From NCBI RefSeq assembly GCF_009938225.1, contig NZ_AP019658.1, forward strand, positions 1,116,001 through 1,180,000: a stretch of DNA of 64,000 nt. Reading direction: 5' to 3'. Below are positions 1 through 64,000 of this stretch, piece after piece. Origin of the DNA: Vibrio ponticus. Lineage in GTDB: Bacteria > Pseudomonadota > Gammaproteobacteria > Enterobacterales > Vibrionaceae. Made by a program: the position numbers and the translations under genes. The notes under the pieces are model-generated. The model ran no database searches, was not told the origin of the DNA, and saw only the letters and a list, made by a program, of their open reading frames with translations. Every line of letters begins with the position of its first letter. The first letter of the stretch is position 1.

Positions 1-15
1 CATACCCTATTGGCA

Positions 16-98
16 TATCTAACCAACATATCTAACCAACATATCTAATCAGGACTATCTAATCAGGACAGACGTCATTATCTAACGAGGACAGGCAC
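16..98. repeat. TATCTAA short direct-repeat cluster beside the RAYT transposase
   Basis: Five copies of TATCTAA start at 16, 29, 42, 56 and 79, so the first four are 13-14 bp apart. The later copies are followed by AGGAC, and the cluster ends with GGACAGACG and GGACAGGCAC. It lies just beyond the 3' end of the Y1 transposase gene. Inference: this is the REP-like sequence linked to that transposase. Confidence 0.6.
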
Positions 99-291
99 TA
101 TAAAATAGAAATACTATCGCGTTCAGAATTACACTGAACTATTGCTAATATTAAATCACTTGAACAAAAGGAACCGATTGAGATAACAACGAAGAAAAAC
201 TGAAGGGCTGATTTAGGTTTTGCACCATGCCGATACCATTAAGAATAGATTTGAAGTAACAGAAAATGGTTTAAAAGACGAATCGACTAAC

Positions 292-1284
292 TTACCCATC
301 CAAACGAAATAAATGCACCCGAGTTTTACTCAATGTCCGCCTGACAAGTTCTCGATGCTCTACTCCACCCACTACCATAGCGCGATGCCTTTCCAGTTCC
401 GTACATGCTTTTGCCCAATTTTGTTGGTTTAGACCAAGCCGCTGCAATATGGGAGGAACTTGAGAGCTTAACGTAAATTTGCCTTCGCGGTATTGCCGAG
501 CTGTCCAATCTACAAGCTCGATATAATCTAACAGTCTAAACGTAATACCATCAAGCTCTGCACCATCACGATTCCCGACAAAAGGATGGAGGCAAGGTGT
601 TGTTTCTTGCTGATTTTTCAATGAATCCAACCGGGCTTGAATTGAAGTAAAATCTGACGTTTCTGGCTTACTCGCGATACCCGCTCTTAAAGGGTTGAGA
701 TCAACATACGCCATAGCAGCAAGCAGCGCTTTTTCGTCTAGTAATGCCTGACTCTTAAATCGACTCTCCCAAAAATGCCCACGGCACTCATCTTCCTGGT
801 TCGCTTTGCAGGCTATTTCAAAGTTCAGCTCTTTCATAAACCAACTGAGACTCCATAGACGAGTTCGCCACGAATCGATAATCAGTAAGCACGCATCGAT
901 TTCAGCCTCACTTTTTAATTGATCAGACAGCCAACGTTCAACCAGATGTGGCAGCTTATGCTCTTGTTGCCATCGTTCGACCACCTCCCTATTGGATAAA
1001 CAGAGCGCTTTATCTCGGTTAATGTGTACAACTAAATGATAGTGGTTACTCATTATCGCGTAAGCGCAAATATCAATGCAGTAGACATGAGAAAGCGCGT
1101 AGATTTTCTGCTTAATCCACTCTCTGCGGTGCTCGTAGCTTTGTTCTGTAACAGGGTCGACTCCGCATAGATAACTTCGCCTAACACACCGTGATACACA
1201 ATGATAGTAAGGCGTCGCTTCCACCGATACTTGCTGTTTTCGAGCCGTCGTCATGCTGGTATCCAAATCAAGATGAGTATTCAT
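292..1284 (-). CDS. REP-associated tyrosine (Y1/HUH) transposase, IS200-like superfamily
   Basis: A 330-residue protein of the Y1_Tnp type. The HUH metal-binding motif is visible as SNHYHLVVH near residue 85, and the family signature YVDLNPLRAGI lies near residue 190. Proteins of this kind (RAYTs) are domesticated single-strand transposases that act on REP-like hairpins rather than moving as ordinary insertion sequences. The gene is intact and flanked by short repeats on both sides: TATCTAA/GGACAG motifs at 16-98 and GGTGTGTGTCC motifs at 1372-1437. It stands alone, with no accessory transposition gene. The family assignment is firm; activity and exact substrate are inferred. Confidence 0.9.
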   Translation of the reverse strand: MNTHLDLDTSMTTARKQQVSVEATPYYHCVSRCVRRSYLCGVDPVTEQSYEHRREWIKQKIYALSHVYCIDICAYAIMSNHYHLVVHINRDKALCLSNREVVERWQQEHKLPHLVERWLSDQLKSEAEIDACLLIIDSWRTRLWSLSWFMKELNFEIACKANQEDECRGHFWESRFKSQALLDEKALLAAMAYVDLNPLRAGIASKPETSDFTSIQARLDSLKNQQETTPCLHPFVGNRDGAELDGITFRLLDYIELVDWTARQYREGKFTLSSQVPPILQRLGLNQQNWAKACTELERHRAMVVGGVEHRELVRRTLSKTRVHLFRLDG

Positions 1285-1371
1285 AGGCTAAAAACTATCA
1301 GTCAAAGCGACAAGAATAGATCGCGTAATCTATCGCGGTGTTAACAGTAATTCATACTTTGTTTACTTTAC

Positions 1372-1437
1372 GGTGTGTGTCCTTTTATAAAAAGAAGACA
1401 GATTCAGGATGTTCAGCCCGCCTTAGGGTGTGTGTCC
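1372..1437. repeat. Pair of GGTGTGTGTCC motifs upstream of the RAYT gene
   Basis: GGTGTGTGTCC occurs at 1372-1382 and again at 1427-1437. The reverse complement, GGACACACACC, resembles GGACAGGCAC on the other side of the transposase gene (89-98), so similar motifs face each other across the gene. Inference: candidate recognition sequences of the transposase. Confidence 0.55.
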
Positions 1438-1575
1438 CTATAAGGAAAATAATGACCGTTATCACACTCAGATTTGCTTGATACAAAAGTATAGTGATTG
1501 GATTTTTTTTGCTATTTCGCTGAATAAGCAATTGATTTAATTTTAGCTCATAGCATGAACACCCAGAGTTAAAAA

Positions 1576-2016
1576 ATGATTACTACACTAACAAACGTCA
1601 ATTTAATTAAACACCAACTTCAAGCGAACAATAAAAAAGAAGTTTTTGAAGAACTGGCTCAAGCGTTATTTGAAAATAACCGTATTAATAGCAAAGAAGC
1701 ATTTCTAGCTGATATCGAAGCACGTGAAGCGGTAAGTGTTACTTCAACTGAAGGCATTGCTTACCCACACGCAAAGAGCAAAGCAGTTATCGAGCCTGCA
1801 ATTGCTGTTGGCGTAAAACGTGAAGGTATCGAGTACGGTGACGAAGATGGTATCAAACCAACCGTATTCTTTATGATTGCATCACCAGATAACGGTGCTG
1901 ATCATCATATTTATGTACTACAAGAACTATTCGGAAAATTCAGCGATGAATTTATCGAAGAAATTAACAACGCACAAAACCAAGAACAAATTCTAAATAT
2001 TTTAATCAATTCATAG
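1576..2016 (+). CDS. PTS system EIIA component, fructose family
   Basis: A 146-residue stand-alone EIIA domain of the fructose/mannitol type. The phosphoacceptor histidine is His65 in the segment EGIAYPHAKS. It would take phosphate from HPr (or FPr) and pass it to the IIB domain encoded by the next gene, which starts 11 bp downstream, so the two form an operon. Cytoplasmic. The start has only a weak purine stretch upstream (CAGAGTTAAAA). The sugar cannot be named from sequence; fructose is the family default. Confidence 0.85.
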   Translation: MITTLTNVNLIKHQLQANNKKEVFEELAQALFENNRINSKEAFLADIEAREAVSVTSTEGIAYPHAKSKAVIEPAIAVGVKREGIEYGDEDGIKPTVFFMIASPDNGADHHIYVLQELFGKFSDEFIEEINNAQNQEQILNILINS

Positions 2017-2027
2017 GTGGAATAATT

Positions 2028-3434
2028 ATGAGTACCCTAACAGCTCAAGCTACCAATAATAATAGTGATCTCAAAAAGACACTTAGCACTTTAAAGGGGC
2101 ACCTACTTTTTGGTACCTCTCATATGTTACCTTTTATCGTTGCTGGTGGTGTTTTACTTGCTCTTGCGGTAATGGCGTCAGGTAAAGGTGCCGTTCCTGC
2201 AGACGGTCTACTAGCAGATATCTCTAACATCGGTATTAAAGGTCTAGTTCTATTCCCAATCATCCTAGGTGGTTTCATCGGTTACTCAATCGCCGACAAA
2301 CCTGCACTTGCTCCAGCAATGATCTCTTCAGGCATCATGGCTGACATGGGCGGCGGTTTCCTAGGCTGTATCGTAGCGGGTTTCATCGCGGGTGGCGTGG
2401 TTTTCCAACTTAAGAAAATCCCTCTATCACCAAACATGACGGCACTAGGCGCATACTTCATTTATCCTCTAATCGGTACACTAGTTTCTGCGGGTATCGT
2501 TCTATGGGGTATCGGTGAGCCAATCAAACTGTTCATGACTTCTATGAACGAGTTCCTAGCTTCAATGGCTGGCGCATCTAAAGTGGTTCTAGGTACTATC
2601 CTAGGTGGTATGACAGCATTCGACATGGGTGGTCCAATCAACAAAGTAGCAACGCTATTTGCTCAAACTCAAGTTGATACTCAACCATGGCTAATGGGTG
2701 GTGTTGGTATCGCTATCTGTACACCACCTCTAGGTATGGCTCTAGCGACTTTCCTATTCAAGAAGAAATTCACTAAAGAAGAGCAAGAAGCCGGTAAAGC
2801 AGCAGCAATCATGGGTTCAATCGGTATCTCTGAAGGTGCTATCCCATTCGCAGCAAACGACCCAATGCGTGTTCTTCCTTCAATCGTAGCGGGTGGTATC
2901 GTAGGTTGTGTATTCGGTTTCCTAACTGACATCCTATTGCACGCACCATGGGGCGGTCTAATCACGGCACCTGTTTCAAGCAACATCCCAATGTACGTAG
3001 TCGGTATCGCACTAGGCTCTCTAACTACCGCTCTTATCGTTGGTTTCTGGAAGCCAGTAGCAGAAGAGCAAGCTGAAGAAGAAACTGAAGTAGCAGCACC
3101 AGTTCAAGCAGCGGCAGCAACGCCTGTAGCAGGCGAAGGCGAGTACGACGTAGTAGCAGTTACATGTTGCCCATCAGGCGTAGCACATACTTTCATGGCG
3201 GCGAAAGCGCTAGAAAAAGCAGGTGCAGCAGCAGGCATCAAGATTAAAGTTGAGACTCAAGGTCAAAACGGCATCCAAAACCGCATTACTGACCTAGACG
3301 TAGCAAACGCGAAGCTAGTTATCCTTGCTCACGATATTCAAGTAAAAGATGCACACCGCTTCGCTAACTCTAAAGTGATTGAGTGTTCAACCAAAGAAGC
3401 AATGAAACAAGCAGCAACTTTGATTCAATCATAA
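2028..3434 (+). CDS. PTS transporter, fused EIIC-EIIB, fructose family
   Basis: A 468-residue membrane permease. Residues 1 to about 340 form the multi-spanning EIIC channel. An Ala/Glu/Pro-rich linker follows (about 345-370), then a C-terminal EIIB domain whose phosphocysteine is Cys381 in VTCCPSGVAHTF. Fructose permeases such as E. coli FruA carry IIB before IIC; here the order is IIC then IIB, as in some fructose-like systems. It imports and phosphorylates a sugar together with the upstream IIA protein. A good ribosome site (GGTGGA) precedes the ATG, and a strong terminator follows at 3474. No 1-phosphofructokinase or regulator is adjacent, so the substrate remains open. Confidence 0.88.
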   Translation: MSTLTAQATNNNSDLKKTLSTLKGHLLFGTSHMLPFIVAGGVLLALAVMASGKGAVPADGLLADISNIGIKGLVLFPIILGGFIGYSIADKPALAPAMISSGIMADMGGGFLGCIVAGFIAGGVVFQLKKIPLSPNMTALGAYFIYPLIGTLVSAGIVLWGIGEPIKLFMTSMNEFLASMAGASKVVLGTILGGMTAFDMGGPINKVATLFAQTQVDTQPWLMGGVGIAICTPPLGMALATFLFKKKFTKEEQEAGKAAAIMGSIGISEGAIPFAANDPMRVLPSIVAGGIVGCVFGFLTDILLHAPWGGLITAPVSSNIPMYVVGIALGSLTTALIVGFWKPVAEEQAEEETEVAAPVQAAAATPVAGEGEYDVVAVTCCPSGVAHTFMAAKALEKAGAAAGIKIKVETQGQNGIQNRITDLDVANAKLVILAHDIQVKDAHRFANSKVIECSTKEAMKQAATLIQS

Positions 3435-3473
3435 ATTTTCATCTCTAGCTCCTAACGGTTAGATTGAAAAACA

Positions 3474-3504
3474 GAGCCGATACCTAGGTATCGGCTCTTC
3501 TCGT
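3474..3504 (+). terminator. Intrinsic terminator of the PTS operon
   Basis: A perfect palindrome with arms GAGCCGATACC and GGTATCGGCTC spans 3474-3497 and is followed by TTCTCGTTT. It lies 40 bp after the EIICB stop codon. Confidence 0.85.
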
Positions 3505-3568
3505 TTATTGCTACCATTCACCACTCTAAGTTCTCAATTCTCAGCTCTTCAAACTCCAAGCCAACAAA

Positions 3569-3603
3569 AAAGCACCGTACAACTAACGTTATTACGATGC
3601 TTT
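3569..3603 (-). terminator. Terminator of the 77-residue membrane protein gene
   Basis: Read on the minus strand, AAAGCATCGTA pairs with TACGGTGCTTT (one G-T pair), followed by a T run (the A run at 3565-3570 on the plus strand). Confidence 0.75.
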
Positions 3604-3635
3604 ATCCGTTACCTGCTCGATTTATTAAGTAAACT

Positions 3636-3869
3636 CTACTCATCAACATGAATGGTCACTTTACCGCTGTGTGCTTTAACCAAAGCATGCGCGTGGCTAA
3701 AGTCCACCACCCGATCCTTAATATAAATATAGGCTGCGCAGATTAGAGCTAAAACAGTAAAGGTGAATAGAGCGTGCATGTTCAAAAACCATGCAAATAG
3801 AGCAGTAAGAAACGCGAGGAAAGTAACCATACGGCTACTTGTCATAACTTGACCTAACTTTTTATTCAT
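3636..3869 (-). CDS. Small two-helix membrane protein, unknown function
   Basis: A 77-residue protein with two hydrophobic segments (about residues 13-30 and 33-50) and a charged C-terminal tail ending in KVTIHVDE. A very strong Shine-Dalgarno (AAGGAGGGG) precedes the ATG, and a matching terminator follows, so it is a real monocistronic gene. No domain is recognised and no function is proposed. Confidence 0.65.
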   Translation of the reverse strand: MNKKLGQVMTSSRMVTFLAFLTALFAWFLNMHALFTFTVLALICAAYIYIKDRVVDFSHAHALVKAHSGKVTIHVDE

Positions 3870-4062
3870 AACCCCTCCTTAACACAGAAAAGCACGAACA
3901 AAACTTAATCAGTTTGGTTTGTGGCTCACTAAGTGCAACAACTTGTGAACACAACTATTATCGCTTGATTTTTACACAAGAAACCGTCCTAAGATCTCAA
4001 TTAGAACAAAATACGATAACAATAATTTAAACTGCGACAGAGAACAAAATGAATTTTGGTTG

Positions 4063-4803
4063 TTACGCGTAAACGTCAACAAAGAAATACAACGTCATCC
4101 CAACACTCGATAGCGTAACAAAATTACGCACATAACTCGGATTAATTTGCCGCGAGACACGTGCAGCGATATAGCCACCAATCACACTGCCAACGAGAAC
4201 AGCCAAACCGGGCAACCACTCAATCACGCCCTGCCAGAAAAATATCACAATCGCACTCAAGGAGACGCAACTAGAAACGAGTAGTTTTAAGCCGTTCATT
4301 TGGTTGATATCGGTGTACTTTGCCACCACGAGATAACTCAGCACCACAATACCTAAACACGCATTGAAAAAGCCACCGTATGCGCTGACGAGCACCAACA
4401 TGAGTGCCAATAGGATACGAGCCCCTTGGTACTGAGCAAGATGCTGACTGAGCTTATCACCGGCAACAAACAAAAAAGTGGCAAAAAGAAGCAGCCAAGG
4501 AATAGCTTGTGCAAACAGTTGGTCGGATATATTAAGCAGGAGAATGGCGCCTAACGCTCCACCAAGCAAGCTCAACAACACAATCGGTAAAACAACTTCC
4601 GGTTGCTTGGCAATATCATGGCGGAAACCATAAGCACCACTGATATAGCCAGCACTCACGGCAAAGGTATTGGTTGCGTTAGCCATAATGGGAGGAATAC
4701 CCACAAACATCAGTGCAGGAAAGGTGATAAAGCTGCCACCACCAGCAACGCTATTCAAAATACCCCCAAACACCCCCGCGACAACCAACACCCACCAATC
4801 CAT
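4063..4803 (-). CDS. TauE/SafE-family sulfite exporter-like permease (TSUP)
   Basis: A 246-residue polytopic inner-membrane protein. It begins with the family hallmark GGILNSVAGGGSFITFP in the first helix and has about seven to eight hydrophobic spans in two repeats. TSUP members move sulfite, sulfoacetate or other organosulfur anions; the substrate cannot be told here, and no sulfur-metabolism gene is adjacent. The start is supported by GAGG seven bases upstream. It lies downstream of the lipoprotein gene on the same strand, with a 76-bp gap and no clear terminator between them. Confidence 0.88.
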   Translation of the reverse strand: MDWWVLVVAGVFGGILNSVAGGGSFITFPALMFVGIPPIMANATNTFAVSAGYISGAYGFRHDIAKQPEVVLPIVLLSLLGGALGAILLLNISDQLFAQAIPWLLLFATFLFVAGDKLSQHLAQYQGARILLALMLVLVSAYGGFFNACLGIVVLSYLVVAKYTDINQMNGLKLLVSSCVSLSAIVIFFWQGVIEWLPGLAVLVGSVIGGYIAARVSRQINPSYVRNFVTLSSVGMTLYFFVDVYA

Positions 4804-4879
4804 GTATACCTCATTACTCCGTTTGTCTTGCCCTATTGTATCGAAATGAACTCAAGGCGATATTCAACTTTAGCCAAAC

Positions 4880-5713
4880 TTATAGCGTTAAATCCATAGC
4901 TATCTCTCGCCAGTCTTCTAATTCACTTTTGACATTGCGGGTTTGCTTTGGCGTCATAAGGTTAATAATTTGCACAAAGTATCGCTGACCCGTTTGGGTG
5001 TTTAAGTCAATCCGCGCCGCTAATTGAGGCGGATAATACTGTTGAGGACGAAAGATAAGCTCGCGTATCAAGGCTTGGAGTTGGTCAGGATTACGACGCT
5101 CAGCAAACATTTTACTCAGCTCAACTCTAATCTGGGTTTGATACTCTACCCAAAACGGCGTGGTCACCAACCACTGCTGAGACCACGCTTCGACCAACAC
5201 CTGCTGCTCTTGGGTCAAATCCCCCAGCCAATTCTGCAAGTTTTCTTCCACACGCTGGCGATAGAGTTTACGCAACTCTTGTTCCGAATTAGATTGGTAT
5301 TTTTTCTTGTATTTAACATGGCGAACACGGATTTCATCCATCAATTGATCGACTTGTTCATCACTCATGTCAGAAACAATTTGGGTAATGGCAGGCAAAA
5401 AATGTTCTGCCAAGCGCAGCGAGTGCTGACGAAAGGTCTCTTGCTGCTCTACTAAATCTGCAACCGTTAACTGAGAAGGATTGATCTGAAGCAGCTGATC
5501 AAGATGATTAATGTAAATCGGTATTTCTTGAGAACGATGCCACGGTGTCGCCGCTTGAATTGACTGTCTAAGCATCGTTTGCTGGCTATTGTCGAGATCA
5601 ACAAAATCCTCAACGTATTGGATCGCAAACCAATCTAAATTGTCGTAAACCAATTTAGTGCCGCATCCAACTAATCCCAGTGAACACAGCAATATCAACA
5701 ACCAGCGCCTCAT
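4880..5713 (-). CDS. DUF6279-type lipoprotein
   Basis: A 277-residue protein beginning with a type II signal peptide and the lipobox LVGCG (Cys17). The mature part is helical and rich in Gln, Glu and Arg, with repeated amphipathic segments such as EEQVDQLMDEIR-like stretches. It matches my memory of the DUF6279 lipoprotein family of gammaproteobacteria, whose function is unknown. GGGA precedes the start. It is divergent from the cystatin-like gene at 5948, so both promoters fall in 5714-5947. Confidence 0.75.
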   Translation of the reverse strand: MRRWLLILLCSLGLVGCGTKLVYDNLDWFAIQYVEDFVDLDNSQQTMLRQSIQAATPWHRSQEIPIYINHLDQLLQINPSQLTVADLVEQQETFRQHSLRLAEHFLPAITQIVSDMSDEQVDQLMDEIRVRHVKYKKKYQSNSEQELRKLYRQRVEENLQNWLGDLTQEQQVLVEAWSQQWLVTTPFWVEYQTQIRVELSKMFAERRNPDQLQALIRELIFRPQQYYPPQLAARIDLNTQTGQRYFVQIINLMTPKQTRNVKSELEDWREIAMDLTL

Positions 5714-5916
5714 AACAATCCCTATCCTTGTCCAACATCTGTTGTACGCGCTTCCTACGCGGTTAGTACAGTCAGCTAAAGTTTAATACATTCAAGCCAC
5801 GCATCATCACCCTAAGTGTAATCGTGTGAATTTTAACGCTGGGATGACGTAAACCGATAAAATAACTTTGACAATAAACGCAACTGAGCTCACATTGACA
5901 ACAAAACAAAAAATCA

Positions 5917-5940
5917 CTTGAGCTGTCAACTCAAGTAAGG
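5917..5940 (+). promoter_or_regulatory. Hairpin directly before the ribosome binding site of the cystatin-like lipoprotein
   Basis: CTTGAG (5917-5922) pairs with CTCAAG (5930-5935), followed at once by TAAGGAG and the ATG at 5948. The small stem abuts the Shine-Dalgarno and could tune translation or stabilise the 5' end. This is an inference from position only. Confidence 0.35.
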
Positions 5941-5947
5941 AGAAAAC

Positions 5948-6310
5948 ATGAGTCGTACCTTTATCGTTAGCGCGCTTGCTCTTGCGGCACTGAGCGGTTG
6001 TAGCTACCACGCAGAACCAGAAAAACCAGTATCACCTATGTGCCAGACAGCAAATATGCCAGGTGGTTGGCAAGATGCTGAAATTACCCCAGAAGTGCAG
6101 CAAGCCATCAACACCTTGATGGATCGCATGAATAACGCTTCACCTCTCGAAGAAGTCACTCGCGTTCGTACTCAAGTCGTGAACGGCATTAATTACGCTA
6201 TCGAGGTAAAACTGGAAAATGATCAATACTGGCATGGTGTCGTCTACCGCAACATCCGTGGCGACTATCTAATTGACAGCGTCGCTCAGCAAGGCAAACT
6301 TTGCCCATAG
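5948..6310 (+). CDS. Cystatin-like lipoprotein
   Basis: A 120-residue protein with a lipobox (ALSGC, Cys18), so it is predicted to be lipid-anchored in the periplasm. The fold signature is a helix followed by a beta-hairpin containing QVVNG, which fits the QxVxG motif of cystatin protease inhibitors, then YAIEVKLEN and WHG. Two further cysteines, after the anchor and in the C-terminal KLCP, are also kept in the paralogue at 6519 and may form a disulfide. Strong ribosome site TAAGGAG. The sequence shows cystatin-like features; protease inhibition is inferred, not demonstrated. An 11-bp inverted repeat follows. Confidence 0.7.
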   Translation: MSRTFIVSALALAALSGCSYHAEPEKPVSPMCQTANMPGGWQDAEITPEVQQAINTLMDRMNNASPLEEVTRVRTQVVNGINYAIEVKLENDQYWHGVVYRNIRGDYLIDSVAQQGKLCP

Positions 6311-6335
6311 CCTGCCCACATTGAAAGAGCACGTA

Positions 6336-6371
6336 AGCGCTTAGTGTTAAACTCAACTACCACTAAGCGCT
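6336..6371 (+). terminator. Hairpin between the two cystatin-like genes
   Basis: AGCGCTTAGTG (6336-6346) pairs perfectly with CACTAAGCGCT (6361-6371) across a 14-nt loop. No T run follows, so it may be a weak or factor-dependent terminator, or an mRNA 3'-end stabiliser. Confidence 0.5.
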
Positions 6372-6518
6372 CCAATCCCTTCTCATTTCCTACTGTTCCC
6401 ATCACGATAGATTGAAGATATTTCAGGACATTTTTTGACAATAGTCACAGTAGCGCTCACATTAAATCTATGCAAAACGTAATTTTTGCCTAATTTATCG
6501 CTCGCGAGGGAAGCATCT

Positions 6519-6896
6519 ATGAATAAAATTTTACTGGCAGTTGGTCTGACACTCTTTACTATTCATGGCTACGCAGCCAATCACGACGCTGAGGAATCTA
6601 GCACAGCAAAGCCCATGATGAGCGACTGCAGTGCGGATAAAAAGTATTCGACCTGGCAAGAAGCAAAATTAACCGCAGATGTGCATCAAGCGTTCAACCG
6701 ATTTACCCAAAATATCGAATCCGATTCACCTGTTAAGCAGGTGCTACAAATTCGAACATTGAACATGGATGGTCGTTACTTTGCTTTTGAAGTTGAGTTG
6801 AAAAACGGAGAAGTATGGCATGGCAAAATCCACCATAACCCCCGCGGCGACTACTTGGTAAGTGGAATACCACACGAAGGTAAACTGTGTCCTTAG
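6519..6896 (+). CDS. Secreted cystatin-like protein, paralogue of the gene at 5948
   Basis: A 125-residue protein with a cleavable signal peptide (cleavage expected after GYA, about residue 19). The start is ATG 6519, preceded by GAGGGAAG; an in-frame TTG at 6486 is upstream but would spoil the signal peptide. The mature part aligns with its neighbour: W-Q-x-A-x-[IL]-T, then RTLNMDGRYFAFEVELKNG, WHG, and the ending GKLCP. The QxVxG motif of the first copy has diverged here (it reads LNMDG). Both copies keep the cysteine pair. Tandem duplication followed by divergence is the simplest reading: one copy lipid-anchored, one soluble. Confidence 0.7.
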   Translation: MNKILLAVGLTLFTIHGYAANHDAEESSTAKPMMSDCSADKKYSTWQEAKLTADVHQAFNRFTQNIESDSPVKQVLQIRTLNMDGRYFAFEVELKNGEVWHGKIHHNPRGDYLVSGIPHEGKLCP

Positions 6897-7035
6897 CCGT
6901 AAACGTACGCTCAAGCAGGCACTCACACAGTTGGCGATAATGACTACCCTGTAAACAAAAAAGCGCTGAATCATCAGTAATGCCGATCAGTTAAGAAATT
7001 TGTGAGATCATTTGACCGATCCTCAAAAGGCTTCA

Positions 7036-7071
7036 AAATCCGATATTAGGAAACTAATATCGGATTTTTTT
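7036..7071 (+). promoter_or_regulatory. Terminator-like hairpin over the transposase start
   Basis: AAATCCGATATTAG (7036-7049) pairs perfectly with CTAATATCGGATTT (7054-7067) around a GAAA loop, followed by TTTT and then immediately the ATG at 7072. It looks like a device that blocks read-through transcription and translation into the transposase from outside, as known for other insertion sequences. Confidence 0.7.
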
Positions 7072-8403
7072 ATGTCTTTAGAAAGCCAACTTGCCAATAC
7101 TTTTCGGTCATGTAATACCTTCCACCACTTTGATAAATACTCTGACATTCTTAGTCCAGAGCTTATCCAGCAAGGTTTTGAGCAAGCTGGTGTAGCAACC
7201 GTTAGAAGAAGACGGTTACCTTTAGAAGCCGTACTTTGGTCCGTTGTTGGAATGAGTCTCTTTCGTCAACAATCTGTTTGGGATATTGCTAACCAACTCG
7301 ATATTGTCTTGCCAGACAAACAACGTTTTGTTGCACCAAGTGCAGTTGTTCAAGCGAGACAGAGATTAGGCGAAGAAGGTGTAAAGCAAGTCTTTAAGAA
7401 GATGGCTGCGCATAGCTATCAGTCGTCTAACTTCGAAACTTGGTGTGGACTAAACCTTCTATCTGTCGATGGTGTCGTTTGGAGAACGACAGATACACCC
7501 GAAAATCATCAAGAGTTTAAAGCGCAGCGCAATCAATCATCTGAGAATATTTACCCTAAGGTCCGCATGGTTTGCTTGATGGAGCTTACAAGTCATCAGC
7601 TAATCGATAGTGCATTCTCTGACTATCGCACCAGCGAAATGCGGCTCGCAGAAGAGCTTATTGAACAAACGCCAGATCAATCACTGACCATTTTTGACAA
7701 AGGATATTACTCTTTAGGGCTGCTTAATCGCTGGAACAAAGTAGGTCAAGAAAGGCATTGGATGCTCCCTGTGAGAAAAGACTTTCAGTATGAAGTTGTC
7801 CATAAATACAGTCAGAGTGATGCTATCGTTGCTATAAAAACATCACCTCAGGCAAGGAAGAAGTTCAGTGACCTGCCTGAGATAATAGAAGCAAGGTTGG
7901 TATCGAAAGCCATTAAAGGTAAGGAGTATCAGGTTCTTACCTCAATGCGTGATGGGTTGCGCTTTCCCGGAGAAGACATTGTAGAGCTCTATCGCTATCG
8001 TTGGGAAATCGAATTAGGCTATAGAGAAATGAAGCAAACCTTGCTTGATAGTGAGTATACATTGCGAAGTAAGCGCCCAGATATGGTTAGACAGGAGCTC
8101 TGGGGGATTTTGCTAGCCTATAACCTTATAAGGCAGGTTATGACAAAAGCGGCGAGCAAGTTAGATAGCGTTTGGCCGAACCAATTAAGCTTTACGAGTA
8201 GTGCCATGGCTGTGACTCAATACTTTGCAGCTTTACCTTTAACGAGTCCAGGGAAACTCCCTAAACACTATGAAGTGCTACTACAGCAAATATCCATGTT
8301 TATCCTACCCCCCCGAAGAGAAGATAGAAGTTATCCTCGTTGGGTGAAACTGAAACCCAAGAAATATGCGACAAATAGAAAAAATGCCAGTCAGCTTAAC
8401 TGA
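7072..8403 (+). CDS. IS4-family DDE transposase
   Basis: A 443-residue transposase from ATG 7072; a TTG at 7012 in the same frame would extend it to 463 residues through the hairpin. DDE residues are visible in LSVDGVVW and TIFDKGYYS, and the IS4 signature Y-(2)-R-(3)-E-(6)-K is exact in [15 protein letters not shown]. An N-terminal IS4-type helical domain precedes the catalytic core. No Shine-Dalgarno precedes the ATG, in keeping with low expression. The reading frame is full length, so the element may be active. Confidence 0.92.
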
Positions 8404-8411
8404 CTGGCATT

Positions 8412-8848
8412 ACACCGACTGGGGCGTTTTGTTGCTGTTTGGTGGTGGTATCTGCTTAAGCAATATTTTAAAAACTACCGAGACCAGCGCGTTTCTAGCG
8501 ACAGCATTGAGTCAAATTGTTGCCGATTTAGGCATCGTATTGGTGGTGATGTTGGTGACCGCATTCGTCGTGTTTCTCACTGAGTTTGTGAGTAATACCG
8601 CACTGTCAGCGCTATTCATCCCACTGTTTGCAAGTGTCGCAGAAGCATTCGGTATGTCGCCGATTATGCTGTCCGTGTTAATTGCGCTTGCGGCGTCTTG
8701 CGCCTTTATGATGCCGGTCGCGACACCGCCGAATGCCATCGTGTTTGGCACAGGTAAGATCAAGCAAAATGAAATGATGCGAGTCGGCTTTATTCTCAAC
8801 GTGGTTTGTATCGCGATACTAACGGCAATTGCCATCCTAATTTGGTAG
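8412..8848 (+). pseudogene. C-terminal fragment of an SLC13/DASS sodium-anion symporter
   Basis: The frame begins at the IS right end and reads [12 protein letters not shown], then the second half of an SLC13 permease: [13 protein letters not shown] and [16 protein letters not shown] are the substrate and sodium site motifs of the C-terminal repeat. Full-length relatives are about 450-480 residues; only about 145 remain. The N-terminal half is not found left of the IS. A short frame starting inside the IS (ATG 8366) could still be translated but would not give a working transporter. Substrate of the parent (dicarboxylate, sulfate or other) is unknown. Confidence 0.85.
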
Positions 8849-8877
8849 TGTTGTGAAACTTTAAACGCCAATAATGA

Positions 8878-8902
8878 CAAAGCTCCCACTCAGGGAGCTT
8901 TG
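8878..8902. terminator. Bidirectional terminator between the symporter fragment and hmp
   Basis: CAAAGCTCCC pairs with GGGAGCTTTG around ACTCA. It serves hmp on the minus strand and the fragment on the plus strand. Confidence 0.8.
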
Positions 8903-8921
8903 TTATAGCTTAAAGATTCAC

Positions 8922-10094
8922 TTATAAATACGCGTGTGGACCAAACACCTCATAGTGGATACGGTCACGAGAAACGCCCATTTGATCGAGCTGTTTTACG
9001 GCAAATTCCATAAACGCCACTGGACCACAAAGATAAAACTCACCGTCAGCTAGCGGTAATGAATCAACTTGGGTGAGATTCATCATACCATCTTGATCGC
9101 GCAGCCAAACTTGATGCGACCAACCATGTTGACCAATTAAAGCCTCTGTTTCTTGAGCAAAAGTATGCTGTGACTTGGTCTCACAAGCATAGTAGTAGCT
9201 AACGTTTTGTTTACCTTCAGCAGCTAAAGTCTGCGCCATCGCTTGAATTGGTGTCGCACCCACACCCGCAGCAATCAGTACTACTGGCTTATCGGTAACT
9301 TTATAGAAAAATTCACCCGCTGGTGGGTAAACCATTACTGAATCGCCTGCTTGTAACTCGTTATGTAGGTAATGAGAGACTAGCCCTTGGTACGAACCTT
9401 CCGCATCTTGCGTGCCTTCGCGTTTCACCGAAATGCGGTAGCTGGTGCCATTTGACGCTTGTGACAACGAATATTGACGGATCTCAACATGCTCACGGTG
9501 AGTCGGTTTAACTTCAATACCCAAATATTGACCCGGTTCGAACTCAGCAATTGGCTCGCCATCGACAGGGCGCAGTTCAAAACTGGTGACCAAATCCGAC
9601 TCAGGTGTTTTTTTGTAGATGACAAACTCACGAGCACCACGCCAACCACCATTGGTATTCTCATTCGCCTGGTAGATCTCTTCTTCACGATTAATAAACA
9701 CTTGTGCCAAGAACAGATAAGCAGCTGTCCAAGCCTCTTCGACTTCTTGAGTAAAAGCATCTGGCGCAAGTTCGCGCAAAGTCTCAATTAAGTGATGACC
9801 CACAATTTGGTAGTGCTCAGCTTGAATATTGAAGCTGGTGTGTTTATGCGCGATACGCTCTACCGCTTGGGTTAGCGCAGAAAGGTTTTCGATATTTTTA
9901 GCGTAGGCAGCAATCGCCTCAAACAACGCTACACTTTGACGCCCGGTCTTTTGGTGCGTCATATTGAAGATGTCTTTTAGCTCTGGGTTGTGGCTAAACA
10001 TACGTTGATAAAAGTGCTGTGTCAGTGCAGGACCTGCACTTTCGAGCAATGGAATAGTGCTTTTAACAACTGCAATATGGTTTTCGTTGAGCAT
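8922..10094 (-). CDS. hmp: Flavohemoprotein, nitric oxide dioxygenase
   Basis: A 390-residue cytoplasmic enzyme that oxidises NO to nitrate using O2 and NAD(P)H. The start is ATG 10094, preceded by CAGGAGAAA; a longer in-frame start at 10136 lacks support. The globin domain covers about residues 1-140, with the distal Tyr in LTQHFYQRMF and the proximal His region in ERIAHKHTSF. The FAD-binding domain follows (RQYSLS), then the NAD domain (AAGVGATPIQAM) and the C-terminal FGPH. It is divergent from norR, with NorR boxes and a sigma-54 promoter between the genes. Length and all domains are typical. Confidence 0.97.
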   Translation of the reverse strand: MLNENHIAVVKSTIPLLESAGPALTQHFYQRMFSHNPELKDIFNMTHQKTGRQSVALFEAIAAYAKNIENLSALTQAVERIAHKHTSFNIQAEHYQIVGHHLIETLRELAPDAFTQEVEEAWTAAYLFLAQVFINREEEIYQANENTNGGWRGAREFVIYKKTPESDLVTSFELRPVDGEPIAEFEPGQYLGIEVKPTHREHVEIRQYSLSQASNGTSYRISVKREGTQDAEGSYQGLVSHYLHNELQAGDSVMVYPPAGEFFYKVTDKPVVLIAAGVGATPIQAMAQTLAAEGKQNVSYYYACETKSQHTFAQETEALIGQHGWSHQVWLRDQDGMMNLTQVDSLPLADGEFYLCGPVAFMEFAVKQLDQMGVSRDRIHYEVFGPHAYL

Positions 10095-10186
10095 AAGATT
10101 TTTTCTCCTGATTATTTTATCCCCAAGCAACGACATAATGCCTGAGGTATTGCTCTCTATCTTTTGTGAGAGCTTAGTCTCCTAGA

Positions 10187-10201
10187 GCAGGAATGATGCC
10201 A
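10187..10201 (-). promoter_or_regulatory. Sigma-54 promoter of hmp
   Basis: On the minus strand the sequence reads TGGCATCATTCCTGC, with GG and GC spaced as in the -24/-12 consensus TGGCAC-N5-TTGC. Transcription would start about 80 nt before the hmp ATG. The NorR boxes lie about 55-90 bp upstream, a normal enhancer distance. Confidence 0.8.
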
Positions 10202-10253
10202 AGTTCGAAAATCCCTAAATCATTAGCATTTCATCGAGTTACACCGCTTAAAA

Positions 10254-10292
10254 GAGTCAAAATGACTACTTTATTTTGAGTCAAAATGACTC
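10254..10292. promoter_or_regulatory. Two NorR binding sites
   Basis: GAGTCAAAATGACT at 10254-10267 and GAGTCAAAATGACTC at 10278-10292 each contain GT-N7-AC, the NorR core (GTCAAAATGAC), 24 bp apart. E. coli norVW has three such sites; only two are seen here. They would activate hmp and could also repress norR, whose start codon is 35 bp away. Confidence 0.85.
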
Positions 10293-10326
10293 TAAAATAA
10301 CAAATGAACTCATTTAAGGTTAGCTC

Positions 10327-11922
10327 ATGCAAGATATTTCGATTTCCACCTTGCTGGATATGGCAGCAGGATTAGCCAGTGGTCACAACGACCAAGACAG
10401 ATTCAACAAGTTACTCGATGCGATCCGCAAAGCCGTTCAATGTGACTGCGTTGCCCTACTTGGTCTACAAGGTGATACGTTAGTGCCACTTGCCATTCAA
10501 GGTGTGACACGCGATACCTTGGGTCGACGCTTTAAAGTCAGCGACCATCCCCGTTTCGAGTTGATTTGCCAAGCACAAGGAGTGGTGCGTTTTGATGCCG
10601 ACTCTAATTTACCCGACCCGTTTGATGGCTTGCTCATCGACTACGACGGTGAATTGCCAATGCACGCTTGTATGGGCTTACCGCTCATCTATGCAGAACA
10701 ACTACTTGGCGTACTCACCTTTGACAGTCTCACGCCAAACGTATTTGATGCGATTCCTGAACGTAGTTTAGATGCGCTCTCGGCAATTGTCGCCTCACAC
10801 CTTAAGGTGGCATTAACCGTTTCACAGCTTGAACAGCAAGCCAAGCAAACCCAGCAAAAGCTGGAAGAACTCAACCAAGAAGTTTGGGAGCGTGATGGGG
10901 GCGAAATCATTGGCGAGAGCACCGCGATGCAAATGCTCAAACAAGACATTTCTGTTGTCGCCCCCTCTGATTTCACCATTTTAATCCATGGCGAGACAGG
11001 CGTAGGTAAAGAGCTGGTTGCGAGAAGTCTGCACCATCAATCTTCACGTAGCCACCAGCCATTAATTTACGTTAACTGTGCTGCGATAGCCGAATCCCTA
11101 ATTGAGAGTGAATTGTTTGGTCACGTTAAAGGGGCATTTACTGGTGCTGACAAATCTCGCTTGGGTAAATTTGCCCTCGCCGATGGCGGCACACTATTTC
11201 TCGATGAAATTGGCGAGTTAAGCTTAACCGCACAAAGCAAACTACTGCGCGCACTGCAAAACAATGAAATCCAGCCAGTGGGACAAGACTCGGTTCAAAG
11301 CATTAATGTCCGTGTGCTTGCTGCAACCAACCGCGATCTAAAACATGAAGTAGAACAAGGTCGATTCCGCGCTGACCTTTATCACCGCCTCAGCGTCTAC
11401 CCACTGACTGTACCACCACTGCGAGAACGCGATGAAGATGCGATATTACTGGCGGGGTATTTCCTCGAACAGGCACGCAAAAAGCTCGGCATTGTGCAGC
11501 TTAAATTCACCCGCGAGGCACTATTACATCTTCCGCGTTATGACTGGCCGGGTAACGTGCGCGAATTGGAGCATGTGATAAACCGCGCCGCATTAAGAGC
11601 GCGTGCACAAAGTAGCAGTACCAACACGGTCTCAGTTAGTGCCATCGACCTTGCTTTAGACCTTTCACTGAATAACAGCATTCATGCCCCTTCATTAGCA
11701 ACGCAGCCAGAGAAAAGCAGCGCTATACATCAAGTAGAAATCAAAGATCTTCGTCAAGCGACTGATGAGTACCAAGCTACGTTGATCATTGCCGCACTTG
11801 AGCACGCTAAATTCAACTGGGCACAAGCGGCAAGAGAGCTTAAAGTCGATCGGGCAAACCTAGTTAGATTAGCCAAGCGCCTCGGCATACAGGTCACCAA
11901 GCAGCACAAGATCAACTACTGA
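10327..11922 (+). CDS. norR: NO-responsive sigma-54 activator NorR
   Basis: A 531-residue enhancer-binding protein. The N-terminal GAF domain (about 10-175) would sense NO through a non-heme iron. The AAA+ domain (about 190-430) has the Walker A motif GETGVGKE, the sigma-54 contact loop GAFTGA and Walker B in [11 protein letters not shown] Fis-type helix-turn-helix closes the protein ([23 protein letters not shown]). It is divergent from hmp, its evident target. No norVW genes are adjacent, so this NorR is wired to hmp, as described for Vibrio. Confidence 0.95.
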
Positions 11923-12001
11923 TGATAAAGATTCTTGTTTATACAATGTAGCTTACTTGTTACAATAGACGGCATAATTATATGAACTAGAAAGGAATGT
12001 T

Positions 12002-12361
12002 ATGAAAGTCATCCGCTGGATTTTAGGTCGCATTATTCTTGTATTGAACTTTGTTTTTTCACCTCGTGGTGTGAAACGTTCACCTGAAGCTCAACAGGTG
12101 GTTGATCAGAAAGCTGCTCAGCTCGCACTGTATCAATTTGAAGCCTGCCCGTTCTGTGTAAAAGTGCGCCGTGCGATGAAACGTCAGTCGGTACAGTTCG
12201 ATTTAAGAGATGCGAAGAACAACGCACAACACCGTTCAGAACTTGAAGCCGGTGGCGGTCAAGTCAAAGTACCTTGTCTACGCATTGAAACTGACGAAGG
12301 TACTAAGTGGATGTATGAATCTTCGGACATCGTCGCTTATTTAGAAAAAGAGTTTGCCTAA
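12002..12361 (+). CDS. Membrane-anchored glutaredoxin-like protein
   Basis: A 119-residue protein. An N-terminal hydrophobic segment (about residues 5-22, WILGRIILVLNFVFS) is followed by a glutaredoxin/GST-N-like thioredoxin fold with the dithiol motif CPFC and the cis-proline loop KVPCL. The C-terminal SSDIVAYLEKEF is typical of this glutaredoxin group. The probable role is glutathione-linked thiol-disulfide exchange at the membrane. AAAGGA precedes the start. It stands alone between norR and the HAD gene. Confidence 0.82.
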   Translation: MKVIRWILGRIILVLNFVFSPRGVKRSPEAQQVVDQKAAQLALYQFEACPFCVKVRRAMKRQSVQFDLRDAKNNAQHRSELEAGGGQVKVPCLRIETDEGTKWMYESSDIVAYLEKEFA

Positions 12362-12399
12362 AACCCTCGCAAGCAACTATCTTAAAATCATATAGATAT

Positions 12400-12498
12400 A
12401 TCCTTTCTACCACATAAAGTAGGAAGGATAAATCAATGACCAGCGCTTATCTCGCCTCTAAGTACAACACAGTAAATGGACACTGTGACGCGGGTTAA
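12400..12498 (+). other. Hairpin and possible 20-residue ORF
   Basis: ATCCTTTCTAC (12400-12410) pairs with GTAGGAAGGAT (12419-12429, one G-T). The 3' arm supplies AGGAAGG to an ATG at 12436 that opens a 20-codon frame, MTSAYLASKYNTVNGHCDAG, ending at 12498. The stem would hide the ribosome site. The frame may be chance; nothing in it is recognised. Confidence 0.25.
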
Positions 12499-12578
12499 GC
12501 AAGTGGAATAGCAGCCACTACTCTCAATTGAAAGCGCCTCAAATATAGAGGAGCAGATGGGATAAGGAGCGTGATTTT

Positions 12579-13211
12579 ATGGATAAATTCACCGTAGTAC
12601 CATTTGAACCACAAAACATCAAAGCGATTGTATTTGACCTGGATAACACCTTAGTTAGTTCCGATATGGACTTTTTCTGGCTACGTGATGAACTCGGTTG
12701 CCCAGCCGACCGAGACCTACTCACTTTCACCGAACAAATCACTTGCCCTGACCAACGCGCGATAGCAGAACAGCGCATTCTCGATCACGAACTGGAAGAT
12801 GCCAAAAGCTCCTACCCTATGCCCGGCTGCGTCACGATACTGCGCTATATCGAGTTTAAAGCACTGCATACCGCAATCATTACCCGTAACTGTTTTGAAG
12901 CCGCTTCGGCTAAAGTAAAACACAATAACCTCAATATCGAACGCATCATCAGTCGTGAGCATTTCGCCCCTAAACCCGCTCCTGATGCACTCAACTCTCT
13001 TGCCGATGAATGGCAACTTGCCCCTAAAGAAGTCCTGTATGTCGGTGACTACCTTTATGATTTGCAAGCCGCTCATAACGCCAATATGCCCTCCTGTCTA
13101 GTCAATCACGGTGTTGAAAAGCCTTTTGAGCACCAAGCTTCTGTTGTGGTTCCACACTTAAATGACTTAACCGTGTTGCTAAATTTAGACAATCCGAGTA
13201 ACAATAGGTAA
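12579..13211 (+). CDS. HAD-superfamily hydrolase
   Basis: A 210-residue phosphatase-like protein. HAD motif I is FDLDNTL (nucleophile Asp in residues 19-25), motif II is the Thr of AIITRN, motif III the Lys of APKPAPD, and motif IV GDYLYDLQAA. The small helical cap fits subfamily IA (phosphoglycolate phosphatase/beta-phosphoglucomutase group). The natural substrate is unknown. A good ribosome site (ATAAGGAG) precedes the ATG. It lies 30 bp upstream of the KefG-like gene, so co-transcription with the potassium-efflux pair is possible. Confidence 0.88.
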   Translation: MDKFTVVPFEPQNIKAIVFDLDNTLVSSDMDFFWLRDELGCPADRDLLTFTEQITCPDQRAIAEQRILDHELEDAKSSYPMPGCVTILRYIEFKALHTAIITRNCFEAASAKVKHNNLNIERIISREHFAPKPAPDALNSLADEWQLAPKEVLYVGDYLYDLQAAHNANMPSCLVNHGVEKPFEHQASVVVPHLNDLTVLLNLDNPSNNR

Positions 13212-13241
13212 CAATTTCAATAATATGGTAGGAAGCCAACA

Positions 13242-13859
13242 ATGCCTAAAAATAAAGTGCTGGTTTTATACGCTCATCCGTCCCAACATCGTTCGGAAGT
13301 AAACCAGCCACTCTTCGATGCTGCCAAAAATATTGAAGGTGTTACCACCGTTGATCTTTATTACGAATACCCAAGCTACAACATCAATATCGACCGCGAA
13401 CAAAAGCGCTTAGTCGATCACGATGTGATCATATTCCAATTCCCACTTTACTGGTACTCTACGCCAGCGATGCTCAAAGAGTGGCAAGACTTGGTATTGG
13501 AATATGGCTTTGCCTACGGCAGCCAAGGTACTGCGCTCAAAGGAAAACGCTTTTTATGCGCTCTATCAGCTGGCGGGCGAGCAGACGCCTATCAAACTGA
13601 AGGCTACAACCACTTCACCATTCGTGAATTGCTCTACCCAATGGAGCAAATGGCGGCGTTAACCGGGATGAAGTATATGGCGCCTCTTGCGTTGTTTGGC
13701 GCTCGTACTGCTAAGGAAGAAGGTCGCATCGCACAGCATGTCGAGCGTTGGAAAAAATTACTCAATGCACTAGTTAACGATCAGTTTGACTACAAACGTG
13801 CTTACGAAGTTGAAAAGCTCAATCCATACCTCAAGCAACTGATCTTAGGAGATAAATAA
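13242..13859 (+). CDS. kefG: NAD(P)H oxidoreductase, KefG/KefF-type ancillary protein
   Basis: A 205-residue flavodoxin-fold quinone reductase (NQO1/MdaB group) with an FMN-binding start VLVLYAHPSQHRSEVN and the conserved FQFPLYWYSTPAMLKEW. In E. coli such proteins bind the partner antiporter and are needed for full K+ efflux activity during electrophile stress. The stop codon overlaps the start of the antiporter gene (TAATG at 13857-13861), so the two are translationally coupled. The KefG name rests on this context; KefF is the alternative. Confidence 0.85.
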   Translation: MPKNKVLVLYAHPSQHRSEVNQPLFDAAKNIEGVTTVDLYYEYPSYNINIDREQKRLVDHDVIIFQFPLYWYSTPAMLKEWQDLVLEYGFAYGSQGTALKGKRFLCALSAGGRADAYQTEGYNHFTIRELLYPMEQMAALTGMKYMAPLALFGARTAKEEGRIAQHVERWKKLLNALVNDQFDYKRAYEVEKLNPYLKQLILGDK

Positions 13860-15781
13860 TGACAGGTTATTTTCTGCAAGCTTTTATCTACCTAGTGGCA
13901 GCTGTGATTGCAGTGCCAATCGCCAAACGTCTTGGTTTAGGCTCCGTGCTGGGTTACCTAATTGCAGGTGTTGTGATTGGTCCAATTATCGGTTTAGTCG
14001 GTGAAGAAACCACCACTATTCAACACTTCGCTGAATTTGGCGTGGTGATGATGCTGTTCTTGGTTGGCTTAGAGCTTGAACCTAAAATGCTGTGGAACAT
14101 GCGCAATCGCCTGTTGGGTTTAGGTGGTCTGCAAGTTGGCTTAACAGCCGCTGCCGTAATGGGTATCGCGCTGGTATTTAAACAGCCTTGGACTATCGCG
14201 CTGGCTATCGGTTTGATCTTCGCTCTATCATCAACTGCAATTGTCTTACAGACCTTTAACGAAAAGGGCTTAACCCGCACCGAAGGCGGACAAAATGCCT
14301 TCTCGGTACTGCTATTCCAAGACATTGCTGTGATCCCAATGCTGGCGTTTATTCCCCTGCTGGCACTGCCAGAATTAGTCGAGAAAGCACAAAGCGCCGC
14401 CGCAACTGCCGCAGAGCATCATGAGGAATTGAGCTTAGTTGCGGGACTGCCGGGTTGGGGCTATGCCCTGGTGATTGTTGTTTCGATTGTGGGGCTAGTC
14501 GTTGGTGGGCATTACTTAAGCCGTCCACTATTTCGCTTTGTTGCCAGCTCAGGTTTGCGTGAAATCTTTACCGCTACCGCACTAATGCTAGTTGTGGGCA
14601 TTGCTGCACTAATGAGCCTAGTGGGTCTTTCACCTGCGTTAGGCACATTCCTCGCTGGTGTCGTTTTGGCAAACAGTGAGTTCCGCCACGAACTCGAGTC
14701 CAATATCGACCCATTCAAAGGGTTATTGCTTGGCTTGTTCTTCATCACCGTCGGTGCGGGAATTAACTTCGGAATTCTATTTGATGATTTCTTCTTGATC
14801 ATCGGTTTAACGCTAGGCGTGATGTTACTTAAAGCACTGATACTTTATGTGCTCGCTTTCTGCTTTAGAATTCGCAAAAGTAACCGTTGGCTGTTTACTC
14901 TTAGCTTGGCACAAGCAGGGGAGTTCGGTTTCGTACTACTTAGCTTTACCATGCAAAACCATGTTATCCCGCTTGAAATTGCGCAAACCCTTTCCTTGGT
15001 TGTGGCGTTATCAATGTTCCTAACCCCGGGGTTATTTATCTTCTTCGATAAAGTGATCTTACCGCGTTATCAACATGCTTCTAATGAAGGTGAAGCGGAT
15101 CAAATCGATGAGAAAGGCACTGTCATCATTGCGGGTATTGGACGCTTTGGGCAAATCGTTAACCGCCTTTTAGTCGCTAATGGCATCAAAACGGTTGTAC
15201 TTGATCACCAAGCCGATCAAGTGGACATGGTGCGTCAAATCAATACTAAAGCCTATTTCGGCGATGCCACTCGTCCCGATTTACTCCATACCGCTGGTAT
15301 CGAAGAAGCCGCAATGGTGGTCGTTGCCATGGATAACCGCGACGCATCATTGGAGCTGGTTAAGTACATTAAGCATACTTATCCAAAAGTGACCATTCTT
15401 GCACGTGCGTTTGACCGTGGTGACAGTTATCTGCTTCGCCAAGCGGGCGCGGATATTATTGAGTCTGAAACCTATCACTCTGCGATTGAACTTGGCGCGC
15501 ATGCGTTGCGTGAATTGGGACAACACCCTTTCCATGTTGAGCAGCAAAAAGCGAGTTACAAACGAGTGGAAGAGAAAAAGTCAGATATGCTTTATCAAGC
15601 TTGGCTTGATGATGCTTCTGGTGAACGTTTCGACAACAATTATCGTCAACTGTTTATTCACCTTGAAGAGCAGATCAAACTGGCTCTTGCAACTGATAGA
15701 GCGGATAAACACAACAATGATGAGCGTGGTTGGACTCCGCCACCAAAAGGGTATGCAGAGGATTTTAAAGAAAATCTTTAA
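13859..15781 (+). CDS. kefB: Glutathione-gated K+/H+ antiporter, KefB/KefC family
   Basis: A 640-residue CPA2 protein. The N-terminal Na+/H+-exchanger domain (about 1-390, some 12 helices) includes GLELEPKMLWNMRNRLLG. It is followed by a cytosolic TrkA-N/RCK domain starting VIIAGIGRFGQIVNRLL (about 418), whose Rossmann fold binds nucleotide and, in Kef proteins, glutathione. The C-terminal tail is hydrophilic. It acts with the KefG-like protein encoded immediately upstream to acidify the cytoplasm during electrophile attack (family knowledge). A clear terminator follows at 15844. Confidence 0.88.
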   Translation: MTGYFLQAFIYLVAAVIAVPIAKRLGLGSVLGYLIAGVVIGPIIGLVGEETTTIQHFAEFGVVMMLFLVGLELEPKMLWNMRNRLLGLGGLQVGLTAAAVMGIALVFKQPWTIALAIGLIFALSSTAIVLQTFNEKGLTRTEGGQNAFSVLLFQDIAVIPMLAFIPLLALPELVEKAQSAAATAAEHHEELSLVAGLPGWGYALVIVVSIVGLVVGGHYLSRPLFRFVASSGLREIFTATALMLVVGIAALMSLVGLSPALGTFLAGVVLANSEFRHELESNIDPFKGLLLGLFFITVGAGINFGILFDDFFLIIGLTLGVMLLKALILYVLAFCFRIRKSNRWLFTLSLAQAGEFGFVLLSFTMQNHVIPLEIAQTLSLVVALSMFLTPGLFIFFDKVILPRYQHASNEGEADQIDEKGTVIIAGIGRFGQIVNRLLVANGIKTVVLDHQADQVDMVRQINTKAYFGDATRPDLLHTAGIEEAAMVVVAMDNRDASLELVKYIKHTYPKVTILARAFDRGDSYLLRQAGADIIESETYHSAIELGAHALRELGQHPFHVEQQKASYKRVEEKKSDMLYQAWLDDASGERFDNNYRQLFIHLEEQIKLALATDRADKHNNDERGWTPPPKGYAEDFKENL

Positions 15782-15843
15782 AGTGTTTTAACCGCTAACT
15801 ACTCGATTTATGGTGCGAATCAAGTAGACTAATACTATGTTCC

Positions 15844-15867
15844 TAAGCCGAGGTTATCCTCGGCTTA
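15844..15867 (+). terminator. Terminator of the kefG-kefB operon
   Basis: TAAGCCGAGG pairs with CCTCGGCTTA around TTAT. Only a short T-rich stretch follows (TCTAT), but stem and position fit. Confidence 0.7.
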
Positions 15868-15891
15868 TCTATAATAAGCGCACTGTTATTT

Positions 15892-17220
15892 ATGACGACT
15901 TCCCAAACAACATCACTTGCACGTCAACTATTTAATATGACGTGGCCAATGCTATTTGGCGTACTTTCTCTGATGAGCTTCCAGCTTGTTGATAGTGCGT
16001 TTATCGGTCAACTTGGTATTTTACCTTTGGCGGCTCAAGGTTTTACTTTACCGATCCAAATGATCATCATCGGCATTCAAGTCGGGCTAGGTATTGCCAC
16101 TACCGCAGTGATTGCGAAAGCGATTGGCGCAAATAAAACGCGCTATGCGCAGCAACTTGGCGGCTTGGTTATTGTCATGGGTTCCGTCGGCGTAGCGCTA
16201 TTTGGCGTGCTGATCTATCTATTGCGCGAACCATTGTTATCGTTACTCAGCGCTCCTGACACTGTGTTCCCTATCATCGACAGTTATTGGATTTACTGGC
16301 TCATTAGCTCTTGGACTGGTGCCCTACTCTACTTTTTCTACAGCGTTTGTCGAGCTAACGGTAACACCATGCTACCAGGTACGTTGATGATGGTAACCAG
16401 CCTAATCAACCTTGCGCTCGATCCGCTATTCATCTTTACCTTTGATCTTGGTATCAATGGGGCAGCCATTGCAACCATCGTCGCCTTTGGCATCGGCATT
16501 CTTGTCGTTGCGCCAAAAGTCACCCGCAAGCAATGGATCTGTTTCGACTGGCATGATCTTGATTTACCCGCCAGTCTAAAATCGATTGGTAATATCATGG
16601 GTCCGGCAATGATAAGCCAATTGTTACCGCCGCTCTCTTCAATGCTGGCAACCAAACTACTGGCTGGTTATGGCACCGCAGCTGTCGCTGCGTGGGCACT
16701 AGGCTCGCGCTACGAGTTCTTTGCCATCGTATCTGTACTCGCCCTGACTATGTCGATGCCACCGATGGTTGGGCGTCTTTTAGGTGCAAATAAAATCAAC
16801 GAAATCCGCCAACTGGTGATCATCGCGTGTAAATATGTGCTGGCATCCCAACTTGTCATCGCATTAATCACATTTTTGAGCAGTGGCTTCCTTGCCCGCT
16901 TGATGACCAGTGATATTAAAGTTGAACAAATTTTAGACTGGCACTTAATGATCGTTCCTTTCAGCTTGGGACCGCTTGGTATTTGCATGCTGATGGTTTC
17001 GATCAACAACGCGCTGGGCAAATCTTATACCGCGCTCACCATTTCGGCACTGCGCCTGTTTGCTTTCTTCCTCCCTTGCTTATGGGTGGGGTCAACCCTT
17101 GCTGGCATCGAGGGCATCTTCTGGGGAGCACTTATTGGTAATATTGCCGCTGGCACTTGCGCTTGGTTTATGTACCAAAATGCCGTCTCCCAAGTTGAGC
17201 AACGAGTTGAATTAAAATAA
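15892..17220 (+). CDS. MATE-family multidrug/toxin efflux transporter
   Basis: A 442-residue, 12-helix inner-membrane antiporter of the MATE family. The N-terminal half carries the typical LFNMTWPMLFGVLSL...DSAFIGQLG pattern, and the pseudo-repeat begins near residue 230 (IMGPAMISQLLPPLSSM). It would export cationic or organic compounds using a Na+ or H+ gradient; substrates are unknown. The ATG lies 25 bp after the kef terminator with no strong ribosome site, so its promoter must be near or within that hairpin region, or it depends on read-through. Confidence 0.9.
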   Translation: MTTSQTTSLARQLFNMTWPMLFGVLSLMSFQLVDSAFIGQLGILPLAAQGFTLPIQMIIIGIQVGLGIATTAVIAKAIGANKTRYAQQLGGLVIVMGSVGVALFGVLIYLLREPLLSLLSAPDTVFPIIDSYWIYWLISSWTGALLYFFYSVCRANGNTMLPGTLMMVTSLINLALDPLFIFTFDLGINGAAIATIVAFGIGILVVAPKVTRKQWICFDWHDLDLPASLKSIGNIMGPAMISQLLPPLSSMLATKLLAGYGTAAVAAWALGSRYEFFAIVSVLALTMSMPPMVGRLLGANKINEIRQLVIIACKYVLASQLVIALITFLSSGFLARLMTSDIKVEQILDWHLMIVPFSLGPLGICMLMVSINNALGKSYTALTISALRLFAFFLPCLWVGSTLAGIEGIFWGALIGNIAAGTCAWFMYQNAVSQVEQRVELK

Positions 17221-17277
17221 GTTGCATTATTTTTAACCAAACGTTAACCTAAATTTTCGCAAATTAGGATGTTCGCT

Positions 17278-17334
17278 ATGCAATTTTCGTTTACTTACCT
17301 TTGGCTCCTTCTCCTCAATGCCTGTAGCCGGTAG
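17278..17334 (+). CDS. Leader peptide of a putative attenuator
   Basis: An 18-codon frame, MQFSFTYLWLLLLNACSR, with AGGA eight bases before the ATG. Five leucines are encoded only by CTT and CTC, and there are two Phe, one Tyr and one Trp. The frame ends inside RNA strand 1 of the following hairpin set (GTAGCC, 17324-17329), which is the arrangement of amino-acid operon leader peptides. It is too short for routine gene calling. A plausible promoter is TTGCAT (17222) with TAACCT (17245) at 17-bp spacing. Confidence 0.6.
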   Translation: MQFSFTYLWLLLLNACSR

Positions 17335-17395
17335 GTAAACCTATGCCTGGCTACGAGTATGTAGCCAGCTTGCATTAACTCGTAGCCTCTTTTTT
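17324..17395 (+). promoter_or_regulatory. Transcription attenuator before the EamA genes
   Basis: The strand GGCTAC (17349-17354) has three alternative partners: GTAGCC at 17324-17329 inside the leader frame; GTAGCCAG at 17361-17368 (8-bp stem CTGGCTAC/GTAGCCAG, loop GAGTAT); and ACTCGTAGCC at 17378-17387 (10-bp stem with GGCTACGAGT), which is followed by TCTTTTTT and so is an intrinsic terminator. The first pairing is extended by GG/CC and TAGG/CCTA. A ribosome at the leader stop codon would mask strand 1 and free strand 2 for the terminator. This is classical attenuation logic, inferred from pairing alone. Confidence 0.65.
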
Positions 17396-17413
17396 ACAAC
17401 AAGGAACGAGTTA

Positions 17414-18337
17414 ATGACCCAACAACAGCAAAGTTTATTGATCCCCAGAATCACTTCACAGCATCAAATTGGCTTATTGTGCGCCTTTATTGGCTGTCTG
17501 TTGTTTTCGCTCAAACCTATCTTGGTCAAGCTCGCCTATCAAGCCGGAGGAGACGCTGCCTCTATCATGGCATTACGCGCATTGAGCTCTCTGCCACTCT
17601 ATTTATTCACTTTAATTTACCTATGCCGTAACGCCGCGAATCGCAGCAAGATTCGCCAGTCTGGTTTTGCCGCGGCAGGTATCGGTATTCTTGGCTATTA
17701 CGTCGCCAGTTATCTTGATATCTCTGCTCTGGCATTTATCTCCGCTCAATTGGAACGCTTGCTAATCTTCTTGTTCCCCTCTTTTGTGGTTTTGATTAGC
17801 TGGGTGGTTTACAAACAAGTCCCGACTAAAGCCGCGGTTGGTGCAACGGTCATCGGTTATGCGGGTACTGCCCTTATTCTTGCCCACGATTTCCAAACGT
17901 TGGGAAGCTCAGTAACGTTAGGTGCAGTCCTTGCCATTGCCTCAGCGTTTGTATTTGCGATTTACTTAGTCGCAAGCAAGCCCTTAATCGGTCATTTGGG
18001 GAGCTCTTTGTTTACCAGTATTGGTATGGGAAGTGCGGGTGTGGCGATTTTGATCCACCTCTATATCAGCGGCGCACAAGTTGCAGACTGGTCGTTAGAG
18101 TTAATTACCATCGGCGTCGTACTCGGCATTGTCTGTACTGTGCTGCCGTCCTATTTTGTCGCGGCAGGAATGGCGAGGCTCTCTCCGACTCAATTGAGTT
18201 TGACCAATAATGCCGGACCAGCAATTACTGCGATATTTGCCGTACTGATACTGGGGGAATTGTTCACAATTTGGCACGCAATCGGTCTTGTTTTGGTCAT
18301 ATTCTCAGTAGTTCTAATAAATCGTTCAAAAAATTAG
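17414..18337 (+). CDS. EamA/DMT-family transporter, first of two
   Basis: A 307-residue, ten-helix drug/metabolite transporter with two EamA repeats (about 20-150 and 165-300). The first repeat contains FSLKPILVKLAYQAGGD, the second ASAFVFAIYLVASKPL and NNAGPAITAIFAVLILGE. Family members export amino acids, purines or other metabolites. The gene directly follows the attenuator at 17324, with AAGGAACGAG as ribosome site. A second EamA gene follows 57 bp later. The leader peptide's leucine and aromatic codons hint at an amino-acid link, but the substrate is not established. Confidence 0.88.
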   Translation: MTQQQQSLLIPRITSQHQIGLLCAFIGCLLFSLKPILVKLAYQAGGDAASIMALRALSSLPLYLFTLIYLCRNAANRSKIRQSGFAAAGIGILGYYVASYLDISALAFISAQLERLLIFLFPSFVVLISWVVYKQVPTKAAVGATVIGYAGTALILAHDFQTLGSSVTLGAVLAIASAFVFAIYLVASKPLIGHLGSSLFTSIGMGSAGVAILIHLYISGAQVADWSLELITIGVVLGIVCTVLPSYFVAAGMARLSPTQLSLTNNAGPAITAIFAVLILGELFTIWHAIGLVLVIFSVVLINRSKN

Positions 18338-18394
18338 AGAGTTCTAAACCATTAAGTCGTATGATCCACAAACCTTTTTCGAGTATCCGTTTTT

Positions 18395-19288
18395 ATGAGC
18401 AGTAATCACCACCCAATTAAAGGCGCAAGCTGGATGCTAACCGCAGGTCTCGCTTTCGCAATTGTAAATAGCTTGGCTCAAGTAGCCAGTATCAACCATG
18501 GTCTTTCTTCGACGACGGTCGCTTTGGTTCAATATGCCATCGCACTTGTGGTTATCTTGCCATATTTAAAAACACTCGGTATTCGCCAATCGCTTAGAAC
18601 CCAAAAGCTAGGCTGGCATGTGTTCCGCGTCTTTCTATCCGTAATTGGTATTCAACTTTGGCTGTGGGCTCTTGCTTACCCGGTACCAATTTGGCAAGGC
18701 ATCGCCTTGTTAATGACCTCTCCTCTATTCGCGACCATTGGCTCTGGGCTGTTTTTAAAAGAGAAAGTGGGAGCGGCGCGTTGGGGCGCAACCTTGACGG
18801 GTTTTGTTGGCGCAATGATCATCTTAGAGCCATGGTCTGATGATTTTAACTGGGCAACGCTACTGCCTGTCGGCGCGGCTTTTTTCTGGGCTTGCTATTC
18901 TTTGATGGTGAAAAAGCTTTCTTCTGACGATTCACCTTCAACCATGGTGGTTTACCTACTGATCCTCATTACACCATTCAATATCTTGTTGGCAATTCCA
19001 GAATGGAGCACGCCTTCGGGGCTCAACGTTTGGTTGATTTTGCTTGCTGCTGGCGCTGCGACAGCATTAGCGCAATGGGCTATCGTTAAAGCTTACTCTG
19101 TCGCTGATGCATCATTTGTGCAGCCTTTTGACCACGCGAAATTACCGCTGAACGTACTTGCCGGTTGGGTGGTATTTGGTTGGGTGCCACCAGGTCGTTT
19201 ATGGCTTGGCGCAGCGATTATCATTGCTTCGGTCGCCTTCATCACTCAGTGGGAAGCACGTAAACCGCGAGTAACGCAATCTAAATAA
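18395..19288 (+). CDS. EamA/DMT-family transporter, second of two
   Basis: A 297-residue, ten-helix EamA protein, clearly distinct from its neighbour. It starts GASWMLTAGLAFAIVNSLAQVAS, the first repeat ends near GFVGAMIILEPW, and the second runs to IIASVAFITQWEARK. It resembles the RhaT/YdcZ-like subgroup often annotated as S-adenosylmethionine-uptake-like or metabolite exporters; I cannot choose among these. It is likely co-transcribed with the upstream EamA gene and hence under the same attenuator. No strong Shine-Dalgarno is seen before the ATG. Confidence 0.85.
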   Translation: MSSNHHPIKGASWMLTAGLAFAIVNSLAQVASINHGLSSTTVALVQYAIALVVILPYLKTLGIRQSLRTQKLGWHVFRVFLSVIGIQLWLWALAYPVPIWQGIALLMTSPLFATIGSGLFLKEKVGAARWGATLTGFVGAMIILEPWSDDFNWATLLPVGAAFFWACYSLMVKKLSSDDSPSTMVVYLLILITPFNILLAIPEWSTPSGLNVWLILLAAGAATALAQWAIVKAYSVADASFVQPFDHAKLPLNVLAGWVVFGWVPPGRLWLGAAIIIASVAFITQWEARKPRVTQSK

Positions 19289-19310
19289 CTTATTCATTGC
19301 TGAAAGAAAA

Positions 19311-19466
19311 TCTCTCGCGGGTCGTTCTACTTAAATAACAAGAATTTTGGGGTGATGCACAATTCACCAAAGTGAACCAAACTCACCCCAAATCAGTAAA
19401 CGAACTTAACTGCAGTTTGGCTAAGGCGAGAGATACCATCCAAGCGCCTCGCTAAAGAACCTTTAG
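19311..19466 (+). promoter_or_regulatory. Structured, possibly switching 5' leader of the glutaredoxin gene
   Basis: A closing stem TCTCTCGC (19311-19318)/GCGAGAGA (19426-19433) encloses a nested arm: TTTGGGGTGA (19346-19355)/TCACCCCAAA (19383-19392), with an inner TTCAC/GTGAA hairpin. The 3' strand of the closing stem can instead pair with CTCGC (19448-19452). Next comes CTAAAG-AAC-CTTTAG (19452-19466), whose end overlaps the ribosome site AGGGAG. No known riboswitch class is recognised. The nested arm could alternatively be the 3' end of the EamA transcript, but it has no T run. Confidence 0.45.
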
Positions 19467-19476
19467 GGAGATCACC

Positions 19477-20091
19477 ATGACGACACCAATCAAAATTACG
19501 CTTTATCGCTGGGCTGGAAGTTGGGGACCATTTAAAGTCAACATTCCTTGTGGTGAATGCACTTTAACTAAAGATATTCTCCAAGATACCTTCGATAACG
19601 AACTCGCCGGCATTCCAATCGAGCTTGAAGTAAAAGATTGGCTTTCTCACTGGTGGGAACCACTGAAACTGGGCGCTTGGCACGCACCGATTCTAGTGGT
19701 TGAAGGTAAAGTAATTAGCCAAGGTGAAGCGTTAAACCGTGGAGTCTTAGTACAATCGGTGATCCAAAACTGGACCAAGCAAGATACGCTCAAAGGCAAT
19801 ATTGTTTACGGAAAAGCGACTTGCCCATTCTGCGTGAAAGCAAAAAAAATGCTTGATGATGCAGGAATTGAATACCAATACCATGACGTAGTTAAAGAGA
19901 GCGCCGCGCTGTATCGCATGATCCCTGAAGTGAAAGCCATCATTGGTATGAAAACACCGGTGACCGTACCACAAATTTGGCTTGATGGGCATTACATCGG
20001 TGGAGCAGATAATCTAGAAGCGTGGATTGAAAAAAAGGGGCTGAATAAAGTGCCCGACAATGTCGTCAATCTCGAAGCTAATCAAGGTTAA
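19477..20091 (+). CDS. Two-domain thioredoxin-fold protein with C-terminal glutaredoxin
   Basis: A 204-residue cytoplasmic protein. The N-terminal half (about 1-100) looks like a thioredoxin fold with the dithiol motif CGEC near residue 25 and a HAPILVVEG strand. The C-terminal half (about 108-190) is a standard glutaredoxin with CPFC in YGKATCPFCVKAKK, the TVPQIW cis-proline loop and the glutathione-site motif GGADNLE. Two redox sites in one chain suggest internal electron transfer (inference). A long structured leader lies upstream and a strong terminator downstream, so the gene is monocistronic. Confidence 0.85.
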   Translation: MTTPIKITLYRWAGSWGPFKVNIPCGECTLTKDILQDTFDNELAGIPIELEVKDWLSHWWEPLKLGAWHAPILVVEGKVISQGEALNRGVLVQSVIQNWTKQDTLKGNIVYGKATCPFCVKAKKMLDDAGIEYQYHDVVKESAALYRMIPEVKAIIGMKTPVTVPQIWLDGHYIGGADNLEAWIEKKGLNKVPDNVVNLEANQG

Positions 20092-20129
20092 GCAGCTTTG
20101 TTTCTAATACCTCTGCGTCAAATACCATA

Positions 20130-20165
20130 AACAAACAACCCCAGCACTGGCTGGGGTTGTTTGTT
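20130..20165. terminator. Strong terminator after the glutaredoxin gene
   Basis: A 16-bp perfect stem, AACAAACAACCCCAGC with GCTGGGGTTGTTTGTT, around ACTG. The AT-rich base allows it to work in both directions, also serving the minus-strand gene at 20189. Confidence 0.88.
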
Positions 20166-20188
20166 ACTAATTACGCTATATTGCAAAA

Positions 20189-20539
20189 TTAGCCGCGCTT
20201 AGGCTGCTGGTAAGTCTTACCTGCTGCTTGATAGGTGTCTTTACGCTTCACTTCAAACATTGCGTCAAAGAACCATGCCACAAAACGAATTACGTCATCA
20301 CCTTCATTCATTACATGCTCAACGAACTCTTGCTCTTCGCCTTGTTCGTTTTCATGCGTAGTAACGTGATAAATGCGTTTTTCGCCTTCAACTTCTGCTA
20401 ACGCAAATTGACCTGCTAGTGATTCCGCCGCTTCCGCAACTTCTTGATCATCACTGGCTTTGAAAATCGCAAGTGCTTGAGGCAGGTTTTCTTGCTGGCA
20501 AGCTTCTTTCACCAATGCTTCGAACTGTTTATGTTCCAT
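20189..20539 (-). CDS. Conserved small acidic protein, unknown function
   Basis: A 116-residue soluble protein, acidic in the middle (EGEKRIYHVTTHENEQGEEQ) and basic at the C-terminal end (KTYQQPKRG). The N-terminal part is helical. No signal peptide or membrane segment. AGGTGACAC lies before the ATG, and the gene is flanked by its own terminator (20130). I do not recognise a named domain; it resembles uncharacterised proteins kept in Vibrio. Confidence 0.6.
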   Translation of the reverse strand: MEHKQFEALVKEACQQENLPQALAIFKASDDQEVAEAAESLAGQFALAEVEGEKRIYHVTTHENEQGEEQEFVEHVMNEGDDVIRFVAWFFDAMFEVKRKDTYQAAGKTYQQPKRG

Positions 20540-20748
20540 TGTGTCACCTAACTGGCTTTGTTCATTGTAATCGGCGGCATTGTATACCTAACTGACTGTT
20601 TGAGGCTAGCTTCCTCATCAATCAACTAATAGCTCAGCATTGCCCTAGTCCTTTTGTCTGAATCACTTCCCTCTGTTGATAAAAACACGACACAGTTTGA
20701 AAAAATATGCCACCTGTACCATATTTACACCTAAGACATACAAAACTA

Positions 20749-20764
20749 AGTGACAAAGATCACG
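20749..20764 (+). promoter_or_regulatory. Candidate CRP site before the GGDEF-EAL gene
   Basis: AGTGA-CAAAGA-TCACG matches the CRP consensus TGTGA-N6-TCACA at 8 of 10 positions. It lies 19 bp upstream of the GTG start, so it would overlap the leader and act, if at all, as a repressor site. Confidence 0.3.
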
Positions 20765-20782
20765 TGTCAAAGGAGATGTCAG

Positions 20783-22642
20783 GTGGCAGAAAACAACATC
20801 CCAACGTCGCACTTTATCGACGTAGAAACCATCAACCGCATTGTCGCGCTTGATGGACATGAACTACTGCATCAAGTCACAATGCTGCTGCATCGTGAAT
20901 TTGGTAGTCAGTGCACTTGCGTGGTTGAACTGGATAAACTTAACTTTTTTGCTCAAACGCTCTCTTATTCATGCCAACAAACGATTCAAACTCCATTTTG
21001 CTATTCGTTGGTTGGAACGCCCTGCCACGAAGTGAGCAAATCTAATCAACTGTTTCTCATGTTCAGTGAAAATGTCGCTCAAGATTTCCCTCAAGACGTG
21101 TTTCTAGCAGAAAATGGCATCGAGGCTTATTTGGGTATCCCGCTCAAAGCTAATAACGGCGAAAACCTTGGCATATTACTGTCTACTTTCACGACTCCGC
21201 TCAGTCAATTAGACGAAGAAAGCCAAAGTCGCTTAATCTACTACCACACATTTTTTGCTAACATCATTGTCCATAGTCTACGCGCTAAATGGTTTTCTGC
21301 CCGTTCGGATAGTTTAGTCAACCAACTGAGTTATGAGATTTCTCATGATGCGCTAACCGGTTTACTTAATCGCCGTCGTCTCTCGGATATGTTGGAACAC
21401 TACTCAGATACAACCAATGAGCCGTTGACGCTGGTTTATATCGATATCGACAACTTCAAATCAATCAATAACTTATACGGTAACTATATCGGTGATCAGG
21501 TTATTAAGTTTGTTGGGTTGAGTGTTGAAGAAGCTTTGCCTGAGAAAAACCATGCTTTTCGCATTTCAGGCGATGAATTTGCCTTTATCACCTTCTCTAG
21601 TGACCCTTTGACCATTTGCCAAAACATTACTGCGAAATTACGTAACGGGTACAAAGATTCGTCACACAATATAAAGATCAGTGCCAGTATTGGCTTAGCC
21701 TGTAAGTCAGATAAAAGCTTGTCGGCAGACCAGTTGATGCTCAATACCTCTTTAGCTTTGAAGGATTGTAAGCAAACGCACAACAACCAAATTCAAAGTT
21801 ATGATATTCACCTTAGCGATCAATATTATCGCCGCACTATGGTGATTGACGCGCTGAGAAATGAGCTCGATAAGTCCAACACAGAAGAGAGTGAAATATA
21901 CGTACTGCTGCAACCTATCGTCTCAATCAAAGATAACTCTTGGAACTATTTTGAAACTCTCGCGCGTTGGCAGAGTAAAACTCTGGGTGCGATATCACCA
22001 ATAGAATTTATTGAAGCAGCAGAGCAATCCGGATTAATTATAGAGCTAGGCGAGCGAATTGTTGAGTTGGCATGTAAAGCCAAGCATGACGTTGAGCAAG
22101 GTCTCGATTACAAAGTGAGACTAAGCCTGAACTGCTCAGCCCATGAATTAGCCGATTCAGCGCGTTATATGCGCCATTTAAATAGCTCAATCGCCAAATA
22201 CCACTTTCATCCCGATGAGTTTACTATCGAATTAACTGAAACCGTGCTGCTCTCTCGCACTAACGAAGTTCGTTACATACTTGATACTTTGAGAGAACAA
22301 GGGTTTACTGTCGCGCTAGATGACTTTGGTACCGGTTATTCAAGCTTAAATTACATTCATAGCTACCCAATCGATACTATCAAGATCGATGCAACTTTCG
22401 TACGCAATATCCTATTTAATGAAACAGCTGAAAGAGTGGTAAATCTGATCATTCAGCTTGCTAAGCAGCTCAATGTGAGTCTCATTGCTGAGGGGGTAGA
22501 AACAGAAGCTGAGCTGCAAAAGCTCACCATCATGGGGTGCACTCAAATCCAAGGCTACTACTTTTCTCGCCCTGAAAAACCAAGTGTCATCATCTCACAT
22601 GTGCAGAAAACCATTGAACAGTCGCTGTTCCAGGGAGACTAA
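20783..22642 (+). CDS. GAF-GGDEF-EAL cyclic-di-GMP signalling protein
   Basis: A 619-residue cytoplasmic protein. The start is GTG 20783, seven bases after AGGAG; an in-frame GTG at 20750 has no ribosome site. Order: GAF-like sensor (about 20-165), GGDEF domain (about 185-345) with the signature SGDEF in FRISGDEFAFI, and EAL domain (about 370-615). The EAL signature reads ETLARW (Glu kept), and ELTETVLL, DDFGTGYSSL, KIDATFV and AEGVETEAEL are present, so phosphodiesterase activity is plausible. SGDEF is an accepted variant, so cyclase activity is uncertain. A terminator follows at once. Confidence 0.92.
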   Translation: MAENNIPTSHFIDVETINRIVALDGHELLHQVTMLLHREFGSQCTCVVELDKLNFFAQTLSYSCQQTIQTPFCYSLVGTPCHEVSKSNQLFLMFSENVAQDFPQDVFLAENGIEAYLGIPLKANNGENLGILLSTFTTPLSQLDEESQSRLIYYHTFFANIIVHSLRAKWFSARSDSLVNQLSYEISHDALTGLLNRRRLSDMLEHYSDTTNEPLTLVYIDIDNFKSINNLYGNYIGDQVIKFVGLSVEEALPEKNHAFRISGDEFAFITFSSDPLTICQNITAKLRNGYKDSSHNIKISASIGLACKSDKSLSADQLMLNTSLALKDCKQTHNNQIQSYDIHLSDQYYRRTMVIDALRNELDKSNTEESEIYVLLQPIVSIKDNSWNYFETLARWQSKTLGAISPIEFIEAAEQSGLIIELGERIVELACKAKHDVEQGLDYKVRLSLNCSAHELADSARYMRHLNSSIAKYHFHPDEFTIELTETVLLSRTNEVRYILDTLREQGFTVALDDFGTGYSSLNYIHSYPIDTIKIDATFVRNILFNETAERVVNLIIQLAKQLNVSLIAEGVETEAELQKLTIMGCTQIQGYYFSRPEKPSVIISHVQKTIEQSLFQGD

Positions 22643-22645
22643 ATG

Positions 22646-22671
22646 GCGTGTGGATCTGCTTGACCACACGC
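22646..22671. terminator. Terminator after the GGDEF-EAL gene
   Basis: GCGTGTGG pairs with CCACACGC across a 10-nt loop, followed by TATTTGAC. It lies between convergent genes and may serve both. Confidence 0.7.
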
Positions 22672-22697
22672 TATTTGACAACCAAAATGAAGGCAGA

Positions 22698-23186
22698 CTA
22701 AAACGGCACCTCAACCTGCATCATGACGTTATCTTGTTCGTCTTCATGCCACATATAATCAAACCTTAAACGTGGCTCTCCGAGCTTTTTCTCACCAAAA
22801 CCAACACTAAACTGCAAACCATGGTTCATCAGCCACTCTTGTGTCGTCAGTTCTTCTTCATCTTCGAATTCGGTTGGCGACCAAACACCAATGCCAAAAT
22901 AACTGTCTGAATAATGTTGGCTTAAAAATGGATTGGATTCTGTCTTTAACACCCAATCCGACCAATACCCCTCATAATCTTTTCGCGGGGCATTTCCCAA
23001 CGAATCATAGTCCAAATGATTGTTTCTTGGCGCATTCAATGAGGGCTCTTTTGGGCTGCAATCAGTAAACACTGAGGTTGTTTCCGCAGATAGACCGTTA
23101 TCGCGAACCCCATAATACTCGTATTCACAAGCGAAAATACTCGCTGAAAGAAGACTAAAAACAAGCGCGAAGCTTATCTTTGTCAT
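22698..23186 (-). CDS. Secreted or periplasmic protein of unknown function
   Basis: A 162-residue protein from ATG 23186 with a signal peptide (MTKISFALVFSLLSASIFA, cleavage about residue 19). A longer frame to 23228 would bury the signal and lacks a ribosome site; GAGGTC lies before 23186. The mature part is acidic and aromatic, with a beta-rich end (LQFSVGFGEKKLGEPRLRFDYMW ... MMQVEVPF, shown only in part) suggesting a small beta sandwich or barrel. Two cysteines could pair. No family recognised. Confidence 0.6.
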   Translation of the reverse strand: MTKISFALVFSLLSASIFACEYEYYGVRDNGLSAETTSVFTDCSPKEPSLNAPRNNHLDYDSLGNAPRKDYEGYWSDWVLKTESNPFLSQHYSDSYFGIGVWSPTEFEDEEELTTQEWLMNHGLQFSVGFGEKKLGEPRLRFDYMWHEDEQDNVMMQVEVPF

Positions 23187-23250
23187 ATCGACCTCTAACT
23201 TTGTTATTATTGTTTGAACTATACACACTTAGGTGCTTATCACAGTATAT

Positions 23251-23766
23251 TTAGTAGTAACTGTTTTCAGTTAAAATTTTGCAAACTTTTTCGGTTGTTA
23301 GGTGATTTATAGACTGCTTTTGCTGTAAAGCCAAGCGAATGTCCGTGCTGCGTACATTCACTCTTTCCGGGCAAGCCATAACAAACCATCGTTTGGCGAT
23401 TTCTTGCGCATTGTAGAACTTCGCAAAACTAAAAAAGTTATCTGGACCCATAACAAAGGTTAATTCCGCTTCAGGGTATTTCTCTTGTAGTGCTGAGAGC
23501 ACGGCAAAAGTTGTCACGGGCTGATTAGACTGAGCAAAAAGCTCTTGCTCGATGGTACAACACTCCAGATTAGCTAAAGCAAGATCCTCAATGAAAGCAT
23601 AAATAAGATCGACTCGAATTGAGTAGTCCAACATCTCCTTTCCCCAAGCATGAGCAATGCTCGGCAATAACAGCACTCGATCAAAATGACCAAGAGACTC
23701 TATAACGCTGCGATGACCTAAGCTTGGTGGGTTAAACGCACTACCAAATACAGCGATTTTTGTCAT
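23251..23766 (-). CDS. NadD-like nicotinate-nucleotide adenylyltransferase
   Basis: A 171-residue nucleotidyltransferase of the HxGH type. It starts [20 protein letters not shown], where GSAFNPP and LGHR are the family's ATP-binding motifs. RSTDIRLAL near the C-terminus matches the ISSTxIR motif of NadD enzymes. Shorter than the usual NadD (about 190-215 residues). It is divergent from nadE 114 bp away, which supports a role in NAD synthesis or salvage. The main housekeeping NadD is presumably elsewhere; this may be a second form. Confidence 0.82.
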
Positions 23767-23880
23767 TTTTTGTCCTTGTATGAGATGAATTCCGTGATCT
23801 CGGTTTTCTATTTACTGGTTTTCGGTATGATACTAACTATACCTTATGATTTATATAACAATGCTGCAGGAAGAATACTA

Positions 23881-24708
23881 ATGGAACAGTTGATTCGCGA
23901 TGAAATGCGCGTTCTACCGTCGATTGACCCTCATTTTGAAATCACTCGCCGTGTTGATTTCATCAAACGCAAACTAACCGAAGCTGGCTGTAAGTCACTT
24001 GTACTTGGTATCAGCGGTGGCGTTGACTCAACCACATGTGGTCGCTTAGCACAACTGGCAGTAGACCAGTTGAACGAAGAGCAAGGTGGTGGTTACCAAT
24101 TTATCGCCGTTCGCCTTCCATATGGTGAGCAACAAGACGAAGACGAAGCGCAGCTCGCTCTGCAGTTTATTCAGCCAACACACTCTGTTTCAGTAAACAT
24201 CAAACCAGGTGTTGACGGTTTGCATGCCGCTTCACATGTTGCGCTTGAAGGCACAGGTCTTATTCCTCAAGACAAAGCGAAAGTCGACTTTGTTAAGGGC
24301 AACGTCAAAGCGCGTGCTCGTATGGTCGCTCAATATGAAATCGCCGGTTATGTGGGTGGCTTAGTGCTCGGCACTGACCACTCTGCTGAAAACATCACGG
24401 GTTTTTACACTAAATTTGGTGATGGCGCGTGTGATATGGCGCCCCTGTTTGGCTTAAGCAAGCGCCAAGTGCGTGAAGTAGCAGCAACTCTTGGTGCACC
24501 AGAGCAACTGGTACAAAAAGTACCGACCGCAGACCTTGAAGAGTTAGCACCACAAAAAGCCGACGAAGATGCGCTAAACCTGACGTACGAACAGATTGAT
24601 GACTTCCTTGAAGGCAAACCAGTTTCTGCAGAAGTATCTGAGCGCCTAGTGAAGATCTATCAAATCACTCAGCACAAGCGTAAGCCGATTCCGACGATTT
24701 ACGATTAA
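23881..24708 (+). CDS. nadE: NH3-dependent NAD+ synthetase
   Basis: A 275-residue enzyme converting nicotinate adenine dinucleotide to NAD+, the last step of the pathway. The start is ATG 23881 after AGGAAG; upstream in-frame codons (from 23770) encode a hydrophobic stretch foreign to the family. The ATP pyrophosphatase P-loop [11 protein letters not shown], the segment [19 protein letters not shown] and the C-terminal [10 protein letters not shown] are all typical, and the length equals that of E. coli NadE. An imperfect palindrome, GGTAT...ATACC (23824-23843), lies in the promoter region. Confidence 0.96.
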
Positions 24709-24746
24709 GCGTCAAATTTTGATGAAACCGGTCAATCCAGAATCAC

Positions 24747-24769
24747 AAAGGGAGCCAATGGCTCCCTTT
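24747..24769. terminator. Terminator between nadE and vpsT
   Basis: AAAGGGAGCC pairs with GGCTCCCTTT around AAT and is followed by CTCTTT. It serves two convergent genes. Confidence 0.85.
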
Positions 24770-24793
24770 CTCTTTAGCACCCGCAGATTGCGT

Positions 24794-25465
24794 TTAAACG
24801 CGCTCTTCTAACCCGATATTATTGTTTGCCCACAGTAGGGCTTGCAGACGGTTCTTGGCGTTAATCTTTTTAAAGATATTATGCAGGTGGGTTTTGACCG
24901 TATTTTCGCTCACGAATAGCTCGTCAGCGATCTGTAGGTTCGAAGCGCCATGACCTAGTAAACGCATGATCTCTTTCTCACGTTTAGTCAGGTTGGCGTA
25001 CGCTTGTGAGGTCGTCACTGAATTGGCACAACGGAAGTGTTCGATGTAGTCTTGAGCGACGCGACGAGACAGCCACATCTCATCTTGCATGATTTTTTGC
25101 ATGCCTTTAAGCAGTAAACTGATTTCATCATCGACATAAAAGACACCAACAAGATTACGCCACTTAAACAGTTGTGGAGAAGCGACGTCAGTCGGACAGT
25201 TAATCACTATCTCTTTTGCACTGATATTCGATGCCTGGCGGAGTTGGTTGTATTTTTCAAAGTTGGCATCATCAAAATAGTTGAAATCAATCAACACATA
25301 ATCGCCCAACAGAGATTCATCTTCTTCAGCAACTCTTATTAAGTCATCTAACGAAGCCAAGTGAACATCAAGCTCAATTCCTCTTTCCAAAGAGTCCTTA
25401 AACAGTTTTGACTGCATGCTCACATCTGACAGCAGGGTGATCTTACAATTTTGTGCAGGGTCCAT
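24794..25465 (-). CDS. vpsT: VpsT-type LuxR/CsgD-family c-di-GMP-responsive regulator
   Basis: A 223-residue regulator with an atypical receiver domain (1-120), a linker with WLSR at residues 131-134, and a C-terminal LuxR helix-turn-helix (about 150-215; LTKREKEIMRLLGHG and ASNLQIADELFVSENTVKTH in part). WLSR fits the W[FLM][TS]R c-di-GMP motif of V. cholerae VpsT, and Arg134, Ile141 and Met17 fall at the positions known there for ligand binding and dimerisation (recalled from the literature). It probably activates exopolysaccharide and matrix genes when c-di-GMP is high. GGAG precedes the start. Confidence 0.88.
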   Translation of the reverse strand: MDPAQNCKITLLSDVSMQSKLFKDSLERGIELDVHLASLDDLIRVAEEDESLLGDYVLIDFNYFDDANFEKYNQLRQASNISAKEIVINCPTDVASPQLFKWRNLVGVFYVDDEISLLLKGMQKIMQDEMWLSRRVAQDYIEHFRCANSVTTSQAYANLTKREKEIMRLLGHGASNLQIADELFVSENTVKTHLHNIFKKINAKNRLQALLWANNNIGLEERV

Positions 25466-25794
25466 TCTAATTCTCCGACTTTGCTTGGGTGCTTATTTAA
25501 AACTATCGTTTAGTGCCAAATAGTCAACATTGACATAGATCACACTTCTTATGACCAAAGCATAATTTCCATTATAAACAATTAGATACAATCGGATTCT
25601 TAATTTTGAGAACCGGTTGGATTACTCATTCCGGGTCAAATTCCACCTTTTCAGATCCCTTGTTGATGTAACTGTCTAAATAGAAAGTCTTAATTATGAG
25701 TTATCTGTATCACATTTGAAGCGCACAATTTGGAACGAAATAAAGCCGATTCAGTGGCTTAGAAGTGGATTTGAGGTGCTTAGACACATAAAAA
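25466..25794. other. Intergenic region upstream of vpsT
   Basis: This holds the vpsT promoter. On the minus strand TGTGA-TCTATG-TCAAT (around 25529-25544) is a half-good CRP site. The rest shows no ORF, repeat or stable hairpin that I can support. Confidence 0.4.
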
Positions 25795-25824
25795 AGCCCC
25801 AAACCAAAGTATCAGTGAGGGGCT
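25795..25824 (-). terminator. Terminator of gcvT
   Basis: AGCCCC and GGGGCT arms, with the A run at 25790-25795 giving a T tract on the minus strand. It lies 55 bp beyond the gcvT stop. Confidence 0.75.
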
Positions 25825-25878
25825 AAGGGTTAGCTAAATATGGGGTTGTCTATATCAACAAACTTGTTCGTCAGGCAA

Positions 25879-26997
25879 TTAGCCGCGGTAGTAACGCTGT
25901 GGCACAAACGGCATTTTTTCTACTGTCATCGCCAGCATCTTGCCACGAACTTCGGCAAAAACTTGTGTGCCAATTGCGGCAAATTCGCTAGCCACATACC
26001 CCATTGAAACAGGTTTACCTGCATTTGGTCCGGCAGTACCACTGGTCACGACACCAATCTTATTACCGTCAGCATCAAACAGTTCCGCGCCTTCACGAAC
26101 TGGCGCTTTGGTTTCGCCTACTAAGCCAATACGCTTACGAGAAACCTGCTTGGTTTCGATTTGTTCTAGGATAATCTCTGCACCAGGGAAGCCACCCTCG
26201 CGCTCACCACCCGCGCGGCGGATCTTTTGGATGCCCCAAAGCAGGCTGGCTTCAACTGGCGTGGTTGTTTCATCAAGATCGTGACCGTAAAGACATAGAC
26301 CACACTCTAGACGCAGTGAGTCACGTGCCCCTAAGCCGATCCACTCCACTTCTTCCTCGGCAATTAACAGCTTAGCCAATTGCTCTGCTTGCTCGTTTGG
26401 CACTGAGATCTCATAGCCATCTTCACCGGTATAACCACTACGTGAAATAATGCACTCAACGCCAAGCAACTCTAGCTTCGCCACATCCATAAACACCATG
26501 CCTGCCACCGCAGGTTGGAAGCGCTTAAGTACCTCAACCGCTTTCGGACCTTGCAGAGCCAATAGCGCGCGATCATTAATCACCTCGAGTTCCACTCCTT
26601 GCGGAAGGTTCGCTTCAAGGTGAGCGATATCTTGCTTCTTACATGCCGCATTAACCACAACAAATAGGTGATCACCCAAATTCGCCACCATCAAGTCATC
26701 CATGATGCCGCCTTGCGGGTTAGTAAAAAACGCATAACGTTGATTGCCCGATGGCAGATCAACGATATCTACAGGTACAAGCGTTTCAAGAAATGCTGCC
26801 GCACCCTCACCTTTTAGTCGCAACTGCCCCATGTGCGAAACATCAAATAAACCGGCGTGTTCACGGGTATGTAAATGCTCTTTCTTAACACCAAGTTTGT
26901 ACTGTACTGGCATATCATAGCCAGCAAACGGCACCATTTTAGCGCCCGCTTCAACGTGTAGTGCGTGCAGTGGTGTTATCAGTAGCGCTTCATTCAT
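25879..26997 (-). CDS. gcvT: Glycine cleavage system T protein, aminomethyltransferase
   Basis: A 372-residue tetrahydrofolate-dependent enzyme that takes the aminomethyl group from lipoyl-GcvH and releases NH3 and methylene-THF. The N-terminal segment GAKMVPFAGYDMPVQY, then FDVSHMGQ, GNQRYAFFTNPQGGIMDD and SRSGYTGEDGYEI are family signatures. GGAGA lies before the ATG. It is transcribed away from glyA-gcvH-gcvP, with the XRE-cupin regulator between them on the same strand as gcvT. Confidence 0.97.
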   Translation of the reverse strand: MNEALLITPLHALHVEAGAKMVPFAGYDMPVQYKLGVKKEHLHTREHAGLFDVSHMGQLRLKGEGAAAFLETLVPVDIVDLPSGNQRYAFFTNPQGGIMDDLMVANLGDHLFVVVNAACKKQDIAHLEANLPQGVELEVINDRALLALQGPKAVEVLKRFQPAVAGMVFMDVAKLELLGVECIISRSGYTGEDGYEISVPNEQAEQLAKLLIAEEEVEWIGLGARDSLRLECGLCLYGHDLDETTTPVEASLLWGIQKIRRAGGEREGGFPGAEIILEQIETKQVSRKRIGLVGETKAPVREGAELFDADGNKIGVVTSGTAGPNAGKPVSMGYVASEFAAIGTQVFAEVRGKMLAMTVEKMPFVPQRYYRG

Positions 26998-27043
26998 GTG
27001 ATGTCTCCAAATATCCGTTTCGAGTTCTGCTTAAGAAAACTTG

Positions 27044-27057
27044 TTTCCGATAATAAA
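27044..27057. promoter_or_regulatory. Half-palindrome of the TTTCC motif upstream of gcvT
   Basis: TTTCC-GATA-ATAAA lies 47-60 bp before the gcvT start and shares its left arm with the palindromes at 27224 and 27991. It is a weak candidate operator for the neighbouring XRE-cupin regulator. Confidence 0.35.
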
Positions 27058-27181
27058 CACGATAGCGCAATCTTTGCACGATTAAACTTTCATCACAGCA
27101 TCAAAGTGTGACATTTAACATTTTTAGAACATGCAAAAAGCATAGAGGTTGACTGAATCGTAATTGCTGACAACAAAAAAA

Positions 27182-27201
27182 GAGCCGGCTTACGCCGACT
27201 C
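27182..27201 (-). terminator. Terminator of the XRE-cupin regulator gene
   Basis: On the minus strand GAGTCGGC pairs with GCCGGCTC (one G-T) around GTAA and is followed by seven or more T (A run at 27174-27181). Confidence 0.85.
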
Positions 27202-27223
27202 CATTCAAACTTAACCAAAACAA

Positions 27224-27237
27224 TTTCCAATTGGAAA
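27224..27237. promoter_or_regulatory. TTTCC-N4-GGAAA palindrome, candidate operator
   Basis: TTTCCAATTGGAAA is a perfect palindrome in the short gap between the end of the regulator gene and its terminator. The same arms occur at the glyA promoter (27991-28004). It lies at the 3' side of the regulator, so a role as a distal site for gcvT is only a guess. Confidence 0.45.
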
Positions 27238-27248
27238 CACTGAGCGTA

Positions 27249-27872
27249 TTACTTAGCCGTCACCCACAAGATTAATGCATCTTCTTCACTGACCGAGACC
27301 AACATATGCCCCATGTTTGCATCGTAATACGCACTGTCGCCTTCGACCATTTCGACCGGCTCGTAGAACTCAGAAAAGAAGGTTACCGCACCTGACAAAA
27401 TCAATAAAAACTCTTCGCCATCATGCCTGACCCAGTCGCTATATTCTTCAAAACTGCGCGCACGAACACGGCTTTTAAATGGCATCATTTTCTTATTAAG
27501 CAATTGAGTTGCCAGTAGTTCATGTTCATACGTTTGGGTAGGATGAGGTTTACCTTGCCCTGCTCGGGTTAGATCTCTGCGTCCAGCTGCTACTTTCTTC
27601 TCTGGTGGCTCAAACAACTGCGGCATATCGATTTGCAAACCGTGGGCAAGTTTCTGCATCGCTTGAAAAGTCGGAGATATTTGTTCGTTTTCAATCTTAC
27701 TTAACGTTGAACGGGCCAAACCTGTCCGCTGACTCGCCTCTTCAAGCGTAATGCCTAAACGGCTGCGAATGTCTTTAATACGCTCACCTAATTTAAGTGG
27801 CGCAATAGATTGATCTTGGCTCTCTTTAGCTAAGGTCAATGATGGATATTCATCGTAGATCTCTTCTGACAT
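27249..27872 (-). CDS. XRE-family regulator with C-terminal cupin domain
   Basis: A 207-residue regulator. The helix-turn-helix lies near residues 30-80 (LGITLEEASQRTGLARSTLS) and the cupin fold near 130-205 (EEFLLILSGAVTFFSEF, with a one-sided effector pocket). Members of this group sense a small metabolite through the cupin domain. It is placed between gcvT and glyA, and repeated TTTCC-N4-GGAAA palindromes lie around it, one over the predicted glyA start point. The simplest inference is local control of glycine cleavage and glyA, probably repression. A strong GGGGGA precedes the start. Confidence 0.88.
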   Translation of the reverse strand: MSEEIYDEYPSLTLAKESQDQSIAPLKLGERIKDIRSRLGITLEEASQRTGLARSTLSKIENEQISPTFQAMQKLAHGLQIDMPQLFEPPEKKVAAGRRDLTRAGQGKPHPTQTYEHELLATQLLNKKMMPFKSRVRARSFEEYSDWVRHDGEEFLLILSGAVTFFSEFYEPVEMVEGDSAYYDANMGHMLVSVSEEDALILWVTAK

Positions 27873-27963
27873 GCATCCCCCATGCAGTTACAACTTCCTG
27901 TCTTTCATTTCATTGTGCAATAACCACTGCCAATAAAAAAGGATAAAAGTTGACCAATACGTG

Positions 27964-28004
27964 TTGCTGTTAACAAAATTAGAAACTATGTTTCCTATAG
28001 GAAA
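27964..28004 (+). promoter_or_regulatory. glyA promoter with overlapping TTTCC-N4-GGAAA operator
   Basis: TTGCTG (27964-27969), 17 bp, then TATGTT (27987-27992) form a sigma-70 promoter. The perfect palindrome TTTCCTATAGGAAA (27991-28004) covers the expected start point near 28000, and a further half-site GAAAC lies just upstream. This is a repressor geometry; the divergent XRE-cupin protein is the natural candidate. Confidence 0.6.
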
Positions 28005-28285
28005 TTTTTGGTTGATTGTTTTTGCGCCAACCGTTATGTTACCAACTTGTTAGTTAGCGAGATGCTTTTGCCATTGATGCTAGAGCCACATAGAGGGCGA
28101 GTGGAAATGGATTTACCCACTTTGGGATGAAATTGATCGTGCTGCCAAATTCGTTTGAGCAACAGTAAATCCAGACAACTTGAAGTAGACGCTAAAAAAC
28201 CAGCGTGACTGCAAGTGAGAAAGGAATAAAGTCATTTACAGAAGCAAGGTATAACCTTGCCGACCATTAAGGAAGGTCACTGATT
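28005..28285 (+). other. Long 5' leader of glyA
   Basis: About 280 nt without a gene. No glycine riboswitch was found (no paired GGAGAG-type aptamers). Near the end, GCAAGG (28244-28249) pairs with CCTTGC (28255-28260), and GACC (28262-28265) can pair with GGTC (28275-28278) across the ribosome site AAGGAAGG. Translational control is possible. Confidence 0.4.
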
Positions 28286-29581
28286 ATGAACCATCGATAT
28301 CAAAATCATCATCTAGAGAACTTCTTCTCCACTCAACTCTCCGCCACTGATGACGCTGTTTTTGCCGGCATCCAGGCAGAGTACACTCGCCAAAATGAAC
28401 AAATCGAATTAATCGCTTCTGAAAACATCGTTTCAAAAGCGGTGATGCAGGCGCAAGGCACCTGCCTAACCAATAAATACGCCGAAGGTTATCCAGGTCG
28501 CCGTTATTACGGTGGCTGTGAACACGTGGATACTGTTGAGGCTATTGCAATTGAGCGTGCTAAAAAGCTTTTCAACTGCGAGTTCGCCAACGTGCAGCCT
28601 CACTCCGGCGCACAAGCAAACGGCGCAGTCAAACTGGCACTACTGCAACCGGGCGATACCATTTTAGGTATGTCATTGGATGCGGGCGGTCACCTTACCC
28701 ACGGCGCAAAACCTGCTCTATCGGGTAAATGGTTTAACGCCGTTCAATACGGTGTAGACCGCGACACATTAGAAGTGGATTACGAAGCCGTTCGCCAACT
28801 CGCATTAGAACATAAACCTAAAATGATCATCGCGGGCGGCAGTGCGATTCCTCGTACTCTTGATTTCGCCAAGTTCCGCGCCATTGCCGATGAAGTAGAT
28901 GCCCTATTGATGGTCGATATGGCGCACATCGCTGGGCTTATTGCCACTGGTGCGCACCCTAGCCCGCTGCCACACGCGCATGTAGTCACAACCACCACGC
29001 ACAAAACCTTACGCGGTCCTCGCGGCGGTATGATCCTCACTAACGATGAAGCGATCATTAAAAAGATTAACTCTGCGGTTTTCCCTGGTCTGCAAGGCGG
29101 TCCACTGATGCACGTTATCGCTGCCAAAGCGGTCGCATTTGGTGAAGCGCTGGGACCTGAGTTTAATACTTATATCGATTCGGTGATCGGTAACGCAAAA
29201 GTTCTCGCTGAAGTATTGCAAACTCGCGGGTGCGACATTGTAACCGGCGGTACCGATACACACTTAATGCTGGTTGATTTAAGACCAAAAGGTCTTAAAG
29301 GCAATCAGGCAGAACACGCGTTAGAGCGTGCAGGTATCACATGTAATAAAAATGGCATCCCGTTCGACACAGAGAAGCCTATGATTACATCGGGGATCCG
29401 TTTAGGTACCCCAGCTGGTACAAGCCGCGGCTTTGGCGTAGAAGAATTTAGACTGATCGGTAATTGGATTGGCGATGTGCTAGACGGGTTAGTTGAGAAC
29501 CCAGAAGGCAATGCAGAAGTGGAACAACGTGTCCGCAAGCAAGTTAAAGAGCTCTGCGCTCGCTACCCACTTTACCAATAA
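28286..29581 (+). CDS. glyA: Serine hydroxymethyltransferase
   Basis: A 431-residue PLP enzyme interconverting serine and glycine with tetrahydrofolate. The PLP lysine is in [15 protein letters not shown], and [17 protein letters not shown] and QPHSGAQAN are hallmark segments. It opens the glyA-gcvH(-gcvP) unit, so it probably works with glycine cleavage, turning released methylene-THF plus glycine into serine. The N-terminus has about 12 residues more than E. coli GlyA. A second glyA elsewhere in the genome is likely in Vibrio but not visible here. Confidence 0.97.
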
Positions 29582-29603
29582 AATTAAATTTGGAGATTTA
29601 GCA

Positions 29604-29984
29604 ATGGACAAAACCCTCAAGTTTACTGATAGCCACGAATGGGTACGTGACAATGGTGACGGTACCGTCACAATCGGTATTTCTGAACATGCACAAGAAA
29701 TGTTAGGCGACGTTGTATTCGTTGACCTACCAGAAGTTGAAGATTCAATTGATGCAGGCGAAAGCTTCTCACTGGTTGAGTCTGTAAAAGCCGCTTCAGA
29801 TATCTACGCACCAGTAACAGGTGAAATCGTAGAAATAAACGAAGAGTTGGAAGACAGTCCAGAGCTTATCAACGAAGAGCCTTATGAAGGTGGTTGGATC
29901 GCTAAAGTGAAACTTTCTGATCCAGCAGAGCTCGACGATCTAAAAGACGCCGACGAATATCTAAGCTCTATTGAAGAAGAGTAA
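29604..29984 (+). CDS. gcvH: Glycine cleavage system H protein
   Basis: A 126-residue lipoyl carrier. The start is ATG 29604 after GGAG, 22 bp downstream of glyA. The lipoylated lysine is in [16 protein letters not shown]. It shuttles the aminomethyl group between GcvP and GcvT and is oxidised by GcvL, which is not in this window. The acidic C-terminus (YLSSIEEE) is normal. A strong terminator follows only 13 bp later, which separates gcvH from gcvP. Confidence 0.97.
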
Positions 29985-29997
29985 TTAAGGAAACAGC

Positions 29998-30031
29998 AAA
30001 AAGCTGCCCGTGAAAGTGGGCAGCTTTTTTT
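29998..30031 (+). terminator. Terminator after gcvH
   Basis: AAAAAGCTGCCC pairs with GGGCAGCTTTTT around GTGAAAGT, continuing in a T run. A full intrinsic terminator between gcvH and gcvP. Confidence 0.9.
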
Positions 30032-30042
30032 AAAGGTTTGTA

Positions 30043-30309
30043 TATACCCAAGTAACCTCAAGCTGCTTGGTTCAGCGAGAATGCCTTGATTCGCAGACAA
30101 GGCAACGATTTGAAGATCTAGTGGTTCTAAATCAAAAATCGTTAACGATGTATGCGAACCAAGGCAACTCGCCCTTTGGGAGCGTGTCATAGCCTCAATT
30201 TCGGTGTAAAACAACTTGAAAATAACTCACTATTTCACTGTGTTGTTTTCCTTGAACTTGAACCAATGACAGCGCTCTGAATCCTGCATCTTGAAGTCAC
30301 TTGGGTATA
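30043..30309. repeat. MITE-like palindromic repeat between gcvH and gcvP
   Basis: A 267-bp element. Its first 24 bases (starting TATACCCAAGTAACCTCAAG) and the complement of its last 24 match at 21 positions. A second inverted pair lies inside: GCGAGAATGCCTTG...TTCGCA and TGCGAA...CAAGGCAACTCGC. It has no coding capacity. Ends in TATA suggest TA target use. It resembles the dispersed palindromic repeats I recall from Vibrio genomes; copy number must be checked. Confidence 0.75.
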
Positions 30310-30372
30310 AGCCGTCGCGAGGGTCACTCAACTCTTTCGCAGAATATGGACCTTTCGAAAAGGTAAAGGACA

Positions 30373-33243
30373 ATGACAACACTACTTCAAAGCCTCAGCA
30401 CTCAACATGAATTTGTGGCTCGCCACAATGGACCAAATCAAGCCGACCAGCAAAGCATGCTGGCAGCGATCAATGTAAGCAGTTTGGACGAACTAATCGC
30501 CCAAACAGTCCCTGCACAAATTCGCCTTGAGCAACCACTTAAACTTGCCGAAGCGCAAAGTGAAGCCGATATGCTCACCGCGATGAAACAGTTCGCCGAT
30601 CAAAACGAACTTAAGCGCACTTTCATCGGTCAAGGTTACTACAACACCTTTACGCCGAATGTTATTCTGCGCAACGTGATGGAAAACCCAGGTTGGTACA
30701 CGGCTTATACGCCTTACCAACCAGAGATATCTCAAGGTCGTCTAGAAGCACTGCTGAACTTCCAACAGATGGTGATGGACCTCACCGGCATGGAGATCGC
30801 CAACGCTTCATTGCTTGATGAAGCCACCGCAGCCGCTGAAGCGATGACCTTATGTAAGCGTGCAGGTAAGAGTAAAAGCAACGTATTCTTCGTCGCTGCT
30901 GACGTGCACCCACAAACTATTGAAGTAGTGAAAACCCGTGCCAAATTTATCGGCTTTGAAGTTTTAGTTGATGAGCTAGATTCACTACCAACTCACGATG
31001 TGTTTGGCGCATTGGTACAATACCCGTCAACCACCGGTGAAGTACGTGACATCACCGACCTCATTGCCAACGCGCAAGCCAACAAAACCGTTGTGGCAGT
31101 TGCGACCGATCTTCTCGCCAGTGCACTCATCAAACCTGCAGGAGAAATGGGCGCAGATGTAGTGATTGGCTCAGCGCAACGCTTCGGTGTGCCTATGGGT
31201 TACGGCGGTCCGCACGCGGCCTTTATGGCAACCAAAGACAAGCACAAGCGTACTATGCCTGGTCGTGTCATTGGCGTTTCTATTGATGCCAACGGCAACC
31301 AAGCACTGCGCATGGCAATGCAAACTCGCGAACAACACATTCGCCGCGAGAAAGCGACCTCTAACATCTGTACTGCTCAAGCCCTGCTTGCCAATATGGC
31401 GTCATTTTTCGCCGTTTACCATGGCGCAGAAGGCTTGCGTACCATCGCGCGTCGCACGCACCACATGACTGCAATTCTAGCCGCAGGCTTAACCAAGGCT
31501 GGTTACGAGCTAGCGCACAACAGCTTCTTCGATACCATCACCGTTAACACGGCGAGTAACACCGAAGCGCTGTATCAAAAAGCACAATCTGCTGGTATCA
31601 ACCTACGTTTGTTAAAAGCGAGCCAACAACTTGGCGTAAGCTTTGACGAAACCACTACCATCAGCGATGTGGCAGCCCTGTTTGCGATCTTCGATGTGCA
31701 AGAGAACGTTGCCAACCTATCAGCAGATATCGAGAACAACGAGTTCGCGGCGATTCCTGAATCTTGCCGTCGTACTTCAGATTACCTAACGCACCCTGTG
31801 TTTAACACGCACCACAGTGAAACTCAGATGATGCGTTACCTAAAACAGCTAGAGAATAAAGACTTCTCGCTGACTCACGGTATGATCCCACTCGGCAGCT
31901 GTACTATGAAGCTTAATGCCGCCGCTGAGATGATCCCGGTCACTTGGCCTGAATTTGGTGCACTACACCCATTTGCCCCTATCGAGCAAGCCGCTGGTTA
32001 CAGTGCACTAGCGAAAGATCTTAAAGAGAAACTGTGTGAGATCACCGGTTATGACGATTTCTCACTACAACCTAACTCAGGTGCCTCTGGCGAATATGCT
32101 GGTCTTATTGCGATTCAGCGTTACCATGAAAGCCGTGGCGATGCGCACCGCAACGTATGTTTGATCCCAAGCTCTGCGCACGGTACTAACCCAGCAACCG
32201 CATCTATGGTTTCAATGAAAGTGGTGGTGGTTAAGTGTGACAACGACGGCAACATCGACCTTGTCGACCTCGCTGAGAAGATTGAAAAGCACCGTGAAAA
32301 CCTTTCGAGCATTATGATCACTTACCCTTCAACGCACGGCGTGTACGAAGAGCAAGTGAAACAAGTGTGTGAGATGGTGCACGAGGCAGGCGGTCAGGTG
32401 TACCTAGATGGTGCGAACATGAACGCGCAAGTAGGTTTGACGACACCAGGGCTAATTGGCTCTGACGTTTCGCACCTTAACCTGCACAAAACCTTCTGTA
32501 TTCCACACGGCGGTGGCGGCCCAGGTATGGGACCTATCGGTGTGAAATCGCACCTTGCGCCTTTCCTACCAGGTCACATTGAAAATGGCGTGGAAGGTGA
32601 AGACTTTGCTGTTTCAGCCGCGGATTTAGGCAGCGCCTCTATCCTACCTATCTCATGGGCATACATCGCGATGATGGGTGAAGTTGGCTTAACCGAAGCA
32701 ACCAAAGTAGCGATTCTTAACGCTAACTATGTGATGGAGCGCCTGCGCCCACACTACCCTGTGCTATACCGTGGCACCAATGGTCGCATTGCACATGAGT
32801 GCATCATTGATATTCGCCCACTTAAAGAAGAGATTGGCATCAGCGAAGAAGACATTGCTAAGCGCCTAATGGACTACGGTTTCCACGCGCCAACCATGTC
32901 TTTCCCAGTCGCGGGGACACTAATGGTAGAGCCAACGGAATCGGAAGATTTGGAAGAGTTAGACCGTTTCTGTGAAGCAATGATTGCGATTCGCCACGAG
33001 ATGGACAAAGTGAAAAACGGCGAATGGCCACTGGATAACAACCCGCTAGTAAAAGCGCCACACACTCAAGTTGACCTATCCGCCGATGAATGGACGCGTC
33101 CATACTCACGTGAAATTGGTTGCTTCCCTTCTAAAGCGACTAAGCAATGGAAATACTGGCCGACAGTTAACCGCGTAGATAACGTCTATGGGGACCGTAA
33201 CTTGATCTGCTCATGCCCTAGTATCGATAACTATGAAGAGTGA
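30373..33243 (+). CDS. gcvP: Glycine dehydrogenase (decarboxylating), P protein
   Basis: A 956-residue PLP enzyme that decarboxylates glycine and loads the remaining aminomethyl group on GcvH. The PLP lysine is in [20 protein letters not shown]; the glycine-rich loop and the N-terminal half ([29 protein letters not shown]) are complete, so this is the fused homodimeric form. AAAGGAC precedes the ATG. It is cut off from gcvH by a terminator and the repeat at 30043, so it must have its own promoter or depend on read-through. Confidence 0.97.
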
Positions 33244-33292
33244 TTATTGATTTGATCACAGATAACCAAGTTGGAAACGAACTTGAATAACA

Positions 33293-33320
33293 AAAGGCGA
33301 GCCATTGGGTTCGCCTTTTT
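33293..33320 (+). terminator. Terminator of gcvP
   Basis: AAAGGCGA pairs with TCGCCTTT, extended by GCC/GGT, and is followed by TTTTTC. Confidence 0.85.
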
Positions 33321-33375
33321 CACGTTACTAAAACTAGCAATCACTGTCACCAAATTACTAGCAGATAGAACCCCG

Positions 33376-33546
33376 CTACATCATTTCAATTTCATCTTGA
33401 GTAAACCAGCCAGATTCTAAACTCTTCCTCTTTACCGCCTCGGGATCTTTGGCATATGCAACGACAGCTAAACTCTTTTCTGCCCTACTACATATCACAT
33501 AAAATAACCTTTTAGTTCTTGATAGAACAGTGTCTTTGGTGATGTT
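33376..33546 (-). pseudogene. C-terminal remnant of a UvrD-type helicase
   Basis: An open stretch of 57 codons ending in a stop at 33376 reads ...VLSRTKRLFYVICSRAEK, then SLAVVAYAKDPEAV and ...GWFTQDEIEMM. The phrase RLFYVxCSRAxKSLAVVxY is the end of superfamily-1 UvrD-like helicases, including those paired with OLD-type nucleases in phage defence. No start codon or upstream helicase motifs remain; a stop lies just before. Only the tail survived a deletion. The parent's role is unknown. Confidence 0.7.
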
Positions 33547-33612
33547 TCAATGCATTGATATCAAATTTCGTAGTCAATGTTTTAATTAAAAATAAGACAT
33601 TTCTAAAGCAGG

Positions 33613-33690
33613 TTATATGTTTTGAAGTGACTTAACCACACTACCCAAGCCTTAAGGTTTAAGCGCCAAACACAATTTCAGTAAATCTCC
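33613..33690 (-). pseudogene. Decayed 3' end of a DUF3820 gene
   Basis: The minus strand reads GDLLKLCLALKP-stop-GLGSVVKSLQNI-stop, matching the end of the intact DUF3820 protein at 35820 (GDLLKLCLALKIEGLDSVVKPLK in part). At DNA level 33631-33690 and 35853-35912 agree at 54 of 60 positions. The copy is 5'-truncated and carries an internal stop. Confidence 0.8.
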
Positions 33691-34078
33691 TGATCTCTAT
33701 GCTTTAAAAATTTGGAGAAATTCGTCAAATCTCAACGCAAAGAAAGCCAAAGAGTATTAAGAAAAACAATCATTTGAGAGAGGTTACCTTGCAATATTAA
33801 TTGACATACCTTATTTGTCGTTAAGATAAATATTGCAAATGAAAATGAATTTTTAATTTGATAAAAAACAATCTATTAAATAATTGTTATCGGTAAAATT
33901 CGCCTCGTTTCATATCGAGGTAAAGATGACGGTTGCCGCGCATACCGTAGTAAGTGGGTAAGCTGATAATACAGCGTAGTAAAGCAAATTCTATTTACTC
34001 GCGTAGCCTAAGTGTAATGGCATTACTGGGACATACAAAAAACAAAGATAAGAACGCCGAAGCCGCTCAAAAACTAAA
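33691..34078. other. AT-rich gap before the 269-residue membrane protein gene
   Basis: No ORF is recognisable. The stretch 33790-33900 is very AT-rich. CCTCG...CGAGG (about 33901-33921) forms a small hairpin. The promoter of the next gene must lie here; none is clear. Confidence 0.4.
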
Positions 34079-34888
34079 ATGGATAAACAAATGACTACCG
34101 AATTGAATCACCTAAAACCAGAATACGCTGAGTTTCTACCAAAGCACAAAGAGCAGCCAGAATATGAAAAAATGACGGTTACTGCGACAGCCGTTACTTC
34201 TACAATGTGTAAAGTGGATGAAGAGATGCAGCGCCGCTATAGAGGAAAATTCCTTAGCTGGATGCCTTCGACAACGCTTAATAAAGTGGAAAAAATTCTG
34301 CGCACCCAAGTAAGCTACATTGATAGTAATGGTGAAACTCGCAACTTCTACTTCTACGACTATGAAGGTCTAGTAAATGTTGGCGACTCAGTAACTCTTT
34401 TGTTCGTCAAAACAAGCGCATGCCAAGTGCAACAGTTTATCGCATTGGGAAACAACACCACAGGTGAATCAGCGAGCTTCCTAAACAAAAATGCCATTCG
34501 CAAAATTGTCGAGCATGCAGAGCAAAAAACATGGAATATTGTTGTACGCCTGCAACAGCTTATCGTGATCGCTATTGCTGCTTGGGTAGGTTTAGACATC
34601 TACAATTACTACGCTACTACAGGGCACCACCGTCTATGGCATGCATACTACATGTATTTCTTACCACTTTTCTGTTTTTTCATGTGGGCTTGGAATTTTT
34701 ACGGTCACCACCTATTGTTCCACCCTATCCGCGAATATAAGTCAATGGCAGTACGTCACGGAATGTTCAACATCGTTAAAATTGAAGTAGGTGGCAAAAT
34801 TGCACTTCACCGCTTATCAAACCAGAGTAAGCACCACCACAAGCGTTTGATGTCAGGTGTTGTCGACCATGAACCTTGCGCGGATTAA
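34079..34888 (+). CDS. Membrane protein of unknown function
   Basis: A 269-residue protein with a soluble N-terminal region (about 1-150, with an SH3/OB-like beta strand pattern around VSYIDSNGETRNFYFYDYEG) followed by two transmembrane segments (about 160-180 and 195-215) and a basic, His-rich tail (NQSKHHHKRLMSG). A second ATG lies four codons downstream (34091). No Shine-Dalgarno is obvious. It sits in the accessory patch between two DUF3820 sequences. Not recognised. Confidence 0.6.
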   Translation: MDKQMTTELNHLKPEYAEFLPKHKEQPEYEKMTVTATAVTSTMCKVDEEMQRRYRGKFLSWMPSTTLNKVEKILRTQVSYIDSNGETRNFYFYDYEGLVNVGDSVTLLFVKTSACQVQQFIALGNNTTGESASFLNKNAIRKIVEHAEQKTWNIVVRLQQLIVIAIAAWVGLDIYNYYATTGHHRLWHAYYMYFLPLFCFFMWAWNFYGHHLLFHPIREYKSMAVRHGMFNIVKIEVGGKIALHRLSNQSKHHHKRLMSGVVDHEPCAD

Positions 34889-35403
34889 TAACAATCCGAC
34901 AGGCACTAAAAAAGCAAGTCATAGACAACCTCAGCGCTATAGGTAATCAGGAATTTGCGATCCGCAGATAACATGAATATACCGGATTTAAACTACGGAC
35001 ATTCAAGTCGCTTTATGATAGCGCCCATTCAGACAATGCAGACCTGTCGCCTGAGGTTCAACTATTTGCAGCAAATATAGCTGGTAGCGCAGAGACGATA
35101 ATGAAATAGAGTGTATTCAACGATATTGATCCTGTTTTTGTCTCTGCGACTCGAAAGGCAAGATGTCGTCCACAGAAAAACTAAAATTCAGGATTGAGTA
35201 CCACAGTAGGTACGAAGAATACTGGATTGGCTACTTCTTCAATGACGATGCCTATATCTATCACCTAAAAAACAAGAGTTGAGATACAAATACATTTCTT
35301 AAAAATTATCTTGAAAGTGACTATCAAAATAACGTTAGAACCCCTTCTGTATTTTAAATGGGGCTCAGATGCATTCTAAACTAACAACATAGAGATTATA
35401 AAA
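34889..35403 (+). other. Gap with fragmentary reading frames
   Basis: Two protein-like fragments are visible. One (34972-35109) reads GFKLRTFKSLYDSAHSDNAD, then LSPEVQLFAANIAGSAET, without a start. The other is a 39-codon frame, ATG 35163 to 35282, beginning MSSTEKLKFRIEYHSRYEEY. They look like pieces of decayed genes. No terminator or promoter is clear. Confidence 0.4.
35163..35282 (+). CDS. Possible 39-residue protein or gene fragment
   Basis: MSSTEKLKFRIEYHSRYEEY followed by WIGYFFNDDAYIYHLKNKS and a TGA stop. The aromatic, beta-like pattern looks protein-like rather than random, and a weak AAAGGC precedes the ATG. It lies in a region of decayed fragments. It may be a small gene or the front of a truncated one; nothing more can be said. 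Confidence 0.3.
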   Translation: MSSTEKLKFRIEYHSRYEEYWIGYFFNDDAYIYHLKNKS

Positions 35404-35724
35404 ATGGATTCAATTGTTAACTTTTTCAACGGCTTTATTACTTCATTTCAAGATATTCGTAGCCTTGCTGATTTAGTTATATGGTTACTCTTTGTTATTG
35501 CGACTGTACTATTTCCTTTAGTCTTTTTGCTGAAAATCGGCATTCTTGAGGTCAATTTTAAAAAGTTCCTAATTGCAGGTGTCACATTTGCCCTAATGGG
35601 ATTTGCCTTAGGGTTAATCAGAGGTGGTAACGTAAATATGATAAACTCACTGTTAATCTTCGCAGTTATCTGGCTGTTGGGTATCCCATTTCGTGCTTAC
35701 CGAAAAGATGAAGCAGAAGACTGA
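35404..35724 (+). CDS. Three-helix membrane protein, unknown function
   Basis: A 106-residue protein with three hydrophobic helices (about 22-46, 52-72, 78-97) and an acidic end (RKDEAED). A short hairpin terminator (GCCGCA/TGCGGC, 35750-35770) follows. The ribosome site is weak (AGAG). It is one of two orphan membrane genes in the accessory patch; no family recognised. Confidence 0.6.
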   Translation: MDSIVNFFNGFITSFQDIRSLADLVIWLLFVIATVLFPLVFLLKIGILEVNFKKFLIAGVTFALMGFALGLIRGGNVNMINSLLIFAVIWLLGIPFRAYRKDEAED

Positions 35725-35749
35725 GACAACCACTAAAATATACCTAGAA

Positions 35750-35770
35750 GCCGCAGAGTCACCTTGCGGC
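35750..35770 (+). terminator. Hairpin after the 106-residue membrane protein gene
   Basis: GCCGCA pairs with TGCGGC across nine bases and is followed by CTTATCCTCTTT. Moderate. Confidence 0.5.
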
Positions 35771-35819
35771 CTTATCCTCTTTAATTGGTTTCGATTCAAG
35801 TATCGATACGCGACTGTAA

Positions 35820-36050
35820 CTATGAATCCTCCAGATATTGGTACTTAAGAGGCTTAACTACACTATCCAAGCCTTCAATTTTAAGCGCCAAACATAATTT
35901 CAGTAAATCTCCCAACTCACCACTCGGCCAGCCCTTTTTGTCGAACCACAGCAAATACTCTTCCGGCAAGTCAATTAATGCACGCCCTGCATACTTACCA
36001 AAGGGCATTTGCATTCTCGCTAATTTAATCAAGTTTTCTTTTTCTAACAT
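35820..36050 (-). CDS. DUF3820-family protein
   Basis: A 76-residue soluble protein with the family core MPFGKYAGRALIDLPEEYLLWF and a C-terminal helix GDLLKLCLALK. DUF3820 proteins are often labelled putative quorum-sensing-regulated virulence factors, but their molecular role is unknown. This copy is intact. A decayed duplicate of its 3' end is found at 33613. No good Shine-Dalgarno is seen; the start may be coupled to a small frame at 36025-36165. Confidence 0.8.
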   Translation of the reverse strand: MLEKENLIKLARMQMPFGKYAGRALIDLPEEYLLWFDKKGWPSGELGDLLKLCLALKIEGLDSVVKPLKYQYLEDS

Positions 36051-36165
36051 TCAAGCGACCCGACTTATTTATGTAATCAGAGAGTAACACTGTTCCATGG
36101 CTGTTATAAAGCTCGAGAGTTAACCAACAATACTTGCCTCCAAGCTCGCGCAATATAAGCTTCAT
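36025..36165 (-). CDS. Possible 46-residue ORF overlapping the DUF3820 start
   Basis: Starts MKLILRELGGKYCWLTLELY and ends NVRKRKLD, overlapping the DUF3820 gene by 26 bp in another frame. The composition is protein-like and the overlap could give translational coupling. No ribosome site is evident, so it could be chance. Confidence 0.3.
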   Translation of the reverse strand: MKLILRELGGKYCWLTLELYNSHGTVLLSDYINKSGRLNVRKRKLD

Positions 36166-36252
36166 AAATTAATCATATCCATTTGATAAATTTCTCAATG
36201 ATTCATGCAGTTAACTAGGTTCACAAAGTATCGTGGTGAAAAAGGAGATTCA

Positions 36253-38040
36253 ATGACCACCCCACTAAAAACAATCAGTGTTTTGACGTTATCAATATTG
36301 GCGGCTGCCTGTGCAAATACCAAAACCACTACTTCAAATGATTTGGCGATCCAATGTATCAATACCAAATCAACCAAGAGTGCGCAGGATACAGACCAGA
36401 AGGAAAACGAAGCAACCAATGGAAAAGTAAAAGGACTCACGTTTGTGGGTACATCGGCTTCCAATGCGCCGTTTGACTCGTCAGCAGCTGAAATTGTCAA
36501 TTACGACAGCTGTACAGATAAGCTCTACGTGGTTAACGCCAACGCAAAGCGCGTGGACGTAATGAGTTTAGACTCAGAGAGCAAACCGACACGAACATCT
36601 TATATTGATCTATTCACTGCCGGTATCACTGCCGAAATCAATATTGGCGCTGCAAACAGCGTTGCAGTACATAATGGCTTGGTTGCCGTTGCAATTGAAA
36701 GTGAAAACAAACAAGAAGATGGCATCATCGCGCTATATCGTTCAGACGATCTGTCTCTAATTACTACCTATCCAGCGGGTGCACTTCCTGACATGGTGAG
36801 TTTTTCTAAAGATGGTCGCTATATTGCCGCTGCTAATGAAGGCGAGCCAAATGCTGATTACAGCGTCGACCCAGAGGGTTCGGTTACGCTAGTCGATTTA
36901 AAAAAAGGTCCTATGGATGCCAAAGTGAGCCAAGTTTCGTTTAGTGACTTAAAGTCGGTGGATGAAAACGTGCGCATCTCAGGTAAAAATGCATCAATTG
37001 CGCAAGACCTCGAGCCTGAATACCTAACGTTTGCGGGCAATGGCAAGCTATATGTTGCGCTACAAGAAAACAACGCATTTGCGATCATCGACCCTAAAAA
37101 AGCCAAACTTGAAAAAGTAGTCGGTCTTGGTTCTAAGTCTTGGTCAGAGTCGAAGCTTGATGCGTCAAATAAAGACGGCATTTTAGGCAATTTGCAGAGC
37201 TATCCGAATCTCGTTGGTTTGTACATGCCAGATAGTATCGACAGTTACTCAGTGAAAGGAAAAACCTATATCATCTCGGCAAATGAAGGAGATGGTCGAG
37301 AGTATGGCGTTGAAACGACGCAAAAAGTATGTGATGAATTAGGTTTCACATGGGATGGCGATGACTATAAACGCACACGCAACTATGCCAAGAAAGAAGA
37401 TTTCTGTATCAGTCATATCGATGAAGTTCGTGGCAAAGACTTACAAGTGGCAGCAAACCATCCGCTATTTCTTGCCCTAAAAGATAATGACCAACTTGCT
37501 CGACTAAAAGTTGTTAAACCTAGCGGCATTTTATCAGCAGAAGATAATGTTGAAGCGTTTGGCTCGCGTTCATTTTCTATTTGGGATGACAAAGGCGAAT
37601 TAGTATTTGATAGTGGTGACCAATTTGCCCGCGCAATTCGTACTCGCAACAAACAAAACTTCAATAGCTCTAACGACTCCAATGATAGTGCTGATGATCG
37701 CAGTGATGATAAAGGTGGGGAGCCAGAGGCGATTGAAGTGGCAACCATCAATGATCGTCACTATGCATTTATCGGTTTAGAACGCCAAGGAGGGATCTTA
37801 GTGTATGACATTACCGATCCAGAGAAAGCGCAAGTGATCAGTTTTACCAATCGCCGCGATTTTTCTCAGAGCGTTTGTACGCAAATGAAAGATGGTGAGT
37901 GCGCCAATGGTCGTTACAACCCTGCTGCAGGAGATCTAGGTCCAGAGTCCATTAACTACTTTAGTCGCAATGGCGACCATTTTATTGCCGTTGGTAACGA
38001 AGTCAGTGGCACCACCTCAGTATTCAAGATTCGACTCTAA
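36253..38040 (+). CDS. Choice-of-anchor I family lipoprotein
   Basis: A 595-residue exported protein. The start is ATG 36253 after AAAGGAGA; an upstream frame to 36205 lacks support. The signal ends in a lipobox-like LAAAC (Cys about 19), so it is probably lipid-anchored. The body is a beta-propeller-like esterase/phytase-type domain: ADSIDSY-like YMPDSIDSYSVKG, ISANEGDGREYG, GPESINYF near the end, as in choice-of-anchor I proteins. An Asn/Ser/Asp-rich insert lies near residue 475 (NSSNDSNDSADDRSDDKGGE, partly). The biological role is unknown. Confidence 0.82.
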   Translation: MTTPLKTISVLTLSILAAACANTKTTTSNDLAIQCINTKSTKSAQDTDQKENEATNGKVKGLTFVGTSASNAPFDSSAAEIVNYDSCTDKLYVVNANAKRVDVMSLDSESKPTRTSYIDLFTAGITAEINIGAANSVAVHNGLVAVAIESENKQEDGIIALYRSDDLSLITTYPAGALPDMVSFSKDGRYIAAANEGEPNADYSVDPEGSVTLVDLKKGPMDAKVSQVSFSDLKSVDENVRISGKNASIAQDLEPEYLTFAGNGKLYVALQENNAFAIIDPKKAKLEKVVGLGSKSWSESKLDASNKDGILGNLQSYPNLVGLYMPDSIDSYSVKGKTYIISANEGDGREYGVETTQKVCDELGFTWDGDDYKRTRNYAKKEDFCISHIDEVRGKDLQVAANHPLFLALKDNDQLARLKVVKPSGILSAEDNVEAFGSRSFSIWDDKGELVFDSGDQFARAIRTRNKQNFNSSNDSNDSADDRSDDKGGEPEAIEVATINDRHYAFIGLERQGGILVYDITDPEKAQVISFTNRRDFSQSVCTQMKDGECANGRYNPAAGDLGPESINYFSRNGDHFIAVGNEVSGTTSVFKIRL

Positions 38041-38056
38041 CAGAGCCCATCATCTC

Positions 38057-38082
38057 AGCGCTCATCCACTAGGACGAGCGCT
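38057..38082 (+). terminator. Terminator of the choice-of-anchor gene
   Basis: AGCGCTC pairs with GAGCGCT, with inner TCC/GGA, followed by TTATT. Confidence 0.7.
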
Positions 38083-38123
38083 TTATTACCGCCTATTTTA
38101 ACCACTTGCCGATCAAACCCAGC

Positions 38124-38471
38124 TTAGTGAGTTACTCGATGTAGATACTCGACCACAACTTGATTACCGTCGATATAAGCTCGCTTAATTTCGCCATCCA
38201 CCGTCATACGACTTTCTAAATACACTTCTTTAACATCAGGTTGTGAGCGAAGCGAAGGAATCACTCGGTCGGATTCCAAATTTAAAAGGTTACAAAAACG
38301 AGAAACAAACGCCATCGAAAGTGGACGCTCTCCTCTCAGAATGCAAGAAAACTCCAGTTGGCTAATACCCAATTTTTTTGCAAATTCCATTTGTGTTAAA
38401 CGCATTTTAGACTTTTGAGACATCCATACTTGGTACAAAGCTTCGCTATCTTTTGCGGTAAATTCCATCAT
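38124..38471 (-). CDS. XRE-type DNA-binding protein
   Basis: A 115-residue protein. The helix-turn-helix occupies about residues 22-75 (MRLTQMEFAKKLGISQLEFS), and the C-terminal part is a short beta-rich extension with MTVDGEIKRAYIDGNQVV. This resembles small phage-like repressors or Cro-type proteins with a LexA-like tail lacking protease residues. Two ATGs (38471, 38468) are possible; AGGA lies upstream. Its target is unknown, and no adjacent gene is obviously controlled. Confidence 0.75.
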   Translation of the reverse strand: MMEFTAKDSEALYQVWMSQKSKMRLTQMEFAKKLGISQLEFSCILRGERPLSMAFVSRFCNLLNLESDRVIPSLRSQPDVKEVYLESRMTVDGEIKRAYIDGNQVVVEYLHRVTH

Positions 38472-38687
38472 TCATTCCTATTTCTACACTGCTGCGCAAT
38501 ATGCTCTGGCAAATCATTGACTCGCTGCCAGCTTAAAATCTTTGCGCGAATTGTGGCGTAAAATAACGAGCCATTGTCAGTGAGACGTAAAGGAAAGTTT
38601 AGATTTACGGTAAGATTGCGAAGGATGTGGGTTTGCTTCAAGAAAGAGTGAAATTCAGTGATGAATCAGAGTTAGATGTCGTCAGAT

Positions 38688-38710
38688 AGGTGCAGCGACT
38701 TACTGCACCT
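38688..38710 (-). terminator. Hairpin after dacA
   Basis: AGGTGCAG pairs with CTGCACCT across seven bases. It lies 30 bp past the dacA stop on the minus strand. No long T run. Confidence 0.55.
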
Positions 38711-38739
38711 ATGTTGTAAAAAGGGAAAGTGTGTGTTGC

Positions 38740-39906
38740 TTAGAACCAGCTAGCAACCAGCATTTTTAACCAATCCAAAATGCGTTTAAAGATACCACCT
38801 TCCTCTACTGCCTCTAGCGCGGTCAGTTCGGCTTTCGCCACCTCATCACCACCGACAGTATAAATCACCTCACCAATAACTTGCCCAGCAGCAATAGGAG
38901 CAACGAGATCGCCGTCATACACTAACTCGGCTTCCACATTTTTAACGTCAGCCTTTGGTAGAGTCAGGTAGATATTATCAGCCGTACCGACGTTAAGTGA
39001 GTCTTGCTCGCCCATCCAGACTCGCGGTTGATTGATCGACTTACCTGCTTCACTCGCTAACACCGTATCAAAAAAACGGAAACCGTAACTCAGTAACTGC
39101 TTACTCTCAGACTCTCGGCTTTTGGTACTACTTGAGCCCATTACAACCGATATTAAACGCATGTCACCACTGGTTGCTGACGTCGCCAAACTGTATCCCG
39201 CACCACTGGTGTAGCCGGTCTTCATACCATCAACATTTAAGCTTCTATCACGAAGCAGACCATTTCGGTTGTATTGAGTAATACCGTTATAAGCAAATGA
39301 GGTTTCACTGTATAGCGGATAAATGGTTGGCAAATCACGGATAATCGCTTGACTAAGCAGCGCAATATCGTATGGCGTTGAATAAAGCCCATCGCTGTCT
39401 AAGCCGTGTGGGTTAGTATAGGCGGTATTGTTTAGCCCAAGCTTTTTCGCCCAGCTATTCATCAACCCGACAAATGCCCCTTCACTGCCTGCGACATGCT
39501 CTGCTATCGCGACACTCGCATCATTACCTGACTGAACCACTAGCCCGCGATAAAGATCCATCAAAGAAACAGACGTCCCCACCTCAATAAACATTTTTGA
39601 AGAGTCTGGAAAGTTCTTAGCCCAAGCATTTTGGCTGATAGTGACTTGATCATCTAGCGTCACATTACCAGAATTGACCTCCTGTCCGGCAACATAAGCG
39701 GTCATAAGCTTAGTTAAGCTTGCTGGATTCAGCGGATCATGAGCATTCTTCTCTACTAATACTTGACCTGTATTGTAGTCCATTAAGATATAGCCTTTCG
39801 CACCAATTACAGGCGGGTCAGGAGTTATAGAAGGCGCAGCCAAGGTTGCAGAAGCACTAAATGCACTGATAACCAAAGCTGATTGTACTAGACGTTTTGT
39901 TTCCAT
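38740..39906 (-). CDS. dacA: D-alanyl-D-alanine carboxypeptidase, PBP5/DacA type
   Basis: A 388-residue periplasmic enzyme that trims the fifth D-Ala of peptidoglycan stem peptides. An N-terminal signal peptide ends in LAAPS. Active-site motifs are SLTK (SxxK), SGN and KTG (MKTGYTSGAG). A C-terminal beta domain follows (TLPKADVKNVEAELVYDG), then an amphipathic membrane anchor, RILDWLKMLVASWF. Length and order match E. coli PBP5/PBP6. Monocistronic, far from other cell-wall genes. Confidence 0.95.
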   Translation of the reverse strand: METKRLVQSALVISAFSASATLAAPSITPDPPVIGAKGYILMDYNTGQVLVEKNAHDPLNPASLTKLMTAYVAGQEVNSGNVTLDDQVTISQNAWAKNFPDSSKMFIEVGTSVSLMDLYRGLVVQSGNDASVAIAEHVAGSEGAFVGLMNSWAKKLGLNNTAYTNPHGLDSDGLYSTPYDIALLSQAIIRDLPTIYPLYSETSFAYNGITQYNRNGLLRDRSLNVDGMKTGYTSGAGYSLATSATSGDMRLISVVMGSSSTKSRESESKQLLSYGFRFFDTVLASEAGKSINQPRVWMGEQDSLNVGTADNIYLTLPKADVKNVEAELVYDGDLVAPIAAGQVIGEVIYTVGGDEVAKAELTALEAVEEGGIFKRILDWLKMLVASWF

Positions 39907-40051
39907 GGCACTCTACCAATTAAAAGACTGATCTCAGTATATTGAAAGCGTAGGTTGTTTCAGCAAGTCTGTTACGCTTCGTTACGGTTATACAAGATTT
40001 GAGGCAAAGAAATGTGACATCTTGCAAAATGCCGTTCTAAAACATAAAAAA

Positions 40052-40072
40052 AGCCAACTAAAACAGCTGGCT
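40052..40072 (-). terminator. Terminator of the 116-residue membrane protein gene
   Basis: On the minus strand AGCCAGCT and AGTTGGCT pair (one mismatch) and a run of T follows (A run 40046-40052). Confidence 0.75.
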
Positions 40073-40101
40073 CTTATTTCTGTAACGAATTAGTCAACCG
40101 A

Positions 40102-40452
40102 CTATGCGAGTTGCTGCGGTACTTTGGTAATCGAATCGCGATAGCTAAACCACAAGTAAGTCACCACTAACGAGAAGAATAGATAAGAAAGCGCAAACAC
40201 CAGCGGTGAGGTAATCAATGCTTGAGAAATGCCAAATGCTACGCCGAGTACTGTAACGGTCACTTTAGCCAGTAATCCACAAATTAATAAGAACATCGCT
40301 AAATGAGGAAAACGAGTGGTTCGAAAAGCAAACCAATAACAGCTGCCTACCGCCAAAGCCGCCACTGACAATCCGAGCATAAATGAGTGAAGATGATCAG
40401 CTGAAGCTGCGCCAACTGAGATTGATGCCATCAAAATTAGAACTAGTTTCAT
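40102..40452 (-). CDS. Four-helix inner-membrane protein, unknown function
   Basis: A 116-residue protein with about four hydrophobic helices covering most of its length and a short polar end (RDSITKVPQQLA). The first helix could be read as a signal peptide (MKLVLILMASISVGAAS). GAGGGCAAG precedes the ATG. A strong terminator follows, so it is a real single gene. No domain recognised; it may be an uncharacterised Vibrio-specific membrane protein. Confidence 0.65.
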   Translation of the reverse strand: MKLVLILMASISVGAASADHLHSFMLGLSVAALAVGSCYWFAFRTTRFPHLAMFLLICGLLAKVTVTVLGVAFGISQALITSPLVFALSYLFFSLVVTYLWFSYRDSITKVPQQLA

Positions 40453-41010
40453 AAAGCTTGCCCTCTAAAGAGTGTTGGAAGCATCCTTTCAATAATGAAA
40501 ACTCATTTTGCGGTCATTTTCTCATCAATTTTTAAAATTACAAGTGCTATTTCTATGCTCATATGTACAAAAAATGTCACTAGCGACCATTTTGTACATT
40601 TAATTAACATCAGGCTTGTGAAATGTCTTTTTTAATCTGTTAATTAGGTTTTAAAGAAAATAGTCTCCATGATAATTAACATTAAATTAACAGCAATCAT
40701 TCTTGTGCCAAATAGAAAAAATGTGAACTTTAAACTCATTTGTCACTTAAACTGACAAAATACTCATTCACTCCCCCAACCAATGAAACAAGCTATCGAT
40801 AAACAGAAACTTGCCTTCTCATCTGACCTGTTAATATTAATTTTGTATTGGTTATAGACATCACACTTTAAATCAAGCTCTGATATGCAGTTCTCATTCC
40901 AATAAACATAGAATTGTGACAACAGCGCGTGAGTCCGTATTAAATTCCAGTCAAATTTTCTCGAGGCGATATTTAGTTCAAATTATTGGTTTAAATTCAC
41001 TTGAATTTTA
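40453..41010. other. Intergenic region upstream of the cold-shock gene
   Basis: AT-rich, no ORF with a ribosome site. It separates divergent genes. I see no repeat, operator palindrome or RNA gene that I can defend. Confidence 0.4.
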
Positions 41011-41187
41011 TTGACTTAGATTGGTTAAACCTTAGACTGTTTGTTAGCTAGAAAACGGTTCTTGTCTAGAACGCCGTTTCGTTGGAGCCCTTGTGTATCT
41101 GCCGTAACGTCGTGCGCAATAGCAATCTCCTTTTCCACGCTATCCGTGCCACTTTAGGCGAAACAGTGAAATACAAAGGAAAGACAG
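41011..41187 (+). promoter_or_regulatory. Promoter and long 5' UTR of the cold-shock gene
   Basis: TTGACT (41011-41016), 16 bp, TAGACT (41033-41038) gives a start near 41045 and a leader of about 143 nt. Long leaders of this size are typical of cspA-type genes, whose mRNA structure changes at low temperature. AAGGAAAG is the ribosome site. Confidence 0.6.
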
Positions 41188-41397
41188 ATGTCAGATACAG
41201 TGACTGGTACAGTAAAATGGTTCAACGAAACTAAAGGCTTTGGCTTCATCAAACAAGAAAACGGTCCAGACGTTTTTGCACACTTCAGCGCAATCACAGG
41301 TGACGGCTTCCGCACTCTAACTGAAGGTCAAGCTGTTGAATTCAGCATTACTCAAGGTCAAAAAGGTCCACAAGCTGAGAACATCAAAGTTCTTTAA
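41188..41397 (+). CDS. Cold-shock protein, CspA family
   Basis: A 69-residue single cold-shock domain with RNP1 (KGFGFIKQ) and RNP2 (DVFAHFS), starting [13 protein letters not shown]. It binds single-stranded nucleic acid as an RNA chaperone or antiterminator. Preceded by a long leader and followed by a clear terminator. Which Vibrio paralogue this is (CspA, CspV or other) cannot be settled; a chromosome-2 location would fit cspA/cspV of V. cholerae. Confidence 0.95.
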
Positions 41398-41418
41398 TTT
41401 GTCGACAAAATAGATTTT

Positions 41419-41445
41419 AATAGCCAGCTAATTTAGCTGGCTATT
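41419..41445 (+). terminator. Terminator of the cold-shock gene
   Basis: AATAGCCAGCTA pairs perfectly with TAGCTGGCTATT around ATT, followed by TTCATTTTT. Confidence 0.88.
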
Positions 41446-41520
41446 TTCATTTTTAGGTACAGATAAATGCGCCTTTCCGCCATAGCTAAATTGCTCTCCT
41501 AGATAACTTTGGATATAAAC

Positions 41521-42060
41521 ATGGCACTTAAACCAACAATATATAAATTCCGTATTGCTCTATCTGACACCAACCGCGACTATTATGATTCGCTTAATTG
41601 TACTATCGCCCTTCACCCGTCAGAAACTGTGCCTCGAATGATGGCTAGAGTGATGGCTTACTGCCTAAATGCCTCTCCAGAGCTTGTTTTTACCAAGGGA
41701 TTATCAAACATTGAAGAACCCGATCTATGGCAAAAATCTTTAGATGGCACCATTGAACATTGGATTGAAGTTGGCGAACCTGCAGTAGATCGCGTTAAAA
41801 AAGCGACTCGATTAGCAAACAAAGTCGATATTTACACGTTCAATAGCAAGTCTGACGTATGGTGGAATCAATCAAAAAATAAACTGGCGGCGTTCAATGC
41901 CAACATCCACCAGTTTGATGTCGATTCCATTGAAGCGTTGGCAGCTAACGTACAGCGCGGTATGGAGCTGTCTGTGATGATCACCGGCAACAGCCTGTTT
42001 GTTGATGGCAACGACACTTCAACTGAAGTTGTCTGGGAAACGCTGCAAAGCCATGACTAA
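41521..42060 (+). CDS. yaeQ: YaeQ-family protein
   Basis: A 179-residue protein of the YaeQ family, which has a PD-(D/E)XK nuclease-like fold in its crystal structures (recalled). The start is ATG 41521 (MALKPTIYKFRIALSD); a TTG 12 bases upstream is in frame but lacks a ribosome site. Typical segments: HPSETVPRMMARVMAYC and WIEVGEPAVDRVKKA. E. coli YaeQ was once linked to suppression of rfaH loss, later disputed. The stop overlaps the next start (ATGACTAA at 42053). Confidence 0.92.
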   Translation: MALKPTIYKFRIALSDTNRDYYDSLNCTIALHPSETVPRMMARVMAYCLNASPELVFTKGLSNIEEPDLWQKSLDGTIEHWIEVGEPAVDRVKKATRLANKVDIYTFNSKSDVWWNQSKNKLAAFNANIHQFDVDSIEALAANVQRGMELSVMITGNSLFVDGNDTSTEVVWETLQSHD

Positions 42061-42589
42061 TTTACAGCAAGCCATCTGTAACATCAAAGCCGACGAGTTA
42101 AATTGCGTCGACTTTGATTCTGTTCAGTGGCAAACCTTTGTGCAAAGTAATGCTGAGCTGTTTGCCAAAGTGCAGCAAACAAAACCGGATAGCTCAGTAA
42201 ACCATCATTTATTAGGGCTACTCACGAAAAACCACATCGAAGTGTTAAGCCGAATTGAAGCTCACCAGCAGTCTGTTCAAGCAATGCAACAAGCACTCAG
42301 CCAAAAAGTGGGTGAGAAGCATGCTGCGAGTTTTCACTACCGTGACGGTGAACAACTGGTCTTCATCACACATCTATGGCTCTATCTGCAAGGTTACATG
42401 GCAATGGATTTCAGCCTAGCTAACGACCATGCCGAGCAAAGTGCTACAGCGCTGACTCGAGCGGTGGGAGGGGATGTACAGGAAATACGTAGTGACTTCA
42501 TGTCCAGTTTTTATCAAGGGAAAGGTCACAGCAACAGCAACGAACCAACTAATCCTTTAATAAAGTGGATTCGTAGTCTATTTGAATAA
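42053..42589 (+). CDS. Uncharacterised protein coupled to yaeQ
   Basis: A 178-residue soluble, mainly helical protein. The start is ATG 42053, overlapping the yaeQ stop by 8 bases; an in-frame ATG 54 bases upstream lies inside yaeQ and is unlikely. No signal peptide. The centre (HHLLGLLTKNHIEVLSRIEAHQ) and the phrase FITHLWLYLQGYMAMDF suggest a helical bundle. Not recognised. Translational coupling implies a link to YaeQ. A shared bidirectional terminator follows. Confidence 0.7.
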   Translation: MTNLQQAICNIKADELNCVDFDSVQWQTFVQSNAELFAKVQQTKPDSSVNHHLLGLLTKNHIEVLSRIEAHQQSVQAMQQALSQKVGEKHAASFHYRDGEQLVFITHLWLYLQGYMAMDFSLANDHAEQSATALTRAVGGDVQEIRSDFMSSFYQGKGHSNSNEPTNPLIKWIRSLFE

Positions 42590-42615
42590 AAAAACGCCTC
42601 AATAGAGGCGTTTTT
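42590..42615. terminator. Bidirectional terminator between the yaeQ unit and azurin
   Basis: AAAAACGCCTC pairs with GAGGCGTTTTT around AATA; A and T runs on both sides. Confidence 0.92.
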
Positions 42616-42629
42616 CTGTTTAAACTTAA

Positions 42630-43082
42630 TTATTTAAACTCAAACTTGCCTTTCATAATCGCCCAGTGACCAGGGAATGAACAAAAGAATGAGTAATCAC
42701 CACCAGCTTTCAACGCTGATGTATCAAAAGTCAGAACGGTCTCTTCTCCACCACCGATCACTTTAGAGAATGCATATACGCGATCATCACCAGGCTTGAT
42801 ATAGCTATTATCAATACCTGCACTCATACCATCTGTACCCACACCCTGCACGTTTGCAGTATCAGTAATAACAATATTGTGACCCATCGATGCGGCAGGC
42901 AGTTTGCCTGTGTGTTTCAGTGTAATTGACACTTCTTCACACGTTGCTGGAACACTAATTACATCCGTTGAGAATTTCATCATATCGTTTGCTTCAACTG
43001 TCACTTCACAGCTTGCGCTCGCTTGGGCTGAGAAGGCTGCTGCAAATAGCGTAGTGATAGAAAGCAGGTAACGAAGTTTCAT
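42630..43082 (-). CDS. azu: Azurin, type 1 blue copper protein
   Basis: A 150-residue periplasmic electron carrier. A signal peptide is cleaved after ASA (about residue 23). Copper ligands are visible: His in SMGHNIVI, Cys in FFCSFPGHW, the following His, and Met in AIMKGKFEF. The N-terminal disulfide partner Cys residues (CEVTV ... PATCEE) are present. Electron donor or acceptor partners (cytochrome c peroxidase, nitrite reductase) are not adjacent. A palindrome (TATACGT-N5-ACGTATA) lies in its promoter region. Confidence 0.95.
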   Translation of the reverse strand: MKLRYLLSITTLFAAAFSAQASASCEVTVEANDMMKFSTDVISVPATCEEVSITLKHTGKLPAASMGHNIVITDTANVQGVGTDGMSAGIDNSYIKPGDDRVYAFSKVIGGGEETVLTFDTSALKAGGDYSFFCSFPGHWAIMKGKFEFK

Positions 43083-43114
43083 TATTTATCTCCTTATGTG
43101 AAAGCCAGGACAAT

Positions 43115-43133
43115 TATACGTAGAAAACGTATA
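43115..43133. promoter_or_regulatory. Palindrome upstream of azurin
   Basis: TATACGT-AGAAA-ACGTATA, 33 bp before the azurin start codon, with arms that extend to 8 bp (TTATACGT/ACGTATAA). It could be an operator overlapping the promoter; no known regulator consensus is matched. Confidence 0.35.
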
Positions 43134-43740
43134 AATTACTGGTGCAAAGCTCTCAATTAACAGTTACATATCAAATGCATTACTTAATCGAGATCACTTT
43201 ATCAACATTTGCTTTAAAGCTTGGTACGGCGTCATGATTTTTATACGCAATCTTAAATGAGGCAATCAAAAACAAAAACACGAAGACTACAGCAAACTAG
43301 TAAACAAAACACTCATCAACCCAAGTCAAAACCTATCACATTATTTTTTAAGACAAAAATTTAAAATAATCATAAGCATTAAAGCCTAACAAACCCCACT
43401 AAAAACAAACACAAACCAATACATTTAAAGACCAAGCAAGAATATTGATGACAAATCGCCATAAACACAAGTTAGCGCTCAAAAAAAAGCGCACACAACG
43501 AGAAAGACACCATGAGATTGAAGTAAATCATTCCGTAATCAATCCCCGCCCCAAGCAATGACTTACATTTCTCCGTCATAACAAAAAATGTAACCCAAAC
43601 TGATATACCAACCATAAAACCCACCAAAAGCAAACGGTTACATATATGAGTAAAACAAGACCATCAAAAATTAACTTATTAAAAATCAATAAATAAGATT
43701 CAACACCACACAAAACAAGCCACTATTGGTGAATTTATAA
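43134..43740. other. AT-rich intergenic region between azurin and codB
   Basis: About 600 bp with A-rich stretches on the plus strand and no ORF of note. No PurR box, purine riboswitch or repeat was recognised. Confidence 0.4.
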
Positions 43741-43770
43741 TTGACATGCAAATTTATATCATCATAATAC
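43741..43770 (+). promoter_or_regulatory. codBA promoter
   Basis: TTGACA (43741-43746), 18 bp, TAATAC (43765-43770). The leader is about 48 nt; GCGGAGG is the ribosome site of codB. Confidence 0.65.
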
Positions 43771-43825
43771 GCGCCGTTTAACTAGAGTTTGGCAATAAAT
43801 CTATTTTTTAAGCGCGGAGGTTAAA

Positions 43826-45064
43826 ATGGCTGGTGACAACAACTATAGCCTAGGTCCTGTTCCTAATTCGGCACGTAAAGGAGTGGCTTCACTAACAATG
43901 GTGATGTTGGGATTGACCTTCTTTTCAGCCAGTATGTGGACCGGCGGTTCACTCGGCACTGGTCTTTCCTTTAATGATTTCTTCCTCGCTGTTCTCATTG
44001 GTAACCTAATTCTCGGTATTTACACTTCTTTCCTCGGTTACATCGGCGCCTCTACTGGTCTCTCTACTCACCTTCTTGCTCGTTTCTCTTTTGGTTCTAA
44101 AGGCTCTTGGCTTCCCTCTGCTCTTCTTGGTGGCACTCAAGTTGGTTGGTTTGGTGTTGGTGTTGCAATGTTTGCTATACCGGTGCATAAAGCCACAGGC
44201 ATTGACACCAACACGCTTATCCTTGTTTCAGGTCTACTGATGACCGCGACGGTCTATTTTGGTATTGCCGCACTCATGATTCTATCGGCTATCGCCGTGC
44301 CTGCCATTGCTCTACTTGGTGGTTACTCAGTCATCGAGGCAATCAACAGCATCGGTGGCGTAAGCGAACTACAAAAAGTAGAACCCGCTCAACCGATCGA
44401 TTTCTCAATCGCACTCGCGATGGTGGTTGGTTCATTTATTAGTGCTGGTACTTTAACCGCTGACTTTGTCCGCTTCGGCAAAAAACCAAAAGGTGCGGTG
44501 CTGGTTACCATGGTGGCGTTCTTTATCGGCAACTCTCTGATGTTCATCTTTGGTGCAGCGGGCGCGTCAGTGACCGGTCAATCGGATATCTCTGAAGTGA
44601 TGATTGCTCAGGGTCTGCTTATTCCTGCCATCATCGTACTCGGTTTAAATATTTGGACTACCAACGACAACGCGCTCTATGCTTCAGGTTTGGGATTCTC
44701 AAACATCACTGGATTACCAAGCAAATACATCTCAATGGTAAACGGCGTTATCGGCACACTTTGCGCGCTTTGGCTATACAATAACTTCGTTGGTTGGTTA
44801 ACGTTCCTGTCGCTGGCTATTCCACCAATTGGCGGCGTGATCATCGCAGATTTCTTGGCAAACCGTAAACGCTACGCTAACTTCGAAACAACCCAATTCC
44901 AAACTGTCAATTGGGCAGGCATTATTGCAGTCGCACTGGGTGTAGCAGCAGGTCACTTCCTCCCAGGCGTTGTTCCAGTGAATGCCGTATTGGGCGGAGC
45001 TCTAAGCTACCTTGTTTTAAACCCTATTATTAATAAAAGAACGTTAGCAGCTAAGCTGGCGTAA
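43826..45064 (+). CDS. codB: Cytosine permease
   Basis: A 412-residue, 12-helix NCS1 transporter importing cytosine. Characteristic segments are the N-terminal YSLGPVPNSARKGVAS, MMWTGGSLGTGL-like SMWTGGSLGTGLSFNDF, and TADFVRFGKKPKGAV. It is followed 9 bp later by codA, as in E. coli codBA. The segment 43995-44170 uses almost only T/C-ending codons (CTC, CTT, TCT, GGT), unlike the rest of the gene. Confidence 0.94.
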   Translation: MAGDNNYSLGPVPNSARKGVASLTMVMLGLTFFSASMWTGGSLGTGLSFNDFFLAVLIGNLILGIYTSFLGYIGASTGLSTHLLARFSFGSKGSWLPSALLGGTQVGWFGVGVAMFAIPVHKATGIDTNTLILVSGLLMTATVYFGIAALMILSAIAVPAIALLGGYSVIEAINSIGGVSELQKVEPAQPIDFSIALAMVVGSFISAGTLTADFVRFGKKPKGAVLVTMVAFFIGNSLMFIFGAAGASVTGQSDISEVMIAQGLLIPAIIVLGLNIWTTNDNALYASGLGFSNITGLPSKYISMVNGVIGTLCALWLYNNFVGWLTFLSLAIPPIGGVIIADFLANRKRYANFETTQFQTVNWAGIIAVALGVAAGHFLPGVVPVNAVLGGALSYLVLNPIINKRTLAAKLA

Positions 45065-45073
45065 GGAACCATC

Positions 45074-46351
45074 ATGACAACTATGTTGATCAAGAACGTA
45101 ACACTGCAAGGACAGGAAGGTCTGAAGCAAATTTTGATTGAGGATGGTCAATTCAAGCGTATCGAAGACAATCAGCTAGAACTTAGCTTCCAAGGTGATG
45201 TATTAGATGCTGAAGGTGGCATGGCGGTAGCACCGTTTTGTGAACCACACATTCACCTAGACACGACACAAACCGCAGGTGAGCCAAGCTGGAATATCTC
45301 TGGTACTTTGTTTGAGGGCATCGAACGATGGGCAGAACGTAAAGAGCTACTATCAATCGAAGATGTAAAATCACGCGCCAAACAAACCCTAAAGTGGCAA
45401 ATTGCTAACGGTGTGCAACACGTACGTACCCACGTTGATGTCTCTGACCCAACACTTATCGCACTCAAAGCAATGGTTGAAGTGCGTGAAGAGATGAAAG
45501 AATGGGTAGACATTCAAATCGTGGCATTTCCGCAAGAAGGCATTCTGTCTTACCCAAATGGTAAAGAGTTGCTTGAAGAAGCTGTACAACTCGGCGCAGA
45601 TGTCATTGGTGCTATCCCTCATTTCGAGTTCACCCGAGAGTATGGCATTGAGTCACTGCACTACGTTTTCGAACTTGCGCAAAAATACGACCGCCTAATC
45701 GACGTTCATTGTGACGAAATCGATGATGAACAATCACGCTTTGTCGAGACGTTGGCTGCATTAGCACACAAATACAACATGGGTCATAAGGTAACCGCAA
45801 GCCACACCACGGCAATGGGCTCATACAACGGTGCGTATGCTTCTCGACTATTCCGTCTATTGAAGATGTCTGGCATCAACTTTGTTGCGAACCCACTAGT
45901 TAACATTCACCTACAAGGTCGTTTTGATGACTACCCGAAACGTCGTGGTGTAACACGCGTGAAAGAAATGCTTAACGCAAATATTAATGTATGCTTCGGT
46001 CACGATGATGTTTTTGACCCTTGGTACCCATTAGGCACAGCCAATATGCTACAAGTGCTGCATATGGGTCTGCATGTGTGTCAAGTAATGGGCTATGACC
46101 AAATCAACAACTCACTGGATTTAATTAGCCGCAACTCTGCTCGCACACTCAACATTCAAGACAAGCACGGTATTGAAACGGGTAAACCAGGTAGCCTACT
46201 GATCCTTCCTGCAGAAAATGGCTTTGATGCGGTACGTCGTCAAGTGCCTGTTCGTTACTCAGTACGTCACGGCAAAGTGATTGCTGAAACTCAACCAGCA
46301 AGCACAAAAATTCACTTAGCTGAGAGCGAAGCGGTAAGCTTCAAACGCTAA
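45074..46351 (+). CDS. codA: Cytosine deaminase
   Basis: A 425-residue amidohydrolase converting cytosine to uracil and ammonia for pyrimidine salvage. Metal ligands and catalytic residues are visible in [25 protein letters not shown] and [10 protein letters not shown]. It forms an operon with codB. Its terminator hairpin (46415-46442) is shared in reverse by the convergent csrB RNA. Confidence 0.96.
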
Positions 46352-46405
46352 TAAAAAAATAGACAAAGCGTTACATAAAAATATTGGCAACGTCAGCCAA
46401 GCTAG

Positions 46406-46697
46406 AAAAAGAAAACCCCGCTAGGCTCTCGCCTAGCGGGGTCTATTCTTACTCGCAGCATCCGGCTACTTATAAGTGCTCCCTGCATCTATTCCTTGAT
46501 AGTACGCTGTATCCCTCAGCACTTCCTTAACATCGCTGTCCTAGCGGTGTCCTTTGCAATCCTTGCTAGCTATCAATCCGCGATAACTATATCTTCTTCC
46601 TGAAGATGACCAATCCTTGGGTCTTTCCTGTTCCGTGTCTGCATCCTGCCGACACCTATAAGTTACGTTATCCTCAGCTCAGGAACAATTACTCAGA
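46406..46697 (-). ncRNA. csrB: CsrB-family regulatory RNA
   Basis: An RNA of about 290 nt read on the minus strand. I count 15 GGA motifs, many in hairpin loops: GTGTC-loop AGGAT-GACAC, CTTC-AGGA-AGAAG, CGCT-AGGA-CAGCG, GCTG-AGGGA-CAGC. The 3' end is the hairpin GCCTAGCGGGGT followed by TTTTC. A -10 (TATAAA, 46704-46709 reversed) fits a start near 46697. Such RNAs sequester CsrA (RsmA) dimers. A GacA/VarA box lies 116 bp upstream. Vibrio carry several (CsrB, C, D); which one this is cannot be told. Confidence 0.88.
46415..46442. terminator. Shared terminator of codA (+) and csrB (-)
   Basis: ACCCCGCTAGGC pairs perfectly with GCCTAGCGGGGT around TCTC. The T tract is on the minus-strand side (A run 46406-46415), so it is best for csrB. 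Confidence 0.88.
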
Positions 46698-46812
46698 GAA
46701 AAATTTATACAATCAATTCTAAATCAACAAACATATATACATTAATAAACAACAGCTTAGAATTAACCCATGTATTTATCTGCTTATATTTGTCTTTTGT
46801 TTCGCACACGCC

Positions 46813-46830
46813 TGTGAGAGATCTCTTACA
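46813..46830 (-). promoter_or_regulatory. GacA/VarA upstream activating sequence of csrB
   Basis: On the minus strand TGTAAGAGATCTCTCACA, against the consensus TGTAAG-N6-CTTACA: one half perfect, the other with one change. It lies about 116 bp before the csrB start, the usual distance. The BarA/VarS-VarA system would thus drive this RNA. Confidence 0.82.
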
Positions 46831-47013
46831 AGCCTGAAAGCCAATTATCCGTATTCGGTAAGGTATGCTATTACTACCAAACATTGATTAAATGTCTCTA
46901 ACGCACTAAACACAGTACTAAGTCTATAAAAAGTGGCATAATATAGTTTAGCTAACAGAGATTGAGGCTAGTCAGTCTCATCATCACAGTATATTTCTAG
47001 CTGAGGAAAAAAA

Positions 47014-47469
47014 ATGATCTCAAAATGGGCACAACGTTTTTACCAAATGGCAGAACTTGTTGGCTCTTGGAGTAAAGATCCATCAACGCAAGTTGGCGCT
47101 GTTATCACTAAGCAAAATCGAATCGTCTCGGTTGGCTTTAACGGCTACCCACATGGTATTTCGGACAGCGCAACGACAGATGAACGCGAAATGAAATACC
47201 TTAAGACGCTACATGCGGAAGAGAATGCGATTCTATTCGCGAAACGTGATTTAGATGGCTGTGAAATTTGGGTAACACATTTCCCTTGCCCAAACTGCGC
47301 GGCAAAGATCATTCAAACCGGTATTTCAGCCGTTCATTGCCCGGAACAAACGGATGACTTTCTTTCTCGCTGGGGCGACAAAATTAAAGTCAGTCAAGAA
47401 ATGTTCTTGCAAGCGGGTGTAAAAGTTAACTGGCTGCCTCTTGATGAGCTTGGTCAATCTGCCCGATAG
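47014..47469 (+). CDS. dCMP deaminase-like cytidine/deoxycytidylate deaminase
   Basis: A 151-residue zinc enzyme. Zinc and catalytic residues are in LHAEENAILFA and the PCPNCAAKI motif. The N-terminal SWSKDPSTQVGAVI and GFNGYPHG are typical of the dCMP deaminase/ComEB family. It would convert dCMP to dUMP. It has its own ribosome site (GAGGAAAA), so it is separate from codBA though related in theme. A GC hairpin follows at 47478. Confidence 0.9.
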   Translation: MISKWAQRFYQMAELVGSWSKDPSTQVGAVITKQNRIVSVGFNGYPHGISDSATTDEREMKYLKTLHAEENAILFAKRDLDGCEIWVTHFPCPNCAAKIIQTGISAVHCPEQTDDFLSRWGDKIKVSQEMFLQAGVKVNWLPLDELGQSAR

Positions 47470-47477
47470 TTGTTCAC

Positions 47478-47498
47478 GCGCTGTGGAAAACGCAGCGC
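47478..47498 (+). terminator. Hairpin after the deaminase gene
   Basis: GCGCTG pairs with CAGCGC around TGGAAAACG, followed by TGTCTCCTTTGC. Moderate terminator. Confidence 0.5.
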
Positions 47499-48020
47499 TG
47501 TCTCCTTTGCTCCTGCGCCAAAGCAACTACTCGTCAGTTTCTGAGTTAAAGAAGTACTATACTTTCAGCCTTCCCCTTTACAAAAATTGCGTGATATAGC
47601 TCGCAGATATAAGCTAGCAAACTACAGCCTCTCTAGCACTTCCTCTGAGTTTTTAGCCTCAAAACAATCCATCCCTCTTTCCCATCACTTAGCTATTACT
47701 ATAACTGTTGATTAGTTAACCAACCTCACATAAAGAACTGCAATACAGAACCATGTTACACAACAAAGATCGAGTCAGTATTTTTATCAAAAAATTAAGA
47801 TTGGCTTATTTTGAAAGTCAATTGTCTTTTTAGAGCACAAATTCATCAAAAAACCACGCAACTAAATAAAAAAACCGCCAAAAAACCGAGATTTAATTTT
47901 CCTAGCAGAATAAGCATTCGCCCTTTACACTTCCGCCACATAAAAATTACAACGAATTCACTACTCCTTTAACCCTTGGAGTGGAAGCTCAACCCAAAAC
48001 GTGAAAAGGTCCTAAGTTCA
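47499..48020. other. Intergenic region upstream of the long GAPDH gene
   Basis: AT-rich with no supported gene. A-rich tracts near 47845-47885 (AAAAAACC repeats) are notable. A TTG at 47976 opens the GAPDH frame early, but the likely start is 48021. Confidence 0.4.
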
Positions 48021-49451
48021 ATGAGTCCTGAAAAACATCTTCTTGACTGGCAAACGAACCAAACAATTGCTGAAACGATTTCTCCCCTTCTCGGTCAACT
48101 TTACCGTCAGAAAGGCGTAGAAGTACTGCTCTTTGGCAAGACGCTCGTTAACGCTGCCACAATCGACATCATCAAAACTCACAGATTGTCTCGCCACTAT
48201 AGTGGTACCGCACTCACCCCAACTCAGACCTTACCTCTTATTCAAGCACTGGCAGATATGCCTTTATCGCCTTGTAAGATCGATATTGGTCAGCTGGCTG
48301 ACAAATACTGGCAAACCCATGACGATACACACTCTCTAAAAGACTTTCTTCATTCGGCATTAGTTTCTGCAATGAATGGTGAGGGTGTCGGCACGCCTAA
48401 AGACGTTGTGCTTTATGGTTTTGGTCGTATCGGTCGTTTGTTGACTCGCTTATTGGTGGAAAAAAGCGGTCCGGGTTATCCGTTACGCCTGCGTGCTATC
48501 GTGGTTCGTGGTGGTAAAAATGGTGACCTGCAAAAGCGCGCGAGCTTACTTCGCCGCGACTCAGTCCACGGACAATTCAATGGTAGCATTGTTATTGATG
48601 AGGAGCGCAAAGCTATCATTGCTAACGGCAACTACATTCAAGTCATCTACGCAAATCAGCCAGAAGACGTGGATTACACTCAGTACGGTATTAACGATGC
48701 ATTAATCGTGGATAACACTGGCGTATGGCGTGATACAGAAGGACTGAGCAAGCACTTAAGCTCTAAAGGTTCACAAAAGGTACTGCTTACAGCGCCAGGC
48801 AAAGGTGACATCAAAAACGTTGTGTTTGGTGTAAACGATCAAGTGATTCAGCCAGAAGACAAGATTATCTCTGCTGCCAGCTGCACAACCAATGCCATTA
48901 CCCCTGTGCTCAAAGCCCTTAATGATCGCTACGGTATCGACTCTGGTCATATTGAAACCGTTCACTCATTCACTAACGATCAAAATCTCATCGATAACTT
49001 CCACAGCGGTGAACGCCGTGGTCGTAGTGCATCATTGAACATGGTACTAACATCAACGGGCGCCGCCAAAGCGGTCTCTAAAGCGCTACCGGAACTTGCA
49101 GGTAAGCTAACTGGTAATGCGATCCGCGTACCGACACCTAACGTCTCAATGGCGGTAGCAAATCTTAACCTAAACAATACCGTTGAGCGTGATGAGCTAA
49201 ACACTTACCTACGTGAAATGGCGCTAAATTCAGAGCTTGCAGGTCAAATCGATTACACCGACTCGACTGAAGTCGTCTCAACAGACCTCGTAGGTTCTCG
49301 CTTTGCAGGTGTGGTTGATGGTGCGGCAACCATCGCACAAGACAAACGCTGTGTACTATACATCTGGTATGACAATGAGTTCGGCTACAGCTGCCAGGTT
49401 GTTCACTGTATGGAACAAATGATGGGAGTGCGTTACAAAACGCTTCCTTAA
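48021..49451 (+). CDS. Long-form glyceraldehyde-3-phosphate dehydrogenase
   Basis: A 476-residue GAPDH, about 140 residues longer than the classical enzyme because of an N-terminal helical extension (1-125). The NAD Rossmann motif is GFGRIGRLLTRLL, the catalytic Cys is in SAASCTTNAITPVL, and WYDNEFGYS is present near the end. Long forms like this occur in Vibrio, Shewanella and Pseudomonas beside the normal GapA; a gluconeogenic or alternative role is suggested in the literature. The start is taken at ATG 48021 (MSPEKHLLDW) rather than TTG 47976. Confidence 0.92.
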   Translation: MSPEKHLLDWQTNQTIAETISPLLGQLYRQKGVEVLLFGKTLVNAATIDIIKTHRLSRHYSGTALTPTQTLPLIQALADMPLSPCKIDIGQLADKYWQTHDDTHSLKDFLHSALVSAMNGEGVGTPKDVVLYGFGRIGRLLTRLLVEKSGPGYPLRLRAIVVRGGKNGDLQKRASLLRRDSVHGQFNGSIVIDEERKAIIANGNYIQVIYANQPEDVDYTQYGINDALIVDNTGVWRDTEGLSKHLSSKGSQKVLLTAPGKGDIKNVVFGVNDQVIQPEDKIISAASCTTNAITPVLKALNDRYGIDSGHIETVHSFTNDQNLIDNFHSGERRGRSASLNMVLTSTGAAKAVSKALPELAGKLTGNAIRVPTPNVSMAVANLNLNNTVERDELNTYLREMALNSELAGQIDYTDSTEVVSTDLVGSRFAGVVDGAATIAQDKRCVLYIWYDNEFGYSCQVVHCMEQMMGVRYKTLP

Positions 49452-49528
49452 GAATTATGACTCCACAACATAACGATTATAAATTGCTCTAACCAACTTA
49501 TGTTGGCAGGGCAATAAGTTCTGACTTT

Positions 49529-49554
49529 GCCGCCTCGATTGAGGCGGCTTTTTT
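49529..49554 (+). terminator. Terminator of the GAPDH gene
   Basis: GCCGCCTC pairs with GAGGCGGC around GATT, followed by TTTTTT. Confidence 0.92.
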
Positions 49555-49688
49555 ACACAAACTTACTCTTGCTGAACTTCACATTCATCTTCGATTCATC
49601 TACTCTGGCTTATTCTAGTTGCACTCATTCGTCGTCAATTCTTTTTTAAGCACTTTACAACGACTGAACAATCAATGAGGAAACAAGT

Positions 49689-49901
49689 ATGACTCGTGTA
49701 TTAACAACATTTATCGCTCTGATCACTGGCTTCTTCGTTTTAATCGGCAGCCTTTTAATTGCCATACCATTGACTATCCTCGGCGCTATCACGGGTAGAA
49801 GATTGGTAAAAGCAGCAGAAAAAGCGCAGTTTACGCAAGCTCATCAAGCAACTAACCACGCTCACGTTATTGAGGGTGAATTTGAAGAAGTACGAAAGTA
49901 A
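49689..49901 (+). CDS. Small single-pass membrane protein
   Basis: A 70-residue protein with a hydrophobic segment at about 7-38 (one long or two short helices) and a polar tail with HAHVIEGEFEEVRK. GAGGAAAC precedes the ATG. The tail VIEGEFEEV recurs, from memory, in small uncharacterised proteobacterial membrane proteins. Function unknown. Confidence 0.65.
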   Translation: MTRVLTTFIALITGFFVLIGSLLIAIPLTILGAITGRRLVKAAEKAQFTQAHQATNHAHVIEGEFEEVRK

Positions 49902-50049
49902 AAACAAACCAACAAGTTTGCGACAATAGCAATAGATCCTTTAGCTAAAGTATTGTTATATTTATGTAAACCCAAACAATATTCCAGACTCTGTTCTAGA
50001 TGTGATGCTGTATGGGGGATAACAATATGAAGAATCAAAGGAGTGAGCG

Positions 50050-50535
50050 ATGAGCAAACAGCAGCGAGAAGTAACGTTACGCTTCTTAGCCGAACCCAGT
50101 GATGTCAATTTTGGCGGTAAAGTCCATGGTGGTGCTGCCATGAAATGGATTGACCTTGCAGCTTACGCTTGTGCTGCAGGTTGGAGTGGCAAGTACTGCA
50201 TAACGGCTTATGCGGGTGGTATTCGCTTTGTCTCACCCATCCACGTTGGCAACCTTGTTGAGGTTAGCGCTAAAGTTATTTATACCGGTAGCAGCTCTAT
50301 GCACATTGCGATTGATGTGCAAGCCAGCGATCCGAAAGAACTCACCAACCGTTTAACCACCCACTGCATCGTTATTATGGTGGCAGTTGACGAGCAAGGT
50401 AAACCGACTCAAGTGCCAGAATGGGTTCCGACCCAACCTGAAGACATTGAGCTACGCGAGTCCGCAATACGCCTTATGAATATGCGCAAGCAAATTGGCG
50501 AAGAGATGCAAGCACACGTCAAATATCTTAAATAG
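50050..50535 (+). CDS. Acyl-CoA thioesterase, hotdog fold (YciA-like)
   Basis: A 161-residue protein with the hotdog thioesterase pattern: N-terminal strand EVTLRFLAEPSDVNFGGKVHGG (catalytic Asp/Asn region followed by the long helix WIDLAAYACAAGW), then GGIRFVSPIHVGNLVEV. It hydrolyses acyl-CoA, probably as a hexamer. It differs from YciA in the first motif and may belong to the YkhA/BFIT group. AAAGGAGTGAG is the ribosome site. Confidence 0.9.
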   Translation: MSKQQREVTLRFLAEPSDVNFGGKVHGGAAMKWIDLAAYACAAGWSGKYCITAYAGGIRFVSPIHVGNLVEVSAKVIYTGSSSMHIAIDVQASDPKELTNRLTTHCIVIMVAVDEQGKPTQVPEWVPTQPEDIELRESAIRLMNMRKQIGEEMQAHVKYLK

Positions 50536-50670
50536 TTATTACGCGGCTAAATCGATGAACGCGAATCATGGCAGCCTGTTAAAACTTGGTCAAAGTTTTC
50601 ATGCTGTCATTTTTCTTTCATCTAGGTTTGATTAAATCCAAACTTCTATATGTTCTGAAAGGATCGAAGC

Positions 50671-50916
50671 TTGGCTGTCAAAGATACAACATTGGATGAA
50701 AATACCTTAACTAATACCAAGTCAGTTGAGTATCAATGGGTGAGAACCATGTATGTTGAAGGTTACAACGACCAGCAAATCAATCACTATATTCAGGCGT
50801 GTTTTGGTGGTGACGCCGTTTTCGCCGATCTATTTCGTCGTGTAGCACTTTCTCAAGAAAGCCTTTACGTGTTACTACAATACCTTGGTTGCGCCCCTTC
50901 TAGTCGAGAGTTGTAG
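50671..50916 (+). CDS. Small protein of unknown function with TTG start
   Basis: An 81-residue soluble protein, MAVKDTTLDENTLT..., helical in its second half (NDQQINHYIQACFG). The start is TTG 50671, seven bases after AAAGGA; the next in-frame ATG is 28 codons later, which would remove a third of the protein. No family recognised. Confidence 0.55.
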   Translation: MAVKDTTLDENTLTNTKSVEYQWVRTMYVEGYNDQQINHYIQACFGGDAVFADLFRRVALSQESLYVLLQYLGCAPSSREL

Positions 50917-51105
50917 CACTAAACAACTTCACTACAAAGCACAATATTTCTCTTCTCACTTTCCGGTAAATTCCCCTCCAATGACCGTTTATGCGTAGTT
51001 CATCGCATTACATGCGGTCAAATCTTTGGCTAACCGTACTGTGTCTTTATTATCCACATATACACATTAGTGCTTATCTAACTGTGTTGCTCCAAAAACA
51101 AAAAA

Positions 51106-51127
51106 GCCTGAGCGATTTCACTCAGGC
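51106..51127 (-). terminator. Orphan terminator in the 51-kb gap
   Basis: GCCTGAG pairs with CTCAGGC across eight bases; the A run at 51100-51105 gives a T tract on the minus strand. No protein gene precedes it on that strand for several hundred bases. Confidence 0.7.
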
Positions 51128-51887
51128 AGGTTACAAAAACTGTTAGAACTGAAGGTAAGGAATCTGAGCTAACAGCCAGCTATGCGTAACTTTAATTTTG
51201 TTAGCTGCTTAACTGATCGGCGGCCAAACCAAGACGTTAGGCAGGCTATACAGGTGGCGACCGTAGGGTCGCCTTATTATTGTTGTATGCCCCCTTGAAT
51301 CAAACTCAATCTCCTCCGACGGTCTGACTCGAAGGTGGCGTAAAACAACCTTTCATTCACAGGCTAAAGCTCTGCTAATTATCCAAGGCTTAGTGGAATA
51401 TGTTAGCTAAGAACTTCCTGTCAATATCAGCGATAGTGTGTCTCAATAACGCTTAGAAAGCAACCTCGTTGCGAAACATTATCTCTTAACATCAAGCAGT
51501 TAATCGCTACCCCACTCATTTTTCGCAAACTCAAGACTCTAGAAACAATCCACTGTTTTGTAATAAATACCCACACAGACAAATGTTTATTGTTTGTATC
51601 GCAAAAAAAATCCAATTCATTCACCTAAACAATCCCACAACTAAATATTTAGACTTTTTTTCGTAACCATCTAGCTAAATGATCTAACTAAAGTTGCAAA
51701 GTGTGATGCCAACTGTATTTATTCACTAAAATATATGGACGGCTTTCTCATTACACAAATCACTACTGAAAAGTGAGTTTGCAATTATGATTTAGCACAG
51801 AACCCCTCTGCCACCATTACATTCTAGCAGCAACTGAAAGCTTGTATTTGTGCTCTAAGGCACGAACTTCCAACAAACTAGTAATAA

Positions 51888-51923
51888 AAATCCCCTAAAC
51901 CGTATAAACGACTTAGGGGATTT
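51888..51923 (-). terminator. Terminator of rnb
   Basis: AAATCCCCTAA pairs with TTAGGGGATTT; on the minus strand TTTTTATT follows. Confidence 0.85.
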
Positions 51924-51947
51924 ATCTTGCTCAAGATTGAGAATGGA

Positions 51948-53963
51948 TTACTCAGCTGGCGCTTCAGTAACCTGCTCTGATTGTGCTTCGCTTTCTAACG
52001 GTGCAAACACTCGAGTAGGCTTCGCAACTAAACTGCGATTCTCTTGATTAACTTCTGCCAACGTTACTTGTAAAGTATCGCCTAAACGGAACTCGATTTG
52101 CTTGTCGATAGCAACCGTACCATTGTCAGCATTACATTCGATGCGCTCTTTATTATCCATAATCAGCGAGCTAGGAATAAACGCCGCAGCACCATTCTCT
52201 AACAGACGGACACGCATACCTGCGCGGTTAATGTCAAAAATTTCCGCATTAAACTGGGTTCCTTTTGCTGGTTCTTCCGCTAAGGTGCGTGCATACAACC
52301 AGTCAGAAACGCTGCGCTCAGCCATGTTGTGATGCTTACGGTGCAAAGCAAGTTCTTCACCAACTAGCTCATCCGCCAATTGTACAGGCTCTTTACCCAA
52401 GATGTGTGCTTTCAGCATACGGTGGTTAATCATGTCACCGTACTTACGAATTGGCGAAGTCCATGTTGCGTAGATAGCTAAACCCATCGCAAAATGCGGT
52501 AACGGTTGATTGCCGATTTCACTGTAAGTTTGCATCTTACGAATACGGTTATCAAAGTAACTGCTATCTTGAGCACCTAACCAACGACGTAGCGCAGCAA
52601 AACCTTCCAACGTCGCAATTGATTCAGCGGTAAATGGCAGCTCACCCTCAGGGTTCACCATTTCGATTACTTCAGCAATCTTCTCTGCTTTAATACCGGC
52701 ATGGTGGTTGAAGACACCAGAACCAAAACTTGCTTGCAATGTTTTACCCGCACAAATATTGGCAGTGATCATTGATTCTTCAACCAGTCGGTTTGCGCTA
52801 CGACGCATGTCGGCATGGATGGCAATTACGTCGTTGTCTTCGCTTAGTTCAAAGCGATAGTCTGGACGATCAGGGAAGACCACTGCGTTCTTTTCACGCC
52901 AGTCAGCGCGAGCCAATGAAAATTCGTAAAGATCGCGAACAATCTCTGCAATCTCGTCGCTCGGTTGCCACACTGGTGACTCACCATTTTCAAGCCAATC
53001 CGATACGTGATCGTAAGCCAAACGTGCGTGAGACTTAATGTTAGCCGCGAAGAACTTAATATCATCGCCAATCACGCCATCTTTACTTACCGTCACGGTA
53101 CAACATAAAGCAGGGCGTACTTCATCTTGCATTAATGAACAAAGTTCATCAGCAAGATCTCGCGGTAGCATTGGAATATTGCGCCCAGGTAAGTAGATAG
53201 TAAAGCCACGTTCACGCGCAACTTTGTCCATATCACTGTCTGGCGTGATGTAAGCGGTTGGATCAGCAATAGCAATTGTCAGCGCAAAATCACCATTGTC
53301 GAGCTTTTTCGCGAACAGAGCATCATCCATATCTTTGGTTGATTCACCATCGATAGTAACAAACGGTACGTGGGTCATATCGATACGCTCTAGATCTGCG
53401 TCATCTTTAATTTCCCAGTTATCAATACCTGCTGGTTCACTGTTAGGCAAATCGTTTTGCGCCAGCGTTACCCACCATGGTGCAATCTTGTCATTTTCGT
53501 CAGTGATTTTTTGTGAAATCTCAACAAAGAAACCATTATCACCTTTCAAAGGGTGCTGGATTAGGTGTGCAACGACCCAATCACCTTCGGCAAAGTCATT
53601 TGGGTTAAGACCTTTCTTCACTTTTGCTTTAAGTGATTGCTTTTTCAATTGCGGGTGATCAGGAACAACGTTAAGTTTGCCCTTAAACATTTTCACGCGA
53701 CCAATAAAGCGAGTTAAGTTTTGCTCAATTAGCTCTTCTGGCTCTGCAACTTCACGTTCATTTTCAGTACGAATGATCGCTTTAACTTTATCGCCATGAA
53801 GACACTTTTTCATGTACGGAGGCGGAATAAAGAAGCTGGTTTTGCTATCCACTTCTAAGAAGCCAAAGCCTTTTTCAGTGGCTTTGATTGTCCCTTCCTT
53901 TTTTGGTAGGTTTTCTTGGATTTGCTGCTTTAACTGAGCCAGTAGCGGGTTGTCTTGGAACAT
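51948..53963 (-). CDS. rnb: Exoribonuclease II (RNase II)
   Basis: A 671-residue 3'-to-5' exoribonuclease that degrades single-stranded RNA. The start is ATG 53963 ([13 protein letters not shown]); a longer frame to 54071 has no ribosome site. Cold-shock domains come first (about 15-150; [14 protein letters not shown]), then the RNB catalytic domain (about 190-520) with the aspartates in [11 protein letters not shown], then a C-terminal S1 domain (about 560-640). The acidic/Gln C-terminal tail is ordinary for Vibrio. It is divergent from a DEAD-box RNA helicase, a pairing that fits RNA decay. Confidence 0.93.
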
Positions 53964-54325
53964 CTTAACTCTAATATCGCTTGTAAAATTGCGCACACTA
54001 TAACATTCGCAAAACTGCCAATCTATAAAAAGCACAGATTGTTCGTCATTCCTATTTTCGAATTTGAGCAATTTGAAAGCAAATTCTCACTTATGTGACG
54101 ACAAAAGAGCCAAATTTACCACCTAGAAGAAATTTTTGTGATGAAATTCAATTTTTTCTGGCTTTTTTTGTGCTTTTGGTGAATAATCCGCATCCCTTAT
54201 GTCCCTAGCGGCTTGATGCGATTTAACACTTATCCGCATCTGAATGGAATCAGCTCAATCTGGATCGGTATTGGAATTGGTAGAGCTCGTGGGACCTTTT
54301 GTTTTTTTTTGTTAATGGGATCCCA
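53964..54325. other. Divergent promoter region of rnb and the helicase gene
   Basis: T-rich on the plus strand. GATGCG (54214-54219) can pair with CGCATC (54235-54240), and the leader ends in a run of nine T (54302-54310) shortly before the helicase ATG. E. coli csdA has a long structured leader; a similar cold-responsive leader is possible here. Confidence 0.4.
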
Positions 54326-56350
54326 ATGACAGATACTGTAATTCAATTTAGTGATTTAGCACTAAATGACGCAATCCTTTCAGCTCTTGATAGCATGGGT
54401 TTTGTTTCTCCAACTCCTATCCAAGCAGCGGCAATTCCGCACCTTCTTGATGGTGCTGATGCTCTAGGTAAAGCGCAAACAGGTACAGGTAAAACAGCGG
54501 CTTTCTCTCTTCCGCTATTGAACAAACTAGACCTTTCTCAACGTAAACCTCAAGCGGTTGTACTTGCTCCTACTCGTGAGCTTGCGATCCAGGTTGCGGC
54601 AGAAATGAAGAACCTAGGTCAAAACATCTCTGGTCTTAAAGTTCTAGAAATCTACGGTGGTACTTCAATCGTTGATCAAATGCGTGCACTTAAAAACGGT
54701 GCTCACGTGATCGTTGGTACTCCTGGTCGTGTTCAAGACCTTATTAACCGTGACCGTCTACACCTTGACGAAGTAAACACCTTCATCCTAGATGAAGCTG
54801 ATGAAATGCTTAACATGGGCTTCGTTGACGATGTAACTGCAATCATGGAGCACGCTCCTGAGTCTGCACAACGCGTTCTTTTCTCTGCAACTATGCCTCC
54901 AATGCTGAAAAACATTGTTGAGCGCTTCCTACGCGAACCAGTAATGGTTGACGTTGCAGGTAAAAACCACACTGTAGACAAAGTAGAGCAACAGTTCTGG
55001 GTTGTTAAAGGTGTAGAGAAAGACGAAGCAATGTCTCGTCTACTTGAAACAGAAGAAACTGACGCTTCAATCGTGTTCGTACGTACACGTCAAGATACTG
55101 AGCGCCTAGCTGATTGGCTATGTGCACGCGGCTTCAAAGCAGCAGCACTGCACGGTGATATTCCTCAGTCTCTACGTGAGCGTACTGTTGACCACATCAA
55201 AAATGGTGTAATCGACATTCTAGTTGCAACTGACGTTGTGGCTCGTGGTCTTGATGTTCCACGTATTACTCACGTATTCAACTACGACATCCCATTCGAT
55301 GTGGAATCTTACATCCACCGTATCGGTCGTACTGGCCGTGCAGGACGTCAAGGTAAAGCGATCCTTCTAGTTCGCACTAACCAAATTCGTATGCTTCGCA
55401 CTATCGAGCGCGTAACTAAGTCTTCTATGGAAGAAATCCAACTGCCTCTACGTGACGCAGTAGCAGAAGCACGTCTAGTTAAACTAGGTGCTGAGCTAGA
55501 AGCTGAAAAAGAACACAAAGCACTAGACAAGTTTGTTGAGCTAGTTGAGAAACTACAAGAGACTCTAGAGATCGACTCTACAACTCTTGCAGCTATCCTG
55601 CTTAAGCGTCAACAAGGCAAGCGTCCTCTATTCTACATTGGCGAAGACCCAATGGTTGAAGCAATTGCACGTGACAAACAACGTCGTCAAGACCGCCGTG
55701 AAGGTGGCCGTGATGGTGGTCGTCGCGAAGGTGGTCGTAGCTTCAATACCCAAGATTGGGATACTTACCAACTACAAGTTGGTCGCGAGCAAGGCGTACA
55801 AGTTAAAGACATCGTTGGTGCACTAGCAAACGAACTAGGCCTAGTTAAAGGCTCTATCGGTGCTATCAAACTAGACCAAGGTCAAACTTACGTTCAGCTT
55901 CCAAAAGCGATGGACTCAGAAACGGCTGGCAAACTAAGCAAACTACGCATCCGTCAAAAAGATGTAGGTGCAGTAGTATGTGACTTTGATGATTTCCGCG
56001 AACCTCGTGGTCGTCGTGAAGGCGGTCGTCGCGACGGTGGTCGTCGTGATGGTGGTTTCCGTGGCAATCGTGACGGTAACCGTGAAGGCAACCGTGAAGG
56101 CGGCTACCGTGGCAACCGCGATGGTAACCGTGACGGCAACCGTGAAGGTGGCTACCGTGGTAACCGTGATGGCAACCGCGATGGTGGTGGCTACCGTGGT
56201 AACCGTGACGGCAACCGTGATGGCGGCTACCGTGGTAACCGCGATGGTAACCGTGAAGGTGGCGAGCGTCGTTTCGACCGTAACCGTGGTGGTGATCACC
56301 GTGGTAACCACCGTGGTGAACGTGGTCACGGTCGTCGTAACGAAGACTAA
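54326..56350 (+). CDS. deaD: DEAD-box RNA helicase, DeaD/CsdA type
   Basis: A 674-residue ATP-dependent RNA helicase. The start is ATG 54326 (MTDTVIQFSDLALND). Motifs: Q motif, AQTGTGKT (I), PTRELAIQ (Ia), DEAD in LDEADEML (II), SATMPP (III), HRIGRTGRAGR (VI). A DbpA-type RNA-binding domain follows (about 475-555), then a disordered tail of repeated RGNRDGNR units (about 575-674) that binds RNA. It helps ribosome assembly and mRNA unwinding in the cold. Followed by a strong terminator. Confidence 0.93.
   Translation: MTDTVIQFSDLALNDAILSALDSMGFVSPTPIQAAAIPHLLDGADALGKAQTGTGKTAAFSLPLLNKLDLSQRKPQAVVLAPTRELAIQVAAEMKNLGQNISGLKVLEIYGGTSIVDQMRALKNGAHVIVGTPGRVQDLINRDRLHLDEVNTFILDEADEMLNMGFVDDVTAIMEHAPESAQRVLFSATMPPMLKNIVERFLREPVMVDVAGKNHTVDKVEQQFWVVKGVEKDEAMSRLLETEETDASIVFVRTRQDTERLADWLCARGFKAAALHGDIPQSLRERTVDHIKNGVIDILVATDVVARGLDVPRITHVFNYDIPFDVESYIHRIGRTGRAGRQGKAILLVRTNQIRMLRTIERVTKSSMEEIQLPLRDAVAEARLVKLGAELEAEKEHKALDKFVELVEKLQETLEIDSTTLAAILLKRQQGKRPLFYIGEDPMVEAIARDKQRRQDRREGGRDGGRREGGRSFNTQDWDTYQLQVGREQGVQVKDIVGALANELGLVKGSIGAIKLDQGQTYVQLPKAMDSETAGKLSKLRIRQKDVGAVVCDFDDFREPRGRREGGRRDGGRRDGGFRGNRDGNREGNREGGYRGNRDGNRDGNREGGYRGNRDGNRDGGGYRGNRDGNRDGGYRGNRDGNREGGERRFDRNRGGDHRGNHRGERGHGRRNED
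56057..56262 (+). repeat. In-frame tandem repeat coding RGNRDGNR units in the helicase tail
   Basis: About five units built from CGTGGTAACCGTGATGG-type blocks encode [FY]RGNRDGNR with variable spacers ([DE]G, GG). Codon variation between units is small, so the unit number could change by slippage or recombination without breaking the frame. Confidence 0.8.
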
Positions 56351-56362
56351 GAAAACTGAAAA

Positions 56363-56386
56363 ACCGGCGCTTGCGCCGGTTTTTTT
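56363..56386. terminator. Terminator between deaD and the TRAP permease gene
   Basis: CCGGCG pairs with CGCCGG around CTTG, with A and T runs on both sides; serves two convergent genes. Confidence 0.9.
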
Positions 56387-56402
56387 ATGCCTTTAATTTG
56401 GC

Positions 56403-58520
56403 TTAACTCACTACTGCTGAGTGCCGATGGTAAAGCCTTGAGCTATAAACAAAACCCGCCACAAACACCATCACCGCAATCAGTTTGATTATCAAATCAA
56501 TACCTGGCCAAACTAAGCATACCCCGGTAGCCAGCATTACTACGCGCATTGCCCAATTGAGTGGTCCTTCTAGATAGCCTTCGATAGCCGCGATCAATGC
56601 ATAGGTACCAATAATCGCCAGTAGACCAACTTGTAATACGTGTCCGATATCCCACGATACCAGTCCTGTATACGCGATAAGCAATGGCACTAAATAAAGC
56701 CCCTTCGCAATCTTCCACGCCATTAAACCAGTGCGCATAGGTGGGGTTTTCGCTATCGTCGCGGCAGCAAAAGCTGTGAGACAAACCGGAGGTGTCACGT
56801 TACTGTCTTGCGACAACCAAAAGATAATCAAATGCGCGGAGAGCAACGCAAGTGCAACGGTTTCAACGCCTAAAGCTTGCTCAAGTAACATGCTCATAAA
56901 GTCCGCTGGCACTAATGCAATAAGCTCGTTCGCGGTCACCTCTAGCATCGGAGCCTCAAGCAAAGCAAGCTTGTCTGGCGCAGCTAACATAAAGATCGCC
57001 TTCGCTTGTTCTGGCAATTCACCCGCAACCAGCATCGCCACCAACTGATGCTCTGCTAAAAGCTTATACAAAGCCGGCGCAGAGAGTGTGCCTAATACGA
57101 TATAAGCAGCCGTTACCGGAAGCCCCATGCCTAGTACGAGAGAAGCCAACGCAATCAAAGCCAACATGATCAGCAAATCACCACCAGCCCAACTATCGAT
57201 CATCAATGAGAAGGTATTACCGATACCAGTCGTACTGATTACATTGATCACCAAACCAATCCCCACCAGTAGAACAGCCGTGGTCGCCATATTTCGCGCC
57301 CCTTGAGCCATAGCCTCAACGATCGCTTTAGGTCCCATTTTATGCTCTTTTGAAAACCAGCTTGCGACCACAACCGAGATGATCGACAAACCCGCCGCAT
57401 AAGTAGGCGTAAAACCTTGTACTAAGAGGCAAACTAGCACGACCAAAGGGATAAGGTTGTGCCAACCTGAAATCAGCACCTTAGTCAGAGACTGCTCTGA
57501 TACGGTAATTTTCTGTACGCCACTACGCTTGGCTTCAATACGCACAAAGAAACCAACTGAGAGAAAATAGATCAAAGCAGGCATAAACGACACCGCAATA
57601 ATATCGACATAAGGAATCTGGGTATAAGACGCCATGATGAACGCCCCTGCCCCCATCACAGGTGGCATAAGTTGCCCACCAGTCGACGCCGCCGCTTCTA
57701 CCCCAGCCGCAAATTTAGCCGGGAAACCCGCCTTACGCATCAAAGGAATACTGATCACGCCAGTCGACACCGTATTGGCAACGCTTGAGCCAGATACCGA
57801 TCCCATTAATCCGCTACCAATAACAGCGATAAAACCCGGTCCACCGATAATTTTACCTGCGGCTGCTCGCGCAACGTTGATAATGTAATCCCCAACACCA
57901 GAGCGCACTAAAAATGCGCCAAAGAGGATAAACATAAACACGAAGCTCCAACTGATACGCGCGATGGGACCAAACATCCCCTCGGAGGAGTAAAAACTGC
58001 GGTAGAGTAAAGTTTCCAGACTAAGACCAGGAAAATGGAAAATACCCGTCGCCCATTTGCCCCACCAGACAACATAGGTTAAACAGATAACAATAAGAAC
58101 AGGGATAAACCACCCCATGGTGCGACGAATCAATTCCGTCACGATAACAATTGCCATAATGGCAAATACCCAATCGCTGGTGACAAACTTAACTCCGCGC
58201 TCATAGAGCGCATCTTCAGCCAAAGGCAGATAGATAAGACAAGCGACTGCACCTAGTGCCAGCACGACATCAAATGCTAGTGCCGTCTTACTGTGGATCA
58301 AGCTTCTATGGGCGGGATAGAGTAAAGCGCACATCACCGCAAAACCGGCAAAGTGCGTGGCTGATATCCATAATTCTGAAATGGTCGCGAAGGTATTAAA
58401 CCAGATATGTAACAGTGACAGCGCGACAGCAAATACTGTAATGGTGGCAGTCACCCATTTAACATCTTTTCTCGTTGCAAGCTCAAATTGACTGAGCTCT
58501 ACTTCTTGGGCGTCACTCAT
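56403..58520 (-). CDS. TRAP transporter, fused small and large permease (DctMQ)
   Basis: A 705-residue inner-membrane protein. The start is ATG 58520 (MSDAQEVELSQ) after GGAG; a longer frame to 58556 is unsupported. About 16-18 helices: an N-terminal DctQ-like four-helix part (about 30-170) and a DctM-like part with GSVSGSSVANTVSTG and GMGLPVTAAYIVLG. It takes up a carboxylate or related compound using the Na+ gradient with the TAXI binding protein encoded 100 bp upstream on the same strand. Substrate unknown. Confidence 0.93.
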   Translation of the reverse strand: MSDAQEVELSQFELATRKDVKWVTATITVFAVALSLLHIWFNTFATISELWISATHFAGFAVMCALLYPAHRSLIHSKTALAFDVVLALGAVACLIYLPLAEDALYERGVKFVTSDWVFAIMAIVIVTELIRRTMGWFIPVLIVICLTYVVWWGKWATGIFHFPGLSLETLLYRSFYSSEGMFGPIARISWSFVFMFILFGAFLVRSGVGDYIINVARAAAGKIIGGPGFIAVIGSGLMGSVSGSSVANTVSTGVISIPLMRKAGFPAKFAAGVEAAASTGGQLMPPVMGAGAFIMASYTQIPYVDIIAVSFMPALIYFLSVGFFVRIEAKRSGVQKITVSEQSLTKVLISGWHNLIPLVVLVCLLVQGFTPTYAAGLSIISVVVASWFSKEHKMGPKAIVEAMAQGARNMATTAVLLVGIGLVINVISTTGIGNTFSLMIDSWAGGDLLIMLALIALASLVLGMGLPVTAAYIVLGTLSAPALYKLLAEHQLVAMLVAGELPEQAKAIFMLAAPDKLALLEAPMLEVTANELIALVPADFMSMLLEQALGVETVALALLSAHLIIFWLSQDSNVTPPVCLTAFAAATIAKTPPMRTGLMAWKIAKGLYLVPLLIAYTGLVSWDIGHVLQVGLLAIIGTYALIAAIEGYLEGPLNWAMRVVMLATGVCLVWPGIDLIIKLIAVMVFVAGFVYSSRLYHRHSAVVS

Positions 58521-58620
58521 AACTACTCCATCAACAATGAGAGACAAATGCCTCAATGTATATGTTCCATTGAGGCATGAACGCCATTAGCCAAGCGTTT
58601 ATCGGCTAATGCAACGGGAT

Positions 58621-59625
58621 CTATTGAAGTATCAGCGAAGCCGGTACTTCTATTCCCATCTCTTGGTAATATTTTGCTGCACCTGGGTGCAGCGGAACAG
58701 GCAAACCTGCAATTGCTTTTTCTAGTGCCATCGCTTTAGTAGCTTTATGAATGCCTTGTAAGAATGGCAGGTTTTCATAGATCGCTTTGGTTAACTCATA
58801 CACATCTTGATCCGATACATCATGACGTACCGCAAGGAAGTTTGGCTGAGCAATGGTATTAACCACTTTATCGACGCCAGGGTAAGTGCCCGCAGGGATC
58901 TCATACTTAGTCCAAAGATTGTACGAGCCGTTTGCTTGCTTGATCTGCTCATCGGTAAAAGAAAGGATCTGAATCTCTTCGCCCAAAGCGGCAAACGCTT
59001 GGGTGACCGCACCAACAGGCACACCTGCCGGAGTATTCATGCCATCAATGGTGCCATTTTGCAGCGCACTCGCACTACCACCATAACCCATGTGAGCGAG
59101 ATTAAAGCTGTCAGCATCAACACCAAGCCCTTTCATAATCTGTCGACCAGAGTTTTCCGTACCGGAGTTTTTCTTACCGATGGAGAACTTCTTATCTTTA
59201 AGGTTATTCAGATCTTCTACCGTACCTGAGCTCGCTAACTCACTGCGCACGATAAAGTGCTCAACGTTTTGCCAAAGCATCGAAACTGAACGCAGATCTT
59301 CCTGACGCTGCTTGTACGGTCCTTCACCATTCCATGCCCATGCACCATACAGACCTTGCAAGATTGCAAACTGCGCTTCGTTTTCATTAAGCAGTTTAAC
59401 GTTCTCACCCGATCCAGCAGAGCTAATCGCAGAAAGAGAGAACTTATACTTTGGCGTCAGCTTCACTTTACTCAGCGTTGCCAATGCCACACCTACTGGG
59501 TAGTAAGTACCGCCGGTGGAGGCAGTAGCAAGAATGTAACTGCGATCTTGGGCTACTGCTTGGCTGGTAAAGCCTAAGCACGCCGCGGTAAGTGCAAGGC
59601 TTTGCGCCAACTTCTTAATTTTCAT
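58621..59625 (-). CDS. TAXI-family TRAP solute-binding protein
   Basis: A 334-residue periplasmic protein with a signal peptide (cleavage after AVA, about residue 25). The family start YILATASTGGTYYPVGVALA and the body motif GSGENVKLLNENEAQFAILQ are typical TAXI features. It delivers ligand to the fused permease of the next gene. Glutamate or other carboxylates are common ligands in the family; the ligand here is unknown. Confidence 0.93.
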   Translation of the reverse strand: MKIKKLAQSLALTAACLGFTSQAVAQDRSYILATASTGGTYYPVGVALATLSKVKLTPKYKFSLSAISSAGSGENVKLLNENEAQFAILQGLYGAWAWNGEGPYKQRQEDLRSVSMLWQNVEHFIVRSELASSGTVEDLNNLKDKKFSIGKKNSGTENSGRQIMKGLGVDADSFNLAHMGYGGSASALQNGTIDGMNTPAGVPVGAVTQAFAALGEEIQILSFTDEQIKQANGSYNLWTKYEIPAGTYPGVDKVVNTIAQPNFLAVRHDVSDQDVYELTKAIYENLPFLQGIHKATKAMALEKAIAGLPVPLHPGAAKYYQEMGIEVPASLILQ

Positions 59626-59818
59626 CTGTGACTCTCCATGTTAACTATCGGCAATCACTACTGCTTGCCATAACGTTGCACGCCTATTCATTACCCTCAG
59701 TGAAACAATTAGATAACGAACGGATTGCTTATAAAGTAAGCGATAAAAATTAGTGAAGGAAGGATCTAGCTCTCACTTATTGATAACAAAATATTAACAG
59801 AAGATATTTGCATACAAA

Positions 59819-59842
59819 AAGAGCGCCAATCGAGGCGCTCTT
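59819..59842 (-). terminator. Terminator of the TraF-like gene
   Basis: AAGAGCGCC pairs with GGCGCTCTT around AATCGA; the minus strand continues with a T run (A run 59816-59820). Confidence 0.85.
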
Positions 59843-59864
59843 CATTTACAGTCTCGCGTTATAT

Positions 59865-61001
59865 TTAGAAGGTAAATGCGAGATTAGCAGAGGCTCCAAA
59901 CTGGTTTTCACCTGCGTATGAGCCTGCGATATCTAAGCTAACCACATCGAACGGACTGATGCCGATACCTGCGGTGATTGAATCATCCAGCGTATCTTCC
60001 ATATCCATTTCGTAACCGGCACGGAGTTGAGCCCAACCCCACGCATTCGCTTCAACACCAAAACGTAGGAAGCGTGTATCGTCGTCAAGTTCTTTAAAAC
60101 GTTCTTGTTTGGTTAGGTCAAAGTCAACGCTTGCTGAGAAAATCTCACCCGCATAACCTAAACCCAGTGTAGCTTGTGGGCTAAGTTCATAGGTGTAGTC
60201 GCCAGTTGCAGTGCCGATTTCCTGTGATAGCAAGTTTTTCAGAGCCAAACCTGCACGCCACTCATCTGCATGCCATGCTACGCCCATATCAAAGTTAAAC
60301 GCATTCTCGCTCACTTCACTTTCGTCATAGTTGTCCAGATCAAAATCATCCAGAATCCCTTCTTGTGAATAAGTGATCAGCTCTTGGAATTTTGGCGAAA
60401 TACCAAAGGCAATATCTTGACCGCCTAAATTAAAGCTTTTAGCCAAAGAAATACCAAATTCGGTTACACCAAAAGCGCCCATCTTGTAGGTAGATGCTTC
60501 GTAACGATCTTGTGCAGTAGCACCATCACCAACCTCTGTTCCTGCGACAACTTCTACAAAACCACCAGCAAATAGGTTCACCGCTACAAGCTTGCTTGGA
60601 ATTGCGACAGCTAAATTAACACCACCAGTCACATTAATCGGTGCATTACCGTCTAGCTCATCCAGCAATCGATTCAGCTCCGCTTCATCAGCTGGCGTTA
60701 TATTGCCTGGGTTAGCGAAACGATCATCATATAAATCCTGCGCATCATCAATCGTCTGAATCGACTCATCTTTATCGTGCGCATTGACACCGACAGCAGG
60801 GATCAAAATACCCACATCGTCATTTTCGCGGTGCAGTGCACCTAACGCAGGGTTGTGGAATGGAGCTAGAAGATAGTCAGCAGAAACAACACCGGTGTTA
60901 CCCATAGCGTTGCTGCGTGCGTCCGCGACAATCGATGCAGCCATAGAAGACGTTGAAATGGCACCTAGAGCACATGCCACTGCGAGTACTGTTTTTTTCA
61001 T
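59865..61001 (-). CDS. TraF-like (TraF_2) outer-membrane protein
   Basis: A 378-residue exported protein. The start is ATG 61001 (MKKTVLAVACALGAIS), with a signal peptide ending SSMA; a longer frame to 61067 is not supported. The mature part begins SIVADARSNAMGNTGVVSAD and alternates beta strands to a final aromatic SANLAFTF, as in FadL/PorV-like barrels grouped as 'conjugal transfer protein TraF'. The name is historical: no conjugation genes are near. A stretch at about 75-115 is acidic. Function unknown. Confidence 0.8.
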   Translation of the reverse strand: MKKTVLAVACALGAISTSSMAASIVADARSNAMGNTGVVSADYLLAPFHNPALGALHRENDDVGILIPAVGVNAHDKDESIQTIDDAQDLYDDRFANPGNITPADEAELNRLLDELDGNAPINVTGGVNLAVAIPSKLVAVNLFAGGFVEVVAGTEVGDGATAQDRYEASTYKMGAFGVTEFGISLAKSFNLGGQDIAFGISPKFQELITYSQEGILDDFDLDNYDESEVSENAFNFDMGVAWHADEWRAGLALKNLLSQEIGTATGDYTYELSPQATLGLGYAGEIFSASVDFDLTKQERFKELDDDTRFLRFGVEANAWGWAQLRAGYEMDMEDTLDDSITAGIGISPFDVVSLDIAGSYAGENQFGASANLAFTF

Positions 61002-61230
61002 AATAAATCCGTTTGCTTGTTTGTTATATCTCAAACATTTATAAATAGTGTGAATGAGTAACAACAATACTAAACCTTTTGATTAACCAGAAAAATTAAC
61101 AGCCACCAACAAATTCAACTTTTTTATAATAATGTGTCCCAGTTCAACTGTTTCATATAGTTTTAGTGTTGTTTATAAAATATGCCTGTATTGAACGCAG
61201 AGAAGGAGAAAGGAAAGAGAGGAGAGAAAG

Positions 61231-61318
61231 AGTTGAGAATTGAGAGTTGAGAATTGAGAGTTGAGAGTTGAGAAAGAGTCGAGAATAGAGAATAGAGAAT
61301 TGAGAATTGAGAATTGAG
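61231..61318. repeat. Heptanucleotide tandem repeat (A[AG]T[TA]GAG)n
   Basis: Six heptads (AGTTGAG and AATTGAG alternating, 61231-61272), an 11-bp interruption, then two AATAGAG and three AATTGAG (61284-61318). The flanks 61200-61230 and 61319-61345 are purine-rich and degenerate. It lies between the TraF-like gene and rbsR. Slippage-prone; reading frames across it are all artefacts. Confidence 0.85.
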
Positions 61319-61464
61319 AAAGCGAAAGAGAAAAACTGAGAGTCGAGAGGCTGGACACAAAGAAAAGATCCAACATTGTAGGCAAACAAAAGAGCCGAGA
61401 AGCAGTTCCCCTCGACTCTCAATTCTAAACTATTGATTCTCCACCTAAACTCTTTAACTGTGGT

Positions 61465-62466
61465 TTAAATCGTCTGTACGGATGCACGCTCAACCAATGC
61501 GGGTTCTAGTTGCACCACTTGAACATCACGAGTTTTATCTTCCAGCTTACTTAGCAGCGTTTCAACCGCCGCTTGTCCCAAGCGATACTTAGGTTGATGA
61601 ATCGTTGTCAGTGGCGGCGTCATAAACTTGGCAATTTGAATATCATCGTAGCCAATGATGGAGAAGTCTTGCGGGATTGAAAGCCCTTTCTCATGGGCTG
61701 CGTTAATCACACCCATCGCCATCATATCGTTACTGACAAATATCGCACTTGGCAGCGGTCCCTTGCGATACATCCGATTGAATGCCTCATAGCCACCTTC
61801 ACACTCGAAGTCAGACTCAACAATCCAATCAGGATTTAGATGTAGGTTGGCTTCCAATAGCGCTTTTTTATAACCTTCATAACGCATTTGAGCCTGGTGG
61901 CGATCCAACGGACCGGTAATACAGCCGATGTCAGTATGTCCATTGTCGATCAGATATTTAGCCGCCATATACCCGCCTTGTAGAGAGTTGTCTTGAATCT
62001 TATCACTGGCGAATAATATTGGTCCCCAATCCATCACCACAACCGGTACATCGGGATATTTATCAAAGATATCGATACGCTCACCTTCCAGAGATGAACA
62101 CATTAAGATCATGCCATCGACACGTTTTTGCAAAAGCGTGTTGATGGAGGTTTTCATGCGCTGATGATCACCTTCCGTATTGCACAGAATGAGGTTGTAG
62201 CCTTTTTGATAACAGCAACGCTCAACCCCTTTAACCACCTCACCAAAAAATGGGTTAGTAGACGTGGTCATTAACATACCAAGTGTTTTAGTTCGATTGG
62301 TCTTGAGGCTGCGCGCTAAAGCGGAAGGCGTGTAGTTTAAACTCTGAGCGGCGCGGTTAACCCGCTCAGAGATCTCTTCGCTCACATAACGAGACTGATT
62401 GATAACATGACTGACAGTCGAGGTTGATACTCCTGCCAATTTGGCAATATCTTTCATTGAGGCCAC
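61465..62466 (-). CDS. rbsR: LacI-family ribose repressor RbsR
   Basis: A 333-residue repressor: helix-turn-helix MKDIAKLAGVSTSTVSHVIN, the hinge helix region YTPSALARSLKTN, and a periplasmic-binding-type sensor domain (about 62-333). Near-identical in pattern to RbsR of enterobacteria. It follows rbsK by 17 bp, the usual kinase-repressor order. It would repress the ribose operon until ribose binds. Confidence 0.92.
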   Translation of the reverse strand: MASMKDIAKLAGVSTSTVSHVINQSRYVSEEISERVNRAAQSLNYTPSALARSLKTNRTKTLGMLMTTSTNPFFGEVVKGVERCCYQKGYNLILCNTEGDHQRMKTSINTLLQKRVDGMILMCSSLEGERIDIFDKYPDVPVVVMDWGPILFASDKIQDNSLQGGYMAAKYLIDNGHTDIGCITGPLDRHQAQMRYEGYKKALLEANLHLNPDWIVESDFECEGGYEAFNRMYRKGPLPSAIFVSNDMMAMGVINAAHEKGLSIPQDFSIIGYDDIQIAKFMTPPLTTIHQPKYRLGQAAVETLLSKLEDKTRDVQVVQLEPALVERASVQTI

Positions 62467-62483
62467 GCTATCTTGCTCCTTTA

Positions 62484-63401
62484 CTACTGCTTGGCGAGAA
62501 ACTCCTCCACTTCTGTGCGTTGAGGAATCGAAGTTTGCGCACCAAATCTGGTTACACTAATCGCAGCTGCTGCATGTGCAAACTTTATCGCTGATTCTAT
62601 CGGCATTTGTTCAAGCAAACCAGTGACGAATGCCCCATTAAACGTATCCCCTGCTGCGGTGGTATCCGTCGCTTTAACTCTAAAGCCAGCAATGATTTTG
62701 CCGATACCATTTTGACTTAACCAAACCCCTTTAGCACCTAGGGTTATCATCACCGTCTCAATTCCTTTTTGGTGAAGAATTTCCGCTGCCTGTTGCGCTG
62801 ATTGCTCATCGTTAATCGCGACGCCAGTTAGAATTTCAGCTTCCGTTTCATTGGGAGTGATAATATCAACATTGCGTAACAGCGCTTCAGATAATTGACG
62901 AGCAGGTGCAGGGTTCAAAATCACCTTCGTGCCCGCCGCTTTAGCTACCTCAGCCGCCTTCTCAATGCCACACATTGGGGTTTCAAGTTGCATGAGCAAA
63001 TACTCAGCTTGCTCAATACGCGCAATATCTTGTTCTATTGCTTGAGCGGTCAAATGATCGTTCGCTTCGGCAGAAATACAAATGCTGTTCTCGCCGCTAT
63101 CTGCAACTTGAATCATCGCGATGCCTGTTGGGCAATTAGGCTGCATTTTTACCGCACTAATATCGATGTTGTCCGCTTGGAATGTTTGACGGATATTAAT
63201 GCCAAATGCATCGTCACCCACACAAGCAATAAAACCAATATCAGCGTTTAGTCGAGCTGCGGCTACCGCTTGGTTAGCCCCTTTTCCGCCCGGAATAACC
63301 TGATAATTGCGCCCATGTAACGTTTCGCCAGGGCGTGGAAAAGAAGGGACTTGAAGAACATGGTCAGCGTTAACACTACCTAATACCACTAACTTATTCA
63401 T
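62484..63401 (-). CDS. rbsK: Ribokinase
   Basis: A 305-residue PfkB-family kinase phosphorylating D-ribose at O5. N-terminal GSVNADHVLQV and IPGGKGANQAVAAARL form the ribose site; the ATP/anion-hole motif with the catalytic base is DTTAAGDTFNGAFV. AAAAC before the ATG is a weak ribosome site. It lies between the epimerase-like gene (110 bp upstream) and rbsR. The transporter genes rbsDACB are not in this window. Confidence 0.96.
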   Translation of the reverse strand: MNKLVVLGSVNADHVLQVPSFPRPGETLHGRNYQVIPGGKGANQAVAAARLNADIGFIACVGDDAFGINIRQTFQADNIDISAVKMQPNCPTGIAMIQVADSGENSICISAEANDHLTAQAIEQDIARIEQAEYLLMQLETPMCGIEKAAEVAKAAGTKVILNPAPARQLSEALLRNVDIITPNETEAEILTGVAINDEQSAQQAAEILHQKGIETVMITLGAKGVWLSQNGIGKIIAGFRVKATDTTAAGDTFNGAFVTGLLEQMPIESAIKFAHAAAAISVTRFGAQTSIPQRTEVEEFLAKQ

Positions 63402-63511
63402 ATTGTTTTCCTAGAGTCTTAAAATGCATATTCAAAGCTGATTTGCATTATTTGCTAAATCACGCTTTACCGTTTCAGGCTGAACGTGGCTAAAACGGTA
63501 TAAAAGTTAAA

Positions 63512-64000
63512 TTAATGCACGATGCCTGTGCGAACCGTAAAACTACGTTCCTCTTGCGGAGCAAGGTAGATCAAGGTTCCTTTCTGTTTCGCGGTCAAAA
63601 AACCCTCTGGACGGCACGTCGCGGGCAGCGCATAAGCGGCAACTTGCTGATCACCACTGCGTAAGATCCAGCGAGTAACGCTATTGAATTCTTGAGTGCT
63701 AAACTCTGTCACTAGTGTTTTACTGCCCACCTGCATTGCGAACTTTGCGTGATCGACATACTGAGCAACGTCATCTAAGCAGTAAACAATTTCCGGGTCA
63801 TACATTTCAGGCTGATCAAGCGTTGAGATTGGAGCCGCGCCCTTAAGAGCTTCATTAAATGCTAACCATTGCTGATTTGGCTTCACGTGCGCAGGAACGC
63901 TATCACGAAGTTCGAATGCGCTATCCGGGATATTTTGTGTCATCACTGCCCCTTCGATAAACGCGGCATTGATATGACACATATATTGTAATGGCATTTC
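63512..64000 (-). CDS. Aldose 1-epimerase/DUF4432-family protein, 5' end outside the window
   Basis: The C-terminal part (at least 163 residues) of a sugar mutarotase-like protein. The frame stays open to the window edge, and the segment LQYMCHINAAFIEGA near the edge is internal to the family, so the gene continues beyond 64000. Other family-like parts: FNSVTRWILRSGDQ and ALPATCRPEGFLTAKQKG. It lies upstream of rbsK on the same strand, so it may belong to a ribose or pentose operon. The family call is moderate. Confidence 0.7.
   Translation of the reverse strand, partial: EMPLQYMCHINAAFIEGAVMTQNIPDSAFELRDSVPAHVKPNQQWLAFNEALKGAAPISTLDQPEMYDPEIVYCLDDVAQYVDHAKFAMQVGSKTLVTEFSTQEFNSVTRWILRSGDQQVAAYALPATCRPEGFLTAKQKGTLIYLAPQEERSFTVRTGIVH

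Follow-up and report, generated by a model that had tools for sequence, protein, structure and literature searches.

In the 64,000 nt stretch of Vibrio ponticus DNA that was analysed (the window), the pace of a ribosome on a short leader open reading frame (ORF) probably decides whether the start of the following transporter gene, EamA1, is exposed or hidden. Judged by its sequence, the region would represent a ribosome-mediated translational attenuator, and we consider it somewhat better than an even bet that waiting of the ribosome at leucine and tryptophan codons switches EamA1 on.

The leader region and its alternative pairings

The leader is located in the gap between a MATE gene (15892-17220) and EamA1 (17414-18337) and contains the following elements:

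17222..17250, + strand: promoter-like site TTGCAT-N17-TAACCT (TTGCAT 17222-17227, TAACCT 17245-17250)
17264..17269, + strand: putative ribosome-binding site of the leader, TTAGGA, from the sequence
17278..17334, + strand: leader ORF MQFSFTYLWLLLLNACSR*, with candidate control codons CTT TGG CTC CTT CTC CTC at 17299-17316
17289..17299, + strand: 5' arm of stem P1, GTTTACTTACC, partner 17330-17340
17324..17329, + strand: segment A, GTAGCC, partner B, from folding of the growing RNA and covariation
17330..17340, + strand: 3' arm of stem P1, GGTAGGTAAAC, contains the leader stop codon
17347..17358, + strand: segment B, CTGGCTACGAGT, partners A, C, or D, with B:D from covariation and the RNAalifold consensus of 36 leaders
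17361..17368, + strand: segment C, GTAGCCAG, predicted to trap B in an 8-bp hairpin
17373..17387, + strand: segment D, CATTAACTCGTAGCC, pairs with B through ACTCGTAGCC or with E through CATTAACTCGT
17388..17395, + strand: T-rich run TCTTTTTT, directly after D, not conserved
17401..17405, + strand: putative Shine-Dalgarno sequence of EamA1, AAGGA, from the sequence
17406..17416, + strand: segment E, ACGAGTTAATG, contains the EamA1 start codon, partner D
17414..18337, + strand: EamA1 (PF00892), the putative controlled gene, with two EamA domains

The initial annotation had described the ORF correctly: there are 18 codons between the ATG (17278-17280) and the TAG stop (17332-17334) on the + strand, AGGA upstream, and five CTT/CTC leucine codons. 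Its coordinates and pairings for GTAGCC (17324-17329), GGCTAC in the B region (17349-17354), GTAGCCAG (17361-17368), and the D core ACTCGTAGCC (17378-17387) with the adjoining TCTTTTTT hold as well. It did not contain the D:E pairing, stem P1, and the leader's own promoter-like site. P1 connects codons 4-8 of the ORF with the stop codon region, and segment A lies within the last leader codons, ending 2 nt ahead of the stop codon. For D two partners compete, B (GGCTACGAGT) and the EamA1 start region E (CATTAACTCGT:ACGAGTTAATG), the latter pairing comprising 11 bp between 17373-17383 and 17406-17416. The leader stop is about 80 nt away from the EamA1 start. In the predicted fold the run TCTTTTTT is partly paired with the Shine-Dalgarno sequence AAGGA; alternatively, it may be the tail of a terminator.

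The promoter-like site is 27 nt distant from the leader ATG. Its coordinates were read from the window sequence, the scripted pattern search having chosen another site in the window's row. Of the 88 leaders, 85 contain the loose pattern TTGNNN-N16..18-TANNNT, 83 of them with a spacer of 17 (to which the pattern score gave a slight preference), as compared with one of 88 control stretches inside the gene. A scan of 17150-18450 with a stricter consensus yielded no promoter. Many of the putative leader promoters have the unusual -10 element TAGNNT, and in several of those printed an A+T-rich stretch follows the -10 element, which might connect the leader with starvation control.

The leader accompanies EamA1 in the Vibrionaceae

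EamA1 is present in 94 of 329 Vibrionaceae genomes (E <= 1e-25). From 100 EamA1 loci eight were set aside, namely L001-L005 and L011 (near-twins of later loci), L006 (set aside without having a twin in the set, though the leader is seen there), and L022 (outgroup). The leader ORF was obtained in 89 of the 92 loci examined by a finder that demanded a TGG codon. Two of the three loci missed, L098 and L116, have a leucine run without tryptophan, and in L106 the ORF stops after three codons, which counts against the proposed switch. L093 was dropped for its missing ATG start, leaving 88 leaders, 85 from the Vibrionaceae and three from other families (L019-L021), with L104 as a doubtful member. Taken as best-of-region values, with C being out of register in six rows, the core pairs are complete in 76 of the 88 leaders for B:D (9/9), in 80 for B:C (6/6), and in 52 for D:E (5/5; at least four of five in 74). 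The leader stop and B are 17 nt apart in 77 of the 88 leaders. The alignment across relatives that the initial annotation had proposed as a check thus came out in favour of ribosome-mediated attenuation by a leucine-rich leader, with ORF, leucine codons, and alternative stems all conserved.

When 324 Vibrionaceae genomes were searched with a covariance model of the leader, 93 had a match, always a single one, and 91 of the 93 matches are on the same strand and at most 420 nt upstream of EamA1, to be compared with the 94 genomes that contain the gene. EamA1 genomes without a match among those listed are G135, G158, and G235; leader ORFs are nevertheless present in G158 (L116) and G235 (L072), the latter genome possibly being outside the 324 scanned. 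Two matches are away from EamA1. The one in G222 is short and weak and is found behind a gene end, between convergent ORFs. In the other genome, G117 (L207, 2205-2480), the leader stems persist ahead of a 39-codon ORF, which by eye resembles a decayed EamA1 remnant and is without a hit in tblastn at 1e-3. The start of the leader ORF seems to have been lost there, and a 343-aa ORF behind the remnant resembles dihydroorotase, again by eye.

The initial annotation had assumed control of two EamA genes, which does not agree with the gene neighbourhoods. Of 127 loci, 26 have EamA2 beside EamA1, each of them belonging to the 88 leader-bearing ones, and the MATE gene adjoins EamA1 in 28 of 127; in this set at least four loci are counted twice and a few stretches end at contig ends. 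Judged by its distribution, the leader goes with EamA1 and not with an EamA pair. Comparison of the relatives establishes the ORF, the promoter-like site, the helices, the leucine codon bias, and the link to EamA1 as features of the sequences.

Covariation and chance complementarity

The RNAalifold consensus of 36 leaders consists of exactly the 9-pair B:D helix. The numbers of double-change cells in these leaders are 22 for B:D, 29 for B:C, 16 for D:E, 11 for A:B, and 47 for P1, and for each helix they exceed those of all 500 column shuffles, which ignore relatedness. If pairs with a double change are counted instead, shuffles reach the same height in 3 of 500 cases for B:D, 154 for B:C, 161 for D:E, 92 for A:B, and 458 for P1, and the count is clearly above the shuffles for B:D only. 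The proportion of paired cells is 99% for B:D, 97% for B:C, 85% for both D:E and A:B, and 67% for P1. On the gene tree there are few independent double changes, and sign tests did not have the power to reach significance.

Complementarity was also compared between 87 real stop-to-start segments (the 88 without one longer than 130 nt) and 435 dinucleotide-preserving shuffles, subjected to the same maximising search. None of the 435 shuffles has all core pairs (C 6/6, D 9/9, E 5/5), as opposed to 39 of the 87 real segments, and none has full C and D with E of at least 4, as opposed to 58 of the 87. When the thresholds are relaxed to 5 for C, 8 for D, and 4 for E, 74 of the 87 real segments and 90 of the 435 shuffles qualify. 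The complementarity of the segments is beyond chance. Each of the elements ORF, P1, A:B, B:C, B:D, and D:E is supported by conservation or covariation in the aligned sequences.

The output is probably the start codon and not a terminator

The initial annotation had interpreted the region as an attenuator of the kind known from amino-acid operons. The conserved ORF, leucine codons, and stems speak for the ribosome-mediated part of this interpretation, but the terminator does not hold as the general output. If B:D were an intrinsic terminator and A:B or B:C the antiterminator, the run TCTTTTTT behind B:D in the window and the at least five T within 8 nt after D in 26 of the 88 leaders would make sense, as would the prevalence of B:D at equilibrium in most leaders as long as E has not been made. 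However, 62 of the 88 leaders have fewer than five T at this position, among them L038, the nearest relative (protein identity 93%), where the run is absent, and the D:E pairing, which would be superfluous for a terminator, has been retained. We consider transcription attenuation as the common mechanism quite improbable; termination may be an added control in species with a T-run including V. ponticus. B:D is missing from the list of the terminator scan, whose loop limit of 8 excludes it.

A comparison with the two classes of attenuators leads in the same direction. A leader ORF with apparent control codons and mutually exclusive stems 1:2, 2:3, and 3:4, as in transcription attenuators, are present, but an intrinsic terminator with a U-run as last stem is not general, although the window itself has the run. 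The hallmark of translational attenuators, a stem covering the start or ribosome-binding region of the next gene and having an alternative partner, is found.

The leader most likely senses leucine together with tryptophan

The leucine codons from W-1 to W+4 (W being the tryptophan codon) of the 79 distinct ORFs are CTC (148), CTT (108), CTA (30), CTG (20), TTA (4), and TTG (0; n=310). CTT, CTC, and CTA together account for 286 of these 310, as compared with 39% in the EamA1 genes, and 2000 simulated draws from each gene's own usage gave a maximum of 154. For leucine starvation in Escherichia coli, PMC3783181 describes CUU, CUC, and CUA as varying greatly, CUG as fast, and UUG and UUA as varying less. 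In view of this codon bias, charged tRNA-Leu is the most likely input of the leader, along with tryptophan, and the signal would be uncharged tRNA-Leu or tRNA-Trp. Leucine is found at positions +1, +2, +3, and +4 from the tryptophan in 77, 70, 62, and 40 of the 79 distinct ORFs. The presence of tryptophan in 79 of 79 is by construction, because the finder demanded TGG. Leucine with tryptophan is the safest statement, because either can be missing where the other stays. It is possible that the bias stems from the need for an unstructured pyrimidine-rich stretch, which however leaves the exclusion of TTA unexplained.

Instead of the codons, the peptide itself could stall the ribosome, as in a TnaC-like nascent-peptide arrest on a small molecule or a ribosome-binding drug. 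The motifs W-L-L or W-L-F are retained in the ORFs of five families, and the last codons S/A-R-stop are well preserved in the Vibrionaceae, which would both suit an arrest peptide. We regard this explanation as very improbable; the strong bias among synonymous leucine codons argues against it. Furthermore, the last sense codon in the 79 distinct ORFs is CGG in 69, TGG in five, and AGG in one, which looks like a constraint on the RNA, and tryptophan is replaced in L098, L116, and L150 with the leucine codons kept, and in L196 most of the leucines are gone.

The genome's own leuA leader (L163, 1513-1575) encodes MTNHFSILLSLLLIVNQSRG* with the leucine codons CTG CTA CTC CTC CTG, followed by a hairpin and T-run that by eye resemble a terminator. 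This leuA leader falls short of the cut-off of the Rfam Leu_leader family; the genome's trp leader, located elsewhere, scores above the cut-off.

A model of the switch and its direction

A ribosome waiting at the leucine and tryptophan codons of the leader would cover the 5' arm of P1 and leave A free to pair with B, by which B would be shielded from C. The newly transcribed D could then displace A from B via the exposed GAG(T), and with B:D formed E and thus the EamA1 start would stay open (ON). A ribosome reaching the leader stop would cover A, so that C would trap B and D would pair with E, closing the start (OFF). Without translation P1 would compete for A, and the outcome would be mostly OFF. 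The order of these events and the sign of the switch come from modelling.

Equilibrium folds of the growing RNA in 76 leaders run through A:B, B:C, and B:D in this order and end mostly in B:C plus D:E. Before C is made, more than four A:B pairs are predicted in 99% of these leaders with the ribosome at W, in 47% without ribosome, and in none with the ribosome at the stop; once D is made, more than five B:D pairs are predicted in 75-95%, the value varying with RNA length and ribosome state. A:B is predicted at above 0.5 in 75-78 of 79 good-core leaders when the ribosome waits anywhere from W-7 to W+2, in 72 when it waits at W+3, and in 18 when it waits at W+4. The position of the control codons fits the model because A:B is predicted as far as W+3 but in few leaders beyond it, and the conservation of leucine falls over these same codons. 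Without ribosome, P1 has at least four expected pairs in 75 of 79 leaders.

The median barriers in 79 leaders are 5.8 kcal/mol from A:B to B:D, 8.8 kcal/mol from A:B to B:C, and 19.4 kcal/mol from B:C to B:D, and the first is lower than the second in 66 of the 79; for the window's own leader the values are 5.0 kcal/mol from A:B to B:D and 13.4 kcal/mol from A:B to B:C. Leaving B:D for B:C plus D:E takes 19.9 kcal/mol (57 leaders). The computed barriers suggest two trapped outcomes, B:C and B:D, both of which are hard to exit. At full length nearly all of 86 leaders adopt B:C plus D:E at equilibrium in any ribosome state, with a mean of 0.2-0.55 B:D pairs; of the leaders printed, L012, L015, L020, and L059 deviate. 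ON is therefore mainly a kinetic state in the model. A general co-transcriptional simulation (four leaders in three ribosome states, 50 nt/s) produced B:D in none of 12 runs. In a three-state kinetic model, which was devised after this result, the mean B:D fraction is 0.28-0.58 for the waiting ribosome, 0.08-0.27 for untranslated RNA, and 0.004-0.008 for the ribosome at the stop. Waiting gains at least 0.1 over the stop in 34-42 of 79 leaders at the fastest rate constant and in 59-62 at slower ones.

The same parts could also work with the opposite sign. A waiting ribosome would then lock A:B and D:E would close the start, and a ribosome at the stop would free B for D, so that the start opens and the transporter is made when leucine and tryptophan are plentiful, as would suit an exporter. 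This agrees with the simple parity of the chain P1, A:B, B:D, and D:E, and with the equilibrium before E is made, at which B:D prevails in 79 of 82 leaders if the ribosome is at the stop. The closest chain with a solved structure (see below) is also in line with an exporter. However, C takes B ahead of the synthesis of D, with a computed release barrier of about 18-19 kcal/mol, and A:B is, in the folding of the growing RNA, the weakest pairing of B after C or D has been made. We regard the opposite sign as unlikely. On balance, the parts and the translational output are rated high, and waiting as the ON state appears about twice as probable as the opposite. The modelling favours waiting as ON, which would match the direction in biosynthetic operons.

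We also considered that a ribosome halted at the leader stop might open the lower end of the B:C stem in favour of B:D, but with the front edges tried B:D was obtained in only 1 to 21 of 82 full-length leaders, which is unconvincing.

Taken further, the switch with waiting as ON would be a strand-displacement relay, in which A, exposed only during the wait of the ribosome at the leucine and tryptophan codons, temporarily guards B against the trap C until B is taken over by D through a toehold, and in which the decision on the start codon of one transporter, in several families, lasts for the lifetime of the mRNA. This we put forward tentatively, with somewhat less than an even chance of being right. 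If true, it would supply a naturally occurring example of strand displacement during transcription, testable with simple fusions.

The transporter

The EamA family consists mainly of exporters, and some of its members are importers. The nearest solved chain to EamA1 is 5i20_A (E 6e-7), which we take to be YddG, an exporter of aromatic amino acids. The match to the model of the aromatic exporter YddG is weak (E 1.4e-8, 34.6 bits compared with a cut-off of 300). A starvation-induced member of a family of mainly exporters would be odd, a point against waiting as the ON state. Perhaps EamA1 transports a compound related to the leucine and tryptophan signal, and does so inwards. If the switch is true, a gammaproteobacterial transporter would be under the control of a leucine/tryptophan leader, and the leader would hint at what an uncharacterised EamA protein transports.

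Leaders in other families

In an order-wide sample of 394 genomes, 48 encode an EamA1 homologue (E <= 1e-35) and 21 are matched by the covariance model of the leader. The match in G051 is weak, and on the strand of the match in G575 the stretch read contains no ORF of at least 120 aa. According to the sequences, diverged forms of the leader are found ahead of EamA1 homologues in four other families. Upstream ORFs with W-L-L or W-L-F are ...RLWLLWKPE* and ...RLWLFWKPE* in family f2, ...KLWLLLIISSGED* and similar ones in f10, and ...NWLLKIIELQPRACL* and ...HWLLVLNERQPVCVCN* in f21. Family f7 is represented by one locus, L141, and is known from the ORF alone (...KCWLLTRDAAGVGY*). In L020 (f21) and L021 (f10) the plan has been retained with different letters. 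L150 (f21) has lost the tryptophan codon and retained CTA CTC, and L196 (f10) has retained tryptophan and lost most of the leucines. Among the more distant homologues, at least 17 of the 39 loci read have no such ORF or only an implausible one.

Comparison with known regulatory leaders

The logic of the switch is already known from amino-acid leader peptides and translational attenuators. Like the leaders of amino-acid operons (leuL, trpL; RF00512, RF00513), the EamA1 leader has a short ORF with putative control codons, and P1, A:B, and B:C/B:D occupy the places of the 1:2, 2:3, and 3:4 stems. In contrast to these, its conserved output would be the start codon of a gene and not generally a terminator, its target is a transporter, and Rfam, including its Leu_leader and Trp_leader families, gave no credible match in the leader region, neither at the gathering score nor with E relaxed to 5. 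In attenuators of the ermC type, ribosome stalling on a leader ORF frees the sequestered ribosome-binding region of the next gene. The EamA1 leader likewise has an ORF that would govern a hidden start region; however, amino-acid codons take the place of the drug, a waiting ribosome would leave A free, and the extra competitor C would make it a two-way kinetic trap. Tryptophan codons are shared with the rtpA (anti-TRAP) leader of Bacillus, where they govern translation of the next gene and the terminating ribosome covers the ribosome-binding site, whereas here RNA stems would relay the signal over about 80 nt. As proposed for the EamA1 leader, T-boxes of the Firmicutes raise amino-acid transporters upon starvation for, e.g., leucine or tryptophan, but they bind the tRNA directly and have no leader ORF. 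What appears to be new is the EamA target, the start codon as output of a gammaproteobacterial amino-acid leader, and the trap-and-guard arrangement. The attenuator literature found includes Salmonella mgtCBR; within the literature on leaders, attenuation, or RibN covered by the search, outside of which were most subscription journals, no report of an EamA leader was found.

Two further Rfam matches are located in the window, the Vibrio sRNA MicX at 51098-51286 on the - strand (119.9 bits) and a cspA thermoregulator at 41020-41449 on the + strand (79.6 bits compared with a cut-off of 78).
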